Shown: positions 1 to 64,000 of the stretch, one piece after another
Layout of the letters: each line of letters opens with the position of its first letter
Numbering within the stretch: the first letter of the stretch is position 1
Assembly (NCBI GenBank): GCA_001803045.1
Contig: MHAR01000006.1
Location: forward strand, 1 to 64,000
Source: Ignavibacteria bacterium RIFOXYB12_FULL_35_14
GTDB lineage: Bacteria > Bacteroidota > Ignavibacteria > Ignavibacteriales > Ignavibacteriaceae
Length of the DNA: 64,000 nt
Direction of reading: 5' to 3'
Program-made: the position numbers and the translations under genes
Notes under the pieces: generated by a model
The model's database searches: none
What the model saw: the letters and a program-made list of their open reading frames with translations, nothing else
Told to the model about the DNA's origin: nothing

Positions 1-257
1 AAGGCTATAGAAATTTTGATAATCTGAGGATTGCCATTCTCTTCTTCAACGGCAAACTCAACTTATTTTCACACTATTAACGGTAGAACCATTTTTATAA
101 ATGAATATTTATTAGGAAGCTGTTCTTTATTTCGAATATTATTCACGCGCTTAATATGGAATGCCGTCTTCTAATTGCTGTCCGGCATGTGGAAAAGCGC
201 ATTCTCATTCGTGGAAAAGGGACAGCTCCTTAATTATAAATAAAAGAAGGATTAGAA
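1..257. other. No gene recognised
   Basis: No convincing coding frame or RNA structure was seen. It is AT-rich, and only the last few bases before the ATG at 258 (an AGAAGGATT purine stretch) look like a ribosome binding site for the next gene. It may contain the end of something lying outside the window. Confidence 0.5.
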
Positions 258-1247
258 ATGAATCTTACCACAAACTATCTGGGCTTAGAGCTTAAGAATC
301 CGATTATTCCTTCAGCAGGACCATTATCTCAGGAAATCAGCAGCATCAAAGCAATGGAAGATGCAGGAGCTGCGGCGGTCGTTCTTTACTCGCTTTTTGA
401 GGAAGAGATCGAGCAGGAATCGCTCGAACTTTATCAACATACAAATGCACATAAAGAAAGTTTTGCTGAAGCACTGGATTATTTCCCGGAGCCATACGAT
501 TTCAAGATTGGGCCTGATAAATATCTTGAACACATTCGCAAAGCTAAGGAAGCTGTTGATATTCCTATCATAGCAAGTTTGAATGGGAAATCGGTCGGCG
601 GCTGGATTGATTATGCCAAAAAGATTGAACAAGCCGGGGCAGATGCACTTGAATTAAATATTTATTTTCTAGCTTCTGATCCAAAGTTTCCTGGAACCGA
701 AATTGAACGTGAGTATTTGAATATTGTTAAAGGAGTTAAGATGAATGTAAATATTCCTATTGCCGTTAAGATGCATCCTTTCTTTAGCTCGGTTTCATGG
801 ATGGCTGAGCAGCTTTCCAACGTTGGTGCCGATGGATTGGTCTTGTTCAATAGATTCTATCAACCTGATATTAATTTAGAGACTTTAGAAGTTGAACCAA
901 ACGTTTTGCTTAGCACTCCAATGGCAATGAGACTCCCACTAAGGTGGATTAGCATGTTATACGGAAGAGTTAATGCTGACCTTGCTGCTACCAGCGGCAT
1001 TTACTCTGAAACTGATGTAATTAAAATGGTTATGGCTGGAGCAAAAGTTACCCAAATGCTTTCCTGCTTATTAAAATTTGGCATCGGGCATATTACCGAA
1101 GTTATTAACCAGGTGGTTTATTGGATGGAAGTGAATGAATATGAATCGTTGGAGCAAATGAGAGGCAGCATGAGCTATAAAAATGTTGCCAATCCTTCCC
1201 AGTTCGAACGTGCAAATTATATGAAAGTTCTCCATTCATATAAATAA
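258..1247 (+). CDS. Dihydroorotate dehydrogenase-like FMN protein
   Basis: A 329-residue TIM-barrel flavoprotein of the PyrD-like family. Seen: the N-terminal NPIIPSAGPLS strand (about residue 14), LNGKSVGGW (about 108), the VKMHPFF strand (about 170) and a C-terminal phosphate-binding region around ATSGIYS and VMAGAKVTQML (245-270). True PyrD makes orotate in pyrimidine synthesis. This subgroup, usually called dihydroorotate dehydrogenase-like, is often found near pyruvate:ferredoxin oxidoreductase genes and its substrate is not settled. No other pyrimidine gene is nearby, so I would not call it pyrD. A purine-rich ribosome site (AGAAGGATT) precedes the ATG. Confidence 0.85.
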   Translation: MNLTTNYLGLELKNPIIPSAGPLSQEISSIKAMEDAGAAAVVLYSLFEEEIEQESLELYQHTNAHKESFAEALDYFPEPYDFKIGPDKYLEHIRKAKEAVDIPIIASLNGKSVGGWIDYAKKIEQAGADALELNIYFLASDPKFPGTEIEREYLNIVKGVKMNVNIPIAVKMHPFFSSVSWMAEQLSNVGADGLVLFNRFYQPDINLETLEVEPNVLLSTPMAMRLPLRWISMLYGRVNADLAATSGIYSETDVIKMVMAGAKVTQMLSCLLKFGIGHITEVINQVVYWMEVNEYESLEQMRGSMSYKNVANPSQFERANYMKVLHSYK

Positions 1248-1287
1248 TATTGAAGATTGTCGTCATTTTAATTAAGTTTCAAATGAA

Positions 1288-1629
1288 ATGAGACAAAAAA
1301 TTATTACGTTCATCCGAAATATTAATTTAGAAGCGGTAATATGGATTGCCGGACTTCTTTTTCTTGCGTTTTACGAGACGTTTAATAATTATCATTTTAC
1401 TTTATGTCCTATAAAAAACTTGGGGTACTCCTTTTGTCCGGGTTGCGGTTTAGGTGAATCCATTTCTCATTTGTTTAGGTTTGAAATTCTAGAATCTCTC
1501 CATGCTCATCCTCTTGGAATATTTGCGCTTATCATTTTATTAAACCGGATAGTTTTTTTACTTTTAAAATCTTATCATAATTACCAAAATTACCTTTCAC
1601 AAAATCTAGGAGAAATCAATAATGTCTAA
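1288..1629 (+). CDS. DUF2752 small membrane protein
   Basis: A 113-residue protein with two predicted membrane segments (about residues 15-30 and 75-95). Between them is the DUF2752 signature, a CP...CPGCG cysteine motif (CPIKNLGYSFCPGCG, about residues 40-54), followed by a helix with HPLG. The family is common in Bacteroidota and has no established role; the cysteines suggest metal binding or redox, which is inference. Its stop overlaps the start of the TM2-domain gene by 8 nt, so the two are probably co-translated. Confidence 0.8.
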   Translation: MRQKIITFIRNINLEAVIWIAGLLFLAFYETFNNYHFTLCPIKNLGYSFCPGCGLGESISHLFRFEILESLHAHPLGIFALIILLNRIVFLLLKSYHNYQNYLSQNLGEINNV

Positions 1630-1969
1630 TCTACTTACTCTCATGCCCAACCTCGAACCTGACGAATTGAATTTCGTTCAAATGCTTTTGAAAGATGCAG
1701 ACGATAACAAGCAGCAGCAATTCGCTATGATTTATAATTCGCGAAGGAAGGATCCTCAAACTATTTTACTTTTAACTTTAATTGGTTTTATTGGTATTGC
1801 CGGTGTTCAAAGATTTGTTCTCGATCAAATCGGCATGGGTTTACTTTATCTTTTTACATGTGGTCTTTGCATTATCGGTACAATAGTCGATTTGGTAAAT
1901 CATAAAAGTTTAGCATTTGACTATAACCAAAAAGTTGCGCGCCAGGTAGCTGGAATGGTTGGGTTGTGA
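1622..1969 (+). CDS. TM2 domain-containing protein
   Basis: A 115-residue protein with a soluble N-terminal half (about 1-45) and a TM2 module (about 48-100): a first membrane helix with a GIAGVQRF loop, then a second helix containing LFTCGLCIIGTIVDL. TM2 proteins are small membrane proteins of unknown biochemical function. The start is inside the end of the DUF2752 gene, indicating coupling. The C-terminal stretch is short and charged. Confidence 0.85.
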   Translation: MSNLLTLMPNLEPDELNFVQMLLKDADDNKQQQFAMIYNSRRKDPQTILLLTLIGFIGIAGVQRFVLDQIGMGLLYLFTCGLCIIGTIVDLVNHKSLAFDYNQKVARQVAGMVGL

Positions 1970-2103
1970 GGTTTTCTTGTCAGCCATTTAGAAATTTAAT
2001 TTCTTTAAAGGCTTTCACCGAAGTAATTTATTTGATTGAAGCTTAGGGATGTATTTATTCAATATACTTGATTAGCTTTAGTTATCTTTGATAAAAAAAT
2101 TTT

Positions 2104-2483
2104 ATGACTCAGGAAGAACACATAAATTATTGGCTGGAAAGTGCTTGGCACGATTATGAAGTTTCTGAAAGTTTATTTAAATCCGGAAAGTACGATTGGT
2201 GCTTGTTTATTACCCATCTAGTTTTAGAGAAAACTTTGAAGGCCGTATTTGTGAAAAATAATCAGAATAAAATTCCTCCTAAAATTCATAATCTAGTTAG
2301 GTTGGCAGAGTTATCACTTTTAAATCTGAATGAGAAGCAGAGAATATTTCTGGATGAAGTTAATGATTTTAATTTAGAAGTTAGGTATCCGGAGTCTATA
2401 AAAATTATTCTAAAGAAATAGCTGAAAAATATTTATTAGAAAGCAAAGAATTTGTAGAATGGCGGAAGTTCCAACTGAAATAA
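2104..2483 (+). pseudogene. HEPN-domain gene, frameshifted near its 3' end
   Basis: The uninterrupted frame (2104-2421, 105 residues) matches a HEPN domain (YWLESAWHDYEVSESLFKSG, then IPPKIHNLVRLAELS) but stops early after RYPESIKIILKK. The expected C-terminal helix continues in another frame: after the A-run at about 2400-2404 the bases read NYSKEIAEKYLLESKEF... to a stop at 2481-2483. One extra A in the run restores a full-length HEPN protein overlapping the MNT gene by 25 nt, the normal arrangement of HEPN/MNT pairs. HEPN proteins are RNases or toxin partners; I see no clear Rx4-6H RNase motif. It could be a sequencing error, true decay, or slippage. Confidence 0.7.
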
Positions 2484-2776
2484 AATCCTTGTTACTAAAT
2501 TATATTACCCTATTGAATAGGAATAATATTCCAGTTGAGAAAGCTTATCTTTTTGGCAGTTATTCAAAAGGAAAGAATAAGGATTTTAGTGATATTGATC
2601 TTGCAATAGTATCGAATGTTTTCGAAGGTGTGAGAATAAAAGACCGCAGCAAAATCAGAAAAATTACATTATCTGTCAGCTCTATCTTGGAAGTGTTGCC
2701 ATTCAATCCTAAAGATTTCACTGAAGAGAACCCACTTGTAAAAGAAATAATCGAGACGGGAATTAGAATCGCGTAA
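2459..2776 (+). CDS. MNT-type nucleotidyltransferase (HEPN partner)
   Basis: A 105-residue minimal nucleotidyltransferase. The catalytic signature is intact: LFGSYSKGKNKDFSDIDLAIVS (about residues 30-51), giving GS plus the DxD metal ligands. In characterised HEPN/MNT modules the MNT protein neutralises the HEPN toxin by adding AMP to it. It lies directly after the HEPN gene and overlaps its repaired reading frame. With the HEPN reading frame broken the pair may be inactive unless the frameshift is an error. Confidence 0.85.
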   Translation: MAEVPTEIKSLLLNYITLLNRNNIPVEKAYLFGSYSKGKNKDFSDIDLAIVSNVFEGVRIKDRSKIRKITLSVSSILEVLPFNPKDFTEENPLVKEIIETGIRIA

Positions 2777-2901
2777 AAATCTCCCATTCTGGTCTTCTCG
2801 ATAGTTTTAAGATTCACATTTCCCATCTTTTCCATTCATATAAATTTCTTTAACTTTAGCTAAGTAAAAATATATCAACTCGAATAAGATTAGAGAAAAC
2901 C

Positions 2902-4455
2902 ATGGAACAAAAAGAAAAATTTATTTCGACAATTCAAGAGGGATATACCATTAAAGGTGATTCTATTCTGCTGGGCGGAGCAATTCTTAATGGTGAATGT
3001 TTATCAGGAAATAACATCAAAGTTCCTCTTAAAACATTGAACAGGCATGGACTAATTGCAGGCGCAACAGGAACGGGCAAAACAAAAACTCTGCAGGTAA
3101 TTGCTGAAGGATTATCTTTAAACAGCATTCCCGTTATGATGATGGATATCAAAGGTGATTTGAGCGGACTTGCAAAACCAGGCTCAGCAAATCCTAAGAT
3201 TGAGGAGCGTCATCAAAAAATTGGAGTACCCTACACACCAAATGGGTTTCCTGTTGAACTTTTCACAATCTCACAAGAAAAAGGAGTGCGCCTTCGAGCA
3301 ACTGTATCTGAGTTTGGGCCAGTTCTTCTCTCGAAAATATTGGAACTTAATGATGTACAAGGCGGACTGATGGCTGTTATCTTCAAATATTGCGACGATA
3401 AGAAAATGCCGCTTCTTGACTTGAAAGATCTTAAAAGTATGCTGCAACTTCTTTCCGATACAGGTAAAGGTGAATTTGAAGCAGCATATGGAAAAATTTC
3501 AACAACCTCGATGGGAACTATGCTTCGCAAGGTAATTGAACTTGAGCAGCAGGGTGCCGATTTATTTTTTGGCGAAAGATCATTTGATGTGGATGATCTT
3601 CTGAAAATTGATCAAGAAGGAAGAGGAATGATTTCCATCTTCCGTTTAACTGACATTCAAAATAAGCCCAAGCTGTTTTCAACTTTTATGCTCTGCTTGT
3701 TAGCAGAAATATACGCGTTATTTCCCGAAGAAGGTGATTTAGATAGACCTAAGTTGGTAATATTTATTGATGAAGCACATCTCATTTTTCAAGAAGCTTC
3801 CAAAGCATTGCTTGAGCAAATCGAAACAATCATAAAATTAATTCGCTCAAAAGGTGTTGGAATTTTCTTCTGTACACAAAATCCTACTGATGTTCCCGAT
3901 TCGGTATTATCACAGCTCGGTTTGAAAGTGCAGCACGCGCTCAGAGCTTTTACTGCAAAAGATAGAAAACAAATCAAATTGATTTCGGAGAATTATCCTA
4001 TATCGGAGTTTTATAAGACCGAAGATTTATTAACATCCTTAGGAATTGGAGAAGCGGCGGTAACAGTTCTCAATGAGAAAGGATCGCCGACTCCGCTCGC
4101 CGCAACTTTGTTGTGTGCACCAAAATCGCGCATGGATATTCTCACTCCCGGAGAAATTGACGAGCTGATTGCAAGATCTATGTTAGTTAAAAAATACAAT
4201 GAAGTAGTTGACCGAGAAAGTGCGCACGAAATTCTAAAAAGAAAACTTGAACAAGTAACTCAGGCAAGGGAAGCTGAAGAAGCACCACAGCAAGGCACTC
4301 CGGTTAGGAAGAGTAAAGAAAAAAGTGTGGTTGGAGAAATTCTTGGTAGCACCGTAACCAGGCAAATTGGGAGAACCGTTGCGCGTGAGGTTACTCGTAG
4401 TTTACTCGGTATTCTTGGTATTGGCGGTACAAGAAGAAGGAAAAGTCTATTTTAA
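2902..4455 (+). CDS. HerA-like (DUF853) ATPase
   Basis: A 517-residue P-loop ATPase of the HerA/FtsK superfamily, DUF853 branch (E. coli YjgR-like). Seen: Walker A GATGTGKTKT (about residues 54-63), MMDIKGDLSGLA soon after, a Walker B strand LVIFIDEAHLIF (about 285-296), and a FCTQNPTDVP sensor segment (about 325). The C-terminal 70 residues are basic and low-complexity, ending in glycines and RRRKS. Thought to be a DNA-translocating or helicase-like enzyme, though the cellular role of this branch is not established. No NurA-type nuclease is adjacent, so a HerA-NurA repair complex is not supported here. Confidence 0.88.
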   Translation: MEQKEKFISTIQEGYTIKGDSILLGGAILNGECLSGNNIKVPLKTLNRHGLIAGATGTGKTKTLQVIAEGLSLNSIPVMMMDIKGDLSGLAKPGSANPKIEERHQKIGVPYTPNGFPVELFTISQEKGVRLRATVSEFGPVLLSKILELNDVQGGLMAVIFKYCDDKKMPLLDLKDLKSMLQLLSDTGKGEFEAAYGKISTTSMGTMLRKVIELEQQGADLFFGERSFDVDDLLKIDQEGRGMISIFRLTDIQNKPKLFSTFMLCLLAEIYALFPEEGDLDRPKLVIFIDEAHLIFQEASKALLEQIETIIKLIRSKGVGIFFCTQNPTDVPDSVLSQLGLKVQHALRAFTAKDRKQIKLISENYPISEFYKTEDLLTSLGIGEAAVTVLNEKGSPTPLAATLLCAPKSRMDILTPGEIDELIARSMLVKKYNEVVDRESAHEILKRKLEQVTQAREAEEAPQQGTPVRKSKEKSVVGEILGSTVTRQIGRTVAREVTRSLLGILGIGGTRRRKSLF

Positions 4456-4623
4456 CTTCATAAATTTTCAAGAGAGAAAATCGAGTCTGCATTTTGTTAA
4501 TGTTGGGCTGGGAGAGCATAGCTAAAATAGTTGATAGGTTTTCTCTCTAAAATAATTTTTCGGCTGCACTCTCTCCTAATCTATTGTAGAACTTAATCCT
4601 TTCGAAGAGAAAATTAATCGCAC
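4456..4623. other. Intergenic, with one inverted repeat
   Basis: No gene seen. A 10-bp inverted repeat AGAGAGAAAA (4471-4480) / TTTTCTCTCT (4539-4548) lies after the HerA-like gene; the loop of nearly 60 nt makes a simple terminator unlikely. Confidence 0.35.
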
Positions 4624-4654
4624 TTGTAAATAAGTTTAAGCATACCTAAATTTC
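4624..4654 (+). promoter_or_regulatory. Promoter with overlapping DtxR/MntR-like box, iron operon
   Basis: TTG (4624-4626), 20 nt, then TAAATTTC (4647-4654) resembles the Bacteroidota promoter TTG-N19/20-TAnnTTTG. Lying across it is TTTAAGCATACCTAAA (4635-4650), an imperfect inverted repeat of the DtxR/MntR operator kind (TTTAGG...CCTAAA). A metal-loaded DtxR protein bound here would block the promoter, consistent with self-repression of the operon, whose first gene starts at 4675. Pattern match only. Confidence 0.45.
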
Positions 4655-4674
4655 TTTCCAAAAGAAGCTTAAAT

Positions 4675-5334
4675 ATGAAAAACATATCCAAAGAAGATTA
4701 TTTGAGTGAAATCTATAAGCATGAAGACTCAAATGGTCAGATAAAAGCAAATTTAATTGCCGAGAAGCTGCAAGTTTCTAACGCCGCTGTTACCGATATG
4801 CTGAAGAAGTTGAAAAGCGATGGGCATATTAAGTATGAGCCTTATCGTGGTGTTGAATTAACCGATCAAGGAAGAGATTATGCAAGAAACATGGTAAGAC
4901 GTCATAGAATATGGGAAGTATTTCTTCATCAAATTGTTGGATTGCCGTGGGAAAAAGTTCACGATGAAGCACATAATTTAGAGCACTCTGGGTCAGATGA
5001 ATTGGTAAATAAGATGGAAGAAATGTTGAACTTCCCGGAATTTGATCCGCATGGTGATCCGATTCCATCAAAAAAAGGAATTATTCCAAAACAGAAAAAG
5101 AATGTTGCACTCACAAATTTATTGCCGAATCAAAAAGGAATTGTAATTAGGGTAAACGATTTTGACAGCAAGTTCCTTAGCTACATGTCCAAGATAGGAG
5201 TAAAATTGAACAAGGAAATTAAAGTATGCGAGATATTTAATTTTGACAGTTCTGTTTTAGTTGAAATCGATCGTAAGCAGGTGAATCTTAGTCATACAAT
5301 AGCCGAAAATATTTTTGTGGAAATTAAAAAATGA
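4675..5334 (+). CDS. DtxR-family metal-dependent repressor
   Basis: A 219-residue metalloregulator. Domain order: winged helix (about 1-65, with KLQVSNAAVTDMLKKL), the dimerisation/metal domain (about 70-140: RRHRIWEVFL, then VHDEAHNLEHSGSDELV, holding the His/Glu metal ligands, then FDPHGDPIP), and a C-terminal SH3/FeoA-like domain (145-219). Family members sense Fe(II) or Mn(II) and repress uptake genes. It is first in a run with a second DtxR-like gene and feoB, 14 nt upstream of the former, so it probably controls ferrous iron import. Confidence 0.9.
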   Translation: MKNISKEDYLSEIYKHEDSNGQIKANLIAEKLQVSNAAVTDMLKKLKSDGHIKYEPYRGVELTDQGRDYARNMVRRHRIWEVFLHQIVGLPWEKVHDEAHNLEHSGSDELVNKMEEMLNFPEFDPHGDPIPSKKGIIPKQKKNVALTNLLPNQKGIVIRVNDFDSKFLSYMSKIGVKLNKEIKVCEIFNFDSSVLVEIDRKQVNLSHTIAENIFVEIKK

Positions 5335-5348
5335 GATTGGATTAGAAA

Positions 5349-6374
5349 ATGATCGATCCATTATATGCATTGTTGATTGGTTCGACTATCATAGCCTTAA
5401 TTGCTTTTGTGTTTTGGCCAAGAATCGGAATTAGCGATAAATTAAAGCGCTGGACACAAGATACAGAGCGTATCCAAATCGAAGATGCGCTGAAACATCT
5501 ATATGATTGCGAATACAGGAGTATTTCCTGTACAATAAACAGCATTGCCGGTAATCTTTCAATTAACAGTGATCGTGCGACAAAACTGGTATCAAGATTA
5601 GAAACACTCGGACTGCTGTCAACTCAAGGTGAGGTTCTTCAGTTAACTACACAAGGCAGATCTTATGCATTACGCGTAATACGTGTCCATCGTTTATGGG
5701 AGAGATATTTGGCAGATGAAACAAGCACAACAGAAATGGATTGGCATGGTATCGCTGAAAAAATGGAACATGTGTACACTCCAGAAGAAGCTGATAAACT
5801 TGCTGCTCAAATTGGTAATCCGGTTTATGATCCTCACGGTGATCCAATCCCTTCATCTAAGGGAGATTTGCCTCATAAAAAAGGAAAGCCGCTCACTGAA
5901 ATGCTGCCGACCGAATTTGCAAACATTATTCATATTGAAGATGAACCGAATGCAATTTACAGTCAGATACTTGCTCAAGGACTTTACCCCGGCATGCAAA
6001 TACGAATGCTTGAAGTATCCGATAGAAGAATGAAATTTGTAGCCGATGGTGAAGAATGTGTTCTGTCTCCAATAATTGCTAAGAATATTACGGTGGGTAT
6101 TTTAAAGTTGGATAAGCAAGTTGAAGGAAAATTTAAAACTCTTTCAAACCTTAGAGTTGGTGAAAAAGGAATTGTGCTGGGAATTGCAAAAGCACTGAGG
6201 GGTCAGCAGAGAAGAAGATTAATGGATCTTGGAATTGTTCCAGGAACTGAAATAGAAGCACAGCTCGAAAGCATCACCAGCGATCCGATTGCATATAAAG
6301 TACGCGGTTCTGTTGTTGCATTAAGAAAGCAGCAAGCAGATAGGATTTATCTAGTAACTGAGGATAATAAATAA
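5349..6374 (+). CDS. Membrane-anchored DtxR-like protein fused to FeoA
   Basis: A 341-residue composite. Order: an N-terminal membrane helix (about residues 4-24), a winged helix (about 40-105), a DtxR-like dimer domain (about 110-165, ending [10 protein letters not shown]), a first SH3-like domain (180-255), and a FeoA domain at the end (about 262-338, [28 protein letters not shown], a classic FeoA signature). FeoA binds or supports the FeoB transporter. A membrane tether on a DtxR fold suggests it acts beside FeoB rather than, or as well as, on DNA; that is inference. The stop at 6374 is 2 nt before the feoB start. Confidence 0.85.
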
Positions 6375-6376
6375 AA

Positions 6377-7174
6377 ATGTCCAACACTGATTTAAATAAT
6401 TGCGCTAAATGTCCTGTTCATAATTTGGGTAATCTTAAAAAGCTTGGAATTAACATGAACAGCTTTGATTTTGTAGTTGCTCTTGCGGGAAATCCCAACA
6501 CTGGTAAAAGTACCGTATTTAATTATTTAACAGGATTGAAACAGCACACAGGAAATTGGCCTGGTAAAACTGTCATCCGCGCTGAAGGTGGATTTGAATA
6601 TAATCAGAAAAAATTTAAGCTGGTTGATTTACCCGGGACGTATTCACTTCTTTCTACAAGCACCGATGAAGAAGTAGCAAGAGATTTTATTTTGTTTGGT
6701 CAGCCGGATGTAACGATAGTTGTTGCGGATGCAACACGGCTTGAACGAAACCTGAATCTTGTTCTTCAAATATTGGAAATCACAGAACGTGCTGTAATTT
6801 GCTTGAACCTAATGGATGAGGCGAAACGAAATGGTATTCAAGTTGATTCTAGAACTTTAGCGAAGGAACTTGGTGTCCCAGTTATTCCTTCCTCCGCTAG
6901 ACAAGGTGAAGGAATGAATGAGCTTCTTAAAATTATTTTTGATGTTGCTACCGGCAATTACATTTGTAAACCGCATAGAATAAAAAGCAGTGCACGAGAG
7001 TTAAATGCCGCAGTCGAAAAGCTAAGTAGAGAAATTGAATTGGAATTTCCTGATTTACCGAACATAAGATGGGTTGCTCTTCGTCTGCTTGAAGGTGATC
7101 AAAGTATAATCGATGCAATTCGTTCTGGTGACTTGGGAAATCTTAAAAAAACAGAAGTGGTTGAGCAGTTATGA
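6377..7174 (+). CDS. feoB: FeoB N-terminal GTPase part (split gene)
   Basis: 265 residues forming the cytosolic G domain of the ferrous iron transporter FeoB. Seen: G1 GNPNTGKST (about residue 38), the FeoB signature GNWPGKTV after it, G3 DLPGTYSL, G4 NLMDEA, G5 SSARQGEG, and a C-terminal helical GDI region ending at [11 protein letters not shown] complete FeoB is about 650-750 residues; this one stops where the membrane part should begin, because a foreign cassette follows. The membrane part continues at 7722. The break falls at a domain junction, so two separate chains might still assemble. Confidence 0.85.
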
Positions 7175-7200
7175 AATTAATCCACTCAATTTTAAGGATT

Positions 7201-7653
7201 TTTGCCACGAAGACACAAAGTCACAAAGAGAAGAAGAAATGATTCCATTAACGGTTGAGGAAGAAAGAATTGGAAAGATAATTGTAAATGCGGCATTCAA
7301 AGTTCATAAAGAATTAGGTCCTGGTTTGTTGGAAAAAATTTATGAAATTGCATTAGCCCATGAACTTCAAAAAGCAGGTCTTGCGGTAAAAAGACAGATA
7401 GATATTCCTATTGTCTATGATGGAATCAAATTTGAGGAAGGTTTAAGATTAGATTTGCTAGTTGAAGATTTGGTGATAGTGGGAACAAAAGCCATCGAGC
7501 AAGTAAATCCTGTTTGGACAGCACAAGTTATTAGCCATTTAAAGCTCACTCAAAAACGACTTGGGTATTTAATCAACTTCAATGTAGTCCTTATTAAAGA
7601 TGGAATTAAAAGATTTGTATTATAAAACTTTGTGTCTTCGTGTCTTTGTGGCA
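7201..7653. mobile_element. GxxExxY cassette with 26-bp terminal inverted repeats
   Basis: The left end (7203-7228, TGCCACGAAGACACAAAGTC...) and right end (7628-7653, read in reverse TGCCACAAAGACACGAAGAC...) are inverted copies matching at 23 of 26 positions. Between them is a single GxxExxY gene. The element sits in the middle of feoB and splits it. No transposase is present, so it resembles a MITE that carries a gene. Target-site duplication could not be recognised. Decayed arms of the same repeat appear at 50552-50660. Confidence 0.65.
7239..7625 (+). CDS. GxxExxY protein (PD-(D/E)XK nuclease-like)
   Basis: 128 residues from the ATG at 7239. Matches the GxxExxY family: GPGLLEKIYEIALAHEL (the name-giving motif), then QIDIPIVYDG, RLDLLVEDLVIV, HLKLTQKRLGYLINF and LIKDGIKRFVL at the end. 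The fold belongs to the PD-(D/E)XK nuclease group; no cellular role is proven. In relatives I recall the active-site strand reads VIVELKA, while here it is VIVGTKA, so the expected glutamate is missing and the enzyme may be inactive. The gene lies within an inverted-repeat cassette inside feoB. Confidence 0.85.
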   Translation: MIPLTVEEERIGKIIVNAAFKVHKELGPGLLEKIYEIALAHELQKAGLAVKRQIDIPIVYDGIKFEEGLRLDLLVEDLVIVGTKAIEQVNPVWTAQVISHLKLTQKRLGYLINFNVVLIKDGIKRFVL

Positions 7654-7721
7654 GATGCCCTTGGCATAATCGTCTGTATAAAAGTACTAAGAAGAATCAC
7701 AAAACCTTAGTAAGAAAAAGT

Positions 7722-9146
7722 ATGAACAACAACATAAACAGAGAATCCATACTTGCAGCTGCAAACAACTTGCGCTGGGAAGTCGGTGAAAACTTGCACG
7801 ACACATTGATGGAATCTATTTACGAAAATGCAACCACAATTTCTCGTAAAGTTGTCATCTATCCAGAAAAAAAACCAGCCTTTAGTATTGATAGAATACT
7901 TGACAAAATATTAACCAGCAAGTATCTCGGTTTTCCAATAATGTTTCTTATCCTTGGAATAGTTTTCTGGATAACAATCGAAGGAGCAAATGTTCCTTCC
8001 GGTTTAATTGCTACTTTATTAGTCGATAGTCTTCATCCAATTCTAAAAAGCTTTACGAGTTCATTCATGCCCTGGTGGCTAAGCGGAGTCTTAATTGATG
8101 GTGCCTACCTGGCAATGGCTTGGGTTGTTAGTGTTATGCTTCCGCCGATGGCAATATTTTTTCCGATTTACACTTTGCTTGAAGATTTTGGTTATTTGCC
8201 ACGCGTTGCATTTAATATGGATCCGCTTTATAAAAAAGTTGGAGCACATGGTCGGCAAGCGCTTACAATGGCAATGGGATTTGGGTGTAATGCGGCAGGG
8301 GTTATTGCTACACGCGTAATCGATTCACCTAGAGAAAGACTTATTGCTATCATAACAAATAATTTTTCTTTATGCAACGGAAGGTGGCCGACGCAAATAC
8401 TCATATCGACAATATTCATCGGTGGTGTTGCTCCGGCATACGCGGCAGGATTCGTATCCGCTGCTGCAGTAGTTTTTGTTGCAATGCTTGGAATATTATT
8501 TAGTTTAATTGTTTCCTGGGCATTATCAAAAACTTTTTTGAGAGGAGAAGCTTCTGCATTTAGTCTTGAACTTCCACCGTATAGACCTCCGAGAGTGCTG
8601 CAGACACTTTACACTTCCTTAATCGATAGAACAATTTTTGTATTATGGCGGGCTGTGGTTTTTGCTATACCTGCCGGGATAGTTATCTGGTTAGTCGCGA
8701 ATATTTCAGTAAATGGAATTTCAATCGCTAATCATTTTATCAACTGGGTTAATCCCTTCGCATTTCTACTCGGTTTGAATGGAGTGATTTTACTTGCTTA
8801 CATAATTGCAATTCCGGCAAATGAAATTGTCATTCCAACAATACTTATGCTCACTGTGGTGAATCTTGGTATGGCGGGAGTTGGTGCCGGCAGCGGCGTT
8901 ATTTTCGAGCTTGATTCGGTTGGAGACACTGCTTCAATCCTACATGCCGGCGGGTGGGCAGTGTTAACCGGAATAAACCTAATGCTATTTAGCTTGCTTC
9001 ACAATCCTTGTTCAACAACTATTTTTACTATTTACAAGGAAACCAAAAGTGTAAAGTGGTCGGTTGTCTCGACACTACTTCCCATTGCATTGGGATTTGC
9101 AGTTACATTTTTTGTAACACAGATTTGGAGGATACTTGCTCACTGA
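7722..9146 (+). CDS. feoB: FeoB C-terminal membrane part (split gene)
   Basis: The permease half of FeoB, 474 residues from the ATG at 7722. An in-frame GTG at 7632 exists but lies in the cassette's inverted repeat and is unlikely to be the native start. Seen: a short cytosolic lead-in ([16 protein letters not shown]), then about eight membrane helices with the FeoB signatures [22 protein letters not shown] (about residue 185 of this part) and [11 protein letters not shown], and a later block [26 protein letters not shown]. It moves Fe(II) across the inner membrane using the G domain encoded at 6377-7174. The ribosome site before 7722 is weak. Confidence 0.85.
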
Positions 9147-9927
9147 TAAGTCAAACACGATCAAACTTCTCTCATGGAATGTTAACGGTATTCGTGCCGT
9201 TCATAAAAAAGGTTTTGTTGATTGGTTCACAAAAGAAAATCCAGATGTACTTTGTGTGCAGGAAACGAAAGCTTCTCCCGAACAATTGCCTAGTGAATTA
9301 TTAAATGTGAATGGATACAAATTTTATTTTTCATCTTCAACCGTTAAGAAAGGATACAGCGGGGTTGCTATTTATTCAAAACTAGAACCGGTGAAGGTTG
9401 AACACGGATTTGGAATTCCAAAGTTCGACGATGAAGGAAGAATCATAATTACCGACTTTAAAAAATTTGTTTTGATGAATATCTACTATCCTAACGGGAA
9501 AGCATCGGATGAAAGATTGAAATACAAAATGGATTTTTATGATGCATTTCTTAACCATGCAGACGCATTGGTTAAGAAAGGAAAGAAACTAATTATCTGC
9601 GGCGATGTTAATACCGCTCATAAAGAAATTGATATTGCAAGACCAAAAGAAAACGAAAACATATCCGGCTTTTTGAAAATAGAAAGAGATTGGATGGATA
9701 AATTTATCAGTCATGGTTACATAGATACTTTCAGAATGTTTAATCAGGAACCCGAACAATATACCTGGTGGGATTTAGTTACTCGCGCACGTGAAAGAAA
9801 CGTCGGCTGGAGGATTGATTACTTTTTTGTTTCGGAAAATTTTAAGAAAAATATCACAAATGCATTTATCCTGCCGGATGTGATGGGATCAGATCACTGT
9901 CCGATTGGGATTGAGATTGCAATTTGA
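9136..9927 (+). CDS. xth: Exodeoxyribonuclease III
   Basis: 263 residues, exonuclease-endonuclease-phosphatase fold. Seen: [17 protein letters not shown] (residues 11-27), the metal-binding VLCVQETKA (about 39-47), [26 protein letters not shown] (about 155-171), and the C-terminal catalytic [11 protein letters not shown]. It repairs AP sites and 3'-blocked ends. The start is a TTG at 9136 with a strong GGAGG 5 nt upstream, overlapping the feoB stop; this ribosome site decides the start. Read-through from feoB is likely. Confidence 0.92.
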
Positions 9928-9931
9928 TTCG

Positions 9932-10265
9932 ATGATCAATCTTAAGAGAGTTGGACTACTTCAACAAGGATCTGAAACAAATGGTCCGGTTATCTACTGG
10001 ATGAGCCACGACTACCAAGTTTGCTATAATTGGGCATTGTTGTTCGTGATAAAGAACCTTTACATCTTCACACCAAATAAATTATAAAATTTGAATTGGG
10101 CTGAAGTGGTTTAAATGGTTATATGTTTTGTGCTTGGTTGATTGGAGGAGCGCATGATCGCACTTTGTTGAAAGACCTGCCTGTGGTAAAATCAGGTATA
10201 CAAATCGAAATGGCACTAAGAACAAATTTGATATAAATACTTACAATACTAAATATTCAAAATAA
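9932..10265 (+). pseudogene. Class II photolyase remnant with internal deletion
   Basis: Two ends of a class II CPD photolyase lie close together with most of the middle missing. The N-terminal part reads RVGLLQQGSETNGPVIYWMS then NWALLF (9932-10050). The C-terminal part reads NGYMFCAWLIGGAHDRTL in one frame (about 10113-10166), then ERPACGKIRYTNRNGTKNKF (about 10167-10226) in another, ending at a stop at 10263-10265. A whole enzyme is about 450 residues; only about 100 remain, in at least three frames. The match rests on recognised family motifs, not a search. Confidence 0.65.
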
Positions 10266-10567
10266 TTACGGTTGTTTTCATTCCTCTGCCATGCTATTCA
10301 TGAGGCAAAAGAACTTAACATTTCGGTAGAATTAGAAAAATATTCATTTCTAGTCAGTTCATTTGGTAAAAATCACAATTCTTTTAACTGAATTGCCTTT
10401 AAAAACCGCATTTTTAAGACTCTACGACAACTTTCCTCGGCATATTATTTGACTTTTCTATAAAAAATCAGAAGCAGCAACTTCTGGAAACTTAAAATTC
10501 AATTGAATGAGATATCTCATCAAGATGAGAATTATGAGAAATACTAATTAAATAAACGTACAAAAAA
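10266..10567. other. Intergenic before the histidine kinase
   Basis: No gene seen. Near the 3' end is a 14-bp perfect palindrome ATGAGATATCTCAT (10507-10520) followed by AAGATGAGAATTATGAGA; it could be a regulator site for the kinase gene, without other support. Confidence 0.3.
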
Positions 10568-12547
10568 ATGAAATTTAAAGAAATATTTCAGATTAGGAAG
10601 AGTAACACAATCCAACTGAAATTTTTAGTTATTTCGACAATTTTCCTCGTAATTGTTTCGTTCGCAATTTTTTATTTTTTCTCGAATAGGTGTGGAGAGA
10701 TATTACTAAAAACTCAGATGGTTCAGGAACAATTAGCCGTTGATCAAATCTTGGATTTAATCAGGATGAATTCAACAATTAATGGGAATGAGTATATTGA
10801 TCAAAGACTTGAAAAAATTGCCGGTGCTGCGAGAGTTTTATATCTAAAAGTTACCAATTCAGACGATTCTGTTATAAAAGAAATAAATTTTATTTCAAAG
10901 GAAGAAAAAAAATATCCTGATTTATCCGGCAAAGAAACGGTAAATACGCAAAATGATATTTATAGATTCCAAAAATCACTATCAATCGGCGATTCTACAA
11001 TAAATTTGTTTTGCGAATTTTCTAGGAGCGATCTAGATTCAGAAATTGTTAAATCCAATTATGAAATTGGATTAATCAGTCTATCATTTTTCAGCATTAG
11101 TTTTATACTTCTTTTTGCTTCAAGCATCATTTTAATGCTTCCGCTTAGAAAAATATCAGAATCGGCAGCCAAAATTTCTTCAGGCACCTTAAGCGAAAAA
11201 ATCAAGCATAATAGTAATGATGAATTCAATCAGATAGCAAACTCAGTAAATTTATTAGCAGAAGATTTGCTAAAAGCTAACTCGCAGATCGAGAAATTAA
11301 ATAAGGAACTGAAGTTTCAGTTTCGTGATAAAATCGGAGAATTAAACTATGAGATCAATCAAAAAAGGCAAACCGAGACTCTACTAAAACAAAGCGAAGA
11401 ACAGTTCAGACTTCTTTTTGATCTTGCCCCGATTGGAATGATCATGAGTTCTCTTCATGGAAAAATATTAAAAGTGAACACTGCCTTCCATACAGCATTA
11501 GGATATACTGAAAATGAAATCTTAGAAAAGAAAATTAAAGATTTAACTCATTTCGAAGATCAGTCAATAGATGTTGTGATTCACGAGAAGTTAGTCGGTG
11601 ATATTCAACAGAGTGCTTATTATGAAAAAAGAATGCTTAGAAAAGATGGTGAAGTAATTTATGTAATAGTTGAAGCTGTGATGGTAAAAAATAAAGCGGG
11701 AAAGCCGTCTCATTTCATTGAACAGGTTATCGACATTACAGAACGTAAACGTGTTGAAAAAGAATTAATATTTGCAAAAGAGAAAGCAGAAGAATCCGAC
11801 CACTTGAAGAGTGCGTTTTTAGCTCAAATGTCTCATGAAATTAGGACACCGCTAAACGTGATCCTCACTGCAATGAATTTAATTCAAGATGATTTGGATA
11901 ATACCGATGAAGATACAAAAACAATATTAGATTCGGTTTCAAGTGCGGGGAAAAGACTCCAAAGAACAATTGACTTAATATTAAATATTTCCGCAGTTCA
12001 AAGCGGGAGCTACTCACCGGAAAGTAAAGATTTCGATTTGGACAAAGAATTAGCGATTTTAGTTGATGAGTTCAAAACTTTTGAAAATGAAAAAGACATT
12101 AAAATTTCTTATATCAATAAATCAAAACATAGTGTGATTGTTGCAGACTATTATTCAGTCATGCAAATTTTTCAAAATCTTATCGGTAATGCTATTAAGT
12201 ATACTTTAAAGGGAAGTGTTACCGTTATTCTAGAAGACTTCAATGAAGAAAAGCTGCAGGTGGTAGTAAAAGATACCGGAATAGGAATTTCAAAAGAATA
12301 TATTGCTAATTTATTTGCGCCTTTTTCGCAAGAAGACGTAGGTTATAAACGTGAGTTTGAAGGAAATGGTTTAGGGCTTGCTTTGGTAAAAAAATATGTA
12401 GAAATAAATAATGCAGATATTCTAGTTGAAAGCGAGAAAGATAGAGGTTCAACTTTCACAGTGATATTTAACAAGAAACAAATGGATCCAAGTGCGTTAA
12501 GAAAGAACGTTCCACTCAAATCGAATGACATCAAGGAATTAGTATAA
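10568..12547 (+). CDS. PAS-domain sensor histidine kinase
   Basis: 659 residues. Order: membrane helix (about 18-40), a periplasmic sensing region of about 125 residues, second membrane helix (about 168-193), HAMP linker (about 193-245), coiled coil (245-278), PAS/PAC domain (278-400, FRLLFDLAPIGMIMSS and a PAC end ITERKRVE), HisKA with the phospho-accepting His in AQMSHEIRTPLNVI (about 423), and HATPase_c with N box QNLIGNAIKYT, DTGIGI and GNGLGLALVK. The sensed signal is unknown. No response regulator gene is adjacent, so it is an orphan kinase in this window. Confidence 0.92.
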   Translation: MKFKEIFQIRKSNTIQLKFLVISTIFLVIVSFAIFYFFSNRCGEILLKTQMVQEQLAVDQILDLIRMNSTINGNEYIDQRLEKIAGAARVLYLKVTNSDDSVIKEINFISKEEKKYPDLSGKETVNTQNDIYRFQKSLSIGDSTINLFCEFSRSDLDSEIVKSNYEIGLISLSFFSISFILLFASSIILMLPLRKISESAAKISSGTLSEKIKHNSNDEFNQIANSVNLLAEDLLKANSQIEKLNKELKFQFRDKIGELNYEINQKRQTETLLKQSEEQFRLLFDLAPIGMIMSSLHGKILKVNTAFHTALGYTENEILEKKIKDLTHFEDQSIDVVIHEKLVGDIQQSAYYEKRMLRKDGEVIYVIVEAVMVKNKAGKPSHFIEQVIDITERKRVEKELIFAKEKAEESDHLKSAFLAQMSHEIRTPLNVILTAMNLIQDDLDNTDEDTKTILDSVSSAGKRLQRTIDLILNISAVQSGSYSPESKDFDLDKELAILVDEFKTFENEKDIKISYINKSKHSVIVADYYSVMQIFQNLIGNAIKYTLKGSVTVILEDFNEEKLQVVVKDTGIGISKEYIANLFAPFSQEDVGYKREFEGNGLGLALVKKYVEINNADILVESEKDRGSTFTVIFNKKQMDPSALRKNVPLKSNDIKELV

Positions 12548-12601
12548 TTACTCCCCTCTCCCGCAATTATTTTTTTCTGTTATTTGCTCAACGAACAGCA
12601 T

Positions 12602-12629
12602 AAAAAAGCGGCTGGGATTTTTCCAGCCG
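12602..12629 (-). terminator. Intrinsic terminator of the DUF2911 gene
   Basis: On the minus strand CGGCTGG, 7-nt loop, CCAGCCG (12629 to 12609) is followed by CTTTTTTA. It lies 33 nt past the stop of the minus-strand DUF2911 gene, between two convergent genes. Stem of 7 GC-rich pairs plus a U run. Confidence 0.8.
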
Positions 12630-12661
12630 AAATGAATACTTGGGAGTGATTAAGAGAATTA

Positions 12662-13504
12662 CTATTTCCAATCAGAGAGCATTTTTTGCATTTGCTCAAA
12701 ATCGAATGGCTTGTCTTTCATTCGGTTTCCAATTTCAATTGCTCGTTCCATAATGCTTACGGCCTCATTTTTTCTTCCAAGCTTTTCAAGTAAGCGGGCT
12801 TTAATTCTCATATTCCAATAATTTTCATTTAAGAGAGTTGATGCTTCAATCCATTTAACTGCTTCATCGAGGTTAACATTGTTGATAAGACAATATTGTG
12901 CTGCTTGAAAAGGAGTGCCCCAATCAACCATCTTTCTTGCATTTGATAGAGTTAAGGTTTGAGTTTCAGTTTCAACTTTAAAGGATACTTTAATTTTTTC
13001 CCAGATCAGATTTACCATCGCAGAATTATCGGTCATATCTGAAAAGGTGAATATCAATCTTTCAGAAAAGGCGCTTTCAACGGGCTTAACTTTTATTCGC
13101 AGCGCTTCTTTTTTCTCATCGAAGTCTGAAGGATCATTCACTTTAGTGTCGCTGCTGAAAATCATATCCCATTCCTTTTCTCTAGGAATAGTATGAATTC
13201 CATATGTACCGGCAGCTAAATTATTTCCATTTATTTTAACCAGGTCAGAAAAAGTTATTGAAGTAACTTCATTTGCTCCTGTTCTCCAAACTTTATCATA
13301 AGGAACCAAATCTCCCCAGATTTTTCGTTCTTTTACACCGGGACTGCTGTAATCTATGGTTATATCTGTGACACCAACTGTTTGTGTTAGTGTTGCGCTA
13401 GGGCTTGGACGCGGTGTGCGGAACTGCTGAGCATTCACAAATAAAGCTGTGATGAGAAAGAGAGAGAAGAAAAATGAAAAGAAAAATTTTGGTTGATTCG
13501 TCAT
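12662..13504 (-). CDS. DUF2911 exported protein
   Basis: 280 residues with an N-terminal signal peptide (hydrophobic FFFSFFFSLFLITALFVNA, about 7-25). The DUF2911 domain fills about 28-180: PRPSPSATLTQTVGVTDITI, YSSPGVKERKIWGDLVPY, VWRTGANEVTSITFS and AGTYGIHTIP. The remainder (about 185-280) is helical and TPR-like (NENYWNMRIKARLLEKLGRK). Probably periplasmic; function unknown. The AAAGGAGC ribosome site before the ATG is good. A clear intrinsic terminator follows. Confidence 0.85.
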   Translation of the reverse strand: MTNQPKFFFSFFFSLFLITALFVNAQQFRTPRPSPSATLTQTVGVTDITIDYSSPGVKERKIWGDLVPYDKVWRTGANEVTSITFSDLVKINGNNLAAGTYGIHTIPREKEWDMIFSSDTKVNDPSDFDEKKEALRIKVKPVESAFSERLIFTFSDMTDNSAMVNLIWEKIKVSFKVETETQTLTLSNARKMVDWGTPFQAAQYCLINNVNLDEAVKWIEASTLLNENYWNMRIKARLLEKLGRKNEAVSIMERAIEIGNRMKDKPFDFEQMQKMLSDWK

Positions 13505-13641
13505 AGTACTTTGCTCCTTTATAATTGTTAATACATTAATTATTTATTAAAAACTGCGCGCGCGAAGTTTGTAGAGGGAATTCTTAATCTTAATTTTACA
13601 ATTGAAAATATGAATCAAGAATCTTAAAAGCAATAATTCTG

Positions 13642-14160
13642 ATGAGCGAAATTCAATTTAATGATCAAGCCACTGGTTGGGCTTATCAAATTAAAAGATG
13701 GGTGCCTTCGGCCATAATGCTTCCAATAATGATTTGGCTGATTATGAACCGCGGTACATGTACCTGGATTGATAATGCTGATTTAGTAATTCACGAGGCA
13801 GGACATCTGTTTTTTGTGCTCTTCGGAAAATTTATTTACACTTTGGGTGGAACATTAATGCAAATTCTACTCCCATCACTTATCATATGGTATTTTTGGA
13901 GAAATAGCTATCGCACAGGTGCTCAAGTCGGATTACTGTGGTTAGGTCAGAATCTCATTAATATAAGTGTATATGCTGCTGATGCAAGAGCACATGCATT
14001 ACCTTTGCTTGGCGGTAACAAGGTTTATCATGATTGGACATATATCTTAGGTACTACAAATCTTCTTCAATATGATATCGAAGTAGGGTATATGTTTTTC
14101 GGATTAGCAATATTAATCTTCTTAATGACTTTATTATTGCCTCTAATATTTCAAGAATAA
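13642..14160 (+). CDS. Membrane protein with HEAGH motif
   Basis: 172 residues with about four membrane helices. An HExxH-type motif, HEAGHLFF (about residues 51-58), sits at the start of a helix, as in M50 zinc proteases, and a second histidine/aspartate cluster (DARAHALPLLGG, then YHDW) follows near residue 115-132. These could complete a metal site, but the protein is too short and different to call an M50 protease with confidence. It precedes a MORN/TonB gene by 37 nt. Confidence 0.6.
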   Translation: MSEIQFNDQATGWAYQIKRWVPSAIMLPIMIWLIMNRGTCTWIDNADLVIHEAGHLFFVLFGKFIYTLGGTLMQILLPSLIIWYFWRNSYRTGAQVGLLWLGQNLINISVYAADARAHALPLLGGNKVYHDWTYILGTTNLLQYDIEVGYMFFGLAILIFLMTLLLPLIFQE

Positions 14161-14197
14161 ATTTTAATTTTCCCCTCAATTTTATAATGGATTAGGA

Positions 14198-15028
14198 ATG
14201 CTTGTTATTCTATTGACAATAATTTTTTATGCGAGCGTCTTCCCTCAAGAGGGTTTGGTGAAGTCTTTTTATCCTAATGGAAATGTTGAATCTGAAATAA
14301 ATTTTAAAGATAGCGTCCGTGAAGGGGAAGCTAAATTTTATTATGAGAATGGTAATATCAAGGAGGAAAGAATTTATTTTAACGGAAGAGTTGAAGGACT
14401 TGTTAAAATTTATTCTGATTCGGGAAAACTGAACGAAGTTTTTGTAATAGAGGATGGAAGGAGAGATGGGCCCACCAATTTATTTGATGAGGATGGAAAT
14501 TATGTATCGGATGTTTACTACGAAGCAGGTAAACTAATTATTCAGCCAATCGTAGAAGATTACTTCGCAAGTTCATCTAACCAAACAGAGAATAATGCTA
14601 GCGAAGAAAAAGTTGAGAATGCTGAAACCAAACCAAAAGTGGTAAAGTCAAAAAAAGTATCGAATGAATTCTTATTACCACCGGAAATAGAAGAAGAAAA
14701 ATTTGAAAATGATCCCGCATTTTATTCAACAATTGAAGTAATGCCGGAACCTGTCGGAGGAATGGACGCAATCTATAAGAAGCTGATTTATCCTTCAGAG
14801 GCAAGAAACAATGAAATTACAGGAACGGTAAAAGTACAGGCATTTATTGATGAGTATGGTGAGGTGATGGAAGCAACGGTTATAGAGGGAATTGGTTTCG
14901 GCTGTGATGATGTTGCAAGAAATGCTGTCTACTATGCGAAGTTTAAGCCAGGTCTGCAAAAAGGCAAACCTGCAAGAGCCATGATGATCATTTCAATTGA
15001 GTTTATGCCTGAAAAGGGAAGCGAATAA
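14198..15028 (+). CDS. MORN-repeat protein with TonB C-terminal domain
   Basis: 276 residues. A signal-like hydrophobic start (1-15), then MORN_2/YwqK-type repeats (about 18-110: SFYPNGNVESEINF, FYYENGNIKEERIYF, IYSDSGKLNEVF, LFDEDGNYVSDVYY), a low-complexity charged linker (120-180), and a TonB C-terminal domain (about 185-272: YPSEARNNEITGTVKVQAFI, NAVYYAKFKPGLQKGKP). TonB C-terminal domains contact outer membrane receptors in the periplasm, but without ExbB/ExbD nearby this is more likely a stand-alone envelope protein. Confidence 0.8.
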   Translation: MLVILLTIIFYASVFPQEGLVKSFYPNGNVESEINFKDSVREGEAKFYYENGNIKEERIYFNGRVEGLVKIYSDSGKLNEVFVIEDGRRDGPTNLFDEDGNYVSDVYYEAGKLIIQPIVEDYFASSSNQTENNASEEKVENAETKPKVVKSKKVSNEFLLPPEIEEEKFENDPAFYSTIEVMPEPVGGMDAIYKKLIYPSEARNNEITGTVKVQAFIDEYGEVMEATVIEGIGFGCDDVARNAVYYAKFKPGLQKGKPARAMMIISIEFMPEKGSE

Positions 15029-15062
15029 AACTGTTAAATGGTTTCTAATTTGTTTTAGCGAA

Positions 15063-15093
15063 TTGAATTTTCATTTATTAAAATTTATCTTTG
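15063..15093 (+). promoter_or_regulatory. Bacteroidota-type promoter of mgtE
   Basis: TTG (15063-15065), 20 nt, TATCTTTG (15086-15093) matches the Bacteroidota primary-sigma consensus TTG-N19/20-TAnnTTTG exactly at the conserved bases. The mgtE ATG is at 15173, leaving a leader of about 70 nt with a TGAGGAG ribosome site. Confidence 0.6.
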
Positions 15094-15172
15094 CACACAA
15101 TTCACTATCAATTGATAAAGAAATGTAATCACATTTTTCTTTAACAATCATTTTAAATTTGAGGAGTTTCAA

Positions 15173-16555
15173 ATGCTAAGCCAATTACTGCAACCGGAAA
15201 TTAGAGCTTTGATTGATGAAAGAAACCTTAGCACTTTGAAGGAAATTTTAAGTGATTGGACCCCGGCAGATATCGCTGATCTTATCACAAATCTTCCTGC
15301 AGAAAATGAGCAAGTAATTATTTTTCGTTTGCTTCACCAGGATCTAGCTACAGATACATTTGAGTATTTAGACTTTGATATGCAGATGAATATAATTAAA
15401 GCCATGGGTAAAGAAGAGGTTGCATCAATACTAAATGAAATGTCTGCAGATGACCGAACTGCATTGCTGGAAGAACTGCCAAGTTCTGCCGCCAAGCAAA
15501 TGATAATGATGCTTTCTCCCGAGGAAAGAAAGATAGCCACTTCACTTCTCGGTTATCCTGAAAACAGCGTTGGAAGATTAATGACGCCCGAATATATTGC
15601 TGTTAAACCCGACTGGGATATTATGCAAACGCTTGAGCATATCAGAAAATATGGAAAAGACAGCGAAACGCTGAATATAATTTATGTTATTGATGCAAAA
15701 GGAAAACTGATTGATGATATAAAAATTCGCGATGTTATTCTTGCACCTCTGGAAAGCAAAATTGCCGACCTGATGGATAAAAATTTTGTTGAGCTTAATG
15801 TTCATGATGATCAGGAAAAAGCAGTTGAAGTTTTTAAGAAGTATGATAGAGTCGCTCTTCCAGTTGTAGATGCCTTAGGTTTTCTTATTGGTATAGTAAC
15901 CGTTGATGATGTACTTGATGTTGCGGAAGAAGAAGCCACTGAGGATATTCAGAAGCTTGGCGGTACTGAGGCTTTAGAGGAGCCGTATATCGATACTACA
16001 ATTACTGATATGGTTAAGAAAAGAGGTAAATGGCTGGTTGTTCTTTTCATCGGTGAAATGCTTACTGCTTCAGCTATGGGTTTTTTTGAAAATCAAATAA
16101 GCAAAGCAGTAGTGTTAACTCTTTTTGTTCCGCTTATCATATCAAGCGGCGGAAATTCTGGTTCACAAGCCGCAACATTGGTAATTAGAGCTATGTCGCT
16201 TGGAGAAATAACTCTTAAGGATTGGTGGAGAGTGATGAAAAGAGAAATTGTTTCCGGTCTTATGCTCGGAATTATTTTAGGTGCCGTGGCATTTCTTCGA
16301 ATGATAGTATGGACTTTTTTTGCAGAATCTTATGGACCTCATTGGGTTCCTATTGGTTTAACCGTAAGTTTTTCGTTAATAGGAGTTGTACTATGGGGAA
16401 CCATTTCAGGGTCCATGCTCCCATTTATACTCAAAAGGCTTGGTGCAGATCCCGCCACTTCTTCTGCGCCTTTTGTAGCAACCCTGGTGGATGTTATTGG
16501 AATAATAATTTATTTTGGCTTCGCAATTTTTTTACTGACTGGAAGATTGCTTTAA
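15173..16555 (+). CDS. mgtE: Magnesium transporter MgtE
   Basis: 460 residues, the usual length. Order: MgtE N-terminal superhelical domain (about 15-130, [11 protein letters not shown] and LLEELP are typical), a CBS pair (about 135-255, IGRVTVDD-like segment [17 protein letters not shown]), the plug helix, and five membrane helices (about 285-460) with [16 protein letters not shown], the conserved pore segment. It is a Mg2+ channel in the inner membrane gated by cytosolic Mg2+ bound to the N and CBS domains. A TGAGGAG ribosome site and a clear promoter lie upstream. Confidence 0.95.
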
Positions 16556-16931
16556 ATTTAATTCCTAAAAATAAATGATATGAAGATTAATTCATGCTAA
16601 TCCTGATAATCAACAGATAAAATCGGGCAACTTAATTTGCATGTTGAGGTTAGTACGTAGTCACTAAACCCAATAATGACCTTAATTATTAGGTCATTCT
16701 TGCCACTAAAGTGCATAAGTTTATGTTCTTTTTCTTAATTTTCACTTAGATTTTTTGATAATTTCCAAGCAACAGCTACTGTAATAAATTGTGAGTGACT
16801 TGGCGAAGCAGTGTCTATTTTTATTGGGCAAATAGCAGCGGATTCCATGTGAAAGTGATGAGTAGTCTTAAATTTATTTTCAAAAAAAATATTAATAGTA
16901 AATAATAACAAAATCAGAAAAGCGGTAAATC
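16556..16931. other. Intergenic, one hairpin
   Basis: No gene seen in 376 bp. A hairpin AATGACCT / AGGTCATT with an 8-nt loop lies at 16675-16698; it has no U run and is not clearly a terminator. The promoter of the sugar genes that follow is expected here but no clean match was found. Confidence 0.4.
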
Positions 16932-17516
16932 ATGAGTGAAAAAAATTATTATATAGATCTGCATGCCGTGGTTGATGATAATGTAGAAATTGGTGAAGGC
17001 ACTAAGATCTGGCACTTCAGTCATGTTCAATCAGGCACAAAGATTGGCAAGAAATGCATATTGGGGCAAAATGTAAACGTTGGCAACAACGTAACAATAG
17101 GCAATTTTGTGAAAATACAGAATAACGTTTCTGTGTACGAAGGAGTAACTCTGGAGGATTATGTTTTCTGCGGACCATCTATGGTTTTCACAAACATTAA
17201 AGACCCTCGATCAAAATATCCTCAGGCAGGAGCACAGTATTACATAAAGACACTAGTTAAGGAAGGGGCTTCACTTGGTGCTAACTCAACTATTGTTTGT
17301 GGAATTACTATAGGCCGTTTTGCTTTTGTAGGAGCTGGTGCAGTAGTAACAAAAGATGTTCCGGATTTTGCAATGGTTGTTGGAAACCCTGCACGAATAA
17401 AAGGATGGTTTAGTGAAGCAGGCAAAAAATTACAATTTGATAAAAGCGGTTACGCTTACTGTGATAGGTCAAATAAGAAGTATAAATTAGAAAACGGAGT
17501 TGTTAGAGAGATTTAA
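16932..17516 (+). CDS. WbpD-like sugar N-acetyltransferase
   Basis: 194 residues, left-handed beta-helix acyltransferase made of hexapeptide repeats. It resembles WbpD/WlbB, which acetylates the 3-amino group of UDP-2-acetamido-3-amino-glucuronate in surface polysaccharide synthesis. Seen: WHFSHVQSGTKIG (about residues 28-40), repeated IG..V.IGN hexads (45-75), FCGPSMVFTNIKDPRS (about 82-97) and VVGNPARIKGW (about 150). A DegT aminotransferase follows two genes later, as expected of a partner making the 3-amino sugar. Substrate is inferred. Confidence 0.85.
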   Translation: MSEKNYYIDLHAVVDDNVEIGEGTKIWHFSHVQSGTKIGKKCILGQNVNVGNNVTIGNFVKIQNNVSVYEGVTLEDYVFCGPSMVFTNIKDPRSKYPQAGAQYYIKTLVKEGASLGANSTIVCGITIGRFAFVGAGAVVTKDVPDFAMVVGNPARIKGWFSEAGKKLQFDKSGYAYCDRSNKKYKLENGVVREI

Positions 17517-17733
17517 GATTCTCGAATAGGGCTTCACAAAAAGTAGGGATTTCTCTAATTGAACAATGGGCGGAAAGGTTAGTAAATCACCTTACACAAG
17601 ATGTGGCTATCTGAAGGATTCTCCGTAGGAGTCTGCGACCTTTGGAACAGACATTATTTGTAGCGTTAAACGGTCCACGTCCTAAAGGACATGTTTAATC
17701 AATTTAGTATTTTGTGTGGGATGAGTTAGTACA
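17517..17733. other. Intergenic with short hairpins
   Basis: No gene. Contains small inverted repeats, CTCCGTAGGAG (about 17624-17634) and CGTCCTAAAGGACATG (about 17680-17695), that resemble the short palindromes found elsewhere in the window. Function unknown. Confidence 0.35.
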
Positions 17734-18291
17734 ATGAAAATTACAGAATCAAAATTTAAAGGTATATTTATAGTCGAACTTGATGTTTTTAATGACAGCC
17801 GTGGATATTTTTCTGAAACATTCAGTGCAAAGCGTTATAAAGATCATGGAATCAATTTAAGCTTTGTTCAGGATAATATCTCGGTTTCAAAAAAAGGAAC
17901 TTTAAGAGGACTTCATTACCAGGTTCCTCCTAAAGCTCAGGCAAAACTTTGTCATGTAATTAAAGGAAGCGTTATTGATGTTGCCGTTGATTTGAGATTC
18001 GGTTCACCTACTTTTGGTCAACATCTTGTAGTTGAACTCTCAGAGAAAAATCACAGCCAGATATTAATTCCTGCGGGATTTGCACATGGTTTTGCTGTTT
18101 TGTCGGATGATGCAATATTCCAGTATAAATGCTCTGAATTTTACAGCAAGGAACATGAAAGAGCTATCAGGTATGATGATCCAGATCTCAAAATAAATTG
18201 GGGAATTGAACATCCAATCGTTTCTGAAAAAGATAGAAGTGCAAAATTCTTCAAGGAAGTTGAAAAGGATTTTAATTTCAATCATCTGTGA
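17734..18291 (+). CDS. rfbC: dTDP-4-dehydrorhamnose 3,5-epimerase
   Basis: 185 residues, the usual RmlC length and cupin fold. Seen: GYFSETF (about 29-35), FVQDNISVSKKGTLRGLHYQ (about 48-67, containing the active-site His), CHVIKGSVIDVAVDLR (about 76-91), LIPAGFAHGFAVLSD (about 112-126) and FQYKCSEFYSKEHERAI. It converts dTDP-4-keto-6-deoxyglucose toward rhamnose or related deoxysugars. The other rml genes are not in the window, so the pathway must be completed elsewhere or a related sugar is made. Confidence 0.92.
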   Translation: MKITESKFKGIFIVELDVFNDSRGYFSETFSAKRYKDHGINLSFVQDNISVSKKGTLRGLHYQVPPKAQAKLCHVIKGSVIDVAVDLRFGSPTFGQHLVVELSEKNHSQILIPAGFAHGFAVLSDDAIFQYKCSEFYSKEHERAIRYDDPDLKINWGIEHPIVSEKDRSAKFFKEVEKDFNFNHL

Positions 18292-18420
18292 TTTTTAGCA
18301 AAAGGTTTGCTGCCCTTCAGCTTTACAATCCTCACTTCAAAGTCTAAATTCTCTTGTATTAACCTTCTTTTTTCCTTGCATAATCTTTAATTTTAATTGT
18401 CAAATAAACGAAAGACTTAA

Positions 18421-19596
18421 ATGAAAGTTCCTCTATTAGATTTAAAACCTCAATACAAATCCCTTAAAAAAGAGCTTGATGAAACTTTAATTCGAGTTGC
18501 TGAATCTCAGTACTTTATTCTTGGTCCTGAAGTTGATAAAATGGAAAAATCATTCTGCAATTATCTTGGAAGTAAATATGCTCTTGGCATTTCTTCCGGC
18601 ACTGATGCACTCCTTATTGCACTTATGGCAATTGATATCAAACCGGGTGATGAAGTTATAGTCCCAACTTTTTCGTTCTTTGCAACTGCCGGAGTTGTAT
18701 CCAGACTTAATGCAATTCCTGTTCTTGTAGATTCCGATCCTGTCACATTTAATATTGACCCTGTTGAAGTTGAGAAAAAGATAACCAGTAGAACAAAAGC
18801 AATTATTCCTGTTCATCTCTTCGGACAAAGCTGTTACATGGATCAAATAATGGTGATTGCAAGAAAAAATAATATCAAAGTGATTGAAGATGCTGCTCAG
18901 GCAATAGGCGTTCAATATAAAGACGGAAGATATGTAGGAACAATCGGCGACATTGGATGTTTCTCATTTTTCCCCAGTAAAAATCTTGGGTGCTTCGGAG
19001 ACGGCGGACTTGTAACAACTAACGATCCTCATCTTGGTGAAAGATTAAGAATACTTCGAGTCCACGGCGGCGAACCGAAATATTATCATAAAGTTATAGG
19101 GGGAAATTTCAGATTAGATGCGCTTCAAGCAGCAATATTAAGTGTTAAATTACCTCACCTTGATTCGTGGTCTGAAAAACGAAGAAAAAATGCAGAGACT
19201 TACACTAAACTTTTTATTACAAAAGGATTGGCCGCCGAAGAGGGCAAAACTAAATTTGATAATAAGAATAAAGTTCTTTTACCAAAGGCGGTTTACAAAG
19301 ATAAAGTTGATTCAGTCAGGAATTATCATATTTATAACCAGTTTATAATTAGAGTGGAAAAGAGAGATGAGTTGAGGAAATATCTTGCTGAAAAAGAAAT
19401 TGGAACCGAAATCTATTATCCTGTTCCATTTCATATGCAGGAATGTTTTGCCTATTTGGGAAATAAGCCCGGTGATTTTCCGTTCGCAGAACAAGCGGCA
19501 AATACTTCGATAGCTCTTCCGATTTATCCGGAATTAAGCATTGAACAACTTACTTTTGTTGTAGATACGATTACAGAATTTATAAAAAATAATTAA
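18421..19596 (+). CDS. DegT/DnrJ/EryC1 sugar aminotransferase
   Basis: 391 residues, PLP-dependent sugar aminotransferase. Seen: PLLDLKPQYKSL at the start, ALGISSGTDALLIAL (about 57-71), IPVHLFGQSCYMD (about 128-140), EDAAQAIGVQYKDGRYVGTI (about 158-177) and the PLP lysine in FSFFPSKNLGCFGDGGLVTT (about 180-199, K at SKNLG). It aminates a keto sugar nucleotide. With the WbpD-like acetyltransferase it could act like WbpE on a 3-keto-glucuronate derivative (inference). Confidence 0.92.
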   Translation: MKVPLLDLKPQYKSLKKELDETLIRVAESQYFILGPEVDKMEKSFCNYLGSKYALGISSGTDALLIALMAIDIKPGDEVIVPTFSFFATAGVVSRLNAIPVLVDSDPVTFNIDPVEVEKKITSRTKAIIPVHLFGQSCYMDQIMVIARKNNIKVIEDAAQAIGVQYKDGRYVGTIGDIGCFSFFPSKNLGCFGDGGLVTTNDPHLGERLRILRVHGGEPKYYHKVIGGNFRLDALQAAILSVKLPHLDSWSEKRRKNAETYTKLFITKGLAAEEGKTKFDNKNKVLLPKAVYKDKVDSVRNYHIYNQFIIRVEKRDELRKYLAEKEIGTEIYYPVPFHMQECFAYLGNKPGDFPFAEQAANTSIALPIYPELSIEQLTFVVDTITEFIKNN

Positions 19597-19605
19597 TCAT
19601 CCAAT

Positions 19606-20580
19606 TTGAGTTTAACAATGAGCGAATTGAAATACATAAAGAAGAAAATTTATTTAGCAGGTCACTCCGGAATGGTTGGATCTGCGATAAAAAGGTGCCT
19701 TAAAAAAAGCGGATATGATAATCTTGTTTATCAATCAATTGATAAACTCGATTTGATTCGGCAGGAAAAAGTCGAAGAATTTTTTGCTCATGAGAAACCT
19801 GAAATTGTTATTGTTGCAGCCGCACGCGTTGGTGGAATTCTTGCAAACAATACATTTCGTGCTCAATTTATTTATGATAATTTGATGATTGAATCCAATT
19901 TAATTCACTCATCTTATCTCAATAAAGTTGAAAAGCTGATATTTCTCGGCAGCTCATGTATTTATCCTAAACTTGCAAACCAGCCGCTGAAGGAAGAATA
20001 TCTGCTTTCAGATTATCTCGAATATACAAATGAACCTTATGCGGTTGCTAAAATTGCCGGAATTAAATTATGTGAAAATTATTACAAACAATACGGTTGT
20101 AATTATTATTCAATTATGCCGACAAATCTTTATGGGCCCAATGATAATTTCGATCTTAACACTTCACATGTTCTACCTGCACTGCTTCGCAAGTTTCATG
20201 AAGCTAAGATGAATAACAAATCCTCGGTAACGATTTGGGGAACAGGAAAACCTTTGCGTGAATTTATGTACGTTGATGACTTAGCCAAAGGACTTTGCTA
20301 CCTGATGGAAAATGTTGAAGCAAAAGATTTGTATGACAATAATTTATTTTTTTTGAATATCGGAACCGGAAAGGATTTAACCATAGCAGAACTTGCGAAA
20401 ATGATCTCTGAAATTGTGGGGTTTAAAGGTGATGTGGTTTATGATCAGTCAAAGCCTGATGGAACACCAAGAAAATTATTGGATGTCTCAAGGATAAATA
20501 AGCTTGGCTGGAAAGCGAAAACAGATCTGCGCGATGGGATCAAGAAAACTTATGAGTGGTTTTTAGCAAGGAACAATTAA
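19606..20580 (+). CDS. fcl: GDP-L-fucose synthase
   Basis: 324 residues, extended short-chain dehydrogenase. Seen: NAD(P) site AGHSGMVGSAI (about 18-28), VAAARVGGILANN (about 66-78), LGSSCIYPKLANQP (about 110-123), catalytic YAVAKIAGIKLCE (about 145-157) and MPTNLYGPNDNFD (about 168-180). It makes GDP-L-fucose from the product of Gmd, encoded downstream at 20914. The true start may be the ATG at 19618 (MSELKYIKKK), since the preceding four codons are not conserved. Confidence 0.93.
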   Translation: MSLTMSELKYIKKKIYLAGHSGMVGSAIKRCLKKSGYDNLVYQSIDKLDLIRQEKVEEFFAHEKPEIVIVAAARVGGILANNTFRAQFIYDNLMIESNLIHSSYLNKVEKLIFLGSSCIYPKLANQPLKEEYLLSDYLEYTNEPYAVAKIAGIKLCENYYKQYGCNYYSIMPTNLYGPNDNFDLNTSHVLPALLRKFHEAKMNNKSSVTIWGTGKPLREFMYVDDLAKGLCYLMENVEAKDLYDNNLFFLNIGTGKDLTIAELAKMISEIVGFKGDVVYDQSKPDGTPRKLLDVSRINKLGWKAKTDLRDGIKKTYEWFLARNN

Positions 20581-20586
20581 CAATTT

Positions 20587-20896
20587 GAAATTCAAAATTT
20601 AAAAATTTGAAATGGATAAAGATTTAGGAAAAAGATTGTTCGATTTTGCAGCAATGTTATTAAGTATTGCAGAAAATTGGATAAATCGAGAGGCAATGAT
20701 GTGATTTCTTATCAATTGATAAAAGCTTCTACATCAAGCGGAGCAAATTACTGGCTTCGAATAATCCATGAACTAGAAGATCAGGGTATAGAAATAAAAT
20801 CCTTAGTAAACGAATCTGAGGAATTAAAAAAAATTTTAGGTTCAATAAGTTCTAAAATTTCACCAAATAATTAATCCTTTTTTAATTTTGAATTTC
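20587..20896. repeat. AT-rich inverted repeats flanking the four-helix gene
   Basis: GAAATTCAAAATTTAAAAA (20587-20605) and TTTTTAATTTTGAATTTC (20879-20896) are near-perfect inverted copies bracketing the remnant gene. The arrangement mirrors the GxxExxY cassette in feoB: one small gene between inverted repeats. AT-rich composition makes a chance match possible. Confidence 0.45.
20612..20874 (+). pseudogene. Four-helix bundle (S23-type) gene, frameshifted and internally deleted
   Basis: The first frame reads MDKDLGKRLFDFAAMLLSIAENW and then stops; the family continues in another frame from 20677 as VISYQLIKASTSSGANYWLRII and LVNESEELKKILGSI. Intact relatives have about 35 more residues between GANY and the second NYWLRI; here the two NY motifs are fused, as expected from deletion between short direct repeats. 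The protein family (S23/IVP, four-helix bundle) is known from rRNA intervening sequences and has no proven function. It is flanked by inverted repeats (20587-20605 and 20879-20896). Confidence 0.75.
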
Positions 20897-20913
20897 TCAT
20901 TTTGAATTGAATT

Positions 20914-22041
20914 ATGAAAAAAGCAATCATTACAGGAATCACAGGACAAGACGGAAGCTATCTCACCGAGATACTTCTGAAAAAGGGCTATGAAGTTCAC
21001 GGTATAATCAGAAAGAGCAGCTCATTCAACACTGGAAGGATTGATCATCTTTATGCAGATAAAGATATTCTGAACAAAACCCTTTTTCTGCATTATGGTG
21101 ATCTTGTTGATACAAGCAACCTTAATCGCTTATTAGAAAGAATAGAACCCGATGAGATTTACAATCTTGCTGCACAAAGTCACGTAAAAGTGTCTTTTGA
21201 AATACCGGATTACACAGCACAGGTTGATGCATTAGGAACTCTTCGATTTCTTGATGCAATTAGAGAAGTTGGATTGAAGAGAGTGAAATTTTATCAAGCA
21301 TCGACAAGCGAGCTATTTGGTAAGGTGCAGGAAGTTCCGCAGTCAGAAAAAACTCCATTCTATCCAAGATCGCCTTATGGTGTTGCAAAGCTTTACGGTT
21401 ATTGGATAATAGTTAATTACCGCGAAGCTTACGATATATTTGCTTGCAATGGTATTTTATTTAATCATGAGTCGCCTCGAAGAGGAGAAACTTTCGTAAC
21501 AAGAAAAATAACTCGTGCTGCTTCTGCTATTGCCGCAGGGTTACAAAAAACCTTATCGCTTGGTAATCTTGATGCAAAACGCGACTGGGGATTTGCTCCG
21601 GAATATTGTGAGGGTATGTGGAAAATTCTCCAGCACAAGAAAGCAGAGGATTTTGTGCTCGCAACAGGTGAAGCACACACAGTAAAAGAATTTGTAGAAC
21701 TTACATTCAACGAAATTGGTATTGAACTCGAGTGGAAAGGCAAAGCTGAATCTGAAAAAGGTGTAGTTAAGAAAATCGATTACAGTAAAACAGAAAAATT
21801 GTTAGACCTAAATAATAAATCGGCACAATACCGTTATAACTTCAGCAAAGCCATAAAGAAAGGTGATGCTGTAATTGTTATTGATCCGAACTATTATCGT
21901 CCTACTGAAGTTGATCTTCTGATCGGTGATCCATCAAAAGCAAATAAACTTTTGGGCTGGAAAGCAAAAACAAAATTCAGCAATCTTGTAAGATTGATGG
22001 TTAAATCCGATATGGAAAAAATTTTTACGAGAGGATATTAG
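20914..22041 (+). CDS. gmd: GDP-mannose 4,6-dehydratase
   Basis: 375 residues. Seen: [25 protein letters not shown]-type NAD(P) site at 7-31, [37 protein letters not shown] (about 80-94), catalytic [16 protein letters not shown] (about 149-164), and [20 protein letters not shown] (about 182-201). It converts GDP-mannose to the 4-keto-6-deoxy intermediate used by Fcl. The stop overlaps the convergent TPR-CHAT gene by 4 nt. Confidence 0.95.
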
Positions 22042-25000
22042 AAAATTTGAATTCGCCTTTTTCTTCTAATGAAGAAATATGCTACGATTGAAATCAATAT
22101 GATTGATAAAATGAGCGTGACATAAGGAGAAAAAGCCGATGGTGATTCCAGCTTTAGCCTAGATGTATTTCCTGAAAGAACAAACGCTGCCCAAAAATAT
22201 GGATTAGCGGAATGTTTCTTAATAAACTCTACTTTTGCCATTCTTAAAGCTTCTGATTTATCATAACCTTCGCTAAGCTTTTGATAAAACATTGTCATCA
22301 GTTTTGATGTATACTTATCATTTACTTCCCACAAAGAAACAATAACACTTTTTGTACCTGCATCAAAGAATGCTTTTGTCATTCCAATAATGCCCTCCGA
22401 TTCATCAAGCTTCCCAAGTCCTGAGCTGCACGAGCTTAGCACGACTAAATCAGAATTCAATTTGAGCTGGACTATTTCGGAAGCTTCGAGGAATCCATCG
22501 TTTTCAGGATCGTAAAAGTTCGAAAAGAAAATTAACGGCTGTTTTTTGTATAGTAATGAATGTGTAGATAAATGAATAATCTTGCTTAATTCGGCATTTA
22601 CTTTAAAGTTGGTTTCGGTAGCATCCTTATTCAAGAATATATTATCCGCTTTGATAATTTTCCCAATCATGTTTACTTCCTCGCCAGAATATTTTAGCGG
22701 AAGCAAAGTAAAGCTTCTTGGCGAACTGATTGATTCTTCAAGCAAACCTCTTCTCTCAGCAAATTCCCTTGATTGGCTATCAATGGCAGGATCACCTACA
22801 ATCAAAACCTTATCATTATTAGTCAATTTGTTTTGAACTTCTTCGGCATAAACAGAAGCAGAAGGAGAATATGAAATAGCATAATCGCTAATTAAGAAAT
22901 TTTTATCAGAATAATTATAATAGCTTTCGGTAGGTGCGTAACTTGTTACAAGGAATTCAAATGGAAAAGCTAATAGTTCTTTTGATGGCGATATTATCAG
23001 CTTTTCATTCTGCTGAATTTTATCAACTACCGGTTTCAATATTTTTACGTAAAGGTCATAAGCAGATTTTGAGTTGAAAGCGAAAAGATCCTTATTAAAG
23101 AAATAACGTGTGTTGGATTTCAGATCGAAGTAAGGAGACACTTTTGAAACCAGGCTTATAATTTCTTTCTTGTTCAGCTCAAGTTCAATAGTTTGAAAAT
23201 CACTTCGTGTGATTAAAAATAAAAATGACCTGTCTTCAGTAAAATAAATTGAGATAAAATTTTCTCTATCATCAAGAGATTTTTGAAAATTGAAAACCTT
23301 GTTATTGTATTGAGGATCAATAATCCGTTTTAGATCGGGATGTTTTTCTGCCAGATTATTTTTAAGCACCGAGAATAAGCGCTTTAGTGAATCTGTTTCT
23401 GCAACACTGTAAATGCCCGAGTTTATCATCCAGTCCATTTCGTAGAGGTCTTCAATCGATTTAGTACCATCACTAATTGTTGAAAGCTTAAGATTTAGTA
23501 GATTCTGCATCGTGTTTCGGGAACGGGATTTGTCGATAATCAAGAAAGCTTGCTCATATTTTTTTTGCTGGAGAAGCAATTGAGCATAAGAATCATACAA
23601 TTCTCTTTTCGCATTGAAATAAGATATCTGAACTTCACTATTTTCAAACAGGGGTCGGGAAATGTCTTCGATGAGAGAAATCCCGGATTTATAAAATGAT
23701 TCAGCAGCTTCTGCAAAACCATTGTTGTAAAATAGCTTTCCCAAAGAGTAATTAGCGAGAATTTGAAAATTGAAATCATTCAAGTTTTGCGCAATCTTTA
23801 AAGCAGTCTGAAAATTCTTCCTCGCCGGTTCAAAATACTTTCTCTCACTATTAATATTTCCCTCGAGAATCTCTTCTTCAGCGATCAGATGATCCCATTG
23901 GTTCTTTTGTGCAATGGATTTGGCTTTAGATAAAAATGTCGTTGCGTTATTAAAATCTTTTTTACTAAGATATAAATCGGCAAGATCACCATAAGACAGT
24001 GCAGCAGCATATTCATTTCTGGATGATGAAGATAGTTCAATTGACCGCTTGAAATATTTCTCTGCAGCGGATAAGCTGTCCAATCTGAAATAAGTTAATC
24101 CAAGTTTATGATAAATATCTGCAGCTAAATAAGGATCTGCTGAACCGGTTTGAAGCTCAAGGGCATATTGATAATAAAAAGAAGAACTTGAAAATCTGTC
24201 TAGGTTGAAATTCAATGCACCTAATCCGGTACTAATCTCCGTGTTTAGAGTGATATCTTTTATTTCTGCTGAGATCTTTTGTGCTTCGCGATAATACCTG
24301 AGAGCTTTTGAATAATTAGATAAGTTTGCATAGGCATCGGCTAAACCAGTAAGATTTAAAGCTTGTGCTCTTTTATCATCACCTGCAAACTGAATTCCTT
24401 CATCAAAATATTTTAAGGCAGATTTATAATCGAAAAAATTCATATAAAGCCTGCCAAGGTTATTGGAAAGCAGCGCGAGTCTGACTGAGTTCCCAAGTTT
24501 TTTATAAAGCTCATATCCGGCAATGTAATTTTTCTTTGCATCTACAAGCTCATTGGTAAAAGTATATGACACGCCTAATTCTGAATTGGCAAATGCCAAT
24601 GACTCAGTATCATTCACATCCTTAGCTGCAATAATTCCCTCCTTAAAAAATTTTCTTGCCTTATCTATTGCACCATTATTGTCGGCACATATTCCTAAAT
24701 CTGTTAATGCTTTAGATTGGCAAATGCGATCTTCAGATTTTAAGGCGGCGTCAAAAGCTTTCTTATAAAACTTTTCGGCTATTTTGAAATTGTTGGATAA
24801 GTAATACAACGTTCCTTCGGCAAGCAGCAGCTTAGGTTTGAGAATAATATCATCTGCATAAATCTTTTGTAACTTATCTAAGACCTCGCCGGCTTTTTTA
24901 TAATCGCCGAGACTTTTATAAACTTGAGACAAATTGAAAAGAACATTTTTATTATCTGAGCCAAGTGAATCCGCCTTTAGAAAAAACTTTAATGCATCTT

Positions 25001-25508
25001 CTTGTTCAGCATTTGAAGAATGAAGCAAACCGGATAAATATGCAAGCTGTGCCTCGCCGATCGCGTTAGTATTCTCCAAAAGATTTTTAAGAAAAGATGA
25101 TTGACCTGTTGCTTTTACTGAAAAGACTAACTCGTCAAAGTATGGGAAATAATTTGGGTGCTCATCGAATCCTGCCAAAAGCGAATCAAACATCCTCTTA
25201 AAGTTTCCATTCCGTTTTAGGATGATCGCTTGAAGAAATAGCTTTTCAAAATTTCCCGGGAGTTCATTTATTTTTTCCGATTCGAAATTCAGATCAACGG
25301 AAAAATTTAAAAGAGCATGCTGATATAGTTCTATGAAGGTTTGATTCCAGCCTCTTGTTGAAATTAAGAACCGAAGAGAATCAAGGTTTATTACTTTAGA
25401 TACTTTGTTTTCGTTTGGGAAATTTTTGTTAGTCTCTGTAAGCTGAATTACCGCAAACGATGAAAAAAGAAAAACTAGAAGTAATATCGATACTCTTCTG
25501 AAAATCAT
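22038..25508 (-). CDS. TPR-CHAT protease, membrane-anchored
   Basis: 1156 residues. Order: N-terminal hydrophobic signal (about 5-22), a long run of TPR repeats (about 130-660, units such as [15 protein letters not shown] and [15 protein letters not shown]), a linker, and a CHAT caspase-like domain (about 800-1115). The dyad is visible: His in IHLSTHSLL (about 978) and Cys in [13 protein letters not shown] (about 1028). A membrane helix near the C-terminus (about 1125-1147) is followed by RRKRR, a typical cytosolic stop-transfer, so the CHAT and TPR parts should face the periplasm. It is last in an operon with a sigma factor and an anti-sigma-like protein, 10 nt after the latter. Substrate unknown; the partner anti-sigma is the obvious candidate. 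Confidence 0.88.
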
Positions 25509-25518
25509 TTAAGGTAAT

Positions 25519-26487
25519 TCATTTCAATTCGTTCAGAATCTGCCTGGCTTCACTCATTTTACTGCCTTTTTCTTTTACTACAATATTCAAGTATTCCTTT
25601 GCAGATTTTGAATCTTCCAGCATGAGAGATGCTTTAGCTGCATAAAAGTATGCATCTAAATTCACATTTTCGAATTTACCGGAAGTGTTTAGTTCAATCG
25701 TTCTCTTAAAATTTTGCAATGCCGCTTCTGCAGATGATTTATCGAATGATGGAAACATTCCTAATAAATCTTTCTCTGCGGTTTCTAAGTAAGTTAGCCC
25801 TAAAACGTAATGTGAATAAAAGATTGTTTCGTCGTTTTTATTTAATTCAATATCACTTTGTAGATATTCAATCGCTCTCCGATAATCTTTCTCTTCAAGA
25901 GACTTGATAATTAATTCAAAATCATCTGTAATTCTGCCTCGCGAAACAGACATATCTGCTAAATCCCCTAAAGATGCAAGGTTATAATATTTTGAGGTTG
26001 TTATGCTTGAAATAACCATCAATGAAAAAAATATGATAGCCATTGCCGATATTCCTATTATGGCATACCGGCTAAAGTTGAATTTAGGAACCGAAATAAT
26101 TTTTGAGTCGGAAATTATTGTTTTGTCTTCTGCACGTGTTTTAAACCGAGTGTCTACAAAATTTTCCACATCTGAATATTCTTTGTTGTAAAATTTCATT
26201 TCTGCCGAACATTTTTCACATCTCCTGATATGCACGTCGAATAGAGGAATATTTTTTATGTTTTCTTTTTTCACGGGTTCAAGTCCTTTTTTTATAAGAA
26301 CATGATCAGCAAGTTCATCAATTGTGAGATGCCGTGAATTAAGAAATGCAATTCCCAATTTTTTATATGAGTTGTAGAATTCATTTGCGTCAGGGTCTTC
26401 TTTTAAAAGATTGTTAAGCGAATTCTTTTCCTCTTCAGTTAGATTATTTTTTTCGAGTAAAGTAATTAATCTATCAAAATTTTTCAT
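25519..26487 (-). CDS. Anti-sigma-factor-like membrane protein with TPR-like tail
   Basis: 322 residues. The cytosolic N-terminal half begins like a sigma-binding helical domain and holds a zinc-finger-like HIRRCEKCSAEM (about residues 88-99, H...CxxC as in ZAS anti-sigma domains). One membrane helix follows (about 139-163, YAIIGISAMAIIFFSLMVIS), then an extracytoplasmic helical region with TPR-like pairs (about 185-320: EEKDYRRAIEYLQSD, HYVLGLTYLETAE). It lies between an ECF sigma gene and the TPR-CHAT gene. Acting as the anti-sigma is inferred from topology, zinc motif and position. Confidence 0.75.
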   Translation of the reverse strand: MKNFDRLITLLEKNNLTEEEKNSLNNLLKEDPDANEFYNSYKKLGIAFLNSRHLTIDELADHVLIKKGLEPVKKENIKNIPLFDVHIRRCEKCSAEMKFYNKEYSDVENFVDTRFKTRAEDKTIISDSKIISVPKFNFSRYAIIGISAMAIIFFSLMVISSITTSKYYNLASLGDLADMSVSRGRITDDFELIIKSLEEKDYRRAIEYLQSDIELNKNDETIFYSHYVLGLTYLETAEKDLLGMFPSFDKSSAEAALQNFKRTIELNTSGKFENVNLDAYFYAAKASLMLEDSKSAKEYLNIVVKEKGSKMSEARQILNELK

Positions 26488-26543
26488 TGTAGTGTCTTTA
26501 TTATCGTCATTATAGTATAAGGTTTATTCTTAAAGTGACAAAA

Positions 26544-27113
26544 TCACAACTTACTTTTTAGCTCTTCAATAGTCCGATAGAACATCTTCTTAACGGCATC
26601 TTCAGTTTTATTTAAGTTTTCGGCAATTTCGGAGAACTTAAGATCCTCCCAGAATCTCATTTTAATTATTTTTTGTTTTTCTACACTCAAAGTATCTACA
26701 ATTGATAAAATTCTCTCGGCATCTAGAGTCTCGGCAGGAGTTATTCCTTCATGACTAATGTAACGAGCTTCCTCCAACTCTAAATTTCTATACAGTGTAT
26801 TTTTTTTGTGCCAGTTTATGAAGTTGAGGAATAATACTCTTCGCAGCCAAAATTCTAAATTCTCAATCTTATGATATTGTTCAGCAAAACTCAGATAAAC
26901 ATTGTTTGAAAGATCATCAACGTCATCTTTATTTATTATTCTGCCTTGTCTATATTTAGAAAGGAAATAACTGTAGGAAATGTGTCTCACATGACCTGAA
27001 AGTGATTCGAAAGCTTTGGAATTTCCATTTCTAGCATCAGTAAAGAGTTCGTCAAGCTCTTTTTGAGTAAAATTCATGTAATTAAGTTTTTGAAAATCCG
27101 ATTCCAATGTCAC
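26544..27113 (-). CDS. ECF RNA polymerase sigma factor
   Basis: 189 residues from the ATG at 27113; an ATG at 27077 (MNFTQKELDELF) is also plausible. Region 2 is about 45-100 (DDVDDLSNNVYLSFAEQYHK, then LEFWLRRVLFLNFINWHKK) and region 4 about 125-185 (LSVEKQKIIKMRFWEDLKFSEIAENLNKTEDAVKKMFYR). First gene of the sigma / anti-sigma-like / TPR-CHAT operon. It is divergent, by 53 nt, from a secreted T9SS protein gene that could be one of its targets. The target promoters are unknown. Confidence 0.9.
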   Translation of the reverse strand: MTLESDFQKLNYMNFTQKELDELFTDARNGNSKAFESLSGHVRHISYSYFLSKYRQGRIINKDDVDDLSNNVYLSFAEQYHKIENLEFWLRRVLFLNFINWHKKNTLYRNLELEEARYISHEGITPAETLDAERILSIVDTLSVEKQKIIKMRFWEDLKFSEIAENLNKTEDAVKKMFYRTIEELKSKL

Positions 27114-27166
27114 TTATGGTTAGTTAATGGCACTATTAATTTGAACAATCTAGTTTTTTTCAAAAA

Positions 27167-28807
27167 ATGACATATAAATTTACATTAATCTTACTCGTAT
27201 TCAATTCGTTTTTACTAATTGCACAGCCGCGTTTAGAAATAACTCCCGATGATATTGAATTTGAAGACATATTTCATCGTAATAAAAATGTTCTGTTCAT
27301 TAATACCGGAGATGATACTTTAAGAATAGATTCGCTTGTTTACCGAAATTATTATTATTTCCTGAGGTTTGATAAGCCATGGGAATATCCCGTTTTTCTT
27401 CAGCCAAATGATACGCTTAAGATGGATTGTATTTTGGAAAGTCATGTCTATGTACCTGCTACAGATACAACCGACACACTTTTTATTTACAGCAACGGTC
27501 TTAAGCCGCTTGAAAAGTTAAAAATAAAAATAAAGTATTATGATGATGATTACAGAATGGGATATTTAGCGGGACAAATAACAGATGGCGGAACTCCAGT
27601 CGATAGTGCACATCTTTATTTCTTCTACAATAATAATTATATCATCAAATCCGTTGTAACTGATCAGAATGGGTTGTATAACGTAAGTCTTCCTCCCGGG
27701 CTTTATGCAATTGCTGTTGAAAAAGATTCATATTATGTGTCTTTCTATAACAATCAATACGACCCTTTTAATGCGGATTTGATTTCACTTCAAAAAGATT
27801 CAACAAAGACAATAAATATTCAAATGGATAAAATGTCATTCACCGGTAATTCTATTTCGGGAATTATAACTGACTCTATTACCCTTGCAGCTGTAAAAAA
27901 AGGTGTAATTGTAGTCAGAACCGGTACGCACACACCAAATAAAATTTCTTCGGGAGTAAACAGCCGCATTTTATTAAATGGGATTTACACTGCTTTCATC
28001 AAATCGGACGGTTCGTACAATATTCAAAATGTTATTGTGCCAGGGCATTATTTTGTTCAAGCGTTTTCCGATTATTATATGCCAGCTTACTATAATTTTG
28101 CAAATAAATCCGCAGTCTTTTGGCAGCAGGCAGATTCGATTTACATAAGCGGTTCGTTATCAAATGTAAATGTGGTAATGGCAAGAGACTCATCGGTTGG
28201 AGGCGGCAGAATAAATGGCACTGTCACTGTAAATTCACAATCAGTTAATCTTTCCGATGTTATGGTGCTTGCAAAATCAACTGATTACAATTTGTGGTAT
28301 AACTATGGATTTCTTAAGGATAACAACGAGTTTAAGCTGACAAATCTTCCGTACGGAAATTATAAGCTGTTCGCACAAAAGATTGGTTTTAACGATGGGG
28401 AGAGTACGGATTTACAAATTACTCAATCCACTAAAGAGATTAACGGAGTGAACATCCAAATTATTATCACATCAGCAATAGATGAGAAATTCCTGCCGGA
28501 TGAATTTACGCTTTACCAGAACTTTCCGAATCCGTTTAATCCGGTAACGAAGATACGATATGCGATACCGTCAAACGTGAAACGTGAAAGGTCAAATGTG
28601 ATGTTGAAGGTTTATGATATACTTGGGAATGAAGTAGCAACACTTGTGAATGAAGAACAAGAACCTGGCTATTATGAAGTAGAATTTTCCACCAAAGGTG
28701 GATCCGCTTCTGGCGGAAATGCTCTAAATATTGCAAGCGGGGTATACTTTTATCGATTAACAAGTGGTAGGTTTGTTTCAACAAAAAAGATGTTGATGAT
28801 CAAGTAA
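27167..28807 (+). CDS. T9SS-sorted secreted protein with carboxypeptidase-like Ig domains
   Basis: 546 residues. A signal peptide (1-19, ending LIAQP), an N-terminal beta domain with EITPDDIEFEDI (about 22-120), two or three carboxypeptidase-regulatory-like beta sandwiches (about 130-230, 235-340, 345-440; e.g. GQITDGGTPVDSAHLYFF), and a C-terminal type IX secretion tail (about 450-546) with FTLYQNFPNPFNPVTKIRYA and KVYDILGNEVATLV. It is exported and probably attached to the cell surface. Two 15-bp palindromes are inserted in frame in the tail (28688-28717, residues TKGGSASGGN). Confidence 0.88.
   Translation: MTYKFTLILLVFNSFLLIAQPRLEITPDDIEFEDIFHRNKNVLFINTGDDTLRIDSLVYRNYYYFLRFDKPWEYPVFLQPNDTLKMDCILESHVYVPATDTTDTLFIYSNGLKPLEKLKIKIKYYDDDYRMGYLAGQITDGGTPVDSAHLYFFYNNNYIIKSVVTDQNGLYNVSLPPGLYAIAVEKDSYYVSFYNNQYDPFNADLISLQKDSTKTINIQMDKMSFTGNSISGIITDSITLAAVKKGVIVVRTGTHTPNKISSGVNSRILLNGIYTAFIKSDGSYNIQNVIVPGHYFVQAFSDYYMPAYYNFANKSAVFWQQADSIYISGSLSNVNVVMARDSSVGGGRINGTVTVNSQSVNLSDVMVLAKSTDYNLWYNYGFLKDNNEFKLTNLPYGNYKLFAQKIGFNDGESTDLQITQSTKEINGVNIQIIITSAIDEKFLPDEFTLYQNFPNPFNPVTKIRYAIPSNVKRERSNVMLKVYDILGNEVATLVNEEQEPGYYEVEFSTKGGSASGGNALNIASGVYFYRLTSGRFVSTKKMLMIK
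28688..28717. repeat. Tandem 15-bp palindromes inside a coding sequence
   Basis: TCCACCAAAGGTGGA (28688-28702) abuts TCCGCTTCTGGCGGA (28703-28717). Both are hairpins with short loops and of the same TCC...GGA design seen elsewhere in the window. Together they add ten codons, in frame, to the conserved T9SS tail, where relatives have a short turn. Confidence 0.8.
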
Positions 28808-29034
28808 TGGCGTTGATATTACTTGAGTAGAAATCCCTTTGGGAATATTAATCCAGTAATACCTGAATTGGCAAAACAACAATTCAACAATCCGTTAGCT
28901 AGCGGACAATTTAAGATACTACCATTACTTGAATGGGTTCATCAATAATATTTTTTAAAAAGCCTATTTAAGCCTGCTTTCCTAAAACCACAATTAAGCG
29001 TAAATTTCACTAAGTAAAAATTAAGAGGACTTTA
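28808..29034. other. Intergenic with two short palindromes
   Basis: No gene. Holds ATCCCTTTGGGAAT (about 28831-28844) and TCCGTTAGCTAGCGGA (about 28892-28907), the second belonging to the TCC...GGA hairpin type. The ribosome site AAGAGGAC for the OmpA gene lies at the end. Confidence 0.45.
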
Positions 29035-30483
29035 ATGAGGGTCTATTTCTCTCTCCTAATCATCATTATTGCAGGCGCAGTAATGTTCTCTCAACCGATT
29101 CGTGGAGTTTATTATCATGCCTTTTCAAACACCCTTGTGCTTAGTGTAGAAGGCGCTGCGACATGGGAGCAAACCGACTATTCGGGTAATACTTTTGATT
29201 ATCTTGGTAAAGTTGCGTTGGAATATTTTCTTCCTTCCGAATCGAGAACATCTTTTGGATTGAGAGCATTTGGAGGTGCCGGATTTATTTCGGGTAAAGA
29301 CAACGAACAGAGAATAAAACAATTTAGGACTGATATTAAATATTTAGGTGGTGGAATCGTATTCATTTATTCGCTCGGTAAAATGGTATTTCCATATTTT
29401 TTTGGCGGGGTTTCCTTTCTCTGGTTTGATCCTCGGGGTTCAGGACAACAAAAACTGCCGAACAACTTAGCAGGTTTGTATAAAAAAGAAGAAATAAACT
29501 ATAATGGAGAATTTGGATTTAGATTTTTACTTGCGGATGATTTTAGCTTTAACATAAATGGTGCTGCGCATATTAGCCCTAATGATTATTTAGATGATTA
29601 TTCAACCGGTGTTAGTACAGATTTGTTTTATTCCTTCGGTGCTGGTTTCTCATACTCTTTCTTTAGTGAAAAAGATGAAGATGAAGATGGTGTATTAGAT
29701 TCCAAAGATTTGTGTTCGGGCACCCCTAAGGGAGTTAAAGTAGATGATTATGGATGTCCGATTGATGGAGACAGAGATGGTGTTCCGGATTATTTAGATA
29801 AATGCCTGGACACACCATCAAGGGTTTTAGTTGATGAAAATGGATGTCCATTCGATGGTGATAAAGACGGAGTTCCGGATTATTTAGATCTTTGTGCAAA
29901 TACTCCAGTTGGTATTCCGGTAGATAAATTTGGCTGCCCAACAGATTCAGATGGCGATGGCGTACCAGATTTCAGGGATGAATGTCCAAATACTCCTAAA
30001 GGAATTTCTGTTGATAGAAATGGCTGTTTAATGGATTCCGATGGCGATGGTGTTCCTGATTCCAAAGACAAATGTCCTAATACTCCTCCTGAAAAGAAAG
30101 TTGATGAGTTTGGATGTGAAATTAGAGAAAAAGTTCAAGTCAAAGAACTAATTTTGAGTTCAGGGGCAACATTTGCATTTGGACAATCAACACTTTTACC
30201 AACTGTATATCCTGAGCTTGACAAGCTTGTTATAGTAATGATTGAAAATCCAACTTCTCGTTGGAGAATTGAAGGCCATACGGATGATAAGGGACCTGAT
30301 TGGGCGAATAAAAAAATATCACAGGAAAGGGCAGAATCTGTTCTGAGATATTTTATGTCAAGAGGAATAAGTTCGGATAGGTTTGTTGTTGTAGGTTTAG
30401 GAAAAAATTATCCAATAGCTGATAATCTCACCACTGAAGGAATGGCAAAGAATAGAAGAGTTGTGATTATTAGAATAGACTAA
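29035..30483 (+). CDS. OmpA-family outer membrane protein with TSP3 repeats
   Basis: 482 residues. Signal peptide (1-20), a beta-barrel-like N-terminal region (about 25-215, aromatic and glycine-rich strands ending YSFGAGFSYSFF), five thrombospondin type-3 calcium-binding repeats (about 218-365, each DxDGDGVPD...C...TP...V...GC), and an OmpA domain (about 370-482) with TFAFGQSTLLPTVYPELDKL, IEGHTDDKG and the peptidoglycan-binding NRRVVI end. It should link the outer membrane to peptidoglycan. Overlaps the convergent O-antigen ligase gene by 4 nt. Confidence 0.9.
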   Translation: MRVYFSLLIIIIAGAVMFSQPIRGVYYHAFSNTLVLSVEGAATWEQTDYSGNTFDYLGKVALEYFLPSESRTSFGLRAFGGAGFISGKDNEQRIKQFRTDIKYLGGGIVFIYSLGKMVFPYFFGGVSFLWFDPRGSGQQKLPNNLAGLYKKEEINYNGEFGFRFLLADDFSFNINGAAHISPNDYLDDYSTGVSTDLFYSFGAGFSYSFFSEKDEDEDGVLDSKDLCSGTPKGVKVDDYGCPIDGDRDGVPDYLDKCLDTPSRVLVDENGCPFDGDKDGVPDYLDLCANTPVGIPVDKFGCPTDSDGDGVPDFRDECPNTPKGISVDRNGCLMDSDGDGVPDSKDKCPNTPPEKKVDEFGCEIREKVQVKELILSSGATFAFGQSTLLPTVYPELDKLVIVMIENPTSRWRIEGHTDDKGPDWANKKISQERAESVLRYFMSRGISSDRFVVVGLGKNYPIADNLTTEGMAKNRRVVIIRID

Positions 30484-31682
30484 TTAATTCCAGTATTCAT
30501 GTCATACTTCTTAGAAACTTTGTCAATTAATAATATCAACGAATAGAGTACAACAAAGTAAGCACTGCTGTTTTGTCCAAGTAATTGGGATGAAAAGAAA
30601 GAAATAATCCCAAAGGAAATTCCGCTTATGGCTAAACCGAATGAAAAAATTCTGTTTTGGGAATTTTTCGATCTCATTAAAAGAGTTAACAAATTTTTAA
30701 AGAATTGAATGTAAATTAAAATTACAAGTAAAAGCCCAATCAAGCCCTGAGTCATTAATGATTCAACATATTCCGATTCCCAGCTGGTAAATTGTGAACC
30801 GGGAAAAAGAATGATTCTGCTGTTCAATCCATGTCCAATTAAAATATTTTCCCAGTTAGATTGAAAGTCTGTCCTTATAGTATTGTAGGCATCGGTGTAT
30901 ATTCCAAATCTTCCGCTTGAAATATCATGGCTGCTAAAAATCTTGATTGGATTTAATCTTGTATCAGCATTGGTGAATAGAAGAATAATAAATACAGATA
31001 CGAATGCTATTGAAGCTATAATGATTTTAGTTCTTGCAAGCTTAGAAATGTTCCCTTGAAAAAGTAGAAACATTATTATTGAACCGATTATAATTCCTAA
31101 GAGAGCACTTCTAGTAAATGTAAGCCATAGCGCAGTGAACTGAAAAATAGTAGAAATAATGGTGAGGTGTTTCCAGTAACTAGTAGAGTAAAATATATAT
31201 GCAAAGGTTATTGGAAGACCGAAAGCTAAAACAGATGCTAAAGTATAATAACCGGCAAAAAAACCAAACGCTCTCTCAGCGCCATCAAAATATCGAACAA
31301 TTCCATAGGAAGCTGTAATAAGAGCAAAAATCGAAATACATTTTCCAATGATATCAATTGAAATAATATCATCATTATCAGTTATGTATAAAAGAGGTAT
31401 GAGTGTTAATAAAATACAATGGCGAATTATGTTTTTGAAAGCCAGAAACGGCACTGGTGAAACATAAATAGAAAGTACCCCGGAAAGGAATAAAAGTATA
31501 ATCAATATTTCTATTGCTTTAAGTCTATTTTCTTTGGCTTTTTTAATTGTGAAATAAACAATAAAAGGAAGGAACAGCCCCGTAGAGATCTGTAAAATTG
31601 CATTTGAAAAAAATATGCCTGCTAAAAACAGTAAGGCGGTAGTTCTCAGGTAAATTTTTACGAAAGAATTTCTATAATTCAA
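30480..31682 (-). CDS. O-antigen ligase family (WaaL/Wzy-type) membrane protein
   Basis: 400 residues, about eleven membrane helices, with a long periplasmic loop (about 255-315) holding GRFGIYTDAYNTIR and LIGHGLNSRI, the RxG...GxG pattern of the Wzy_C/O-antigen ligase domain (residues about 255-290). Such proteins join or polymerise surface polysaccharide in the periplasm. The nearby sugar genes at 16.9-22 kb could supply it. Ligase versus polymerase cannot be told from the sequence. Confidence 0.82.
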   Translation of the reverse strand: MNYRNSFVKIYLRTTALLFLAGIFFSNAILQISTGLFLPFIVYFTIKKAKENRLKAIEILIILLFLSGVLSIYVSPVPFLAFKNIIRHCILLTLIPLLYITDNDDIISIDIIGKCISIFALITASYGIVRYFDGAERAFGFFAGYYTLASVLAFGLPITFAYIFYSTSYWKHLTIISTIFQFTALWLTFTRSALLGIIIGSIIMFLLFQGNISKLARTKIIIASIAFVSVFIILLFTNADTRLNPIKIFSSHDISSGRFGIYTDAYNTIRTDFQSNWENILIGHGLNSRIILFPGSQFTSWESEYVESLMTQGLIGLLLVILIYIQFFKNLLTLLMRSKNSQNRIFSFGLAISGISFGIISFFSSQLLGQNSSAYFVVLYSLILLIDKVSKKYDMNTGIN

Positions 31683-31878
31683 TTCAAATCAAGTGTTATA
31701 ATTTGTTTAATTCAGTTTCAATAATAATTCGGTTAAACTGTCTTTGAATGTAATTTTTATTAAACTAAAATAGTTTGAAATATTAACAATTGCTCATTTC
31801 TAAATTAGCCCAAATCATGTTAAAAAATTTTCCGATACTTTTTTACTCGATCGTTAATATAAATCCTTTATCTTCCTG
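31683..31878. other. Intergenic, nothing recognised
   Basis: AT-rich, no coding frame or repeat identified between the O-antigen ligase start and the glycosyltransferase remnant. Confidence 0.4.
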
Positions 31879-32070
31879 TCAGATTTGAATAAAGGGGAAT
31901 GAAAATTGTTTTGATATGGATTCAATTTCGCGGATAATACTTTTAGACGATCCATCATCAGCTAATATTATCTCAAAATTTCGAAATGTTTGTTGCTCGG
32001 TTCCTGCAAGCACTAACTTGAGATAATCAATCCTATTTTGGAAAGAAATTATCCATGAACAATCAACCAT
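31879..32070 (-). pseudogene. Glycosyltransferase family 2 fragment
   Basis: A 63-residue frame resembling only the start of a GT2 enzyme: WIISFQNRIDYLKLVLAG, QQTFRNFEIILADDGS (the DDGS nucleotide-binding motif, about residues 31-42). A whole GT2 would be 250 or more residues; the frame stops just after this and no continuation was seen. It lies directly upstream of the O-antigen ligase on the same strand, so it may once have been a neighbour in a surface polysaccharide operon. Confidence 0.65.
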
Positions 32071-32325
32071 TCAGTTTCCGTAATCAATTTTAGATGTTGA
32101 CATGACCATCTTTTTTCATGCTTTTTAATTTTCAAACGAAATCTACCAAAGGTGGAATGCTGTTACAATAACAACAAAAACTAATTCGGACATTTAAAAA
32201 ATTATTTAAACCGGTTTTCAATTAATTTCATGAATACATACTGGTTTAGCCGACACAATGCAATTATTTTTTTTGATAAAAGCGTACAGTGGATTTTAAT
32301 CTGCAACAAAATTAATGCAATCTTC
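32071..32325. other. Intergenic with a 15-bp palindrome
   Basis: No gene. TCTACCAAAGGTGGA (32142-32156) is nearly identical to the palindrome in the T9SS gene at 28688, showing the same repeat at two sites 3.5 kb apart. Confidence 0.6.
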
Positions 32326-32356
32326 TTGATACTCAAACTCATTTTCAATAGGTTAG
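32326..32356 (+). promoter_or_regulatory. Possible Bacteroidota-type promoter of pepT
   Basis: TTG (32326-32328), 20 nt, TAGGTTAG (32349-32356) matches the TTG-N20-TAnnTTTG pattern except for one base. The pepT ATG is 31 nt further on. Weak but spaced like the mgtE promoter. Confidence 0.3.
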
Positions 32357-32386
32357 CAAAGCAAAAATCATTTATTAGAGGTAAAA

Positions 32387-33634
32387 ATGTTCGATCAAAA
32401 TTATCAATTCACCTGTGTAAATCGCTTTTTACAATATGTAAAATACGATACTCAATCTGATGAAGATTCGGCTTCATTTCCAAGTTCAGAAAAGCAAAAA
32501 AAACTTTCCAGGCTGCTGGTTGAAGAATTAAAACAATTGGGCTTACCCGATGCCCACATGGATGAATGGGGTTATGTAATGGCAAGTCTTCCATCAAATA
32601 CAAATAAGAATGTTGTCCCGATAGGATTTATTGCCCATGTCGACACATCTCCTGCTGTAAGCGGTGAAAATGTAAAAACAATGATTCATAAAAATTATAG
32701 AGGCGGAGATATTAAGCTTCCCCAAGACAATCAGGTAATTAAAGCAAAAGAAAATCCCGATCTTAAAAATATGAAAGGATTTGACATCATTACCTCCGAT
32801 GGTTCAACTCTTCTTGGTGCAGATAACAAAGCGGGCGTTGCAGAAATTGTGGATGCTGTAAATTATCTAATTAACCATCCCGAAGTAAAACATGGTGATA
32901 TTAAAATTTGCTTTACACCTGATGAAGAAGTTGGGCGCGGGACGGAAAAATTTGATGTGAAAAAATTAGGTGCAAAGTATGCTTATACTGTTGATGGTCA
33001 AAGCAGAGGTGAGGTTGAAACTGAAACGTTCAGTGCAGACAGCGTAACAATCAAGTTTCATGGAAAGAATATTCATCCCGGTTATGCAAAAGGTATAATG
33101 ATCAACTCAATCAAAATTACTGCGGCGTTCATCGAATCACTTCCTAAAAAAACATTATCTCCTGAAACAACTGAAAAGCGGGAGGGATATGTTCATCCTA
33201 ATTCAGTTACAGGTAATGAAGAATTAACGACAGTTAAATTTATCATACGGGATTTTCAAACTCCTAAGCTTAAAAAGTATGAAGCGATGCTTAAGAAATT
33301 AGCTCAAAAAACGGTAAAGAAATTTCCAGGTGCTAAAATGGAATTTACTGTTACTGAACAGTACCGCAACATGAGGGAGGTATTGAAAAAGCATCCTCGA
33401 GTTGAAAACAATGCGATAGAAGCAATGAAGCGGTTGAACATCAAACCGATTATGCATCCAATTCGCGGCGGAACAGACGGAGCGAGATTATCTTTCATGG
33501 GATTGCCAACTCCAAACATTTTTGCTGGTGAGCATAGCTTCCACTCAAAAACGGAATGGGTTTCCGTTCAAGATATGGAAATGGCTGTACGAGTGATAGT
33601 TGAGATTGCGAAAGTGTGGGAAGAAAAAGTTTAA
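32387..33634 (+). CDS. pepT: Peptidase T (tripeptidase)
   Basis: 415 residues, M20 metallopeptidase. Seen: FIAHVDTSPA (about 79-88, first zinc His and Asp), LLGADNKAGVAEIV (about 145-158, bridging Asp), FTPDEEVGRGTEKF (about 181-194, catalytic Glu pair), a dimerisation lid domain (about 215-330), and GGTDGARLSFMGLPTPNI (about 363-380) with AGEHSFHSKTEWVS carrying the last His. It releases the N-terminal residue of tripeptides in the cytoplasm. A ribosome site AGAGG precedes the ATG. Confidence 0.95.
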   Translation: MFDQNYQFTCVNRFLQYVKYDTQSDEDSASFPSSEKQKKLSRLLVEELKQLGLPDAHMDEWGYVMASLPSNTNKNVVPIGFIAHVDTSPAVSGENVKTMIHKNYRGGDIKLPQDNQVIKAKENPDLKNMKGFDIITSDGSTLLGADNKAGVAEIVDAVNYLINHPEVKHGDIKICFTPDEEVGRGTEKFDVKKLGAKYAYTVDGQSRGEVETETFSADSVTIKFHGKNIHPGYAKGIMINSIKITAAFIESLPKKTLSPETTEKREGYVHPNSVTGNEELTTVKFIIRDFQTPKLKKYEAMLKKLAQKTVKKFPGAKMEFTVTEQYRNMREVLKKHPRVENNAIEAMKRLNIKPIMHPIRGGTDGARLSFMGLPTPNIFAGEHSFHSKTEWVSVQDMEMAVRVIVEIAKVWEEKV

Positions 33635-33636
33635 AT

Positions 33637-33727
33637 CAATAGAACGCAGATGACGCAGATGCGACTGATTAACACAGATAAAAAATCAGCGCAAATCTGG
33701 TTAATCAGTGTCATCAGTGTGCTATTG
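33637..33727. repeat. AATAGAACGC-type long hairpin repeat, copy 1
   Basis: CAATAGAACGCAGATGACGC... at the left and ...GTCATCAGTGTGCTATTG at the right are inverted copies, with inner stem CTGATTAACACAGAT / ATCTGGTTAATCAG. Similar in ends and design to 55457-55538. Lies between pepT and the U32 peptidase gene and could also act as a transcription stop. Confidence 0.6.
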
Positions 33728-33741
33728 ACTTTTTTATTTTA

Positions 33742-34974
33742 ATGATGAAAAAACAACAAACAAAAACCAACAAACTGGAATTAATGGCTCCCGCGGGTGA
33801 TTGGACAATGCTTACCACTGCTGTAAATGCCGGAGCAGATGCAATTTATTTTGGAGTTGATAAACTGAATATGCGTATCAAAGCCGCTAACTTCACGCTT
33901 AAAGACCTTCCGAAGATTGCTCGAACTTGTAAAAAAAATAAAGTTAAATCTTATCTAACTCTCAATTCGATTGTGTACGAAGAAGAAATCGAGGAGTTGG
34001 AAAAAATTATTGATCGTGCAAAGACAGCGGGAATTGATAGAGTAATATGCTGGGATTTTGCAGTCGCACAGCTATGTAAAAAGAAAAAAATGCCATTCTG
34101 CATTTCGACTCAAGCTTCAGTTTCAAATTCTTTAAGTGCCAAATTTTTTAAATCTCTAGGTGCGATTAGAATTGTTCTTGCAAGAGAATGTTCGCTTGAG
34201 GAAATAAAAAAGATAAGAAAGAAGACGAACCTTGAGATCGAAGCATTCATTCATGGAGCTATGTGCATCTCGGTAAGCGGTAGATGTTTTTTGAGTCATC
34301 ACTTATTTGGTAAAAGTGCCAACCGTGGAGAATGTATTCAACCTTGCAGAAGAGAATTTGAAGTAATCGACCCAATTACAGATAAATCAATGATCATCGG
34401 TGAAGATTACATTATGTCACCAAAAGATCTTTGTACAATCGAATTCATTGATCAACTAATTGAAGCGGGTATTGATTCATTCAAAATAGAAGGCAGAAAA
34501 AGAAGCCCGGAATATGTTGCAACTACAGTATCGGTTTATCGAAAAGCAATTGATCTTTACTTTGAAGGAAAATTAACAAAGGAGAAGAAGAAAGAATTTC
34601 TTAGTGAATTAGAAACAGTATATAATCGTGGATTTTCTTCGGGATTTTATTTTGACGTTCCAAGCTCTGAAGATTATGCAAATATTTACGGCAGCAAAGC
34701 AACCACAAGAAAAGTGTTTGTTGGAAAAGTTCTGAACTACTTCAAAGCTCCCAAAGTTGCACACATTCTTTTAGAATCCGGTAGGATAAAAGTTGGAGAT
34801 AAGATTTTAATCATCGGGGAAACTACCGGAGTTGTAGAAATTAAAATTGATAAGATGAAAGTGAATGATGAGGATAATTCGTCTGCAAAAAAAATAGATG
34901 AAGTTACTCTCCAAGTTCCTTTCTTAGTTAGAAGAAATGATAGAGTTTATTTGATCGAGAAAATGAAAAAGTAG
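33742..34974 (+). CDS. U32 family peptidase, TrhP (YegQ) type
   Basis: 410 residues. Seen: ELMAPAGDWTMLTTAVNAGA (about 13-32), AIYFGV, CISTQASVSN (about 120-129), EAFIHGAMCISVSGRCFLSHH (about 174-194), ANRGECIQPCRREF (about 201-214), and SPKDLCTIEFIDQLIEAGID SFKIEGR-type segment (about 230-255). The cysteines at MC, RC, EC and PC are those of the YegQ/TrhP branch, where the protein works in 5-hydroxyuridine formation at the tRNA wobble base, rather than as a true protease. C-terminal OB-like domain from about 325. Confidence 0.87.
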   Translation: MMKKQQTKTNKLELMAPAGDWTMLTTAVNAGADAIYFGVDKLNMRIKAANFTLKDLPKIARTCKKNKVKSYLTLNSIVYEEEIEELEKIIDRAKTAGIDRVICWDFAVAQLCKKKKMPFCISTQASVSNSLSAKFFKSLGAIRIVLARECSLEEIKKIRKKTNLEIEAFIHGAMCISVSGRCFLSHHLFGKSANRGECIQPCRREFEVIDPITDKSMIIGEDYIMSPKDLCTIEFIDQLIEAGIDSFKIEGRKRSPEYVATTVSVYRKAIDLYFEGKLTKEKKKEFLSELETVYNRGFSSGFYFDVPSSEDYANIYGSKATTRKVFVGKVLNYFKAPKVAHILLESGRIKVGDKILIIGETTGVVEIKIDKMKVNDEDNSSAKKIDEVTLQVPFLVRRNDRVYLIEKMKK

Positions 34975-35019
34975 CAATTGGGTTAAAAATATATACAGCG
35001 CAGCAACTGCTTGTTTATT

Positions 35020-35049
35020 TTGATAACCATCCTCAAATAATTATTTTAG
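35020..35049 (+). promoter_or_regulatory. Possible Bacteroidota-type promoter of proS
   Basis: TTG (35020-35022), 19 nt, TATTTTAG (35042-35049), one base off TAnnTTTG. The proS ATG is at 35097. Weak evidence from spacing and position only. Confidence 0.3.
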
Positions 35050-35096
35050 CACCTCGTTTAGCAACATTCACACTAAATCAACAAGAAAAAATTATC

Positions 35097-36785
35097 ATGA
35101 GATTAAGCAAATATTTTGTCCCAACCTTAAAAGAAGTTCCCAATGATGCCGTTGTAACCAGCCACATTCTTATGCTCCGCACGGGAATGATAAGAATGGT
35201 ATCGGCAGGTATTTATTCTTTCTTACCGCTGGGTTATATCGTAATGAAAAAAATATCAGAGATAATCCGTGAAGAAATGGATGCTATCGGCGGACAGGAA
35301 TTTCACTTGCCTGCCTTAAATCCAAAAGAAATTTGGGAAGAAACGGGAAGGGTTGAAGCATTTGGCGATATTCTTTTTCATATCAAGAATAGAGATTACG
35401 TTCTTGCTCCGACACATGAAGAGATAGTTACATATCATGCTCGCAATGTTGTTAAATCTTACAAAGACATGCCGCAAATTTGGTATCAAATACAAACCAA
35501 GTTTAGAAATGAACCAAGACCAAGAAGCGGCGTCATCCGTGGCAGGCAATTTTTAATGAAGGATTCCTATACATTTGATAATTCGTGGGAAGCATTGGAT
35601 AGATCTTATAATCTTCACGATAAAGCATACAGAAAAATTTTTGACAGATGCAGGTTAAAATATTTTGTTGTTGGTGCATCAAGTGGAGCGATGGGCGGAA
35701 CCGGTTCAGAAGAGTTCATGGTGAAATCAGATGCCGGTGAAGATACTGTTGCTTATTGCGAATCGTGCGGCTATGCCGCTAATGTTGAAGTCGCAGCTTC
35801 CAGAATTGAAGGAGTAAAGCGTAAGGCTGAAAGCAAAAGTATTTATGAAATATCTACACCTGATGTAAAAAGTATTGATGAACTTTGCGCTTTTCTAAAA
35901 ATTGATGAAACTCAATGTGCTAAATCACGGATTTATGTTCATAATGGCGAACCAGTTTTAATTCTAATGCTTGGGAATGATGAAGTGAATGAAAGTAAGC
36001 TTGTGTCCGTCTTAGGCGGAAATGTTCGGCCCGGTCATCCGGATGAACTAAAAGAAATTACCGGAGCAGATGCAGGCTCAATAGGTCCCATGGGATTTAG
36101 AGGTAAAATTATTGCTGATCATCGACTGAAAGATGCAAATAATATGTTCAGCGGCGCCAATAAAAATGATTATCACATTGGCGGAATTGACTTTCAGCAT
36201 GATGTTAAAAATGTTGAGTACCAGGATTTAAGAATTGTTAAATCTGAAGAAGGCTGCCCAAAGTGTGAGATGAAGCTTGAGGTATTCAGTGCAATTGAGC
36301 TTGGGCATATTTTTAAGCTCGGCACAAAATATTCTGAAGCAATGGCTGCAAAATTTATTGATGAGAAAGGTGAGGAACATCCTATCATTATGGGAAGCTA
36401 CGGTATAGGCGTTGAACGGATTATGGCTTGCTTCATCGAACAGCACCATGACGATAAGGGAATCGTTTGGGAGAAACCGCTTGCCCCGTTTGATGTTCAC
36501 TTAATTGCATTAAACATGAAAAACGAATCAGTAGCAAGCACTTCAGAAAAAATCTACAACGAGTTAATGCAAAACGGAATCAGTGTTTTGTTCGATGACA
36601 GAGAAGCTGCTGCCGGCTTCAAATTTAATGATGCAGATTTGCTCGGTATGCCAATTCAAATAGTAATCGGCGAGAAAAAATTAAAAGACAACAAGGTTGA
36701 GCTTAAAATCAGAAAAGTAAATCAACGGCTGGATGTGGATTTAACCGAAGTACTCAATAACATAAAAATGTTGTTTGCCGAATAA
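35097..36785 (+). CDS. proS: Prolyl-tRNA synthetase
   Basis: 562 residues, bacterial-type class II enzyme with the editing insertion. Seen: motif 1 area MRLSKYFVPTLKE and GMIRMVSAGIYSFLPLG (about 31-47), motif 2 FRNEPRPRSGVIRGRQFLMKD (about 138-158), INS editing domain (about 225-385, including AGADAGSIGPMGF-like segment and GANKNDYHIGG), motif 3 GSYGIGVERIMACFIEQ (about 433-449), and a C-terminal anticodon-binding domain (about 465-560). Charges tRNA-Pro and clears Ala-tRNA-Pro. Confidence 0.95.
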   Translation: MRLSKYFVPTLKEVPNDAVVTSHILMLRTGMIRMVSAGIYSFLPLGYIVMKKISEIIREEMDAIGGQEFHLPALNPKEIWEETGRVEAFGDILFHIKNRDYVLAPTHEEIVTYHARNVVKSYKDMPQIWYQIQTKFRNEPRPRSGVIRGRQFLMKDSYTFDNSWEALDRSYNLHDKAYRKIFDRCRLKYFVVGASSGAMGGTGSEEFMVKSDAGEDTVAYCESCGYAANVEVAASRIEGVKRKAESKSIYEISTPDVKSIDELCAFLKIDETQCAKSRIYVHNGEPVLILMLGNDEVNESKLVSVLGGNVRPGHPDELKEITGADAGSIGPMGFRGKIIADHRLKDANNMFSGANKNDYHIGGIDFQHDVKNVEYQDLRIVKSEEGCPKCEMKLEVFSAIELGHIFKLGTKYSEAMAAKFIDEKGEEHPIIMGSYGIGVERIMACFIEQHHDDKGIVWEKPLAPFDVHLIALNMKNESVASTSEKIYNELMQNGISVLFDDREAAAGFKFNDADLLGMPIQIVIGEKKLKDNKVELKIRKVNQRLDVDLTEVLNNIKMLFAE

Positions 36786-36813
36786 AAAACATTAGGGATA
36801 AATTTTACTGGTT

Positions 36814-37857
36814 TTGATGATGAAAGATTGGACAGAAGAAGAAATAGATATTCTCAAGAAACACTATTCAACAAAAGGTTCTAAATTTGTTTCTGAACTT
36901 ATTGGACGAAACCCGGATTCTGTAATTGCAAAAGCCGCTCGACTTGGACTCTACATGCTTCCCAAATGGACAGAATCAGAGCTGAAATTTCTTAGAAGAT
37001 ACTACAAAGAGCACGGAGCCGTATATATTGCCGAAAAATTGGGCAAGAAACCTGACGCTGTATTAGCTAAGGCAGCACGACTTGGAATACGCTTCGATGG
37101 TAAGCGGCAATGGGCAGTATGGGAAGATAATTATCTTCGAAGGCATTATTATGACAGGGAGAAAAAATCAATTTCGCACACACTTAAGCGTTCTATTCCT
37201 GCCATTTTAGCAAGAGCACATTTGCTTAAATTGACTCAAACCAGAACAGCTAAGTGGTCGGATGCGGAGAAAAAAATTTTGCGGGAGCTTTACTCAAATA
37301 GAAAAAATACCCTCGAACAAATTTCTGAAAAATTAAATAGGTCAAAGTTTGGAATTTTGCAGCAAGCCCAGGTTTTAGGGCTTAGCAGACCGCGGAAAGA
37401 TCATCTTTGGACCGAGGAAGAGTGTAATTATCTGATCAATAACTATAAAGTTAAAAGCCATGGTGAAATTGCTAAACATCTTGGTTTAACTGCAATTTCG
37501 GTATCTCATAAAATGAATAGATTAGGGCTTAAACTTCGAAATAAGGGTCGCCTCTGGACAGAAGAGGAGAAAGATTTTATTCGAAAGAATTATAAAAAAA
37601 TACCTACAAGAGAAATTGCACGGCTTCTCAACAGGAATATTGATGCGATAATTAACAGTGCTGGACCGCTCGGCATTAGTGCCGGACGCCCTCGACCATG
37701 GACTGAATCCGAGAAAAAATATTTGCAAGAGAATTATGGCACAACACCATTGAATGAAATAGTTGCTTTTTTAGGAAGGAGTAAACAGGCAATAATTGCG
37801 CAAGCAGCTAAATCAAACTTGACTAAAAAAAGAATAAGAAAAAATATCTCGAATTAA
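36814..37857 (+). CDS. Seven tandem Myb/SANT-like helix-turn-helix repeats
   Basis: 347 residues built entirely of about seven repeats of 46-50 residues, each starting W(T/S)(E/D)xE and carrying a second helix with IAxxLxRxxxAIxxKAxxLGL. Repeat starts (residues, about): 5, 53, 103, 149, 200, 249, 297 (WTEEEID, WTESELK, WAVWEDN, WSDAEKK, WTEEECN, WTEEEKD, WTESEKK). Repeats of this type bind DNA in other proteins. No other domain, signal or membrane segment. Preceded by proS (28 nt) and followed by the CRISPR array. Function unknown; DNA binding is inference. Confidence 0.8.
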   Translation: MMMKDWTEEEIDILKKHYSTKGSKFVSELIGRNPDSVIAKAARLGLYMLPKWTESELKFLRRYYKEHGAVYIAEKLGKKPDAVLAKAARLGIRFDGKRQWAVWEDNYLRRHYYDREKKSISHTLKRSIPAILARAHLLKLTQTRTAKWSDAEKKILRELYSNRKNTLEQISEKLNRSKFGILQQAQVLGLSRPRKDHLWTEEECNYLINNYKVKSHGEIAKHLGLTAISVSHKMNRLGLKLRNKGRLWTEEEKDFIRKNYKKIPTREIARLLNRNIDAIINSAGPLGISAGRPRPWTESEKKYLQENYGTTPLNEIVAFLGRSKQAIIAQAAKSNLTKKRIRKNISN

Positions 37858-38113
37858 GATGCTCATTCTTGTAAGTATCAATCAATTTTAAGATGAGCGC
37901 ACGCTCGATTTACTATGTCCATAGAAATCTCCTCTTATTATCCGGTGCAACAAAAATCGCTGTACTTTATCATCCACCGGCTCGAGTGTGGGATGTCATT
38001 CAACTTGGTTAGCAACTTTGCTGGATAAACTAATGGATTCAACTCATTCACCATGATTAGGGACTGTTCATTTTAAGGATGAGACTTTAAATTTATAATT
38101 TTTAATTGAAACA
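37858..38113. other. Intergenic, distal to the CRISPR array
   Basis: No gene. The last bases before the first repeat, ATTGAAACAGTTTCAAT (about 38105-38121), form a palindrome where the repeat end meets its mirrored flank. This is the trailer side, since the leader lies on the other side. Confidence 0.45.
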
Positions 38114-38542
38114 GTTTCAATCCACGCGCCCGCATGGGGCGCGACGTAGCTTGTTTCGTTAAAATCTTTGTCTTAAAAAGGTTTCAATCCACGCGCCCGC
38201 ATGGGGCGCGACATAAATACCAAACATTGTTTTGTTAGTATTACCGGTTTCAATCCACGCGCCCGCATGGGGCGCGACGCTGTAAAGATTGCTAACTATT
38301 GCAAAACACCGGTTTCAATCCACGCGCCCGCATGGGGCGCGACAAAATGATATTATCAATACCACCTGACGGTGAACGTTTCAATCCACGCGCCCGCATG
38401 GGGCGCGACGTTATGACACATATGATCATCCACCACTTAATAAAGTTTCAATCCACGCGCCCGCATGGGGCGCGACTAATAAGTTTTGTGTATTTGCTAG
38501 TTGAATCTGAGTTTCAATCCACGCGCCCGCATGGGGCGCGAC
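38114..38542 (-). CRISPR. Type I-C CRISPR array, 7 repeats and 6 spacers
   Basis: Seven identical 32-bp repeats start at 38114, 38181, 38247, 38312, 38378, 38445 and 38511 (plus-strand start GTTTCAATCC, end GGGGCGCGAC); spacers are 35, 34, 33, 34, 35 and 34 nt. In the crRNA sense the repeat begins GTCGCGCCCC and ends GGATTGAAAC, the known type I-C form, so transcription runs on the minus strand, the same way as the cas genes. All repeats appear unmutated, including the last, which suggests recent activity. The ends of the stem GCGCCC/GGGCGC are processed by Cas5c. Confidence 0.97.
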
Positions 38543-38724
38543 TGTATAAATATTAACTAATTAAAAATAATAGATTTAACAACCGGTTTACGCTATACTT
38601 CAACATTCTTAGACAAAAATCCTTAGGGCTTTTCCAAAATGCAGTTTTTGCAAAATTTTTCAACAGCTAACACCCCAGCATTTTCATGTATGCTTCGGTT
38701 AGCGGTAACCAAAAGTTTACTGAA
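38543..38724 (-). promoter_or_regulatory. CRISPR leader
   Basis: An AT-rich, gene-free stretch between cas2 and the array, on the side where transcription enters and where new spacers are added. It has A/T tracts but no clear consensus promoter. Assignment rests on position and array orientation. Confidence 0.65.
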
Positions 38725-39015
38725 TTAAATGACAAGCGGGTCTTCAATACTTTGTATTCCTTTTTTTCCATAATGTTCGAGGCGGCGCTGCCAGTTAGAA
38801 CCAAGGAAATAAAATCTCAAACTGTCCTCGTTCGGCTCATAAATTGAAAGTAATATATTTTTTAGTATTTCCCACTGAGCTGGTTTCACATTACACTCGA
38901 AAACTGAATTCTGTACACGTAAACCAAAGTCCAAACAAGTTTCTGCTACTTTGCGCAGTCTCTTTTTTCCGCCCTCGGCTTTTGTGGAAACGTCATAACT
39001 AACAATTACCATCAT
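38725..39015 (-). CDS. cas2: Cas2 (type I-C)
   Basis: 96 residues, ferredoxin fold. Seen: MMVIVSYDVSTKAEGGKKRL (the conserved Asp near residue 8), LDFGLRVQNSVFECN (about 28-42) and LRFYFLGSNWQRRLEHYG (about 66-83). Cas2 holds Cas1 dimers together in the spacer-integration complex. It is 6 nt after cas1 and 182 nt before the array. Confidence 0.95.
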   Translation of the reverse strand: MMVIVSYDVSTKAEGGKKRLRKVAETCLDFGLRVQNSVFECNVKPAQWEILKNILLSIYEPNEDSLRFYFLGSNWQRRLEHYGKKGIQSIEDPLVI

Positions 39016-39021
39016 AGTTTT

Positions 39022-40050
39022 TTACTTTAAATAAAATGGTGGATACTCTTCAATGTCGCCGCGGATATACCGTGCAAGCAATTGTGCTTGGATATGCGGC
39101 AGCAAGCCAATTGTCATTTTTTCACCAAGAAATGGATGAGTGATTTCTTCTTGTTTTCTTTTTTGATATGCTGTTAGCACTTCTTTCCGTGCACTATCAG
39201 ACATTCTTACTTCGCTGGATTCTCTTATTTCAAAATCTTTTTTTGTTACTTGTTTTAAGTTGATGAGATTCAGCATTATTCTATCGCCAAGATATGCACG
39301 GAATTCCTCCATGATGTCTAATGCAAGACTCGGGCGACCTGATCTTATTTGGTGAAGAAAGCCAACCTGCGGATCAAGTCCGGTTGTTTCCACTGCTGAT
39401 CGAACATCATTTGCAATGATCGCATACAAAAAGGATAATAGTGCATTAGCCGGATCGAGCGGCGGGCGCTTTGTTCTTTGTGTAAATGTGAAATCTTCTT
39501 GCTGAGCTGTAATAAGCGAAGACAACACCCCAAAGTACAAAGTTGCACATTCACCCTCGTACCCGCGAAGCTCATTCAGACTTTCTGCGGCATGAATATT
39601 TGTCAATCTTCTTCCCATGGTTTCGGCTGCAAAAAAAACCGAGTCGGAGCAGTTATCCGGATGATTCCTTTGATGACGTAAAAGCAGATGACGATAATTT
39701 GTTACTTTCGCAGCAATTATTGGGCGGGCAATTGAAAGTGACTGTAATTCATTATCAGAAAGGTCATACTGTGCTTTCCGTAAAAGAACATTGCCTTGCT
39801 GCGCACCATACACCCGCGCAAGAAACTTTCCATTTTCCGATAGATAACTTATGCCGACATTATTCTCTGCGCAGAAGGCCATTAGTTGTGGAGTAAGCGC
39901 CTTGAACCCAAAGCATACAATGTTTTCTATTGAATAAATTGGCGCCTGAAATACTTTTTCGTTGTTGATCTCCACTACGAATGTTTCCCGTTCTTTGCGA
40001 ACAAAGGCATCGTCCGAAGTAATGTAAAGTGTGTTAAGATGTTTTTTCAT
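39022..40050 (-). CDS. cas1: Cas1 (type I-C integrase)
   Basis: 342 residues. The N-terminal beta domain (about 1-90) is followed by the alpha-helical catalytic domain. Metal-binding residues are recognisable: the Glu in LRGYEGECATLYFG (about 155-170), His in VGFLHQIRSGRPSLALD (about 222-238) and the Asp/Glu of DIMEEFRA just after. Integrates spacers together with Cas2, with Cas4 trimming the ends. 76 nt separate it from cas4, a gap that contains a perfect 15-bp inverted repeat. Confidence 0.96.
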   Translation of the reverse strand: MKKHLNTLYITSDDAFVRKERETFVVEINNEKVFQAPIYSIENIVCFGFKALTPQLMAFCAENNVGISYLSENGKFLARVYGAQQGNVLLRKAQYDLSDNELQSLSIARPIIAAKVTNYRHLLLRHQRNHPDNCSDSVFFAAETMGRRLTNIHAAESLNELRGYEGECATLYFGVLSSLITAQQEDFTFTQRTKRPPLDPANALLSFLYAIIANDVRSAVETTGLDPQVGFLHQIRSGRPSLALDIMEEFRAYLGDRIMLNLINLKQVTKKDFEIRESSEVRMSDSARKEVLTAYQKRKQEEITHPFLGEKMTIGLLPHIQAQLLARYIRGDIEEYPPFYLK

Positions 40051-40070
40051 TGGTTATCCTTGCAATGGTT

Positions 40071-40121
40071 AAAGATGACATCTTTTCACGATACTAAATC
40101 ATACGGAAAGATGTCATCTTT
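40071..40121. repeat. Perfect 15-bp inverted repeat between cas4 and cas1
   Basis: AAAGATGACATCTTT (40071-40085) and AAAGATGTCATCTTT (40107-40121) are exact inverted copies with a 21-nt loop; each arm is itself nearly palindromic. A T run follows on the plus strand, which is the wrong side for terminating the minus-strand cas operon. It may be an inserted repeat, or may shape the cas4-cas1 mRNA. Confidence 0.75.
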
Positions 40122-40126
40122 TTTTC

Positions 40127-40780
40127 TCATGCTGTGTATAATCCTGAAATATAATTTTTAAGCTTACGCTTGTTCAATGCTTTGGGCTGGCAAATATCTA
40201 TCAGCGAACAGTTACGGCATTTAGCTGAGTACTCGGCAGTAGGAACAGTTTTACTTGAGACTATTTCTCTAACTGAAGCAATTACTTGTTCGGTTTGGTT
40301 TCTTAATTCATCATCAATTTCTATTGGATTTCTTCGACGGATTTTTCCGTAAAAAAACATTCCCTTGGAAATTTGTGTGCTCAGCATTTCTTCAAGACAA
40401 AGCACTTGAGCACAAAGCTGAACCTTATCGCTAATGTCTTCCTTAGGTTCACCTGACTTGAATTCGACCGGAAGAACTTCTTCGCTGTCATTCCGGTGAA
40501 AGCCGGAATCTCCTTCTTTGTTAATTCTTTTAAATTCAACCACATCGCATCTGCCAACGATGCCGTAGTTAAACGAATGAATTCTGAGACCGCGCACAGT
40601 TTTAACATCACCTCTTGTTTCATAGGTGTCCGTATCAACTTTATCATGAAGAATTTGACCTCGCACAGTAAAAAGATTTTCATTCCAAACATCATCAACA
40701 TGAATCAATCCGCATTGCCTCGGGCAATATATGTAATGCTGCAGTGCGCTGATCAGGATGAAATCGTCTTCAGTGAACAT
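40127..40780 (-). CDS. cas4: Cas4 (CRISPR PAM-selecting nuclease)
   Basis: 217 residues, RecB-like nuclease with iron-sulfur cysteines: CPRQCG (about residues 19-24) at the start and CRNCSLIDICQP (about 188-199) at the end. Nuclease core: GRCDVVEF (about 76-83), PVEFKSGEPK (about 102-111) and VQLCAQVLCLEEML. It trims prespacers and selects the PAM with Cas1-Cas2. Between the two core strands is an extra GDSGFHRNDS, encoded by a GTCATTCCGG-type hairpin inserted in frame (40490-40509), so the loop is longer than usual; the catalytic residues are preserved. Confidence 0.93.
   Translation of the reverse strand: MFTEDDFILISALQHYIYCPRQCGLIHVDDVWNENLFTVRGQILHDKVDTDTYETRGDVKTVRGLRIHSFNYGIVGRCDVVEFKRINKEGDSGFHRNDSEEVLPVEFKSGEPKEDISDKVQLCAQVLCLEEMLSTQISKGMFFYGKIRRRNPIEIDDELRNQTEQVIASVREIVSSKTVPTAEYSAKCRNCSLIDICQPKALNKRKLKNYISGLYTA
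40487..40510. repeat. GTCATTCCGG hairpin inserted in cas4
   Basis: ATTCCGGTGAAAGCCGGAAT (40490-40509) is a hairpin with a 7-bp stem and 6-nt loop, preceded by GTC and followed by C, a dispersed repeat type found in many bacterial genomes between genes. Here it is in frame in cas4, in the loop between two core strands. Confidence 0.75.
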
Positions 40781-40785
40781 ATAAA

Positions 40786-41829
40786 TTATTTCTTCCTGCG
40801 TTTTTTAGTCTTTTTAGCTGGAGCAATTTTCTTTAGTTTTTTAACTGCCTCCTCAAAATGTTTTTCCACTTCACTTGGTTTTTCAAGCAGTTTTTTGTGA
40901 AATTTTTCATATTCTGTCTCTGCTTTTGAAATTGCAGCTTCATGACTAATTGCGCCGGCATGTGTAAGAATTTCGTGTTCGCTTAATTTTAAGAAATCAT
41001 CCAGCTTTTCAATCCAGCCTTTCATGTACATTAACCTTCGGTTTTGTGCCTGGAGTTCAGCAAATTCCAAGTAGGCAGTTACAATCCGGTTAAGTGCATC
41101 TAATTCTTTCTCACTCAAATAATTTTTTGCAATTAAAACATCAGTTTTCTTTGGGGTTTTACCAGACCAGCTTGTTAGACCCATTGATGGAAGTAAAGCA
41201 TCAGCTCGTTTAGCAATTATTTCTGCAGCAGTATGACCGTGAGCAGCCCAATGCACTTTATTTTGAACTGTCGCGAAAAATTTTTGCGATATTTCGGTGT
41301 CTGGATTATAATCTACGCTTGTAGCATATAGATCAAGCACTTTTTTCCAAAACACTTTTTCGGAAGAGCGTATATCACGAATGCGTTCAAGCAGTTCTTC
41401 AAAATATTTTCCACCGCCAAGCTGTTTCATTCGTTCGTCATCAAGAACCAATCCTTTTATTAAATATTCTTTGAGCTGTTCAGTTGCCCAAATTCTGAAT
41501 TGAGTGCCCCGATACGATTTTACCCGGTAGCCAACAGCTATAATTGCATCAAGGTTATAGTAAAGCGTTTTATATTTCTTATCATCTGAGGCAGTTGTAA
41601 AGTATTCCTTGACAACTGAATCTTCTTGTAACTCACGCTCGGTAAATATGTTCTTAATGTGAAGACTGATATTTTGTTTGGTAGTTTGGAAAAGATCGGC
41701 CATTTGAGCTTGTGTAAGCCAAACAGTTTCACCTTTCCGATGGATCGTTCCGACAAGCCGGACTTCAATTCTGCTTTTCTGATCCTCGGTTGTGTAGAGG
41801 ATTATTTGGGAGTTCGGAGATTGGTTCAT
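40786..41829 (-). CDS. RhuM family protein inserted in the cas operon
   Basis: 347 residues. Seen: VWLTQAQMADLFQTTKQNISLHIKNIF (about 36-62), a winged-helix-like region, then LYYNLDAIIAVGYRVKSYRGTQFRIWATEQLKEYL (about 89-123), hallmarks of the RhuM family. The central part (about 150-260) has LDYNPDTEISQKFFATVQNK-type and GHTAAEIIAKRADA blocks; the C-terminus is lysine-rich. RhuM was named from a Salmonella pathogenicity island and its activity is unknown; mobile-element relatives often accompany Bro-N proteins. It stands between cas7 and cas4, where type I-C loci have no gene. The ATG overlaps the stop of the broken Bro-N gene (ATGA). Confidence 0.88.
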   Translation of the reverse strand: MNQSPNSQIILYTTEDQKSRIEVRLVGTIHRKGETVWLTQAQMADLFQTTKQNISLHIKNIFTERELQEDSVVKEYFTTASDDKKYKTLYYNLDAIIAVGYRVKSYRGTQFRIWATEQLKEYLIKGLVLDDERMKQLGGGKYFEELLERIRDIRSSEKVFWKKVLDLYATSVDYNPDTEISQKFFATVQNKVHWAAHGHTAAEIIAKRADALLPSMGLTSWSGKTPKKTDVLIAKNYLSEKELDALNRIVTAYLEFAELQAQNRRLMYMKGWIEKLDDFLKLSEHEILTHAGAISHEAAISKAETEYEKFHKKLLEKPSEVEKHFEEAVKKLKKIAPAKKTKKRRKK

Positions 41830-42082
41830 GATAATCTTGGCCTTATAAAATATATTGTAATCATATCAAGGGGGGTACAAATTGTACCCCAGTTGGAATT
41901 CAACAGTTCATCTCGCTGCCGAAGTCTTTTTAAGTATTGCTTAATATCTGTGCTGTCTGTTAATGCCTCAACAACATCCGAGACCGAGAAATACCATTTC
42001 TGTTCTTGCTCGTTCCTCCGAAGGAGTCCTTCGGACATACGGAACGGATTTTTTTCGATTCAAATAATTTTATGTTTGCCAT
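41826..42082 (-). pseudogene. Bro-N-domain gene, broken by a palindrome and truncated
   Basis: From the ATG at 42082 the frame reads MANIKLFESKKIRSV, then is interrupted by a TCC...GGA palindrome (42017-42035) and soon meets a stop. The Bro-N match resumes in another frame: NEQEQKWYFSVSDVVEALT, YLKRLRQRDELL, WGTICTPLDM, and then ends after a few unrelated residues at the start of the RhuM gene. Removing a 20-bp insert restores SVW-NEQEQKW. Bro-N proteins are phage-type antirepressors. The 3' half expected for a full Bro-N protein is also missing. Confidence 0.8.
42017..42035. repeat. 19-bp palindrome inserted in the Bro-N gene
   Basis: TCCGAAGGAGTCCTTCGGA: perfect 9-bp arms around one base. 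The inferred insertion is 20 bp, which shifts the frame. Same TCC...GGA design as 28688, 32142 and 50628. Confidence 0.8.
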
Positions 42083-42165
42083 AAGCTTCCTTTCAAAGCG
42101 TTACAAAATGTGACTGTTACAAGAGTAGGGACAAATTGTACCTACACTTTGAGTGTTACTTTGTC

Positions 42166-43104
42166 TTAAGAAACATCAACAACTTTAAACGTTTCAGGAA
42201 ATGTTTTGCCATCAAGAAGAATTTCATAATCCGTAAACTCTCTTGCCGGTTTAGTTTCATCGTTTGTGCGTTTCCACGTTACTCTTTCAAACAGTTCATG
42301 TGCTGGTTTGTTGCCGAGAGCATCTTTATGTTTAAACACAACTAGTTTTCTTGTGCTCATAAGACCGCGTGCTGCTGAATGATCGTGATCAAACATTTGT
42401 TGCATTGCATTCCAAAAAATATCAAGATCTTCAGTTGAAAAACCGGTTCCATTTTTTTCATTAGCCAAGTGGGCAGAAATAAAACCGTGTGCACGGTACA
42501 AACCATAAGGTACGGTGTATTTGCGACCAAATGTGCGTTCTTTTTCTAAATCTTTTTCATTTGTTACTGCCATACGCGTAATACTATGCTCTAAAGCAAT
42601 CACTGGTTCAACCGAACGAGCAAATGTGAGTTGAACGGGACCCCGGACTTGTCCACCAGTCTTTCTAAGTTTCTTGTCGTCTACCGATTCGCCAACCTTT
42701 TCTTTATCACTGGTTGCAAGGACAGCACCAAAAGTTCGAATGTCATAAAACTTATTGCACATGTGTTTGCGTGTACTTTCTTCTGCATTCCTCTTTTCTT
42801 CTACTGACTTGATTGTCTTGCCTTTATTTGTTTCATCCCATGATGAAACAATTGCCCTATTCAAAACAGCTTTTTCCCGTACAAAAATCGCCCATGGTGG
42901 TACTGGATTTTCTTCATCTTTTTGTGGATGAGTTATTTGTAAATAGTTCCTTACTTTGCGTTTTAAGCAGACATCTGTTACTAGTCCCCCGCCTGTTTCT
43001 GCATCAATACGTGGTAAGTTTCCAGCATCTGGATCACCATTTGGATTTCCGTCTTTTACATCAAAGAAAAAGACAAAGTCATAGCGATTATTAATAGAAT
43101 TCAT
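42166..43104 (-). CDS. cas7: Cas7c (Csd2) backbone subunit
   Basis: 312 residues, RAMP fold. Seen: FVFFFDVKDGNPNGDPDAGNLPR-type start (residues about 10-30, the Csd2 signature), GGGLVTDVCLKRKVRNYL (about 37-54), FYDIRTFGAVLAT (about 118-130) and RGPVQLTFARSVEPV (about 153-167), then ARGLMSTRKLVVFKH. Multiple copies coat the crRNA in the type I-C Cascade complex. Located 2 nt after cas8c. Confidence 0.96.
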   Translation of the reverse strand: MNSINNRYDFVFFFDVKDGNPNGDPDAGNLPRIDAETGGGLVTDVCLKRKVRNYLQITHPQKDEENPVPPWAIFVREKAVLNRAIVSSWDETNKGKTIKSVEEKRNAEESTRKHMCNKFYDIRTFGAVLATSDKEKVGESVDDKKLRKTGGQVRGPVQLTFARSVEPVIALEHSITRMAVTNEKDLEKERTFGRKYTVPYGLYRAHGFISAHLANEKNGTGFSTEDLDIFWNAMQQMFDHDHSAARGLMSTRKLVVFKHKDALGNKPAHELFERVTWKRTNDETKPAREFTDYEILLDGKTFPETFKVVDVS

Positions 43105-43106
43105 TT

Positions 43107-43514
43107 TTATTCTCCTTTGTTAGAATTAATGGTTGTTTGTTCTAATTCATCAGAATCTTTTTTATTTGTAAAGAAATCCTGCTTTTGATGATAATACCCC
43201 AATGAAAAAAGAGCTTGTTGCTCCATTGACAAATGAGCCGGAATATTTAGTGCTACTAGTTTATCCATTATTTCCCCTTTGAGACTTTCAAAAAATCCTT
43301 TTGACTTTTCAATTTTGCCTAAATGATGTCCATATAATTTTTCCAATAATGGTAAAACACTTATTGGAGAAGATGAAAATGCACCATAAAATCGATCACG
43401 AATCCCGGCATTTGGCTCCTTATAATTATTCGCTGCATTCTGAGCCCTTTCAAGCACTGCGAAAAGTCTACCAAGTAGATAGCCAGGATTAGTATTTGTT
43501 TTATCTAAAGCCAT
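43107..43514 (-). CDS. cas11c: Cas11c small subunit, internal start within cas8c
   Basis: 135 residues in the same frame as the end of cas8c, from an ATG at 43514 (MALDKTNTNPGYLLGRLF). A strong Shine-Dalgarno, AAGGAGATCAC, lies directly before it although this is the middle of a gene. In type I-C systems the small subunit is known to be made by internal translation of cas8c, and this site fits. It would form the belly of the Cascade complex next to Cas8c. Confidence 0.75.
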   Translation of the reverse strand: MALDKTNTNPGYLLGRLFAVLERAQNAANNYKEPNAGIRDRFYGAFSSSPISVLPLLEKLYGHHLGKIEKSKGFFESLKGEIMDKLVALNIPAHLSMEQQALFSLGYYHQKQDFFTNKKDSDELEQTTINSNKGE

Positions 43515-44891
43515 TGTGATCTCCTTTTCATTTGGTTTGTGAATTCTGTTATAACGATTTAAACTTGCTTTAATAATTGATGCACGAGCACGATTAACAT
43601 TTTGCTCGGCACGAATTCTTCTAATACATTGTTGAATTAATGTTTGAGGATATGGTGTCCCATCAATAATACTTTCAATAACTTTGCTGGTTAAGTTTGG
43701 GGGCACATTTTCCATTTTATATTGCAATGCAGTAGAAGAAAGTATCTGGTAGAGCGAAAGTTTTTCTGGTTCGTTCGGACCGTGGATAATTTTAAAATCA
43801 TCAAAATGTTTTACAATATTTCGTCCGAATTCTTCTACTGAAGGTGTTTTCCAGAAGCGAACAGAAATTCTTGCTGCATTTGGTGCAAGTCCCAAAACAT
43901 AAAAATGATTATTCTTTTCTCTTGGTAATTGCCCGGTAAAAACAGCATCATAAAGTGAGTTTATAACTTTAACACCTTTATCAGGATCATCCTCTTTTGC
44001 TGATTGAGATGCGATTACCCAGGAAAAAATTTCTTCGGGATTAATAACCGTTGATGTTTTCTCAGACCAAAAAAGAACTGTTGTATCAGAAATAATTTTT
44101 TTATTAGTTGAAGAACTAATAAGATGCTTAAGAGCGGTACTATAAGCAGCTTCTGCTTTCATAGATATAGGTGCATTATACGCCTTTTCTTTTCCATAAG
44201 AATCGAAACCAGAGTTTACTTGAAAGGATACAAGTCTAGCGTTACTTTTTGATCCTATAATAGATGTTGGAGTATGAAGTCGTGCAATTGGACCTCTTTT
44301 ACCTGTAATTAAGCAAGCTGCTATAATTTTTTCACTATCTTCATCATTTTGATCTTCAGCAAAAAGTGATTTTTGATATGTCGCAACTGATTCTCTCTGC
44401 GGAACAAGTTCTGAATCTCCATCTACCCTAAAGGTTAAATTGCAACCGGGAATTCTTGAACAGTCCTCCCAATTTTGATGTTTTTTCACTTCAACAATCT
44501 GATTCGTTTCATAAAAAGATAAAACCGCATTTACTCCTTTATCTTCTTTCAATTCTTCTGGAAGAGATTTAATCTTATCAACAAAAGTTTGATTTTGTTT
44601 TCTAGCCATTTCAATCGACTTGGTAGATGATTTTTTAGGGTGTGCGAGAACAAAACCATAATGATCCCATAACAGAAAAGCAGTTTGCCATGAATTGGTA
44701 CCAGACCGTCCCACAGATTTTGGTAAAAGGAATTGTTTACCCTTTCTATTTTCTTTCAAATCTACTAAATCAATAAACCTTCCTTCTTTATTAATGATGA
44801 TAACAAACTTGATTTCTTTAATCTCGAATCCTTCCTGTGGTAGTGTGTCCTTTTTTCTTTGATAATATTCATACAATGCTTGTAGTATCAT
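43107..44891 (-). CDS. cas8c: Cas8c (Csd1) large subunit
   Basis: 594 residues, the usual Csd1 length. Starts MILQALYEYYQRKKD, typical of the family, and contains GRSGTNSWQTAFLLWDHYG-like (about 73-91), ACLITGKRGPIARLHTPT (about 208-225), FYVLGLAPNAARISVRFW (about 345-362), and the C-terminal helical part that is also made separately as Cas11c. Cas8c recognises the PAM. Its start overlaps the cas5c stop (ATGA), so the two are coupled. Confidence 0.95.
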   Translation of the reverse strand: MILQALYEYYQRKKDTLPQEGFEIKEIKFVIIINKEGRFIDLVDLKENRKGKQFLLPKSVGRSGTNSWQTAFLLWDHYGFVLAHPKKSSTKSIEMARKQNQTFVDKIKSLPEELKEDKGVNAVLSFYETNQIVEVKKHQNWEDCSRIPGCNLTFRVDGDSELVPQRESVATYQKSLFAEDQNDEDSEKIIAACLITGKRGPIARLHTPTSIIGSKSNARLVSFQVNSGFDSYGKEKAYNAPISMKAEAAYSTALKHLISSSTNKKIISDTTVLFWSEKTSTVINPEEIFSWVIASQSAKEDDPDKGVKVINSLYDAVFTGQLPREKNNHFYVLGLAPNAARISVRFWKTPSVEEFGRNIVKHFDDFKIIHGPNEPEKLSLYQILSSTALQYKMENVPPNLTSKVIESIIDGTPYPQTLIQQCIRRIRAEQNVNRARASIIKASLNRYNRIHKPNEKEITMALDKTNTNPGYLLGRLFAVLERAQNAANNYKEPNAGIRDRFYGAFSSSPISVLPLLEKLYGHHLGKIEKSKGFFESLKGEIMDKLVALNIPAHLSMEQQALFSLGYYHQKQDFFTNKKDSDELEQTTINSNKGE

Positions 44892-45649
44892 CTTCGTATC
44901 TCCTCACTTTTTATCGGTGGGATTTTGACAACACCACTTTCAATCCTTGCTTGGAAGAACATTGGTTTTGGGTCGTTCAAATCTGTAAAGTCCATGTCAA
45001 AAAGCATAAAACCAAGTTCTCTTGTTTCATCAATTGGGGTTACGGGTTCTTCTTCGGGATTTTTAATAAAACGGAAATTGCAGCTAAATTCACGTGTCCC
45101 AAAATAAGGTTGATTAAAGCACTGTCCTTTTGAAGCTCTTCTTTCAAAGATTGCCAGATATTTCCCCGGAGTTTCATCTGTGCGTTCTGTTTCTTGTTTT
45201 TCTTCCCAAGCTTTTATTTCTTCGAGCATAAAATCTTTTTCTTCAGGATCCCATAAATATTCAGGGACAATTGAATGTTTATTATTTTTTCTTTGCTCAA
45301 TGGGTATATACTCTAAGTCGGCAAAGAAACGATACCTTACATCACGCAGGAAATATCCGGCGCGCTGCTGACGATTATCTTCAATCAGTATTCCATTGCT
45401 TCGTGGACTCATAATTGCACCAACTTCATTTCGCCGGACTGAGATCCATTTTATAGGATTAAGTATTTCAATCTTTGTCGGATGCCATCGAATTGCAGGC
45501 TTCCAAAAAATCGATTCAAAAACAGCGCGTACTGATGAAGGTGTTGGGACATCATAGCTTACTCTCTCGACTTTCATTTCGGGTCGGGTAAAGCAGGCAT
45601 AATCACCCCAAACCTCAAGACAAAAAGGTTTGTGTTTTAAATTATTCAT
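44888..45649 (-). CDS. cas5: Cas5c (Cas5d) crRNA-processing subunit
   Basis: 253 residues. Seen: CLEVWGDYACFTRPEMKVERVSY-type start (residues about 10-30), TPSSVRAVFESIFWKPAIRW (about 36-55), LNPIKWISVRRNEV (about 62-75), GILIEDNRQQRAGYFLRDVRY (about 86-106) and CFNQPYFGTREFSCNF (about 178-193). In type I-C this protein replaces Cas6 and cuts the repeat RNA to leave the short 5' handle. It is 54 nt after cas3. Confidence 0.95.
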   Translation of the reverse strand: MNNLKHKPFCLEVWGDYACFTRPEMKVERVSYDVPTPSSVRAVFESIFWKPAIRWHPTKIEILNPIKWISVRRNEVGAIMSPRSNGILIEDNRQQRAGYFLRDVRYRFFADLEYIPIEQRKNNKHSIVPEYLWDPEEKDFMLEEIKAWEEKQETERTDETPGKYLAIFERRASKGQCFNQPYFGTREFSCNFRFIKNPEEEPVTPIDETRELGFMLFDMDFTDLNDPKPMFFQARIESGVVKIPPIKSEEIRR

Positions 45650-45703
45650 ACATATTTCCTCCTAATTTCATTTTAGGAATGATTAATTAAAATTTTTTAT
45701 TCT

Positions 45704-48034
45704 TCAGACAACGCCATTTCCAATTATCCAATCGCTTTCATTTCCTAATAATCCCAAACCTGGTTTATAAAGAATTGAATCACTTTGTATCCAATAACCG
45801 TGAATTGGTTCGATATAATTATTTTTTTGAATCCTGTTAAACATATTATTAGGATTTTTTTCATCATAAGGAACATTTACAATGAAACGCTGAAGTTTTC
45901 TGATCAAATTTTTTGATGGTCCAGCATATTTTAACTTTTCTATTAAATCAAAACTGTTACTTCCTGTGTTTTTGTTTTCATACCAAACGACAATACTTTT
46001 CTGAGCCATAGAGTCTATTAAGTTGAACTTTTGTGCAAATGTGCGAAATTGAAATGTAAAATCAGAAGCATCTTTTACTAAGTGGTTGTAGAATTCCGGT
46101 TCATCAAAAGTATTTAGATTTGTATATAAATATTTAAAGTAATCGGTATAAAGCCTTGGCGTTAATTCTTGATAAGATTGATTACGAATAATTGCCTTAC
46201 ATGCATCTTCACCTTTTCTTAATAAACCCGGTGGAGCTTGTTTTGGTGGATTGAATACAACAACATTTCCAATGTTTGGAAATAAATTATTCTCTCTGTT
46301 ACACCTTCCTGCAGCTTGAGCGATTGAATCAAGTCCTGCTAAAGCACGATAAACAACAGGGAAATCTATATCAACACCCGCTTCAACAAGCTGTGTGCTG
46401 ATAACTTTAATCGGTTCTCTATTTTTTAGTTTTGTTTTTATTTCAGAAATAATCTCGCTTCTTTCCTCACCGCACATAAATGCTGAAAGATGAACAGTGC
46501 CTTCCGGCATTAATGAATGAAGCTGTCTGCAATCATTTTTTGTATTTACAACACACAATACTTGATCAAAAGTTTTAAGTTCTTCAGCAATTTCTTCCCA
46601 ATTTTTTCGTTTATTTAGGTCGTCAGGAAATTTTATATCAACCCGTTTAAAAACTTTAGTGAGTGAATCTGGATCATCTATAATGTTTGTTATGTTCGTT
46701 AATCCTTCAAAAGAATTTGGTTCAATCCCAATCTTGCCTATTAAAGCAGGTTGAGTTGCTGTCATCATTACAACTGTTACTCCGAAATAATCGACCAAAC
46801 CTTTTAATACAGAAAGAATTGGCTTTAAGTATTCGGGTGGAAGCATTTGTGCTTCATCAAGGATGATAATGCTGTTTGTGATATTATGAAGTTTTCTGCA
46901 GGCAGAAGTTCTGTTGGCAAATAATGATTCGAACAACTGAACATTCGTTGTAACTATTATCGGTGCATCCCAGTTTTCAGCTGCCAAACGATTTTTACTT
47001 GATTCATTTTCGGGATCAAGATTACTATGATGTTCAACAACCTGATTTTCACCAAACAAATACTTTCCAATTTTCTTTCTTTGCTCTATCTCATCATTAT
47101 TGTCAGTACCATATTTAAATACTTTAGCAGTTTGTTCTATAATGCTTGTATAAGGGATTGCCATTATTATCCGCTTCTTATCATGCTTCAAAGCGTGATT
47201 TAGTGCGAATGCCATTGACGAAAGAGTTTTGCCTCCACCAGTAGGTACATTCAGAGAGAAAAACCCGGGTGGAAGACTTGCTTTGTTTCTGCACTGCTCA
47301 AGTATTTCGTTTCTTTTCTTATTTAATTCACTATCCGATTTTTTCTCTGTCATATAATTATCGAAAAGTTCTTTCAACTCAGAAAAAGAACGATAACCAC
47401 CCCGCCCTTTTTCATCCATATATTTCTCGGTATCAAGAAAGTCGGCATCAACAAGACAGGAAAAAAGCATTCTTACCCAAAGATGTAATTGTTCGTTTGA
47501 AGATTCATTTATTTTGTTTGAATCTTTATTTATAAAAACAGATGGAATTGTTTTTGGAATTGGCTTTTCAAGAAATTGTTTTGTCTCAGGTATGTTTTTT
47601 ATTATTTCAATATCTACAGTATTCAATTTACTATCTTCACCTAATAAACGAGTATCAAGATGAGCATACCAATCCGGTAATCCTGCATGGTGTCCTCCAA
47701 TCACATAAGCTAAAAGTTTTGCAGCAGGTGAATCATTAAATTTTACGAATGGCAAGACAGCACCAGCCGTACTATGGTTTGGTCTGTTATTGCTTTCTTC
47801 GATGTGTGCTTCAGGATCAAAACCAGATTTACGGCAAAGATATTTTTGCCATGCAGGAAGGAATTTTCCGAGGTCGTGCCAAAAGCCGACTAACTCGCCC
47901 CAATCTTTGTTTCCAAATTCTGAAGCAAAAGTACCTGCTTTATTTGCAGTATCATTAAGATGATCTACTAAGAAGTGTGGCTCTGCCCATGAACCATTCT
48001 CTTCTTGTTTTACATGCGCTATAAACTCTTTCAT
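45704..48034 (-). CDS. cas3: Cas3 helicase-nuclease
   Basis: 776 residues. N-terminal HD nuclease: FWHDLGKFLPAWQ (about residues 51-63), IEESNNRPNHSTAGA and VIGGHHAGLPDW (about 111-122). SF2 helicase: Walker A VPTGGGKTLSSM (about 262-273), DEAQ box ILDEAQMLPPEY (about 400-411), MTATQP (about 436), VEAGVDID (about 553-560) and motif VI IAQAAGRCNRE (about 572-582). It unwinds and degrades target DNA recruited by Cascade. First gene of the operon. An AAGGAG site lies 24 nt before the ATG, rather far, and AGAGATAGAG is closer. Confidence 0.96.
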   Translation of the reverse strand: MKEFIAHVKQEENGSWAEPHFLVDHLNDTANKAGTFASEFGNKDWGELVGFWHDLGKFLPAWQKYLCRKSGFDPEAHIEESNNRPNHSTAGAVLPFVKFNDSPAAKLLAYVIGGHHAGLPDWYAHLDTRLLGEDSKLNTVDIEIIKNIPETKQFLEKPIPKTIPSVFINKDSNKINESSNEQLHLWVRMLFSCLVDADFLDTEKYMDEKGRGGYRSFSELKELFDNYMTEKKSDSELNKKRNEILEQCRNKASLPPGFFSLNVPTGGGKTLSSMAFALNHALKHDKKRIIMAIPYTSIIEQTAKVFKYGTDNNDEIEQRKKIGKYLFGENQVVEHHSNLDPENESSKNRLAAENWDAPIIVTTNVQLFESLFANRTSACRKLHNITNSIIILDEAQMLPPEYLKPILSVLKGLVDYFGVTVVMMTATQPALIGKIGIEPNSFEGLTNITNIIDDPDSLTKVFKRVDIKFPDDLNKRKNWEEIAEELKTFDQVLCVVNTKNDCRQLHSLMPEGTVHLSAFMCGEERSEIISEIKTKLKNREPIKVISTQLVEAGVDIDFPVVYRALAGLDSIAQAAGRCNRENNLFPNIGNVVVFNPPKQAPPGLLRKGEDACKAIIRNQSYQELTPRLYTDYFKYLYTNLNTFDEPEFYNHLVKDASDFTFQFRTFAQKFNLIDSMAQKSIVVWYENKNTGSNSFDLIEKLKYAGPSKNLIRKLQRFIVNVPYDEKNPNNMFNRIQKNNYIEPIHGYWIQSDSILYKPGLGLLGNESDWIIGNGVV

Positions 48035-48253
48035 TTTCTCTATCTCTTAATTACTCCTTCGGTATGTCAGTCACAAACTGATATTGATTGGTTGGTGGTT
48101 GTGCACATTTTTTACTTGTGTGAAGAATGAACCTGGAAATTTTCGCATAGCACACAGTGCAACTTAACTTCTTATAAGGAATAACTCAATTAAGATTAAT
48201 AAAAACTCTCTAAGGTTACTTAAACCCTAAAATAATTTCTTCTTTAAGGATCC
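48035..48253. other. cas operon upstream region
   Basis: Gene-free stretch expected to hold the cas promoter on the minus strand. A TTG-N20-TAAGTTGC arrangement is a poor consensus match. A 12-bp palindrome TAAGGATCCTTA (48245-48256) overlaps the stop of the HipT-like gene. Confidence 0.4.
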
Positions 48254-49183
48254 TTACAATCCAATTATTTCCTTCCTAGTATTCAACAAATCGAGATACT
48301 TTTCTTTCATAGGCGGGGAGAGAAAACTGATTTTGATCAATTCTTCCCAATCATCAAATGCAGATTTTATTTTGTCAAGAACTTGTGAAATGATTTTATC
48401 ATTTAGATTCAATCTCTCTTTCCCAAAGTAGTGAATCAAGATTTTTGAATTAAGATTTCGTTTCTTTCCTGCTAATGGGAGTGCAATTTCCCCCGGTTCG
48501 TTTGGTAATACAATCGTTGTATTTAACAAATCATAAGCTGGCGACAGTTCAATTTTGTTATCTCTTGTAATGATCGAAAAATTCTTTAAATGCATGTCCT
48601 CGTTGCCGATTAGGAAATTAAAAATTGTTAATCTAAACAGCTTAACTTTTTCTATAGCGGGGAAGGTACAGAAAGTATCAATAAGGTTTATTATCTTTTC
48701 CATAGTATAGTCATACTTTGTTTCTCTGCTTTTACCTGCAAGCTGTGCAAAATCTTCGATAGATAATTTTTTACTTTTTCCATAACGGTCAAATCTTTTT
48801 ATAAAATATGTGAGTTTCCTATCGGAAGAATAAATCATTCCACTCAGCGGCACTTCTATATCTATCATATCAGCTAATTTCATTGTTAAGGATTCATTCT
48901 CAGGTAACTCGGGATAAAAATTATTTTGCGGTTTAAGAATGTATTCTCCATTTCGATCCACGATATCAAAAATCCCATCCTTAACATTTAATCTTGCGCT
49001 AAGCTTTGGCTGAACGCCTTGTATCGACATCTTAGCTGCTCTAACTGCGGCTTCTCTTAACTGTTCTTCCTGAGTTAAAGCCAAATCATTTAAATGAACT
49101 AAATTTCTTGAAAGTAATTTTAATCCTTTGTTAGAGTATCTTGCATCACCACAAGGTTGATATGTTATTGGACAAATATTCAT
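48254..49183 (-). CDS. HipT-like kinase toxin (split HipA)
   Basis: 309 residues, the kinase core of HipA without the usual N-subdomain 1. Seen: a Gly-rich loop region MSIQGVQPKLSARL (about 52-65, SIxGVQPKLS being typical of the short HipT type), YILKPQ (ATP lysine, about 85), catalytic loop GNEDMHLKNFSI (about 195-206, Asp acting as base) and metal-binding LSPAYDLLNT (about 215-224). HipT of E. coli O127 phosphorylates tryptophanyl-tRNA synthetase; the target here is not known. Its ATG overlaps the HipS-like gene (ATGA). Confidence 0.85.
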   Translation of the reverse strand: MNICPITYQPCGDARYSNKGLKLLSRNLVHLNDLALTQEEQLREAAVRAAKMSIQGVQPKLSARLNVKDGIFDIVDRNGEYILKPQNNFYPELPENESLTMKLADMIDIEVPLSGMIYSSDRKLTYFIKRFDRYGKSKKLSIEDFAQLAGKSRETKYDYTMEKIINLIDTFCTFPAIEKVKLFRLTIFNFLIGNEDMHLKNFSIITRDNKIELSPAYDLLNTTIVLPNEPGEIALPLAGKKRNLNSKILIHYFGKERLNLNDKIISQVLDKIKSAFDDWEELIKISFLSPPMKEKYLDLLNTRKEIIGL

Positions 49184-49491
49184 TCAGTTTCCTCAACAGT
49201 TACCGAACCGACTAAATCTTTTCCAGTTATAATTAGTATTGAAAAAAAGTCATTGCGGTCTATCTTGGTTTGCCTTAGCAAAGCATCAAGTTGAATTCCT
49301 TCGGGTAATAATCCTTCAAAGAAAGGCGGAAATTCATCAAACAGATAATCTCTTTGTTTTGTAGGAAGTGTTAACGATATCGGAGAACCATTGTAATCAT
49401 CAGAATATTTGAACTGATACTTTTTCCTTTTTTCAAGTTCAATTAAATCACCTGCATACACTCCAAAGTTATAAACTTTAGCTTTCCTCAT
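49180..49491 (-). CDS. HipS-like protein (HipA N-terminal subdomain)
   Basis: 103 residues corresponding to the first subdomain of HipA (couple_hipA type): VYNFGVYAGDLIELEKRKKYQFKYSDDY, ISLTLPTKQ (the LP...P strand), and FPPFFEGLLPEGIQLDALLRQ (FFEGLLPEG being the family mark). In HipBST operons this separate piece is the antitoxin that blocks the kinase, unlike classic HipBA where HipB does so. It overlaps hipB by 14 nt and the kinase by 4 nt, so all three are co-translated. Confidence 0.85.
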   Translation of the reverse strand: MRKAKVYNFGVYAGDLIELEKRKKYQFKYSDDYNGSPISLTLPTKQRDYLFDEFPPFFEGLLPEGIQLDALLRQTKIDRNDFFSILIITGKDLVGSVTVEETE

Positions 49492-49714
49492 CTGATTTCT
49501 CCATTAAGTGAATTACGGGATTCGATAATTGCAACTTAATATTCAATACCGAAAAAACTTTTAGTAATGAATTTATTTGAACAGTTTCTTTTCCTTTCTC
49601 GATATCGAAGACGACGGTTTTTCCGACTCCTGCCAGGTCAGCCAGTTGTTTTTGTGTAACCCCGGCTTGCTTTCTCAGAAAGGCTATTACTTTGCCAATT
49701 TGCTTTGTTGTCAT
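49478..49714 (-). CDS. HipB-like XRE-family regulator
   Basis: 78 residues from the ATG at 49714 (MTTKQIGKVIAFLRKQAGVT). A longer frame opens at 49783, but its extra 23 residues are not HTH-like and would run through the predicted promoter and operator. Helix-turn-helix: AGVTQKQLADLAGVGKTVVFDIEKGKETVQ (about 16-45). It should bind DNA and repress the operon, using a palindrome just upstream of its ATG. Confidence 0.85.
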   Translation of the reverse strand: MTTKQIGKVIAFLRKQAGVTQKQLADLAGVGKTVVFDIEKGKETVQINSLLKVFSVLNIKLQLSNPVIHLMEKSDEES

Positions 49715-49718
49715 TTTA

Positions 49719-49734
49719 TACTGCCATGACAGTA
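49719..49734. promoter_or_regulatory. Candidate HipB operator
   Basis: TACTGCCATGACAGTA, a palindrome with TACTG/CAGTA arms, 4 nt before the hipB ATG. A related half-site GGCAGTA lies at 49869-49875 and inverted GCGGTAAA...TTTACCGC arms at 49800-49815 and 49853-49865. Binding by HipB is inference. Confidence 0.4.
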
Positions 49735-49754
49735 AATTATTTTGTTTTAGTTGT

Positions 49755-49783
49755 AAATTAACCCCATATAATCTTATAGTCAA
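49755..49783 (-). promoter_or_regulatory. Candidate promoter of the hip operon
   Basis: On the minus strand TTGACT (49783-49778), 17 nt, TAATTT (49760-49755), a sigma-70-like arrangement. It sits 40 nt before the hipB start with the operator between. Confidence 0.4.
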
Positions 49784-49952
49784 GAAAATTCTTGTTATAG
49801 CGGTAAAAAATATTTAAATATCCTAAATATCTCTTAATACGGGGCAATGAATAAATATTTACCGCTTTGGCAGTAATAAATTAAAGTATTAAATTCGAAA
49901 AAAGTATTAGGCTTGAAGTGTTGTTCTCAAACACTTGATGATAGATGGGTTA
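49784..49952. other. Intergenic upstream of the hip operon
   Basis: No gene. Contains the inverted GCGGTAAAAAATATTT / AAATATTTACCGC arms (49800-49815, 49853-49865) described with the operator. Confidence 0.4.
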
Positions 49953-50492
49953 TTATGATGATTTCTTATAAAGCTTAAACAACTGAATCCCGCATATTGA
50001 TTTTGAGTCTACTATTTCTCCTGCAAGTATTTTCTTTTCAATCTCATCAAGAGTGAATTCAAACACTTCCATTCCATGTTCACCTTCTTCACGATTGTGA
50101 TTTCCAGGAGTTAATCCCTCAGCAAGGAAAATGTGAAGCACCTCGGTACAAAAACCTGGAGTTGTGCAAATGGATCCGAGTTCAATTATGCTTTTAGCTT
50201 TGTAGCCGGTTTCTTCTTCCAGTTCTCTGATGGCACAAGTAATTGGCTCTTCATTTTTGTCAAGTTTACCGGCTGGCATTTCAAGCAGAAATTTCTGGAA
50301 CGGATATCTGAACTGAGTGACCATCACAATTTTTCCGTTATTTTTCACAGGAACTACAACTGCGCCTCCTGGATGAACAGCAATTTCTCTTATTCCTTTG
50401 TTGCCGCTGTCATATTCAATTTCATCGACTTGAAGATCGAATACTTTTCCTCTAAACAGAATTTCGCTTTTCTTTACTTTATAATTTCTCAA
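49953..50492 (-). CDS. NUDIX hydrolase (ADP-ribose pyrophosphatase type)
   Basis: 179 residues. The Nudix box is complete: GKLDKNEEPITCAIRELEEETGY (about residues 80-102, Gx5Ex7REUxEExGU). An N-terminal beta domain with KKSEILFRGKVFDLQVDEIE and HPGGAVVVPV precedes it, and PGFCTEVLHIFLAEGL follows, the pattern of ADP-ribose pyrophosphatases. It hydrolyses nucleoside diphosphate derivatives; ADP-ribose is inferred from family resemblance. Confidence 0.9.
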   Translation of the reverse strand: MRNYKVKKSEILFRGKVFDLQVDEIEYDSGNKGIREIAVHPGGAVVVPVKNNGKIVMVTQFRYPFQKFLLEMPAGKLDKNEEPITCAIRELEEETGYKAKSIIELGSICTTPGFCTEVLHIFLAEGLTPGNHNREEGEHGMEVFEFTLDEIEKKILAGEIVDSKSICGIQLFKLYKKSS

Positions 50493-50703
50493 TTGACTGT
50501 AACGCCTCGATAGGATAAAAATTAAAATGGTTCAAATTATTTTTAAGTGTTTCTTTGAGTCTTGGTGTCTAAGTGGCAAACCTACTAAAGACTTAAGGTA
50601 TTCAAATTTTCAGCCACGAAGACGCAATCCGTCAACTGACGGACACAAAGTTTCACAAAGACTATTTTTATCAACCTCGACAGAGTTATTAGGTGCTGAT
50701 AAA
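50493..50703. repeat. Decayed CCACGAAGACAC hairpin with nested palindrome
   Basis: CTTTGAGTCTTGGTGTCTAAG... (from 50552) and GCCACGAAGACGCA... (50613 on) are inverted arms of the repeat that also ends the GxxExxY cassette at 7201. The right arm is interrupted by TCCGTCAACTGACGGA (50628-50643), a short palindrome of the TCC...GGA type, after which the arm resumes with CACAAAGTTTCACAAAG. Confidence 0.7.
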
Positions 50704-51066
50704 TTAATATTTGTAATAGGGGACAAGTTCTTTCCCAAGATATTTCAGTAATGATGTAATTACACCAAGGTCATCGAGGTAACCAATAATTGGAGCGAAA
50801 TCCGGGATCGCATCAAGCGGCACTATGAAGTAAACCAATCCTGCTACAACAATTGCTTTACGATACCATGGTATGTATGAGTCTCGCATGTAGTAAAACA
50901 ATGCTTTAATATCTTTTGCAAAGGTGATTTTTTTACCAGCCCGTTCCAGCTTTGTCCAGAGGTTATCCTCAACAAATTTTACTTTGTGCGAAGCTTGTTC
51001 TTCAGTCTCTCCGCCGAAATCTAATTCATCTACAGAATAATCTTTTTTAAAATCATATTTAATCAT
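50704..51066 (-). CDS. YkvA family (DUF1232) membrane protein
   Basis: 120 residues. The DUF1232 core is about 65-105: WYRKAIVVAGLVYFIVPLDAIPDFAP and GYLDDLGVI, with PxDxIPD characteristic of the family. One or two membrane segments. Role unknown. The ATG overlaps the S9 peptidase stop (4 nt), so it is coupled to that gene. Confidence 0.85.
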   Translation of the reverse strand: MIKYDFKKDYSVDELDFGGETEEQASHKVKFVEDNLWTKLERAGKKITFAKDIKALFYYMRDSYIPWYRKAIVVAGLVYFIVPLDAIPDFAPIIGYLDDLGVITSLLKYLGKELVPYYKY

Positions 51067-53093
51067 TTGTGTTCCTGCTTTTTATATTCATTAAACCAGT
51101 CGAAAACCGTATTCCACCAAAGTTTTGCATTTTGAGGTTTTGTTACCCAATGTGTCTCATCTGGAAAATACAAGAACTTACTTTTAACTCCTAACCTTTG
51201 CAGTGAAGTAAATAGTTGAAAAGCTTGCTCTTCAGATAATCTGAAATCCTTAGCGCCGTGAACAATCAGCATTGGTGTTTTAGCATTGTGAATATAACGA
51301 TGAGGTGACCATTTTTCATAAGCTTCTGTATTGTTCCATGGAGTGCCTCCAAACTCCCACTCAGGAAACCAAAGCTCATCGGTTGTTCCCCACTTGCTTT
51401 CTAAATTGAAAGTACCGTTGTGGCAGAACAAGGCGTTGAATCTGTCTGAATGTCCTTCAATCCAATTTATCATGTATCCGCCGTAAGAAGCACCGGCAGC
51501 AAAAGTGTTCTTAGAATCTAGAAAAGAAAAATTTTGAATTGCATAATCATAGCTGTTCATTAAGTCAGTGTAGACTTTACCGCCCCAATCATTTCTAATT
51601 TCATCGGTAAATTTTTGTCCGTAACCTGTTGAGCCTCGCGGATTGGGCGCAACAACAACATAACCTGCTCCGGCAAACACTTGCAGATTCCATCTATAAT
51701 GGAAATTATCTTCCCATGCACCCTGTGGTCCGCCGTGTATTAAAAATATCATCGGGTATTTTTTATTGGGATCAAAGAAAGGCGGCTTAACTAATATTGA
51801 TTGAACTTTATCTCCGTTTGCTCCTTCACACCAAAAGGTTTCAACCGGATTCATTTCAAGCTGAGAGAGAATTTCTTCATTGGTATAGGTGATTCGCTTC
51901 AAAGTTTTTTTTCCATCTGTACTTAGTGAGAAAATTTCCGCCGGCAAATCAGATCTTTGCTTTAAGAAGAACAGATTTTTTCCATCCTTTGAAAGCTGGA
52001 TACGTGTGTTGTAATTGTCTTTATGAAATAAATCAATCTTACCGGAATTAATCTCAAGCTTATAAATTGAATTGTAAATTTCATTTCCGGCAGTGAAGAA
52101 AATGGTTTTTGAATCGGGTGACCAAATAAATTCCTCAATCGATCGATCATAATTATCAGTCAGGTTTTTTACCTCACCAGTTTTTCGATTGAATAGAATT
52201 AAATCTTTTTTATCCGATTCATATCCTGCTCGTTTCATTGAAGTCCAAGCAAGCCACTCACCGTTTGGTGAATAAACTGGTTGGCAGTCAACCCCTTTGC
52301 TTGTGGAGATGAGTTTGGGTGCTTCAGGAGAATTCAAACTTAACAGATAAATCTCTATGTTAGTGCTTGTTGCCAAAGTAAATTCTGGATTAAGAGAATA
52401 AGCAACTTCACTTCCATCATGAGAAAAGTTATAATCGTTTGAGGAACCAAGTGCGGGCGGCGGAACATCTTCTTTATTGCCTTCAGTTAAATCTATGAAA
52501 TTTCCTGTATGCACATCTAATAAAAATAAATGGCTTCGCTTTTGACCCCGCCAGTCATTCCAATGCCGATACATAAGTTCGGTGAAAATTTCTGCTTTGA
52601 CCTTACTTCCTTCTTTAGCTTTATCTTTCTGTTCGTTGCATTCTTGAGTTGTGCATTCGGGGTAAACAGAAGAGGTAAATAAAATTTTCTTTTCGTCACT
52701 CGACCAATCAAATCCCGATGCTTGAGTATAAATGTTCGTTAGCCGTTTTTCATTTGAACCATCGAGATTGCATTGCCATATTTGTCCGTCTCTAACAAAT
52801 GCGACTGATTTTCCATCTGGTGCGAATTTAGGTTCAATTTCGTTTTTGTAAGAATTTTTTAATGGTCGAAGATTTTTTCCATCAGCATCAATTAAATAAA
52901 TATCTGTGTTGCCTTTGTTTTCTGCAAAAGTATAAGTAGTTAAAGTGTAAGCTAAAGTTTTTCCATCGGGAGAAACATCATAAGTCCCGATCCGTTTCAC
53001 TGCCCACAGATCATCAACTGAAATGGCACGCTTGGTTTGAGTATAAATTAGGGTAGGAATAAATAAGATTACGAGAAGTTTTTTTAGCATCAA
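51063..53093 (-). CDS. S9 family prolyl oligopeptidase-type peptidase
   Basis: 676 residues. Signal peptide (1-19), WD40-like beta-propeller (about 20-400, repeated SPDGKTLAY, APDGKSVAFV, SPNGEWLAW, SPDSKTIFF), then an alpha/beta hydrolase domain (about 410-676) with nucleophile GASYGGYM (about 525-532), Asp in IVHGAKDFRL (about 617) and His in DETHWV (about 650). It trims peptides in the envelope, acting like dipeptidyl or acylaminoacyl peptidases; exact specificity unknown. Confidence 0.92.
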   Translation of the reverse strand: MMLKKLLVILFIPTLIYTQTKRAISVDDLWAVKRIGTYDVSPDGKTLAYTLTTYTFAENKGNTDIYLIDADGKNLRPLKNSYKNEIEPKFAPDGKSVAFVRDGQIWQCNLDGSNEKRLTNIYTQASGFDWSSDEKKILFTSSVYPECTTQECNEQKDKAKEGSKVKAEIFTELMYRHWNDWRGQKRSHLFLLDVHTGNFIDLTEGNKEDVPPPALGSSNDYNFSHDGSEVAYSLNPEFTLATSTNIEIYLLSLNSPEAPKLISTSKGVDCQPVYSPNGEWLAWTSMKRAGYESDKKDLILFNRKTGEVKNLTDNYDRSIEEFIWSPDSKTIFFTAGNEIYNSIYKLEINSGKIDLFHKDNYNTRIQLSKDGKNLFFLKQRSDLPAEIFSLSTDGKKTLKRITYTNEEILSQLEMNPVETFWCEGANGDKVQSILVKPPFFDPNKKYPMIFLIHGGPQGAWEDNFHYRWNLQVFAGAGYVVVAPNPRGSTGYGQKFTDEIRNDWGGKVYTDLMNSYDYAIQNFSFLDSKNTFAAGASYGGYMINWIEGHSDRFNALFCHNGTFNLESKWGTTDELWFPEWEFGGTPWNNTEAYEKWSPHRYIHNAKTPMLIVHGAKDFRLSEEQAFQLFTSLQRLGVKSKFLYFPDETHWVTKPQNAKLWWNTVFDWFNEYKKQEHK

Positions 53094-53202
53094 TTATCCA
53101 GAGTTTCTTAAAAATGTTGAATCAAAAATAGTGCTTGCTTTTTCTAAAGGCAAAGAACTTTTGTAATATAATCGTAAATTTTGTAAAACAGTTTTCATCT
53201 CA

Positions 53203-53913
53203 ATGCAAAAAAGCCAAAACATATTTCTTCCCGGCGGATTTAAACTATTTAGAATTCTAAGAAGCAAGTATCCGCTTACAGATAAAAATGTTTTAGTGAT
53301 TGGTGCCGGTAGCGAAAAGATTGCCGAGAAAATGATTGATTCCGGTGCTGTTTCCGTAAAGATGATTGTGAATGATTTTGATTCTCTCATGAACTCGCGA
53401 TTAAATCTCGGCAGGGAAAGTATAATTATTCTTGAGATGATGGAATATGAGAAGACGGATTTCAGTGATAACGAGTTCGATCTTGTTTATGCCCAAGCAT
53501 CAATCTCATCTGCAAACAGAAGCAAAATAATTAAAGAGATAAAACGAATCTTAAAAGCTGATGGCGTTCTTTGTGTCGGTGAAATGACATGTTTAAAAAA
53601 AGAATATCCTGTTTTTATTAAAGATATTTTTGAGTCGTCAAATATTTCACCTCTATTCCACGGCGAATATTCGAAATATTATGTTGAGCGCGGATTTGAG
53701 GTAAATCATGAGCAGGATCTTTCCTCATCATTAAAAAATTTTTATGAAAATGCATCATCACTTTTAGAAATGAGCATTGAAAAAATATCAGCTACAGAAA
53801 AAAGTTATTACAAAAAATTGTTAAACAGAATCAGTCATGAATCCAATGCATACTTAAATCTTGGTGCGGATAAGTACATTGGGTTTAAAATGTTAATATT
53901 AAAAAAAACGTAA
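53203..53913 (+). CDS. Class I SAM-dependent methyltransferase-like protein
   Basis: 236 residues. A Rossmann-like core: NVLVIGAGSEKIAEKMIDSG (about 28-47, GxGxx SAM loop), VNDFDS (acidic loop), DNEFDLVYAQASISSANRSKII (about 90-111), and IKRILKADGVLCVGEMTCLK (about 113-132). The C-terminal 100 residues are helical and unassigned. Substrate unknown. Divergent from the S9 peptidase gene and followed by RlmD on the same strand. Confidence 0.7.
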   Translation: MQKSQNIFLPGGFKLFRILRSKYPLTDKNVLVIGAGSEKIAEKMIDSGAVSVKMIVNDFDSLMNSRLNLGRESIIILEMMEYEKTDFSDNEFDLVYAQASISSANRSKIIKEIKRILKADGVLCVGEMTCLKKEYPVFIKDIFESSNISPLFHGEYSKYYVERGFEVNHEQDLSSSLKNFYENASSLLEMSIEKISATEKSYYKKLLNRISHESNAYLNLGADKYIGFKMLILKKT

Positions 53914-53970
53914 ATCTATAAAATTATATCGGGCAGATTCCTCACCCCCGATTAAGAATACGCAAACAAT

Positions 53971-55461
53971 ATGAATCGAGGGATTCGGAATGACATCCAC
54001 AAAAAGAAAATGCAAATTAAAAAAGGTGATATAGTAGAACTTCAAATAGAGAAATATGCATTTGAAGGAAAAGGTATTGCTAAAGTATGTAAATCCGAAT
54101 TGCTTGGTTTAAAGTCTGATGAACCGAACGAAAGAAATTATATTGTGTTTGTTCATGGAGCTTATCCGGGCGATGAAGTAAACGCTCGATTACTGAAAAT
54201 CAAAAACTCATTTGCAGAAGCTATCGCTGTTGAAATAATAAGCCCATCAATTGAAAGGATTGAAGCAAGGTGTAAGTTCTTCGGAGTTTGCGGCGGCTGT
54301 AAGCAGCAGGATTTGAGCTATGAATCTCAAGTTAAGTACAAACAGTTGCAGGTTGAAGAAATTTTCCAAAAGCTTGGTGGATTTTCCAACTTCGAAGCAC
54401 AATCAATCGTTCCTTCTGAAAACGTTTTTTACTACCGTAATAAAATGGAATTTTCTTTCGGCGATAGACGCTGGCTGTCTAAAGATGAATTATCGAACCA
54501 CAAAAAGATCGATAAGGATTTTGCATTAGGACTTCACATCCCTAAAATTTATGATAAAGTGTTGGATGTTGATGAATGCTTCTTACAGTCCGAAACAAGC
54601 AATAGAATTCTAAACTTCACGAGAAAATATTTCAAAGATAGAAACACATCGATTTATTCTACTAAAACACATTTGGGATTTTTAAGAAACCTCGTAATCA
54701 AGCAATCGCAAAAGACAAATGACTTGATGGTGAATCTTGTTACGTCTGAAGAAAATGATGAGTTGATTAATGAGTACTGTAATAGTTTGCTTAAGGAAGT
54801 TCCCGCAGTTACGACCATTGTCAACAACATCAGCAAGAAAAAAGCCGCAATAGCTGTTGGTGATTACGAAAAAGTTAGTCATGGCTCGGGATTTATTTAT
54901 GATGAGATTGGTAAGTATAGATTCAGAATTAGTGCAAATTCATTCTTCCAGACAAATACATCGCAAGCTGAAAAACTTTATCAGACCGCATTCGATTTTG
55001 CCGGGCTGACTGGCGATGAAGTCGTTTACGATCTTTACTCGGGCGCTGGGACGATCGCAATCTTTATTTCCCCAAAATCAAAACAAGTTATTGGCTTTGA
55101 ATCTGTTGAATCGACTATTCAAGATGCGAAAGTAAATGCTGAGCTAAACAATATTACTAATGTTCAATTTTACAGCGCTGATCTTTACAAGTCTTTTCTT
55201 CCCATTGTTGCAAAAAATAGACTTGCTAAACCTGATGTAATTATAATCGATCCCCCTCGCGCCGGAATGCATGAAAACACAGTTAGCGATGTTGTTAATC
55301 TTTCACCGGATAAAATAGTCTACGTTAGCTGTAACCCAGCAACTCAAGTTAGAGATGTTAAGCTAATGGTAAATTCCGGTTACAAATTAATGAAGATAAG
55401 GCCGGTCGATATGTTCCCGCATACATACCATATCGAAAATGTTACGTTGCTGAGGAAATAG
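53971..55461 (+). CDS. rlmD: 23S rRNA (uracil-C5)-methyltransferase RlmD type
   Basis: 496 residues as listed; the family usually begins near the ATG at 54010 (MQIKKGDIVELQIEK), a likely true start. Order: TRAM domain (about 18-85), iron-sulfur cysteines CKFFGVCGGC (about 97-106), substrate domain, and a SAM methyltransferase core with VVYDLYSGAGTIAIFISP (about 350-367), VIIIDPPRAGMH (about 425-436) and catalytic VYVSCNPATQVRD (about 449-461). It methylates a uracil of 23S rRNA (RlmD or RlmC-like; the position is inferred). Its stop codon TAG lies inside a hairpin repeat. Confidence 0.9.
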   Translation: MNRGIRNDIHKKKMQIKKGDIVELQIEKYAFEGKGIAKVCKSELLGLKSDEPNERNYIVFVHGAYPGDEVNARLLKIKNSFAEAIAVEIISPSIERIEARCKFFGVCGGCKQQDLSYESQVKYKQLQVEEIFQKLGGFSNFEAQSIVPSENVFYYRNKMEFSFGDRRWLSKDELSNHKKIDKDFALGLHIPKIYDKVLDVDECFLQSETSNRILNFTRKYFKDRNTSIYSTKTHLGFLRNLVIKQSQKTNDLMVNLVTSEENDELINEYCNSLLKEVPAVTTIVNNISKKKAAIAVGDYEKVSHGSGFIYDEIGKYRFRISANSFFQTNTSQAEKLYQTAFDFAGLTGDEVVYDLYSGAGTIAIFISPKSKQVIGFESVESTIQDAKVNAELNNITNVQFYSADLYKSFLPIVAKNRLAKPDVIIIDPPRAGMHENTVSDVVNLSPDKIVYVSCNPATQVRDVKLMVNSGYKLMKIRPVDMFPHTYHIENVTLLRK

Positions 55462-55538
55462 AACGCGGATTTAACTGATTTAACTGATTAAAACGGATCA
55501 GTCAAAATCCGTTCGATCCGTCAAATCCGTGTTCTATT
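55457..55538. repeat. AATAGAACGC-type long hairpin repeat, copy 2
   Basis: AATAGAACGCGGATTTAACT... at the left and ...CCGTCAAATCCGTGTTCTATT at the right are inverted copies, with inner TTAACTGATTAAAACGGAT / ATCCGTTCGATCC arms. The left end supplies the TAG stop of rlmD and the right end, on the other strand, the TAG stop of rsmI. It sits between convergent genes and could act as a bidirectional terminator. Confidence 0.7.
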
Positions 55539-56229
55539 TGTTATTAATAATCAGTACAAATTCACCCTTAAGATTTTCCTTCATTGCAAATCTTAAAACT
55601 TCCTCACATGTTCCTCTGTAAAATCTTTCTTTCTCTTTCGTCAATTCATAAGCAAGGACGACTGGAATGTTCTTGCTCCACAATTTTGTAACATCTTCAA
55701 GGAGTGTTCGTAATCTGTAAGGTGTGTCCATTAAAACAATTACTTCTTTACGTTTCTTCAAATCTAAAAGCTGATGTTTCCGAATATCTTTTTTGGGTGA
55801 AAGCCAGCCGTAGTAATAGAATTTATCGAAGTTAACTCCACTTGCAACCAATGCCGCTAAGAGAGAACTCGCACCAGGAATTGGGACAACTTCAATTCTA
55901 TTTTGAATTGCTAACTCAACAAGCAAATGTCCTGGATCAGAAAAAAGCGGAGTGCCGCAATCAGAAATTAGTGCGGCTGATTTTCCTTCAACAAGCTTTA
56001 GAATTATCTCATCCACATTTTCATTCTCGTTGTGTTCGTTTATCGAAAACAGCTCTTTGCTGATATTTAGGTGTGATAGTAATCTTCGCGCTTCTTTGAA
56101 TTCCTCACAAATGATGAGATCAACTTCTTTGAGAATTCTAACAGCTCGAAGAGTTATATCCTCATAGTTGCCGATTGGAGTCGAAACGATATAAAGTTTG
56201 CCGGGCATGTTCTTAAGAAAAAAATTCAT
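55534..56229 (-). CDS. rsmI: 16S rRNA (cytidine-2'-O)-methyltransferase RsmI
   Basis: 231 residues; the likely start is the ATG at 56208 (MPGKLYIVSTPIGNYEDITL), since the first seven residues are not conserved. Tetrapyrrole methylase fold: VSTPIGNYEDITLRA (the RsmI signature), ICEEFKEARRLLSHL, ALISDCGTPLFSDPGHLLV (about 84-102), VPIPGASSLLAALVASGV (about 114-131) and FRG-like YYGWLSPKK. Methylates C1402 of 16S rRNA with RsmH. Confidence 0.93.
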   Translation of the reverse strand: MNFFLKNMPGKLYIVSTPIGNYEDITLRAVRILKEVDLIICEEFKEARRLLSHLNISKELFSINEHNENENVDEIILKLVEGKSAALISDCGTPLFSDPGHLLVELAIQNRIEVVPIPGASSLLAALVASGVNFDKFYYYGWLSPKKDIRKHQLLDLKKRKEVIVLMDTPYRLRTLLEDVTKLWSKNIPVVLAYELTKEKERFYRGTCEEVLRFAMKENLKGEFVLIINNK

Positions 56230-56556
56230 ATTTTAATTCATATGCGAATATAGTTATTCATACAAACATTCATAATATTTCGTCCCAATGGGACTTTGAG
56301 CAATCCGGGTGTAAATGTTCTACAAATATTTGATCCCTAACGGGTGCATCAATTCTTGCATGACATTTTTATTAGTCCCATTGAAGGCTTATAAATGGTA
56401 ACAAATGCAATAATTATTCTAAAAAAGTTTGATATTAAGGGTGAAGAAATCGTAATTTTGACCACAATCAATTCAATTTATTCTAAATCATTTGAAAATT
56501 AATTTCAACATACCTTGACTAATCCGATTATTTCCGGACTACCCTAAGGATACCGC
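56230..56556. repeat. Intergenic with ATTTCGTCCC-type repeat
   Basis: 327 bp without a gene. Contains GTCCCAATGGGAC (56282-56294, perfect palindrome with one central base), TCTACAAATATTTGATCCCT...CGGGTGC (about 56319-56348) and a partial third copy at about 56374 (TAGTCCCATTG). These look like copies of a dispersed GTCCC...GGGAC repeat. Confidence 0.55.
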
Positions 56557-59373
56557 ATGAAAATCAAAAGTATAATTCTGATTTCACTATTCATTTCATT
56601 CTCTGCAATTGCACAGGAATCATCACAATCGTTTCTATCCATAAAAGATACTGGTGTAGAAGAGTTCATCAAATTGCATCCCGAGTTTGATGGAAGAGGA
56701 ACAATCGTTCTTGTACTTGATACAGGTGTTGACGTTGGTGTTGAGGGACTGCTTCAAACATCCACCGGCGAAACTAAAGTTATTGATGTTCAAGATTTTT
56801 CAACTGAGGGCGATATACAATTTTATGAAGCTGATACTGATAAAGAAAATGACTCGATCATTTTCTCAAATTCATCGAAAGGTTACTCTATTAAAGCTGC
56901 AGAAGGCAAATTGTTTAACTCTGCTGATGGCAAATACTTCATCGGAGCTTTTCCTGAGAAGCATCTTTTGAATTCCACTTCTGGAGCTAAGGATCTAAAT
57001 GGAAATAATTCTTCCGACGATGTTTACTATTTTATTGTGTTCAATGCTTCGGATGGCGGTGAGAGTTTCTGGATTGTATATTTTGATACTAATGCAAACG
57101 GTGATCTTTCAGATGAACAACCAATTAGAAATTATAAAGAGAAATATGATTTCTTCACTATTCCTAACGCTAAAGGATTATCTCCATTTCCCTTTGCTCT
57201 GAACATTCTCCCTGATGAGAAAAAAATTACTTTTCATTTTGATGATGGTTCGCACGGAACTCATTGTGCCGGTATTGCTGCGGGATTCAACATTGGCAAT
57301 GCCGGGTTGAACGGAGTTGCGCCGGGTGCAAAAGTTATCAGCTTAAAATTAGGAAACAATAATTATACAGGGGGAGCTACTGTTACCGAGAGCATGAAAT
57401 TAGCTTATCTTTATGCTGATAAAATTTCTAAAGAAAGAAAAGAGCCTTGCGTAGTTACTATGAGCTTTGGAATCGGCAGCGAGCTTGAAGGCAGGGCCGA
57501 TATAGAATTATTCCTTGCAGAATTGTCAAAAAATAATCCGTACTTATATGTGTGTGTAAGCAATGGAAACGATGGTCCGGGAATTTCATCGGCGGGACTC
57601 CCTTCTGCAAGCAGCAGTGTTTTTGCTTCCGGTGCAGTGTTGGCCAACGAAGTCGGCCGCGATAACTACGGTATAACTTTCAGCAATAATATTATTTTAT
57701 ATTTCAGCTCAAGAGGCGGGGAGGTTAGTAAACCCGATGTGTGTTCACCCGGTGCAGCAACTTCAACAATACCGAATTTTGACAGCAACGATAAAAAATG
57801 GGGAACAAGCATGGCTTCGCCGTATTCTGCGGGAGTAATGACTTTGCTGCTAAGTGCTGCACAAAAAGAATTTCCAGGAGTGAAAATACCTTCACAGCTT
57901 CTCTACAGAATAATTAGAGAAGGTGCGGTGAAGATGAATGGTTATTCAAATCTCGATCAAGGTGCAGGTTACATCAATGTTATGAATTCGCATGAACTGC
58001 TGAAAAAATATTTGAAAAATAACGAACAGCAAAAGTTTGAGACTTATGCCATTTCATCCTTCTCTCCAAATATGCCCGATGCAAAAGCTCCAAATCTTTA
58101 CATCAGGGATGGTTCCTATTTAACAGGTGAAGAAGTTTTTTCATTCACGGTTAAGAGAGATAAGCCGGTAAAATCAGATAAATTTTATAGAGTGTATAAT
58201 CTTAAGTGCGATGCCGATTGGCTGATTCCGGTTCAGAAAAAAACTTACATTAGGAATCAACAGCATGCAATTGTAAATGTAAAGTTCGATAAGAAGAAGA
58301 TGAGCGAGCCTGGACTTTACAATGCCCGAATCACAGCGACAAGAGATGATGGAAGCAATACACCTGAGTTTTCAATGATGGCAACTGTAATTATTCCATA
58401 TCAATTCAACACTTCAAATAAATATAAACTGAATTGGACCGAGCAGAAAGTTGATGTCGGGATGGTAAAAAGATATTACATAAATATCCCCGGCGGACAG
58501 AACAGCATGAAGATCACTTTAAGAAAAAATAAAAATGATTATGCAAGAGTTAGATTCCGTTTGTTTGATCCGGATGGAATCGAACGCTACTTATCAGCTC
58601 AACTCAATTCGGTGAACAATGATGAAATGCTTCAATCAATTCATTATGATTTGGAATCGGGTGTTTACGAGCTTATCGTGGAGGGAATGTACACTGCCAA
58701 TGGTGTTTCAACATATAATCTTTCGGTTGAGTTTTCTTCCATACAATTTTTTGGTAACAAGGAAATTGCTAAAGATGATAATGCAAGAAATGTAACAAAC
58801 GTGTTTAATGAAGTTAAATCTTATAATTTAAGCGGGGAAATTCTCGGTTATCGGAAGAACTATCCTATTACTCTCACAGGAGAAGCAGTTTATAAGATGC
58901 CTTTCACAATAAGGAAAGGTGAAAGCTCAAAAGAATTTAAAGTTGAGATGACGAAGGAAGATTTCAATTTATTAACCGATTTTTCTTTGATGATTTTGGA
59001 TTCGACGGGATATGCAGTTTCAAAGGATGCTCTATCATACCGAACGGGAAATATTTCGATAAATAATTTCTCTGATGAAGACAGCGTTGAATACACATTT
59101 GCATTTATTCCGGCATTCACACATAAAAATTCAGACATGACGATCAGTGTTAATGAGATAACTTATTTCTCAAGTTCTGTTCCGGTTAGTGTTATTAATC
59201 TTGAAAAAAGATCCGTGACTTTGTATCCGAATTCTCCTAGAACATTGAAGTTTGGATTATTAAAGCCGGATGAGTCTTTACCGGCAGATGCAAAATTCTA
59301 CGGAAAGATTTACTTCAAAGTTCCCTCAACAAATAAAATAGAATACGAGCTTCCACTTAATTTCAAATTCTAA
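56557..59373 (+). CDS. Secreted S8 serine protease, tripeptidyl-peptidase II-like
   Basis: 938 residues. Signal peptide (1-19, ending AIAQE). Subtilisin triad: Asp in VLVLDTGVDVG (about 49-59), His in DDGSHGTHCAGIAAGF (about 229-244), Ser in GTSMASPYSAGVMTLLL (about 420-436). The roughly 180 residues between Asp and His are an insertion, as in tripeptidyl-peptidase II, and the oxyanion region SNGNDGPG is at about 342. The C-terminal half (about 500-938) is beta-rich. Periplasmic or secreted. Starts an operon with an OPT oligopeptide transporter 14 nt downstream, suggesting peptide uptake. Confidence 0.9.
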   Translation: MKIKSIILISLFISFSAIAQESSQSFLSIKDTGVEEFIKLHPEFDGRGTIVLVLDTGVDVGVEGLLQTSTGETKVIDVQDFSTEGDIQFYEADTDKENDSIIFSNSSKGYSIKAAEGKLFNSADGKYFIGAFPEKHLLNSTSGAKDLNGNNSSDDVYYFIVFNASDGGESFWIVYFDTNANGDLSDEQPIRNYKEKYDFFTIPNAKGLSPFPFALNILPDEKKITFHFDDGSHGTHCAGIAAGFNIGNAGLNGVAPGAKVISLKLGNNNYTGGATVTESMKLAYLYADKISKERKEPCVVTMSFGIGSELEGRADIELFLAELSKNNPYLYVCVSNGNDGPGISSAGLPSASSSVFASGAVLANEVGRDNYGITFSNNIILYFSSRGGEVSKPDVCSPGAATSTIPNFDSNDKKWGTSMASPYSAGVMTLLLSAAQKEFPGVKIPSQLLYRIIREGAVKMNGYSNLDQGAGYINVMNSHELLKKYLKNNEQQKFETYAISSFSPNMPDAKAPNLYIRDGSYLTGEEVFSFTVKRDKPVKSDKFYRVYNLKCDADWLIPVQKKTYIRNQQHAIVNVKFDKKKMSEPGLYNARITATRDDGSNTPEFSMMATVIIPYQFNTSNKYKLNWTEQKVDVGMVKRYYINIPGGQNSMKITLRKNKNDYARVRFRLFDPDGIERYLSAQLNSVNNDEMLQSIHYDLESGVYELIVEGMYTANGVSTYNLSVEFSSIQFFGNKEIAKDDNARNVTNVFNEVKSYNLSGEILGYRKNYPITLTGEAVYKMPFTIRKGESSKEFKVEMTKEDFNLLTDFSLMILDSTGYAVSKDALSYRTGNISINNFSDEDSVEYTFAFIPAFTHKNSDMTISVNEITYFSSSVPVSVINLEKRSVTLYPNSPRTLKFGLLKPDESLPADAKFYGKIYFKVPSTNKIEYELPLNFKF

Positions 59374-59387
59374 AAAAGGAAAAAACT

Positions 59388-61370
59388 ATGAGTGAACATC
59401 ATGTCGGACAAATAAAAGGGCTTCCCGAAAATGCTTATCAAGAGCTTAAAGCGGGTGAAGAATATAAACCTCTTATGCCTGCGAGTTCTACTCCGCAGGA
59501 AATTACTCCATATTCAGTAATCATGGGTTTGCTTATGGCTGTGCTGTTTTCAGCCGCTGCTGCATATCTTGGATTAAAAATTGGACAAGTTTTTGAAGCT
59601 GCAATTCCAATTGCAATAATTGCAGTTGGAGTTTCTTCACTGTTCAAAATAAAAGGATCGCTCGGACAAAATGTGATTATTCAATCCATCGGGCAAAACT
59701 CGGGATTGATTGTGGCAGGAGCAATCTTCACAATTCCCGCATTGTACATTCTTAACCTCGAGACACACTTTTACCAGCTATTTTTTGCATCGGCTTTTGG
59801 CGGAATGCTGGGAATTCTTTTTTTAATTCCATTTAGGAAATATTTTGTTGCAGAGATGCACGGCAAGTTTCCTTTTCCCGAAGCTACGGCAACAACTGAA
59901 ATTTTAGTTGCAGGCGAAAAAGGAGGAAAGCAAGCGCTTGTACTTGTTGTCAGCGGCTTGATAGGTGGAGCTTATGATTTTATAATTGCTACATTCGGAT
60001 GGTGGAGTGAAATATTCACCACAAGAGTTTTTGGTTTTGGCGAAATGCTTGCCGATAAGTTTAAGCTTGTATTTAGATTGAATGTAGGCTCTGCTGTGAT
60101 GGGTCTTGGTTATATTGTCGGATTGAAATATGCCGCAATTATTTGTGCGGGTTCTTTTGTTTCATGGTATCTTTTAATTCCTGTTATTTCGTACTTCGGT
60201 GCCGGTTTAACAGAAACATTTGGAACCAATGCAACAAAATTAATTTCTGCAATGACAGCCGAAGAAATCTTCAGGCAATATGTCCGTCATGTTGGTATTG
60301 GCGGAATTGCAATGGCTGGAATTATCGGAATCATCCGTTCATCAAAAATTATTAGAGATGCAATCTCGCTGGGCTTTAAAGAAATTTTTGAAAAGAAAAC
60401 TTCAGCAAACGGCGGATTACGGACTCAGCTTGATGTTTCAATGAAAATAATCATCAGCGGATTGGTGATTACTACTATACTTCTATTTTTGTTTTTCCAC
60501 CTTGGAGTTGTTGATAATCTCGGCTGGGCTTTGGCAGGATTGCTGATTGTACTCATCATTTCATTTTTGTTCACGACTGTTGCCGCTAACGCAATTGCAA
60601 TAGTAGGAACAAACCCTGTAAGCGGTATGACGTTGATGACTTTGATTCTTTCTTCAATTGTACTTACATCAATTGGGCTGAAAGGGCAATCGGGAATGAT
60701 TGCGGCGTTAATTATCGGCGGTGTTGTATGCACGGCACTTTCGATGGCTGGCGGATTCATCACTGATTTAAAGATTGGTTACTGGCTTGGCTCGACTCCG
60801 CGCAAACAAGAGCAGTGGAAAGTTTTAGGCGTAATTGTTTCAGCTTTAACCGTTGGTTTTGTAATGATGATATTGAACGAAACATACGGATTCGTTGGTG
60901 AAGGCGCACTTGTCGCACCGCAAGCAAATGCTATGGCTGCGGTTATTCAACCTTTGATGGATCAGCAGCCAGCACCGTGGACTCTTTATATTGTTGGAGC
61001 AATACTCGCACTTGTATTAACTATGATAAAAGTTCCGGCGCTTGCATTTGCACTCGGCATGTACATTCCGCTTGAACTAAACACGCCTTTACTTGTCGGC
61101 GGATTGATAGCTCATTATGTTTCTACTCGCAGTAAAGATGAAAAAATAAATAATGCACGAAGAGAACGCGGAACATTGATTGCATCCGGATTTATTGCCG
61201 GTGGTGCTTTAATGGGAGTTGTAAGCGCAATATTAAGATGGCAGGGCTTTAATTGGGTTAATATTGAGTGGGCAGAATCTCATTCCGCTGAGTTGTTTGC
61301 AATAATTATGTTTTCGGTTATTTGTCTTTATATGATTTGGGATTCGCTACGAGGAAAGCCGGAAGAATAA
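59388..61370 (+). CDS. OPT family oligopeptide transporter
   Basis: 660 residues with about 15 membrane helices. Matches the bacterial OPT family: PYSVIMGLLMAVLFSAAAAYLGLKIGQVFEAAIPIAI-type start (about 43-80), LGQNVIIQSIGQNSGLIVAGAIFTIPAL (about 92-120), FPEATATTEILVAGEKGGKQ (about 163-182), NPVSGMTLMTLILSSIVLTSIGLKG (about 410-434), and a final LPLELNTPLLVGGL-like segment. Imports small peptides or metal-peptide complexes. Ribosome site AAAAAAGGAAAAAA before the ATG. Confidence 0.9.
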   Translation: MSEHHVGQIKGLPENAYQELKAGEEYKPLMPASSTPQEITPYSVIMGLLMAVLFSAAAAYLGLKIGQVFEAAIPIAIIAVGVSSLFKIKGSLGQNVIIQSIGQNSGLIVAGAIFTIPALYILNLETHFYQLFFASAFGGMLGILFLIPFRKYFVAEMHGKFPFPEATATTEILVAGEKGGKQALVLVVSGLIGGAYDFIIATFGWWSEIFTTRVFGFGEMLADKFKLVFRLNVGSAVMGLGYIVGLKYAAIICAGSFVSWYLLIPVISYFGAGLTETFGTNATKLISAMTAEEIFRQYVRHVGIGGIAMAGIIGIIRSSKIIRDAISLGFKEIFEKKTSANGGLRTQLDVSMKIIISGLVITTILLFLFFHLGVVDNLGWALAGLLIVLIISFLFTTVAANAIAIVGTNPVSGMTLMTLILSSIVLTSIGLKGQSGMIAALIIGGVVCTALSMAGGFITDLKIGYWLGSTPRKQEQWKVLGVIVSALTVGFVMMILNETYGFVGEGALVAPQANAMAAVIQPLMDQQPAPWTLYIVGAILALVLTMIKVPALAFALGMYIPLELNTPLLVGGLIAHYVSTRSKDEKINNARRERGTLIASGFIAGGALMGVVSAILRWQGFNWVNIEWAESHSAELFAIIMFSVICLYMIWDSLRGKPEE

Positions 61371-61468
61371 AATTTGTAGGGAATGATCTCCTGATCATTC
61401 CGCCATTTTAGTTGATGTAAAACTAAAAATAAATGCGGAACAACCCGGAGGTTGTTCCCTACAAAATT
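61371..61468. mobile_element. TTTGTAGGGAA-type MITE-like element
   Basis: The left arm (61371-61403) and right arm (61435-61468) are inverted copies: TTTGTAGGGAATGATC... and ...GGTTGTTCCCTACAAAA. Each arm also forms its own hairpin, GGAATGATC/GATCATTCC and GGAACAACC/GGTTGTTCC, both perfect. A small non-coding repeat in the gap after the OPT gene. Confidence 0.65.
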
Positions 61469-61470
61469 AG

Positions 61471-61510
61471 AAACTCCGCCTATGAGAGATTATCGGCGGA
61501 GTTTTTGTTT
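61471..61510 (+). terminator. Intrinsic terminator after the OPT gene
   Basis: AAACTCCGCC (61471-61480), loop of 14 nt, GGCGGAGTTT (61495-61504) then TTTGTTT. A 10-bp stem and U run, shortly after the OPT gene and its repeat. Confidence 0.75.
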
Positions 61511-61548
61511 CACCGACGAAAATTTTATCGCTACTATCAGAAAATGTT

Positions 61549-62553
61549 CTATAAGCTATATAAATATTGTAATGACAATAGATTTTTTCGCTTGATAGTG
61601 AAACTAGATATTTCCCTATGATTACCACCTCCAGCTTTATTTTTTTTACATCTGATATTTTCTTTTAAGAAGAGGCGTATGCGCCCTTTATTTTTATTTA
61701 TGAATCGGACTTCATTTTTAGTCAAAATTATTTTATCGATTGGCATCTGTGAGCCTTTAACCTCAACGTAAAATTTTTGATTTCCCTTTTCACAGAGTAA
61801 GTCGCATGGATTCCTCGAAGATATATTTATTACCGAATACCCTTTATTCCTATAATATTTTTCTGCTGAATTCATTGCATTTAACTCAACATATTTTCTG
61901 GTTTTAGGATCTATACTAAATCCTTGTGAAGCAGAATTTATTAACTCAAGCTGTTCCTCAAGAGTTTTGCTTGATTGTAATTCTTCTTCCCGACTATGTA
62001 GAATATTAGGTCCGTCATAGTTATTTACAAATTCCGTAACGGTTTCAAACCATTTTGTTTTATAGAATTTCCCGATATGACTATATAAGTATGAGATATT
62101 TTTTTGTCCAATTGATCCTTCCCCAGACGGAATAACACAATTCCGATTATAGGTCGGTAATAGGATTGCATCTTTAACTTTGCATTTGGCGATTATCCAC
62201 CCCCTCTTTCCGATGCTTTGGAAGTTTCGATATATTGTCGCTTTTTTATACCATCCAACAACTACTTGTTCATTACCAAATTCAGGTGGTTTACGGGCGA
62301 CAAAAACAAGAGTAGAATTTTCTAATCGATCAGAAAAGCAATTTGGATTAATGCGTTCAAGCTTTAATCCTTTAGGACCACAAGAAAAAGAAGCATATAC
62401 ATAACCATTTGTATTCTTGAAATTAACCACCTCACCCCCAATATTGTCAATATTGTATCCGCCACCACCTATTGGTCTTTCATCGCCTTTTTGTGATCCC
62501 GCATAAAATTTCATCCATCCGATTCTGGCTAATAATAAATTATTTGTTTTCAT
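61549..62553 (-). CDS. DUF3883-domain protein (NO VEIN C-terminal type)
   Basis: 334 residues. The C-terminal third (about 215-300) matches DUF3883: RKYVELNAMNSAEKYYRNKGY, NPCDLLCEKGNQKFYVEVKG (D...E.K, a PD-(D/E)XK-like core), then MPIDKIILTKNEVRFINKNK. The N-terminal 200 residues begin MKTNNLLLARIGWMKFYAGS and hold an unassigned beta domain ending GWIIAKCKVKDAILLPTYNR. Possibly a restriction-type or defence protein (inference). The region upstream has no obvious partner other than the next gene. Confidence 0.75.
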   Translation of the reverse strand: MKTNNLLLARIGWMKFYAGSQKGDERPIGGGGYNIDNIGGEVVNFKNTNGYVYASFSCGPKGLKLERINPNCFSDRLENSTLVFVARKPPEFGNEQVVVGWYKKATIYRNFQSIGKRGWIIAKCKVKDAILLPTYNRNCVIPSGEGSIGQKNISYLYSHIGKFYKTKWFETVTEFVNNYDGPNILHSREEELQSSKTLEEQLELINSASQGFSIDPKTRKYVELNAMNSAEKYYRNKGYSVINISSRNPCDLLCEKGNQKFYVEVKGSQMPIDKIILTKNEVRFINKNKGRIRLFLKENIRCKKNKAGGGNHREISSFTIKRKNLLSLQYLYSL

Positions 62554-62716
62554 GTTACCTCAAAATAATATTTGAAAAATTCAAACCAATTATGCTTAAG
62601 TAAACCAACTGAATAATTAATATTTTTCCTCACAGAAATTTACAATAGATTAGTCCAAATGGTCTGCAAATTCTAGTTATCAACTCAGTTTAAACTTATT
62701 TCATTTTTTAAGAATA
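62554..62716. other. Intergenic, nothing recognised
   Basis: AT-rich, no coding frame or repeat identified between the DUF3883 and DUF2130 genes. Confidence 0.35.
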
Positions 62717-63952
62717 TTAATGTTCAAGCTCTTTTATTTCTACAAACTCTTTCTTTGGTGGAGGCAATAGCTTTGTTTTATCCGTCAGTTGATTTTGGAC
62801 TAAACCTTTGAGTTTAGAGTCAATTAAACCAACGTCAGAGTAAAGTCGAATGTATATTGAATATCGTTTTTCCCAGCGATCTCTATGGGACTTGATTTCA
62901 ACTTTTAGATCTTTTGCTAAATCAATTAGTTGGTTAGCAACATCATTCATCTTATTGTTGTACTCTGAACTAGAGAGGTAATCATAAACTTGTTGAACCG
63001 CTTTCTGTTTGGCTTCGTTTGTTACCTTGAGTAAAGCAATTTTGACAAGACTCTCTCTGAGTGTGTATGTTATTGGTTCAAGACTTACTGGACTAATAAC
63101 GAAGACTGTTTTCTCTACGAAGTAATATTGTTTTTTGGATGGAAAGGCGTTGGTTACGAGAATGGCAAAATCAGCCTCTCGAAGTCGTCGAGCCTCTTTC
63201 GCTTGCTCGATGTGGTTTTTGTTGAATGATTTAACTTTTTTGCATTCATATACTATCCTTCCGATTTCCTTTCCTTGTTCAACAACAAATTGGATGATAT
63301 CACCACCTTTGCCAGGATGTTCAAATTTATCTTTTGGAAATAGTTCCTTAAGCTTTGTAAGGAGTTTTGATTCTTCAAGTAAACCTTCGATTTGAGGAGT
63401 GATGCCTTTTTCTATCTGCTCTTTGAGTTTTTTTATTTCTTCGTTGGCTTGTTCATATTTCTTAGCAGAAACCTTGAGACTATTTTCAAGTTGGATCATC
63501 TTATTTTGAGTCCTTTTGAATTCAGTTTCTTGTTTCTTGAATAGTTTTTTTTGCTCGGTAACACCTTGTTCGATACCTTTTTTGATTTCACTTTTCATTC
63601 TGAGCTGAAATGATTTTTCAAGCTGGCTGCGTTGCTCTCTGAGTTTGAGTTCAGATTTTTTTGATTGCTCACTAAGCATCTTTTTTGTCTCTGTACTGAG
63701 CTTAGTCTGTTCAGCTTTAAATTGTTTGGCTTGTTGCCGAACTTGTTTTTTGTACTCGACTCCCTGTTGCTTAAGCCTCTTTCGTTCGTTCTCAAGTGTT
63801 TTTTTGATCGCTTTTTCTTTTTCCTTGAATTTTTTCTGTTCTTCTTCAAGGTGTCTAATGTGTTCCTGCTTCTCTTTCCAGAGACCGAGAGCCTTATCAT
63901 ATTCAACTTCTGTGAGAATCTTTCCGCAAACTGGGCATTTATAAGTTGCCAT
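62717..63952 (-). CDS. DUF2130-domain coiled-coil protein with nuclease-like core
   Basis: 411 residues. An N-terminal CPVCGK (zinc-ribbon-like, residues 5-10), then a very long charged coiled coil (about 25-190, mostly K, E, Q), and a DUF2130 core (about 200-310): GKGGDIIQFVVEQGKEIGRIVYECKKVKSF (D and ExK of a PD-(D/E)XK-like site), HIEQAKEARRLREADFAILVTN, then VFVISPVSLEP. The remaining C-terminal 100 residues are helical. GGAGG lies before the ATG. Function unknown. Confidence 0.8.
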   Translation of the reverse strand: MATYKCPVCGKILTEVEYDKALGLWKEKQEHIRHLEEEQKKFKEKEKAIKKTLENERKRLKQQGVEYKKQVRQQAKQFKAEQTKLSTETKKMLSEQSKKSELKLREQRSQLEKSFQLRMKSEIKKGIEQGVTEQKKLFKKQETEFKRTQNKMIQLENSLKVSAKKYEQANEEIKKLKEQIEKGITPQIEGLLEESKLLTKLKELFPKDKFEHPGKGGDIIQFVVEQGKEIGRIVYECKKVKSFNKNHIEQAKEARRLREADFAILVTNAFPSKKQYYFVEKTVFVISPVSLEPITYTLRESLVKIALLKVTNEAKQKAVQQVYDYLSSSEYNNKMNDVANQLIDLAKDLKVEIKSHRDRWEKRYSIYIRLYSDVGLIDSKLKGLVQNQLTDKTKLLPPPKKEFVEIKELEH

Positions 63953-64000
63953 TGGGTTACCTCCAGCTAGTTAACAAACTGACATATAAATGTCATAAAA

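Follow-up and report, generated by a model that had tools for sequence, protein, structure and literature searches.

A 30-bp double hairpin carried in frame by a T9SS sorting tail in Ignavibacteria and by conserved proteins of many phyla: a candidate very small mobile element

The 64,000-nucleotide stretch of DNA analysed here (the window), from Ignavibacteria bacterium RIFOXYB12_FULL_35_14, encodes a secreted protein whose T9SS sorting tail contains two adjoining 15-bp palindromes in the reading frame (Table 1). The locus raises the question of whether these palindromes are a native part of the tail or an insertion that the protein tolerates and, if the latter, what was inserted. The original prediction proposed a tolerated in-frame insertion that resembles Rickettsia palindromic elements (RPE). 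The two palindromes were found as it described. The added residues, given as TKGGSASGGN, fall in the same stretch but are shifted by one, and the real insert reads exactly S-T-K-G-G-S-A-S-G-G. The pattern TCCNCNNNNGGNGGA matches three times in the window, versus 0.12 matches expected, and none of 100 shuffles gave three.

Table 1. Features of the host gene and of the element, in window coordinates
Feature	Coordinates	Strand	Description
Host gene	27167..28807	+	546-aa secreted protein; carboxypeptidase-regulatory-like domains and C-terminal T9SS type A sorting domain
T9SS sorting domain (TIGR04183)	28523..28792	+	Split by the element; 28.6 bits, a low score for the set of 150 tails in this genome
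Hairpin 1	28688..28702	+	TCCACC-AAA-GGTGGA = TCCACCAAAGGTGGA; encodes STKGG; purine loop; arm pairs 6/6
Hairpin 2	28703..28717	+	TCCGCT-TCT-GGCGGA = TCCGCTTCTGGCGGA; encodes SASGG; pyrimidine loop; arm pairs 5/6
Complete inserted element	28688..28717	.	30 bp, 10 codons; absent from orthologues
Insertion site TT^AA	28686..28719	.	TT at 28686-28687, AA at 28718-28719; no target duplication

Searching the window protein in 41 genomes of its family returned 30 loci. Of these, 23 have alignable sorting tails, and the other seven have no tail by the pattern used and hence lie outside the tail alignment. Exactly these ten residues are missing from seven of the eight full-length orthologues aligned, and the eighth (G232) carries a different, shorter insert. 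The orthologue in G412, the sole genome of the same genus, is 60% identical and is among those that lack the residues. The original prediction had named the presence of the residues in every orthologue as the outcome that would speak against it; their absence favours insertion. The tail of G132 has NAIGGLNTGG at the insert position, which, judged by its residues, looks like a worn copy of the element.

Other features of the window were noted in passing. A second in-frame stretch in the same T9SS tail (28570-28605) reads SNVKRERSNV and contains GTGAAACGTGAAA repeats in its DNA. Similar stretches are present in the G418 and G411 tails and missing from most other tails aligned; this is perhaps another repeat insertion at another loop. 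Further downstream, positions 39022-48034 hold a candidate CRISPR-Cas type I-like set by the look of the sequence (Cas1, Cas4, and Cas7-, Cas8-, Cas5- and Cas3-like), with a putative RhuM/KilA-like gene among them. A predicted HipA-like kinase, split over two ORFs, adjoins a predicted HipB-like regulator at 48254-49783.

The motif is abundant in the genome. Across its 4.1 Mb, TCCNCCNRNGGNGGA occurs at 69 places and TCDGCCNRNGGCHGA at 27, and the reversed control of each occurs nowhere; these counts and the window shuffles reject a chance origin. Among the 190 15-mers that adjoin the 95 motifs of this genome, 22 are perfect 6/6 palindromes versus 0.1 by shuffling, in a count where partners were not chosen by the search pattern and pairs with both halves matching were counted from both sides. 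The outer arms of the partners vary yet stay complementary (TATGCC/GGCATA, TACGCC/GGCGTA, TGAGCC/GGCTCA, TCCGTC/GACGGA). Of the 122 pairs from other genomes, 85 have a purine as the middle base of the first loop and a pyrimidine as that of the second, which tends to make the 30-mer palindromic as a whole. The consensus is about TCCGCC-NNN-GGCGGA-TCCGCC-NNN-GGCGGA, i.e., two hairpins with 6-bp stems and 3-nt loops, arranged head to tail and spacer-less. The DNA strand of the element is computed to fold strongly (z about -4.5 to -5.3).

The pair differs from the single palindrome in its choice of site. In this genome, T lies two bases outside the element in 88% of the 40 flanks of 20 pairs, versus 41% of the 134 flanks of 67 single 15-mers. 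Six genomes rich in 15-mers (G066, G329, G333, G019, G255 and G053) have no pairs at all (6/6), and where flanks were inspected there, the single 15-mers look like parts of longer intergenic repeats. A single 15-mer in kbl corresponds to a net gain of about two residues relative to structure 7v58, not five. Because only pairs have a site preference and 15-mer-rich genomes can be pairless, the single 15-mers are a mixed population and the pair is the element of interest. The single 15-mer was rejected as the main mobile unit for these reasons and for its longer-repeat flanks. Thus, the palindromes are inserted, as predicted, but the unit is the 30-bp pair rather than the 15-mer. Between genes of other genomes we also saw pairs of 15-mers spaced by CAGG or CCTG (L318 and L323, L333 and L338); this hairpin-CAGG-hairpin form is a different arrangement of the same hairpin.

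The clearest empty site is in valS. The valS gene of this genome carries SAEGGSASGG, and that of the same-genus G412, 92% identical, lacks the insert; the gain is exactly ten codons. Of 20 valS genes aligned, 17 are empty at the site, G140 has nine other residues there, and two (G000 and G418) have the pair at one codon boundary with different flanks. These two are far apart on the valS tree, with empty relatives beside each, and at least two changes are needed. The G418 site, TG^GA, is a rare form, so the recurrence at this boundary is unexplained by the site rule given below. In a predicted structure of the valS protein, the insert lies in a coil that links a strand to a helix, and residues 373-379 have pLDDT <50; the model is poor (mean pLDDT 66, pTM 0.49, 20 sequences) and lends weak support to a coil loop. 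Alignment with solved structures gives ten-residue gaps at the element for ValS (1gax), TsaD (4ydu, 3zet) and CysS (3sp1, 8qhp), and a nine-residue gap for AtpD (8spv). In CysS the insert comes directly before a stretch that we take to be a KMSKS-like motif.

Overall, the 30 bp are present or absent as an exact block, mostly between the middle bases of T-N^N-A and without consistent duplication. Among the 244 flanks of 122 pairs, a count that leaves out pairs starting TCTGCC with a loop other than AGA, position -2 is T in 81% and position -1 is a pyrimidine (T or C) in 85%; the commonest forms are TT^AA, TT^GA and TC^AA. Of 36 inserts, 18 follow an F and 21 precede a K, the residues expected when T-N^N-A is split between codons. 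At the flanks of the 122 pairs, direct repeats of 2-5 bp are at chance level, 6-bp repeats occur at two pairs and 7-bp repeats at one (0.3 and 0.1 in shuffled sequence), and repeats of 8 and 9 bp were not found. The four long direct repeats at flanks lie within repetitive A/T-rich sequence. With 0-2 repeats of 2-9 bp per length among 122 pairs (shuffled 0-1.1) and an exact 30-bp gain in valS, the target-site duplication expected of a MITE of a DDE transposon was not seen. A transcription terminator was rejected, as an A-rich run follows the element on the strand read and the T-run is thus on the wrong side.

Read from its first base, the element encodes S-A-x-G-G-S-A-x-G-G; a shift of phase yields peptides that are basic or rich in proline. 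ORFs of 200 aa or longer hold 26 of the 95 motifs of this genome, 23 of them in the S-A-x-G-G phase and three in another (binomial p 9e-9 versus 1/3), in support of the predicted tolerance of a protein-coding insertion. Of the 122 pairs from other genomes, 57 fall within ORFs of 150 aa or longer: the S-A-x-G-G phase accounts for 37 and the two remaining phases for 11 and 9. Several off-phase pairs, near predicted starts, may lie outside the true gene. Of the 57 pairs, 47 (in 46 ORFs) were scanned with Pfam, leaving out seven actinobacterial-type ORFs with TCTGCC and G+C-rich loops, and three were aligned with solved structures.

Copies inside conserved domains are nearly all in the S-A-x-G-G phase. 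Among the 47 pairs scanned, 14 lie in this phase within a single Pfam domain: a T9SS tail, [FeFe]-hydrogenase, UvrD, HsdR, ALAD, glycosyl transferase 4, GH57, glycosyl transferase 1, RpoB, DUF3179, a PolX-type thumb, a methyltransferase, a Mur ligase and an Mfd-like helicase. Two pairs in another phase, in an IscS-like aminotransferase (L190) and a Cu-oxidase_4 protein (L189), are inside a domain or between its matched stretches. In other hosts, named from their Pfam domains, the pair lies between domains or near ends (DnaG, UvrB, GyrB, DnaE, PheT with two copies in one gene, PGK, GrpE, L15, L3 and a Clp-type ATPase). The T9SS tail, the host originally noted, is thus one type of many, as housekeeping genes of several phyla also carry the pair. 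In this genome, 12 T9SS tails carry the motif, and 11 of the 20 pairs sit in such tails by our reading, so some of the copies may stem from duplication of tails.

The pair pattern was found in at least 117 stretches of a species-representative genome collection. Among the 80 of these 117 with titles listed, we assign 42 to Patescibacteria lineages and eight to Omnitrophota; further taxa among the matches listed include Ignavibacteria, Kiritimatiellae, Elusimicrobia, Zixibacteria, Stahlbacteria and Chloroflexota. A few matches in Streptomyces and Micromonospora have other arms and loops and may be unrelated to the element. Within the phylum of the window, distribution is patchy, with at least one canonical 15-mer in 122 of 395 genomes. 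Nearly all genomes compared are metagenome assemblies. One scan of a viral collection for the canonical pair pattern returned a single viral contig, and phages were rejected as carriers.

By a script test, none of 134 pairs breaks an intact tRNA gene. Of five sites inspected more closely, four are degenerate tRNA copies that contain the pair (L059:1500-1766 on C89 of this genome, L234:1844, L237:2327 and L143:6927). The pair lies in the D-arm region (e.g., CAGTT^GG) of these copies, each of which precedes an intact tRNA gene (for Met, Thr, Asp or Val) by about 45-190 bp. At L059 there is also a second worn Met tRNA copy with a single 15-mer.

From these sequence comparisons, we consider it likely that the 30 bp belong to a very small non-autonomous mobile element, of which they are a single copy: a double hairpin with presence/absence variation among genomes. 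The best reading is that it works like RPE and REPINs and belongs to neither. The S-A-x-G-G-S-A-x-G-G peptide would form a soft Gly/Ser/Ala loop that a protein can bear, and selection would purge the other phases while keeping S-A-x-G-G copies as near-neutral passengers. By loose analogy, a trans-acting enzyme could recognise the folded hairpins and cut at T-N^N-A; HUH/Y1 transposases recognise the hairpins of REPINs and of IS200/IS605 ends, and move REPINs. More tentatively, we see it as quite possible that these 30-bp double hairpins form one family across phyla, perhaps the smallest mobile elements known to code for protein, which follow the T-N^N-A rule without duplication and are moved by a putative widely shared machine. 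They would time and again supply essential proteins with one and the same flexible loop of ten residues, above all in Patescibacteria and in other lineages that are known chiefly through metagenomes.

A possible but rather unlikely account dispenses with a transposase: the palindromes would arise and spread through slippage during replication, through template switching or through single-stranded hairpin DNA being joined at T-N-N-A sites, and gene duplication and conversion would spread them among T9SS tails. The search for a mobiliser was negative, the motif recurs in the tails of this genome, and the pair occupies the same position in tails from other genera, all as such processes would allow. 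However, they sit poorly with the fixed 30-bp length, the sharp two-sided site preference, the similar sequence in distant phyla and the gains of valS inserts in separate lineages.

We regard it as unlikely that the element is a REP/REPIN for which a RAYT (Y1, HUH) transposase encoded in the same genome serves as mobiliser. The likeness to REPINs (PMC3116915) is an inverted pair of short hairpin-forming palindromes with compensated arms and no target duplication. Specifically, the two inverted palindromes do form one larger hairpin, by loop order in 85 of the 122 pairs and by the DNA fold. Counts of Y1_Tnp genes and of motifs are weakly correlated (rho 0.35, p 0.02, 43 hand-picked genomes), and one Y1_Tnp gene, L296 in G039, has five motifs around it, in a multi-hairpin repeat array with units containing TCCGCCTCTGGCGGA. 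Against this, the L296 motifs are parts of a longer repeat, and L296 is the one locus of 38 Y1 loci with a motif nearby. Y1_Tnp genes occur in nearly all genomes tested, motif or not, and G168 has 17 motifs and no Y1_Tnp. Neither the 43 genomes nor the 38 Y1 loci yielded a transposase tied to the element. The consensus and the flanks of 122 pairs lack GTAG or CGTC at the palindrome end, and neither the pattern used nor the neighbouring 15-mers of this genome revealed a spacer between the palindromes. A RAYT as mobiliser is not supported.

This genome does have a Y1_Tnp gene with palindromes on both sides (L135, C12:26320-29700), the weakest of its nine Y1_Tnp matches. These palindromes, GGAACAGCC-TCCT-GGCTGTTCC and GGAATGACC-AGGA-GGTCATTCC, are unlike the present motif. 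Being flanked by its own palindromes, L135 is the sole RAYT-like Y1_Tnp seen in this genome, and it is likely a RAYT accompanied by REPs of its own, which differ in kind from the motif; its different palindromes count against a RAYT origin of the element.

It is improbable that the hairpins persist because they are useful (for mRNA stability, translation pausing or linker function) instead of being passengers: the strong folding of the DNA strand and the complementary arms would suit this, but empty orthologues are common, host genes are unrelated, and copies also occur intergenically and within degenerate tRNA copies. That the residues are a native loop, conserved in this family of T9SS tails, is rejected and scarcely credible, given that orthologues including the same-genus one lack the residues, which refutes it for this gene, and that the same DNA is found in unrelated genes, even though T9SS tails of other secreted proteins in G421 and G140 have the nearly identical SAKGGSASGG at the same place.

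How does the double-hairpin element compare with known systems? RPE are palindromic DNA found in frame in conserved protein genes, and also in intergenic regions and RNA genes, with tolerance demonstrated for at least one host protein (PMC2229807). In-frame palindromic insertion in conserved protein genes is shared by RPE, the protein-coding palindromes of Wolbachia and the present element, bearing out the likeness originally proposed. In contrast, RPE are 105-146 bp with terminal inverted repeats and were described from Rickettsia, whereas the present element consists of two spacer-less hairpins, adds a net 30 bp in valS and in the window gene, and occurs in many phyla. Intragenic GTAG/CGTC REPs are reported from Opitutus terrae, Rickettsia conorii (RPE-4/RPE-6) and others, often in replication and repair genes and sometimes twice per gene or, in two species, at nearly matching positions (PMC3733652). 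Like the present element, these are short palindromes and pairs within ORFs, but they carry a GTAG or CGTC tag and their pairs or groups encode 20 to 30 residues; the present element is tagless and encodes ten.

In REPINs, an inverted palindrome pair is the unit of spread and single copies form another population (PMC3116915). REPIN/RAYT systems and IS200/IS605-type ends share this arrangement with the present element; REPINs, however, have a spacer, are intergenic and adjoin their RAYT, none of which we found to characterize the present element. Cyanobacterial small dispersed repeats and organelle double-hairpin elements are, like the present element, very small dispersed hairpin or palindromic repeats, but they are not known as cross-phylum in-frame inserts. 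A literature search with the DNA and peptide strings of the element, and for palindromes in Patescibacteria or Ignavibacteria, in which subscription journals were thinly covered, returned nothing on it. Protein-coding palindromes as such are not new; what these searches did not turn up is a 30-bp form lacking a spacer, the T-N^N-A site or a spread across phyla.

Protein-coding palindromes have so far been known mainly from Rickettsia, Wolbachia and a few REP-rich genomes. Here the inserted unit is much smaller and follows a sharp insertion rule, and it is in frame in RpoB, UvrD, AtpD, TsaD, CysS and other conserved proteins of many phyla. Such loops in proteins from metagenomes need not be functional, a caution for their interpretation. 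The many empty-site pairs are material for finding the mobiliser. The element provides natural ten-residue insertion experiments in conserved proteins, and a route from mobile DNA to new protein loops.

Follow-up and report, generated by a model that had tools for sequence, protein, structure and literature searches.

The type I-C cas4 gene studied here very probably carries a short palindromic repeat of the CGTC-1 type, inserted in frame at the codons for a β-hairpin tip and kept as a near-neutral change in a protein that would still fold and work. The gene lies in a stretch of 64,000 nucleotides from Ignavibacteria bacterium RIFOXYB12_FULL_35_14, called the window below. In the proposed explanation, a CGTC-1 type repetitive element (REP; dRS3/RPE-6 superfamily) would have entered the codons for the hairpin tip that joins the strands carrying the catalytic GxxD and ExK motifs. 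The frame would have been kept because the net gain is 30 nt, and the open minus-strand frame of the element would have supplied DSGFHRND, flanked by a single further residue at either end. The tip is predicted to be a loop that is disordered and varies in length, and along the strands it lies well away from the metal-binding residues; the protein would therefore fold and work, and the insertion could have persisted as near-neutral.

The in-frame insert in cas4

The gene, the insert and the repeat within it are as follows.

40127-40780, minus strand: cas4, type I-C, 217 aa (TIGR00372, 126.8 bits against a cut-off of 65; PF01930, 88.1 bits), frame intact, motif residues invariant across 71 homologues
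40484-40513, minus strand: in-frame insert of 30 nt, residues 90-99 (GDSGFHRNDS), from alignment with 11 close homologues; a loop in the structural model, with pLDDT below 50 at residues 91-97
40486-40510, plus strand: CGTC-1 REP, with the TGTC tag at 40486-40489, the GAAA loop at 40498-40501 and the tail from 40510
40490-40497/40502-40509, plus strand: stem of the REP in cas4, 8 bp with one G.U pair, from sequence and folding

The sequence GTCATTCCGGTGAAAGCCGGAATC is found at 40487-40510 of the plus strand, within the minus-strand cas4, and its minus-strand reading, DSGFHRND, forms the core of GDSGFHRNDS. Eleven homologues from the order of the host, 69-79% identical, were aligned with the protein. 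Ten of these lack the insert: in them a short linker alone joins DVVEF to PVEFK (or PVEYK), and the window protein exceeds them there by exactly 10 residues. The alignment thus confirms the claim of the first-pass annotation that an in-frame repeat encodes the ten residues GDSGFHRNDS between DVVEF and PVEFK of Cas4. Its wider interpretation held in part: a translated repeat in a Cas4 that should still work is supported, and the concern that the loop lies near the nuclease site is not.

In this position the eleventh homologue, the Cas4 of G027 (L006:1501-2172), has an insert of 18 residues that is unrelated in sequence. The DNA of that insert includes a perfect palindrome, AATAATTCCGGAATTATT. 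The only genome of the same genus has no cas4, and the nearest homologue is too diverged to reveal an empty site.

Structure and class of the repeat

The element in cas4 has the layout TGTC-ATTCCGGT-GAAA-GCCGGAAT, in which ATTCCGGT and GCCGGAAT pair as the stem; the plus strand folds into the 8-bp hairpin at -11.3 kcal/mol (z -2.5). CGTC-1 REPs are defined by a CGTC tag at the end, of which TGTC and CCTC are frequent variants, an 8-bp stem beginning with AT and a 4-nt loop, and they end in a short unpaired tail that is mostly CCA; they often form head-head dimers, which is a tendency and not a requirement (PMC3733652). Neisserial dRS3 and rickettsial RPE-6 belong to the CGTC-1 superfamily (Di Nocera et al. 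2013, PMC3733652).

The cas4 element has the TGTC variant of the tag, a stem of 8 bp starting with AT and a 4-nt loop, and it belongs to a dispersed family with 91 copies. It shares these traits with the CGTC-1 REPs of PMC3733652, together with a mostly intergenic distribution and the habit that some copies are translated in frame within genes. It differs from them in its tail, CTCC instead of CCA, and in the very low copy number in its host, where only two near-consensus copies occur. Copies in related genomes end mostly in CCA, CTA, CTC and similar tails. GTCATTCCGGTGAAAGCCGGAATC is present once in the window with up to 3 mismatches allowed, and no head-head dimer of the element was seen there. 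The stem carries a paired change from C-G to G-C that is also present in other copies, and the element is 1 base different from an intergenic copy, GTCATTCCGGCGAAAGCCGGAATC, in another genome (G047). Dinucleotide shuffles gave no match to the full 27-nt string with up to 3 mismatches; the shorter 10-mer GTCATTCCGG alone is not significant, being present in 11 of 100 shuffles. The main text of PMC3733652 makes no mention of Cas4 or Ignavibacterium.

Copies in the host family and the host genome

When 61 host-family genomes were searched with the pattern GTCATTCCSGYGAAAGCSGGAATC, one mismatch allowed, 91 distinct copies came to light in 27 of them, and the reversed control pattern gave none. Most copies have no ORF across them (no reading frame of at least 80 codons crossing the copy) or lie just ahead of a likely gene start. 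The earlier statement that this repeat is normally seen between genes therefore applies to the family. The host genome itself has only two near-consensus copies, both in frame within genes, and a third, decayed copy that is intergenic. A tally of intragenic copies from the pattern matches revealed that few are translated within genes across the family, namely those in cas4, L021, L163 and L155, and in the less clear ORFs L195 and L196. Both near-consensus copies of the host belong to this set.

In two genera, a C-terminal secretion sorting domain contains the same REP in frame, at corresponding positions (L021:1501-1524 and L163:1501-1524). In L021, the Pfam domain Por_Secre_tail spans both sides of the REP insert. 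An ORF for an Eco57I-type methylase (L155:639-3023) contains three CGTC-1 copies, which are read in different frames. A looser related palindrome is situated in frame in an ORF of the host genome for a thiamine-diphosphate oxidoreductase, similar to indolepyruvate ferredoxin oxidoreductase (L031:1501-1533).

Mobilisation by a resident REP-associated transposase was considered and rejected: of the nine matches to Y1 transposases in the host, none is flanked by a cas4-type element. One transposase gene of the REP-associated type is located between GTAG-tagged palindromes (L052:1300-2120), and it is the only one of the nine Y1 matches flanked by elements of the GTAG type. The stem of its downstream palindrome ends in GGTCATTCC, of which GTCATTCC is common to the CGTC element. 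The element is presumably mobile. No transposase is known for CGTC elements, and its arrival in one discrete step is therefore an inference.

Position of the loop and comparison with other Cas4 proteins

The AlphaFold model of the window Cas4 has a mean pLDDT of 89. The strands at residues 74-85 and 100-108 are well modelled, and the insert is disordered between them. By chain distance in the model the insert lies 11 residues beyond D79 at its start and 7 short of E106 at its end, and it is therefore predicted to be the far, disordered tip of the β-hairpin.

The closest solved structure by fold is 8d3l, a type I-C Cas4-Cas1-Cas2 complex (TM 0.87, 42% identity). We take its Cas4 to be the type I-C protein from B. 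halodurans. It has the fold, the motif residues and the loop length at the insertion site in common with the window Cas4 (D-to-K spacing of 29 against 30 residues), whereas its loop, VQDSEGIELSGVSGSYKAF, is unlike the translation of the CGTC-1 REP. Acting within Cas4-Cas1-Cas2, the B. halodurans type I-C protein cuts PAM ends precisely as it processes prespacers (PMC6519985). Because an active type I-C Cas4 has an equally long loop, and the insert is modelled at the disordered tip, the concern over a loop close to the nuclease site appears weakened.

Among 79 distinct Cas4 loops, the most frequent D-to-K spacing is 20 residues, the shortest 16 and the longest 53. The earlier reading had been staked on other Cas4 proteins lacking the same loop. 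For sequence this stood, as none of the loop inserts in these other proteins shares sequence with that of the window. For length and site it did not, since loops as long or longer occur at this position, some of them derived from other repeats. In L104, L119 and L124, from Kiritimatiellota-type genomes, the extra loop residues are encoded in frame by an array with a heptamer period, (TYTNARA)n. For L104 and L124, the contig with the cas genes has further arrays of this kind, several of which lie close to where two cas genes meet, and searches with this pattern found few elsewhere in the genomes. The three inserts may go back to a single event in a common ancestor and are therefore treated as one or a few cases. 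The long loops of L081, L084 and L091 contain no dispersed repeat. An inverted repeat in the loops of L084 and L091 was considered as another dispersed REP and discarded, the full palindrome being found nowhere else in those genomes.

A broader reading is that unrelated extragenic repeats have been taken up repeatedly, in different phyla, by the hairpin tip that links the catalytic strands of Cas4 (the CGTC-1 REP here, the heptamer arrays in the Kiritimatiellota-type genomes), so that intergenic repeats would be a source of new loops. We regard this as rather unlikely. If it were true, repeat-derived loops could diversify the seating of Cas4 on Cas1-Cas2 and on prespacer DNA.

Operon context and integrity of Cas4

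The gene is part of a type I-C CRISPR-Cas operon that is complete and lies on the minus strand, in the order cas3, cas5c, cas8c, cas7, RhuM-family gene, cas4, cas1, cas2 and array. Apart from cas4, its features are these.

45704-48034, minus strand: cas3, HD and helicase (TIGR01596, TIGR01587)
44888-45649, minus strand: cas5c (TIGR01876)
43107-44891, minus strand: cas8c (Csd1; TIGR01863)
42166-43104, minus strand: cas7 (Csd2; TIGR02589)
40786-41829, minus strand: RhuM-family gene between cas7 and cas4 (PF13310, 366.5 bits)
39022-40050, minus strand: cas1, type I-C Cas1c (TIGR03640, 466 bits)
38725-39015, minus strand: cas2 (PF09827, TIGR01573)
38114-38542, minus strand: CRISPR array of 7 identical 32-nt repeats and 6 spacers of 33-35 nt

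Relatives of the RhuM-family gene are found upstream of cas4 in L062, L065, L075 and L076, and such I-C operons may therefore have acquired it more than once, as a passenger or an accessory. The six spacer cores, compared with viral contigs in order to read the PAM, have no exact match there.

The location of a hairpin inside an adaptation operon, and the recurrence of long loops in Cas4, would be consistent with an insert kept for a function, either as an mRNA hairpin that tunes cas4-cas1-cas2 expression or as a peptide that alters contacts with Cas1-Cas2 or DNA. However, the mRNA strand folds with modest stability (-9.9 kcal/mol, z -1.9), the inserts of other Cas4 proteins have no sequence in common with this one, and the model shows a disordered loop. 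A retained function is thus improbable.

Marginally less probable again is that the insertion damaged Cas4, with PAM-correct spacer selection lost and the gene now a young pseudogene. Ten foreign residues between two catalytic strands and a short array of six spacers would agree with such damage. However, the catalytic and motif residues H45, D79, E106, K108, Q121 and Q125 are all kept, as are the four conserved cysteines (19, 188, 191 and 197) and every column that is invariant in 71 Cas4 proteins, and the reading frame has no stop and no frameshift. The terminal branch of the window Cas4 is not lengthened (0.17 against a median of 0.16) in a tree built without the inserts, and the solved type I-C protein has a loop of the same length. 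The values for cas4 (dN about 0.14-0.25, dS at least 1.9 or saturated) show, at the level of sequence, constraint over the whole divergence, and such rates give no date for the insertion. The cas operon and the array around cas4 are intact. Assignment to type I-C Cas4 follows from the Cas4 profile, the RecB-type motifs, the four cysteines and the position beside cas1c-cas2 of an I-C operon. The retained residues support the earlier suggestion that this Cas4 may still work. Judged from sequence and model, it is most likely intact as an enzyme, and its nuclease activity is presumably retained.

That the loop grew by ordinary indels and is palindromic by chance, with no mobile element involved, is scarcely credible and already close to refuted: Cas4 loops do vary greatly in length, and those of L081, L084 and L091 are long with no dispersed repeat, but shuffles put the chance expectation of matching this family-wide repeat at zero, the reversed control is empty in all 61 genomes, and the stem shares its paired C-G to G-C change with other copies.

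Relation to known elements and implications

A near-neutral CGTC-1 insertion in cas4 resembles the Rickettsia palindromic elements (RPEs), which are also palindromic repeats with an open frame that lie in frame in a protein gene and add a peptide. As with RPEs, sequence comparison reveals an element translated in frame in a conserved protein and absent from its homologues. Unlike the reduced intracellular hosts of RPEs, the host here has a 4.1-Mb genome of the Ignavibacteriales type, and one short element, encoding 10 residues, is involved. In-frame insertions are already on record for REPs of the CGTC and GTAG types as well as for rickettsial RPEs, and the cas4 case adds one. No report of a REP insert in Cas4 was found in the literature searched, of which coverage was partial.

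With this case, a CRISPR adaptation nuclease would join the REP-decorated proteins, and the RPE-like phenomenon would extend to Ignavibacteriales-type bacteria. The finding also points to one loop of Cas4 at which inserts are tolerated and several unrelated ones have arisen naturally, which may be of practical use for tagging Cas4 or for interpreting Cas4 structures.
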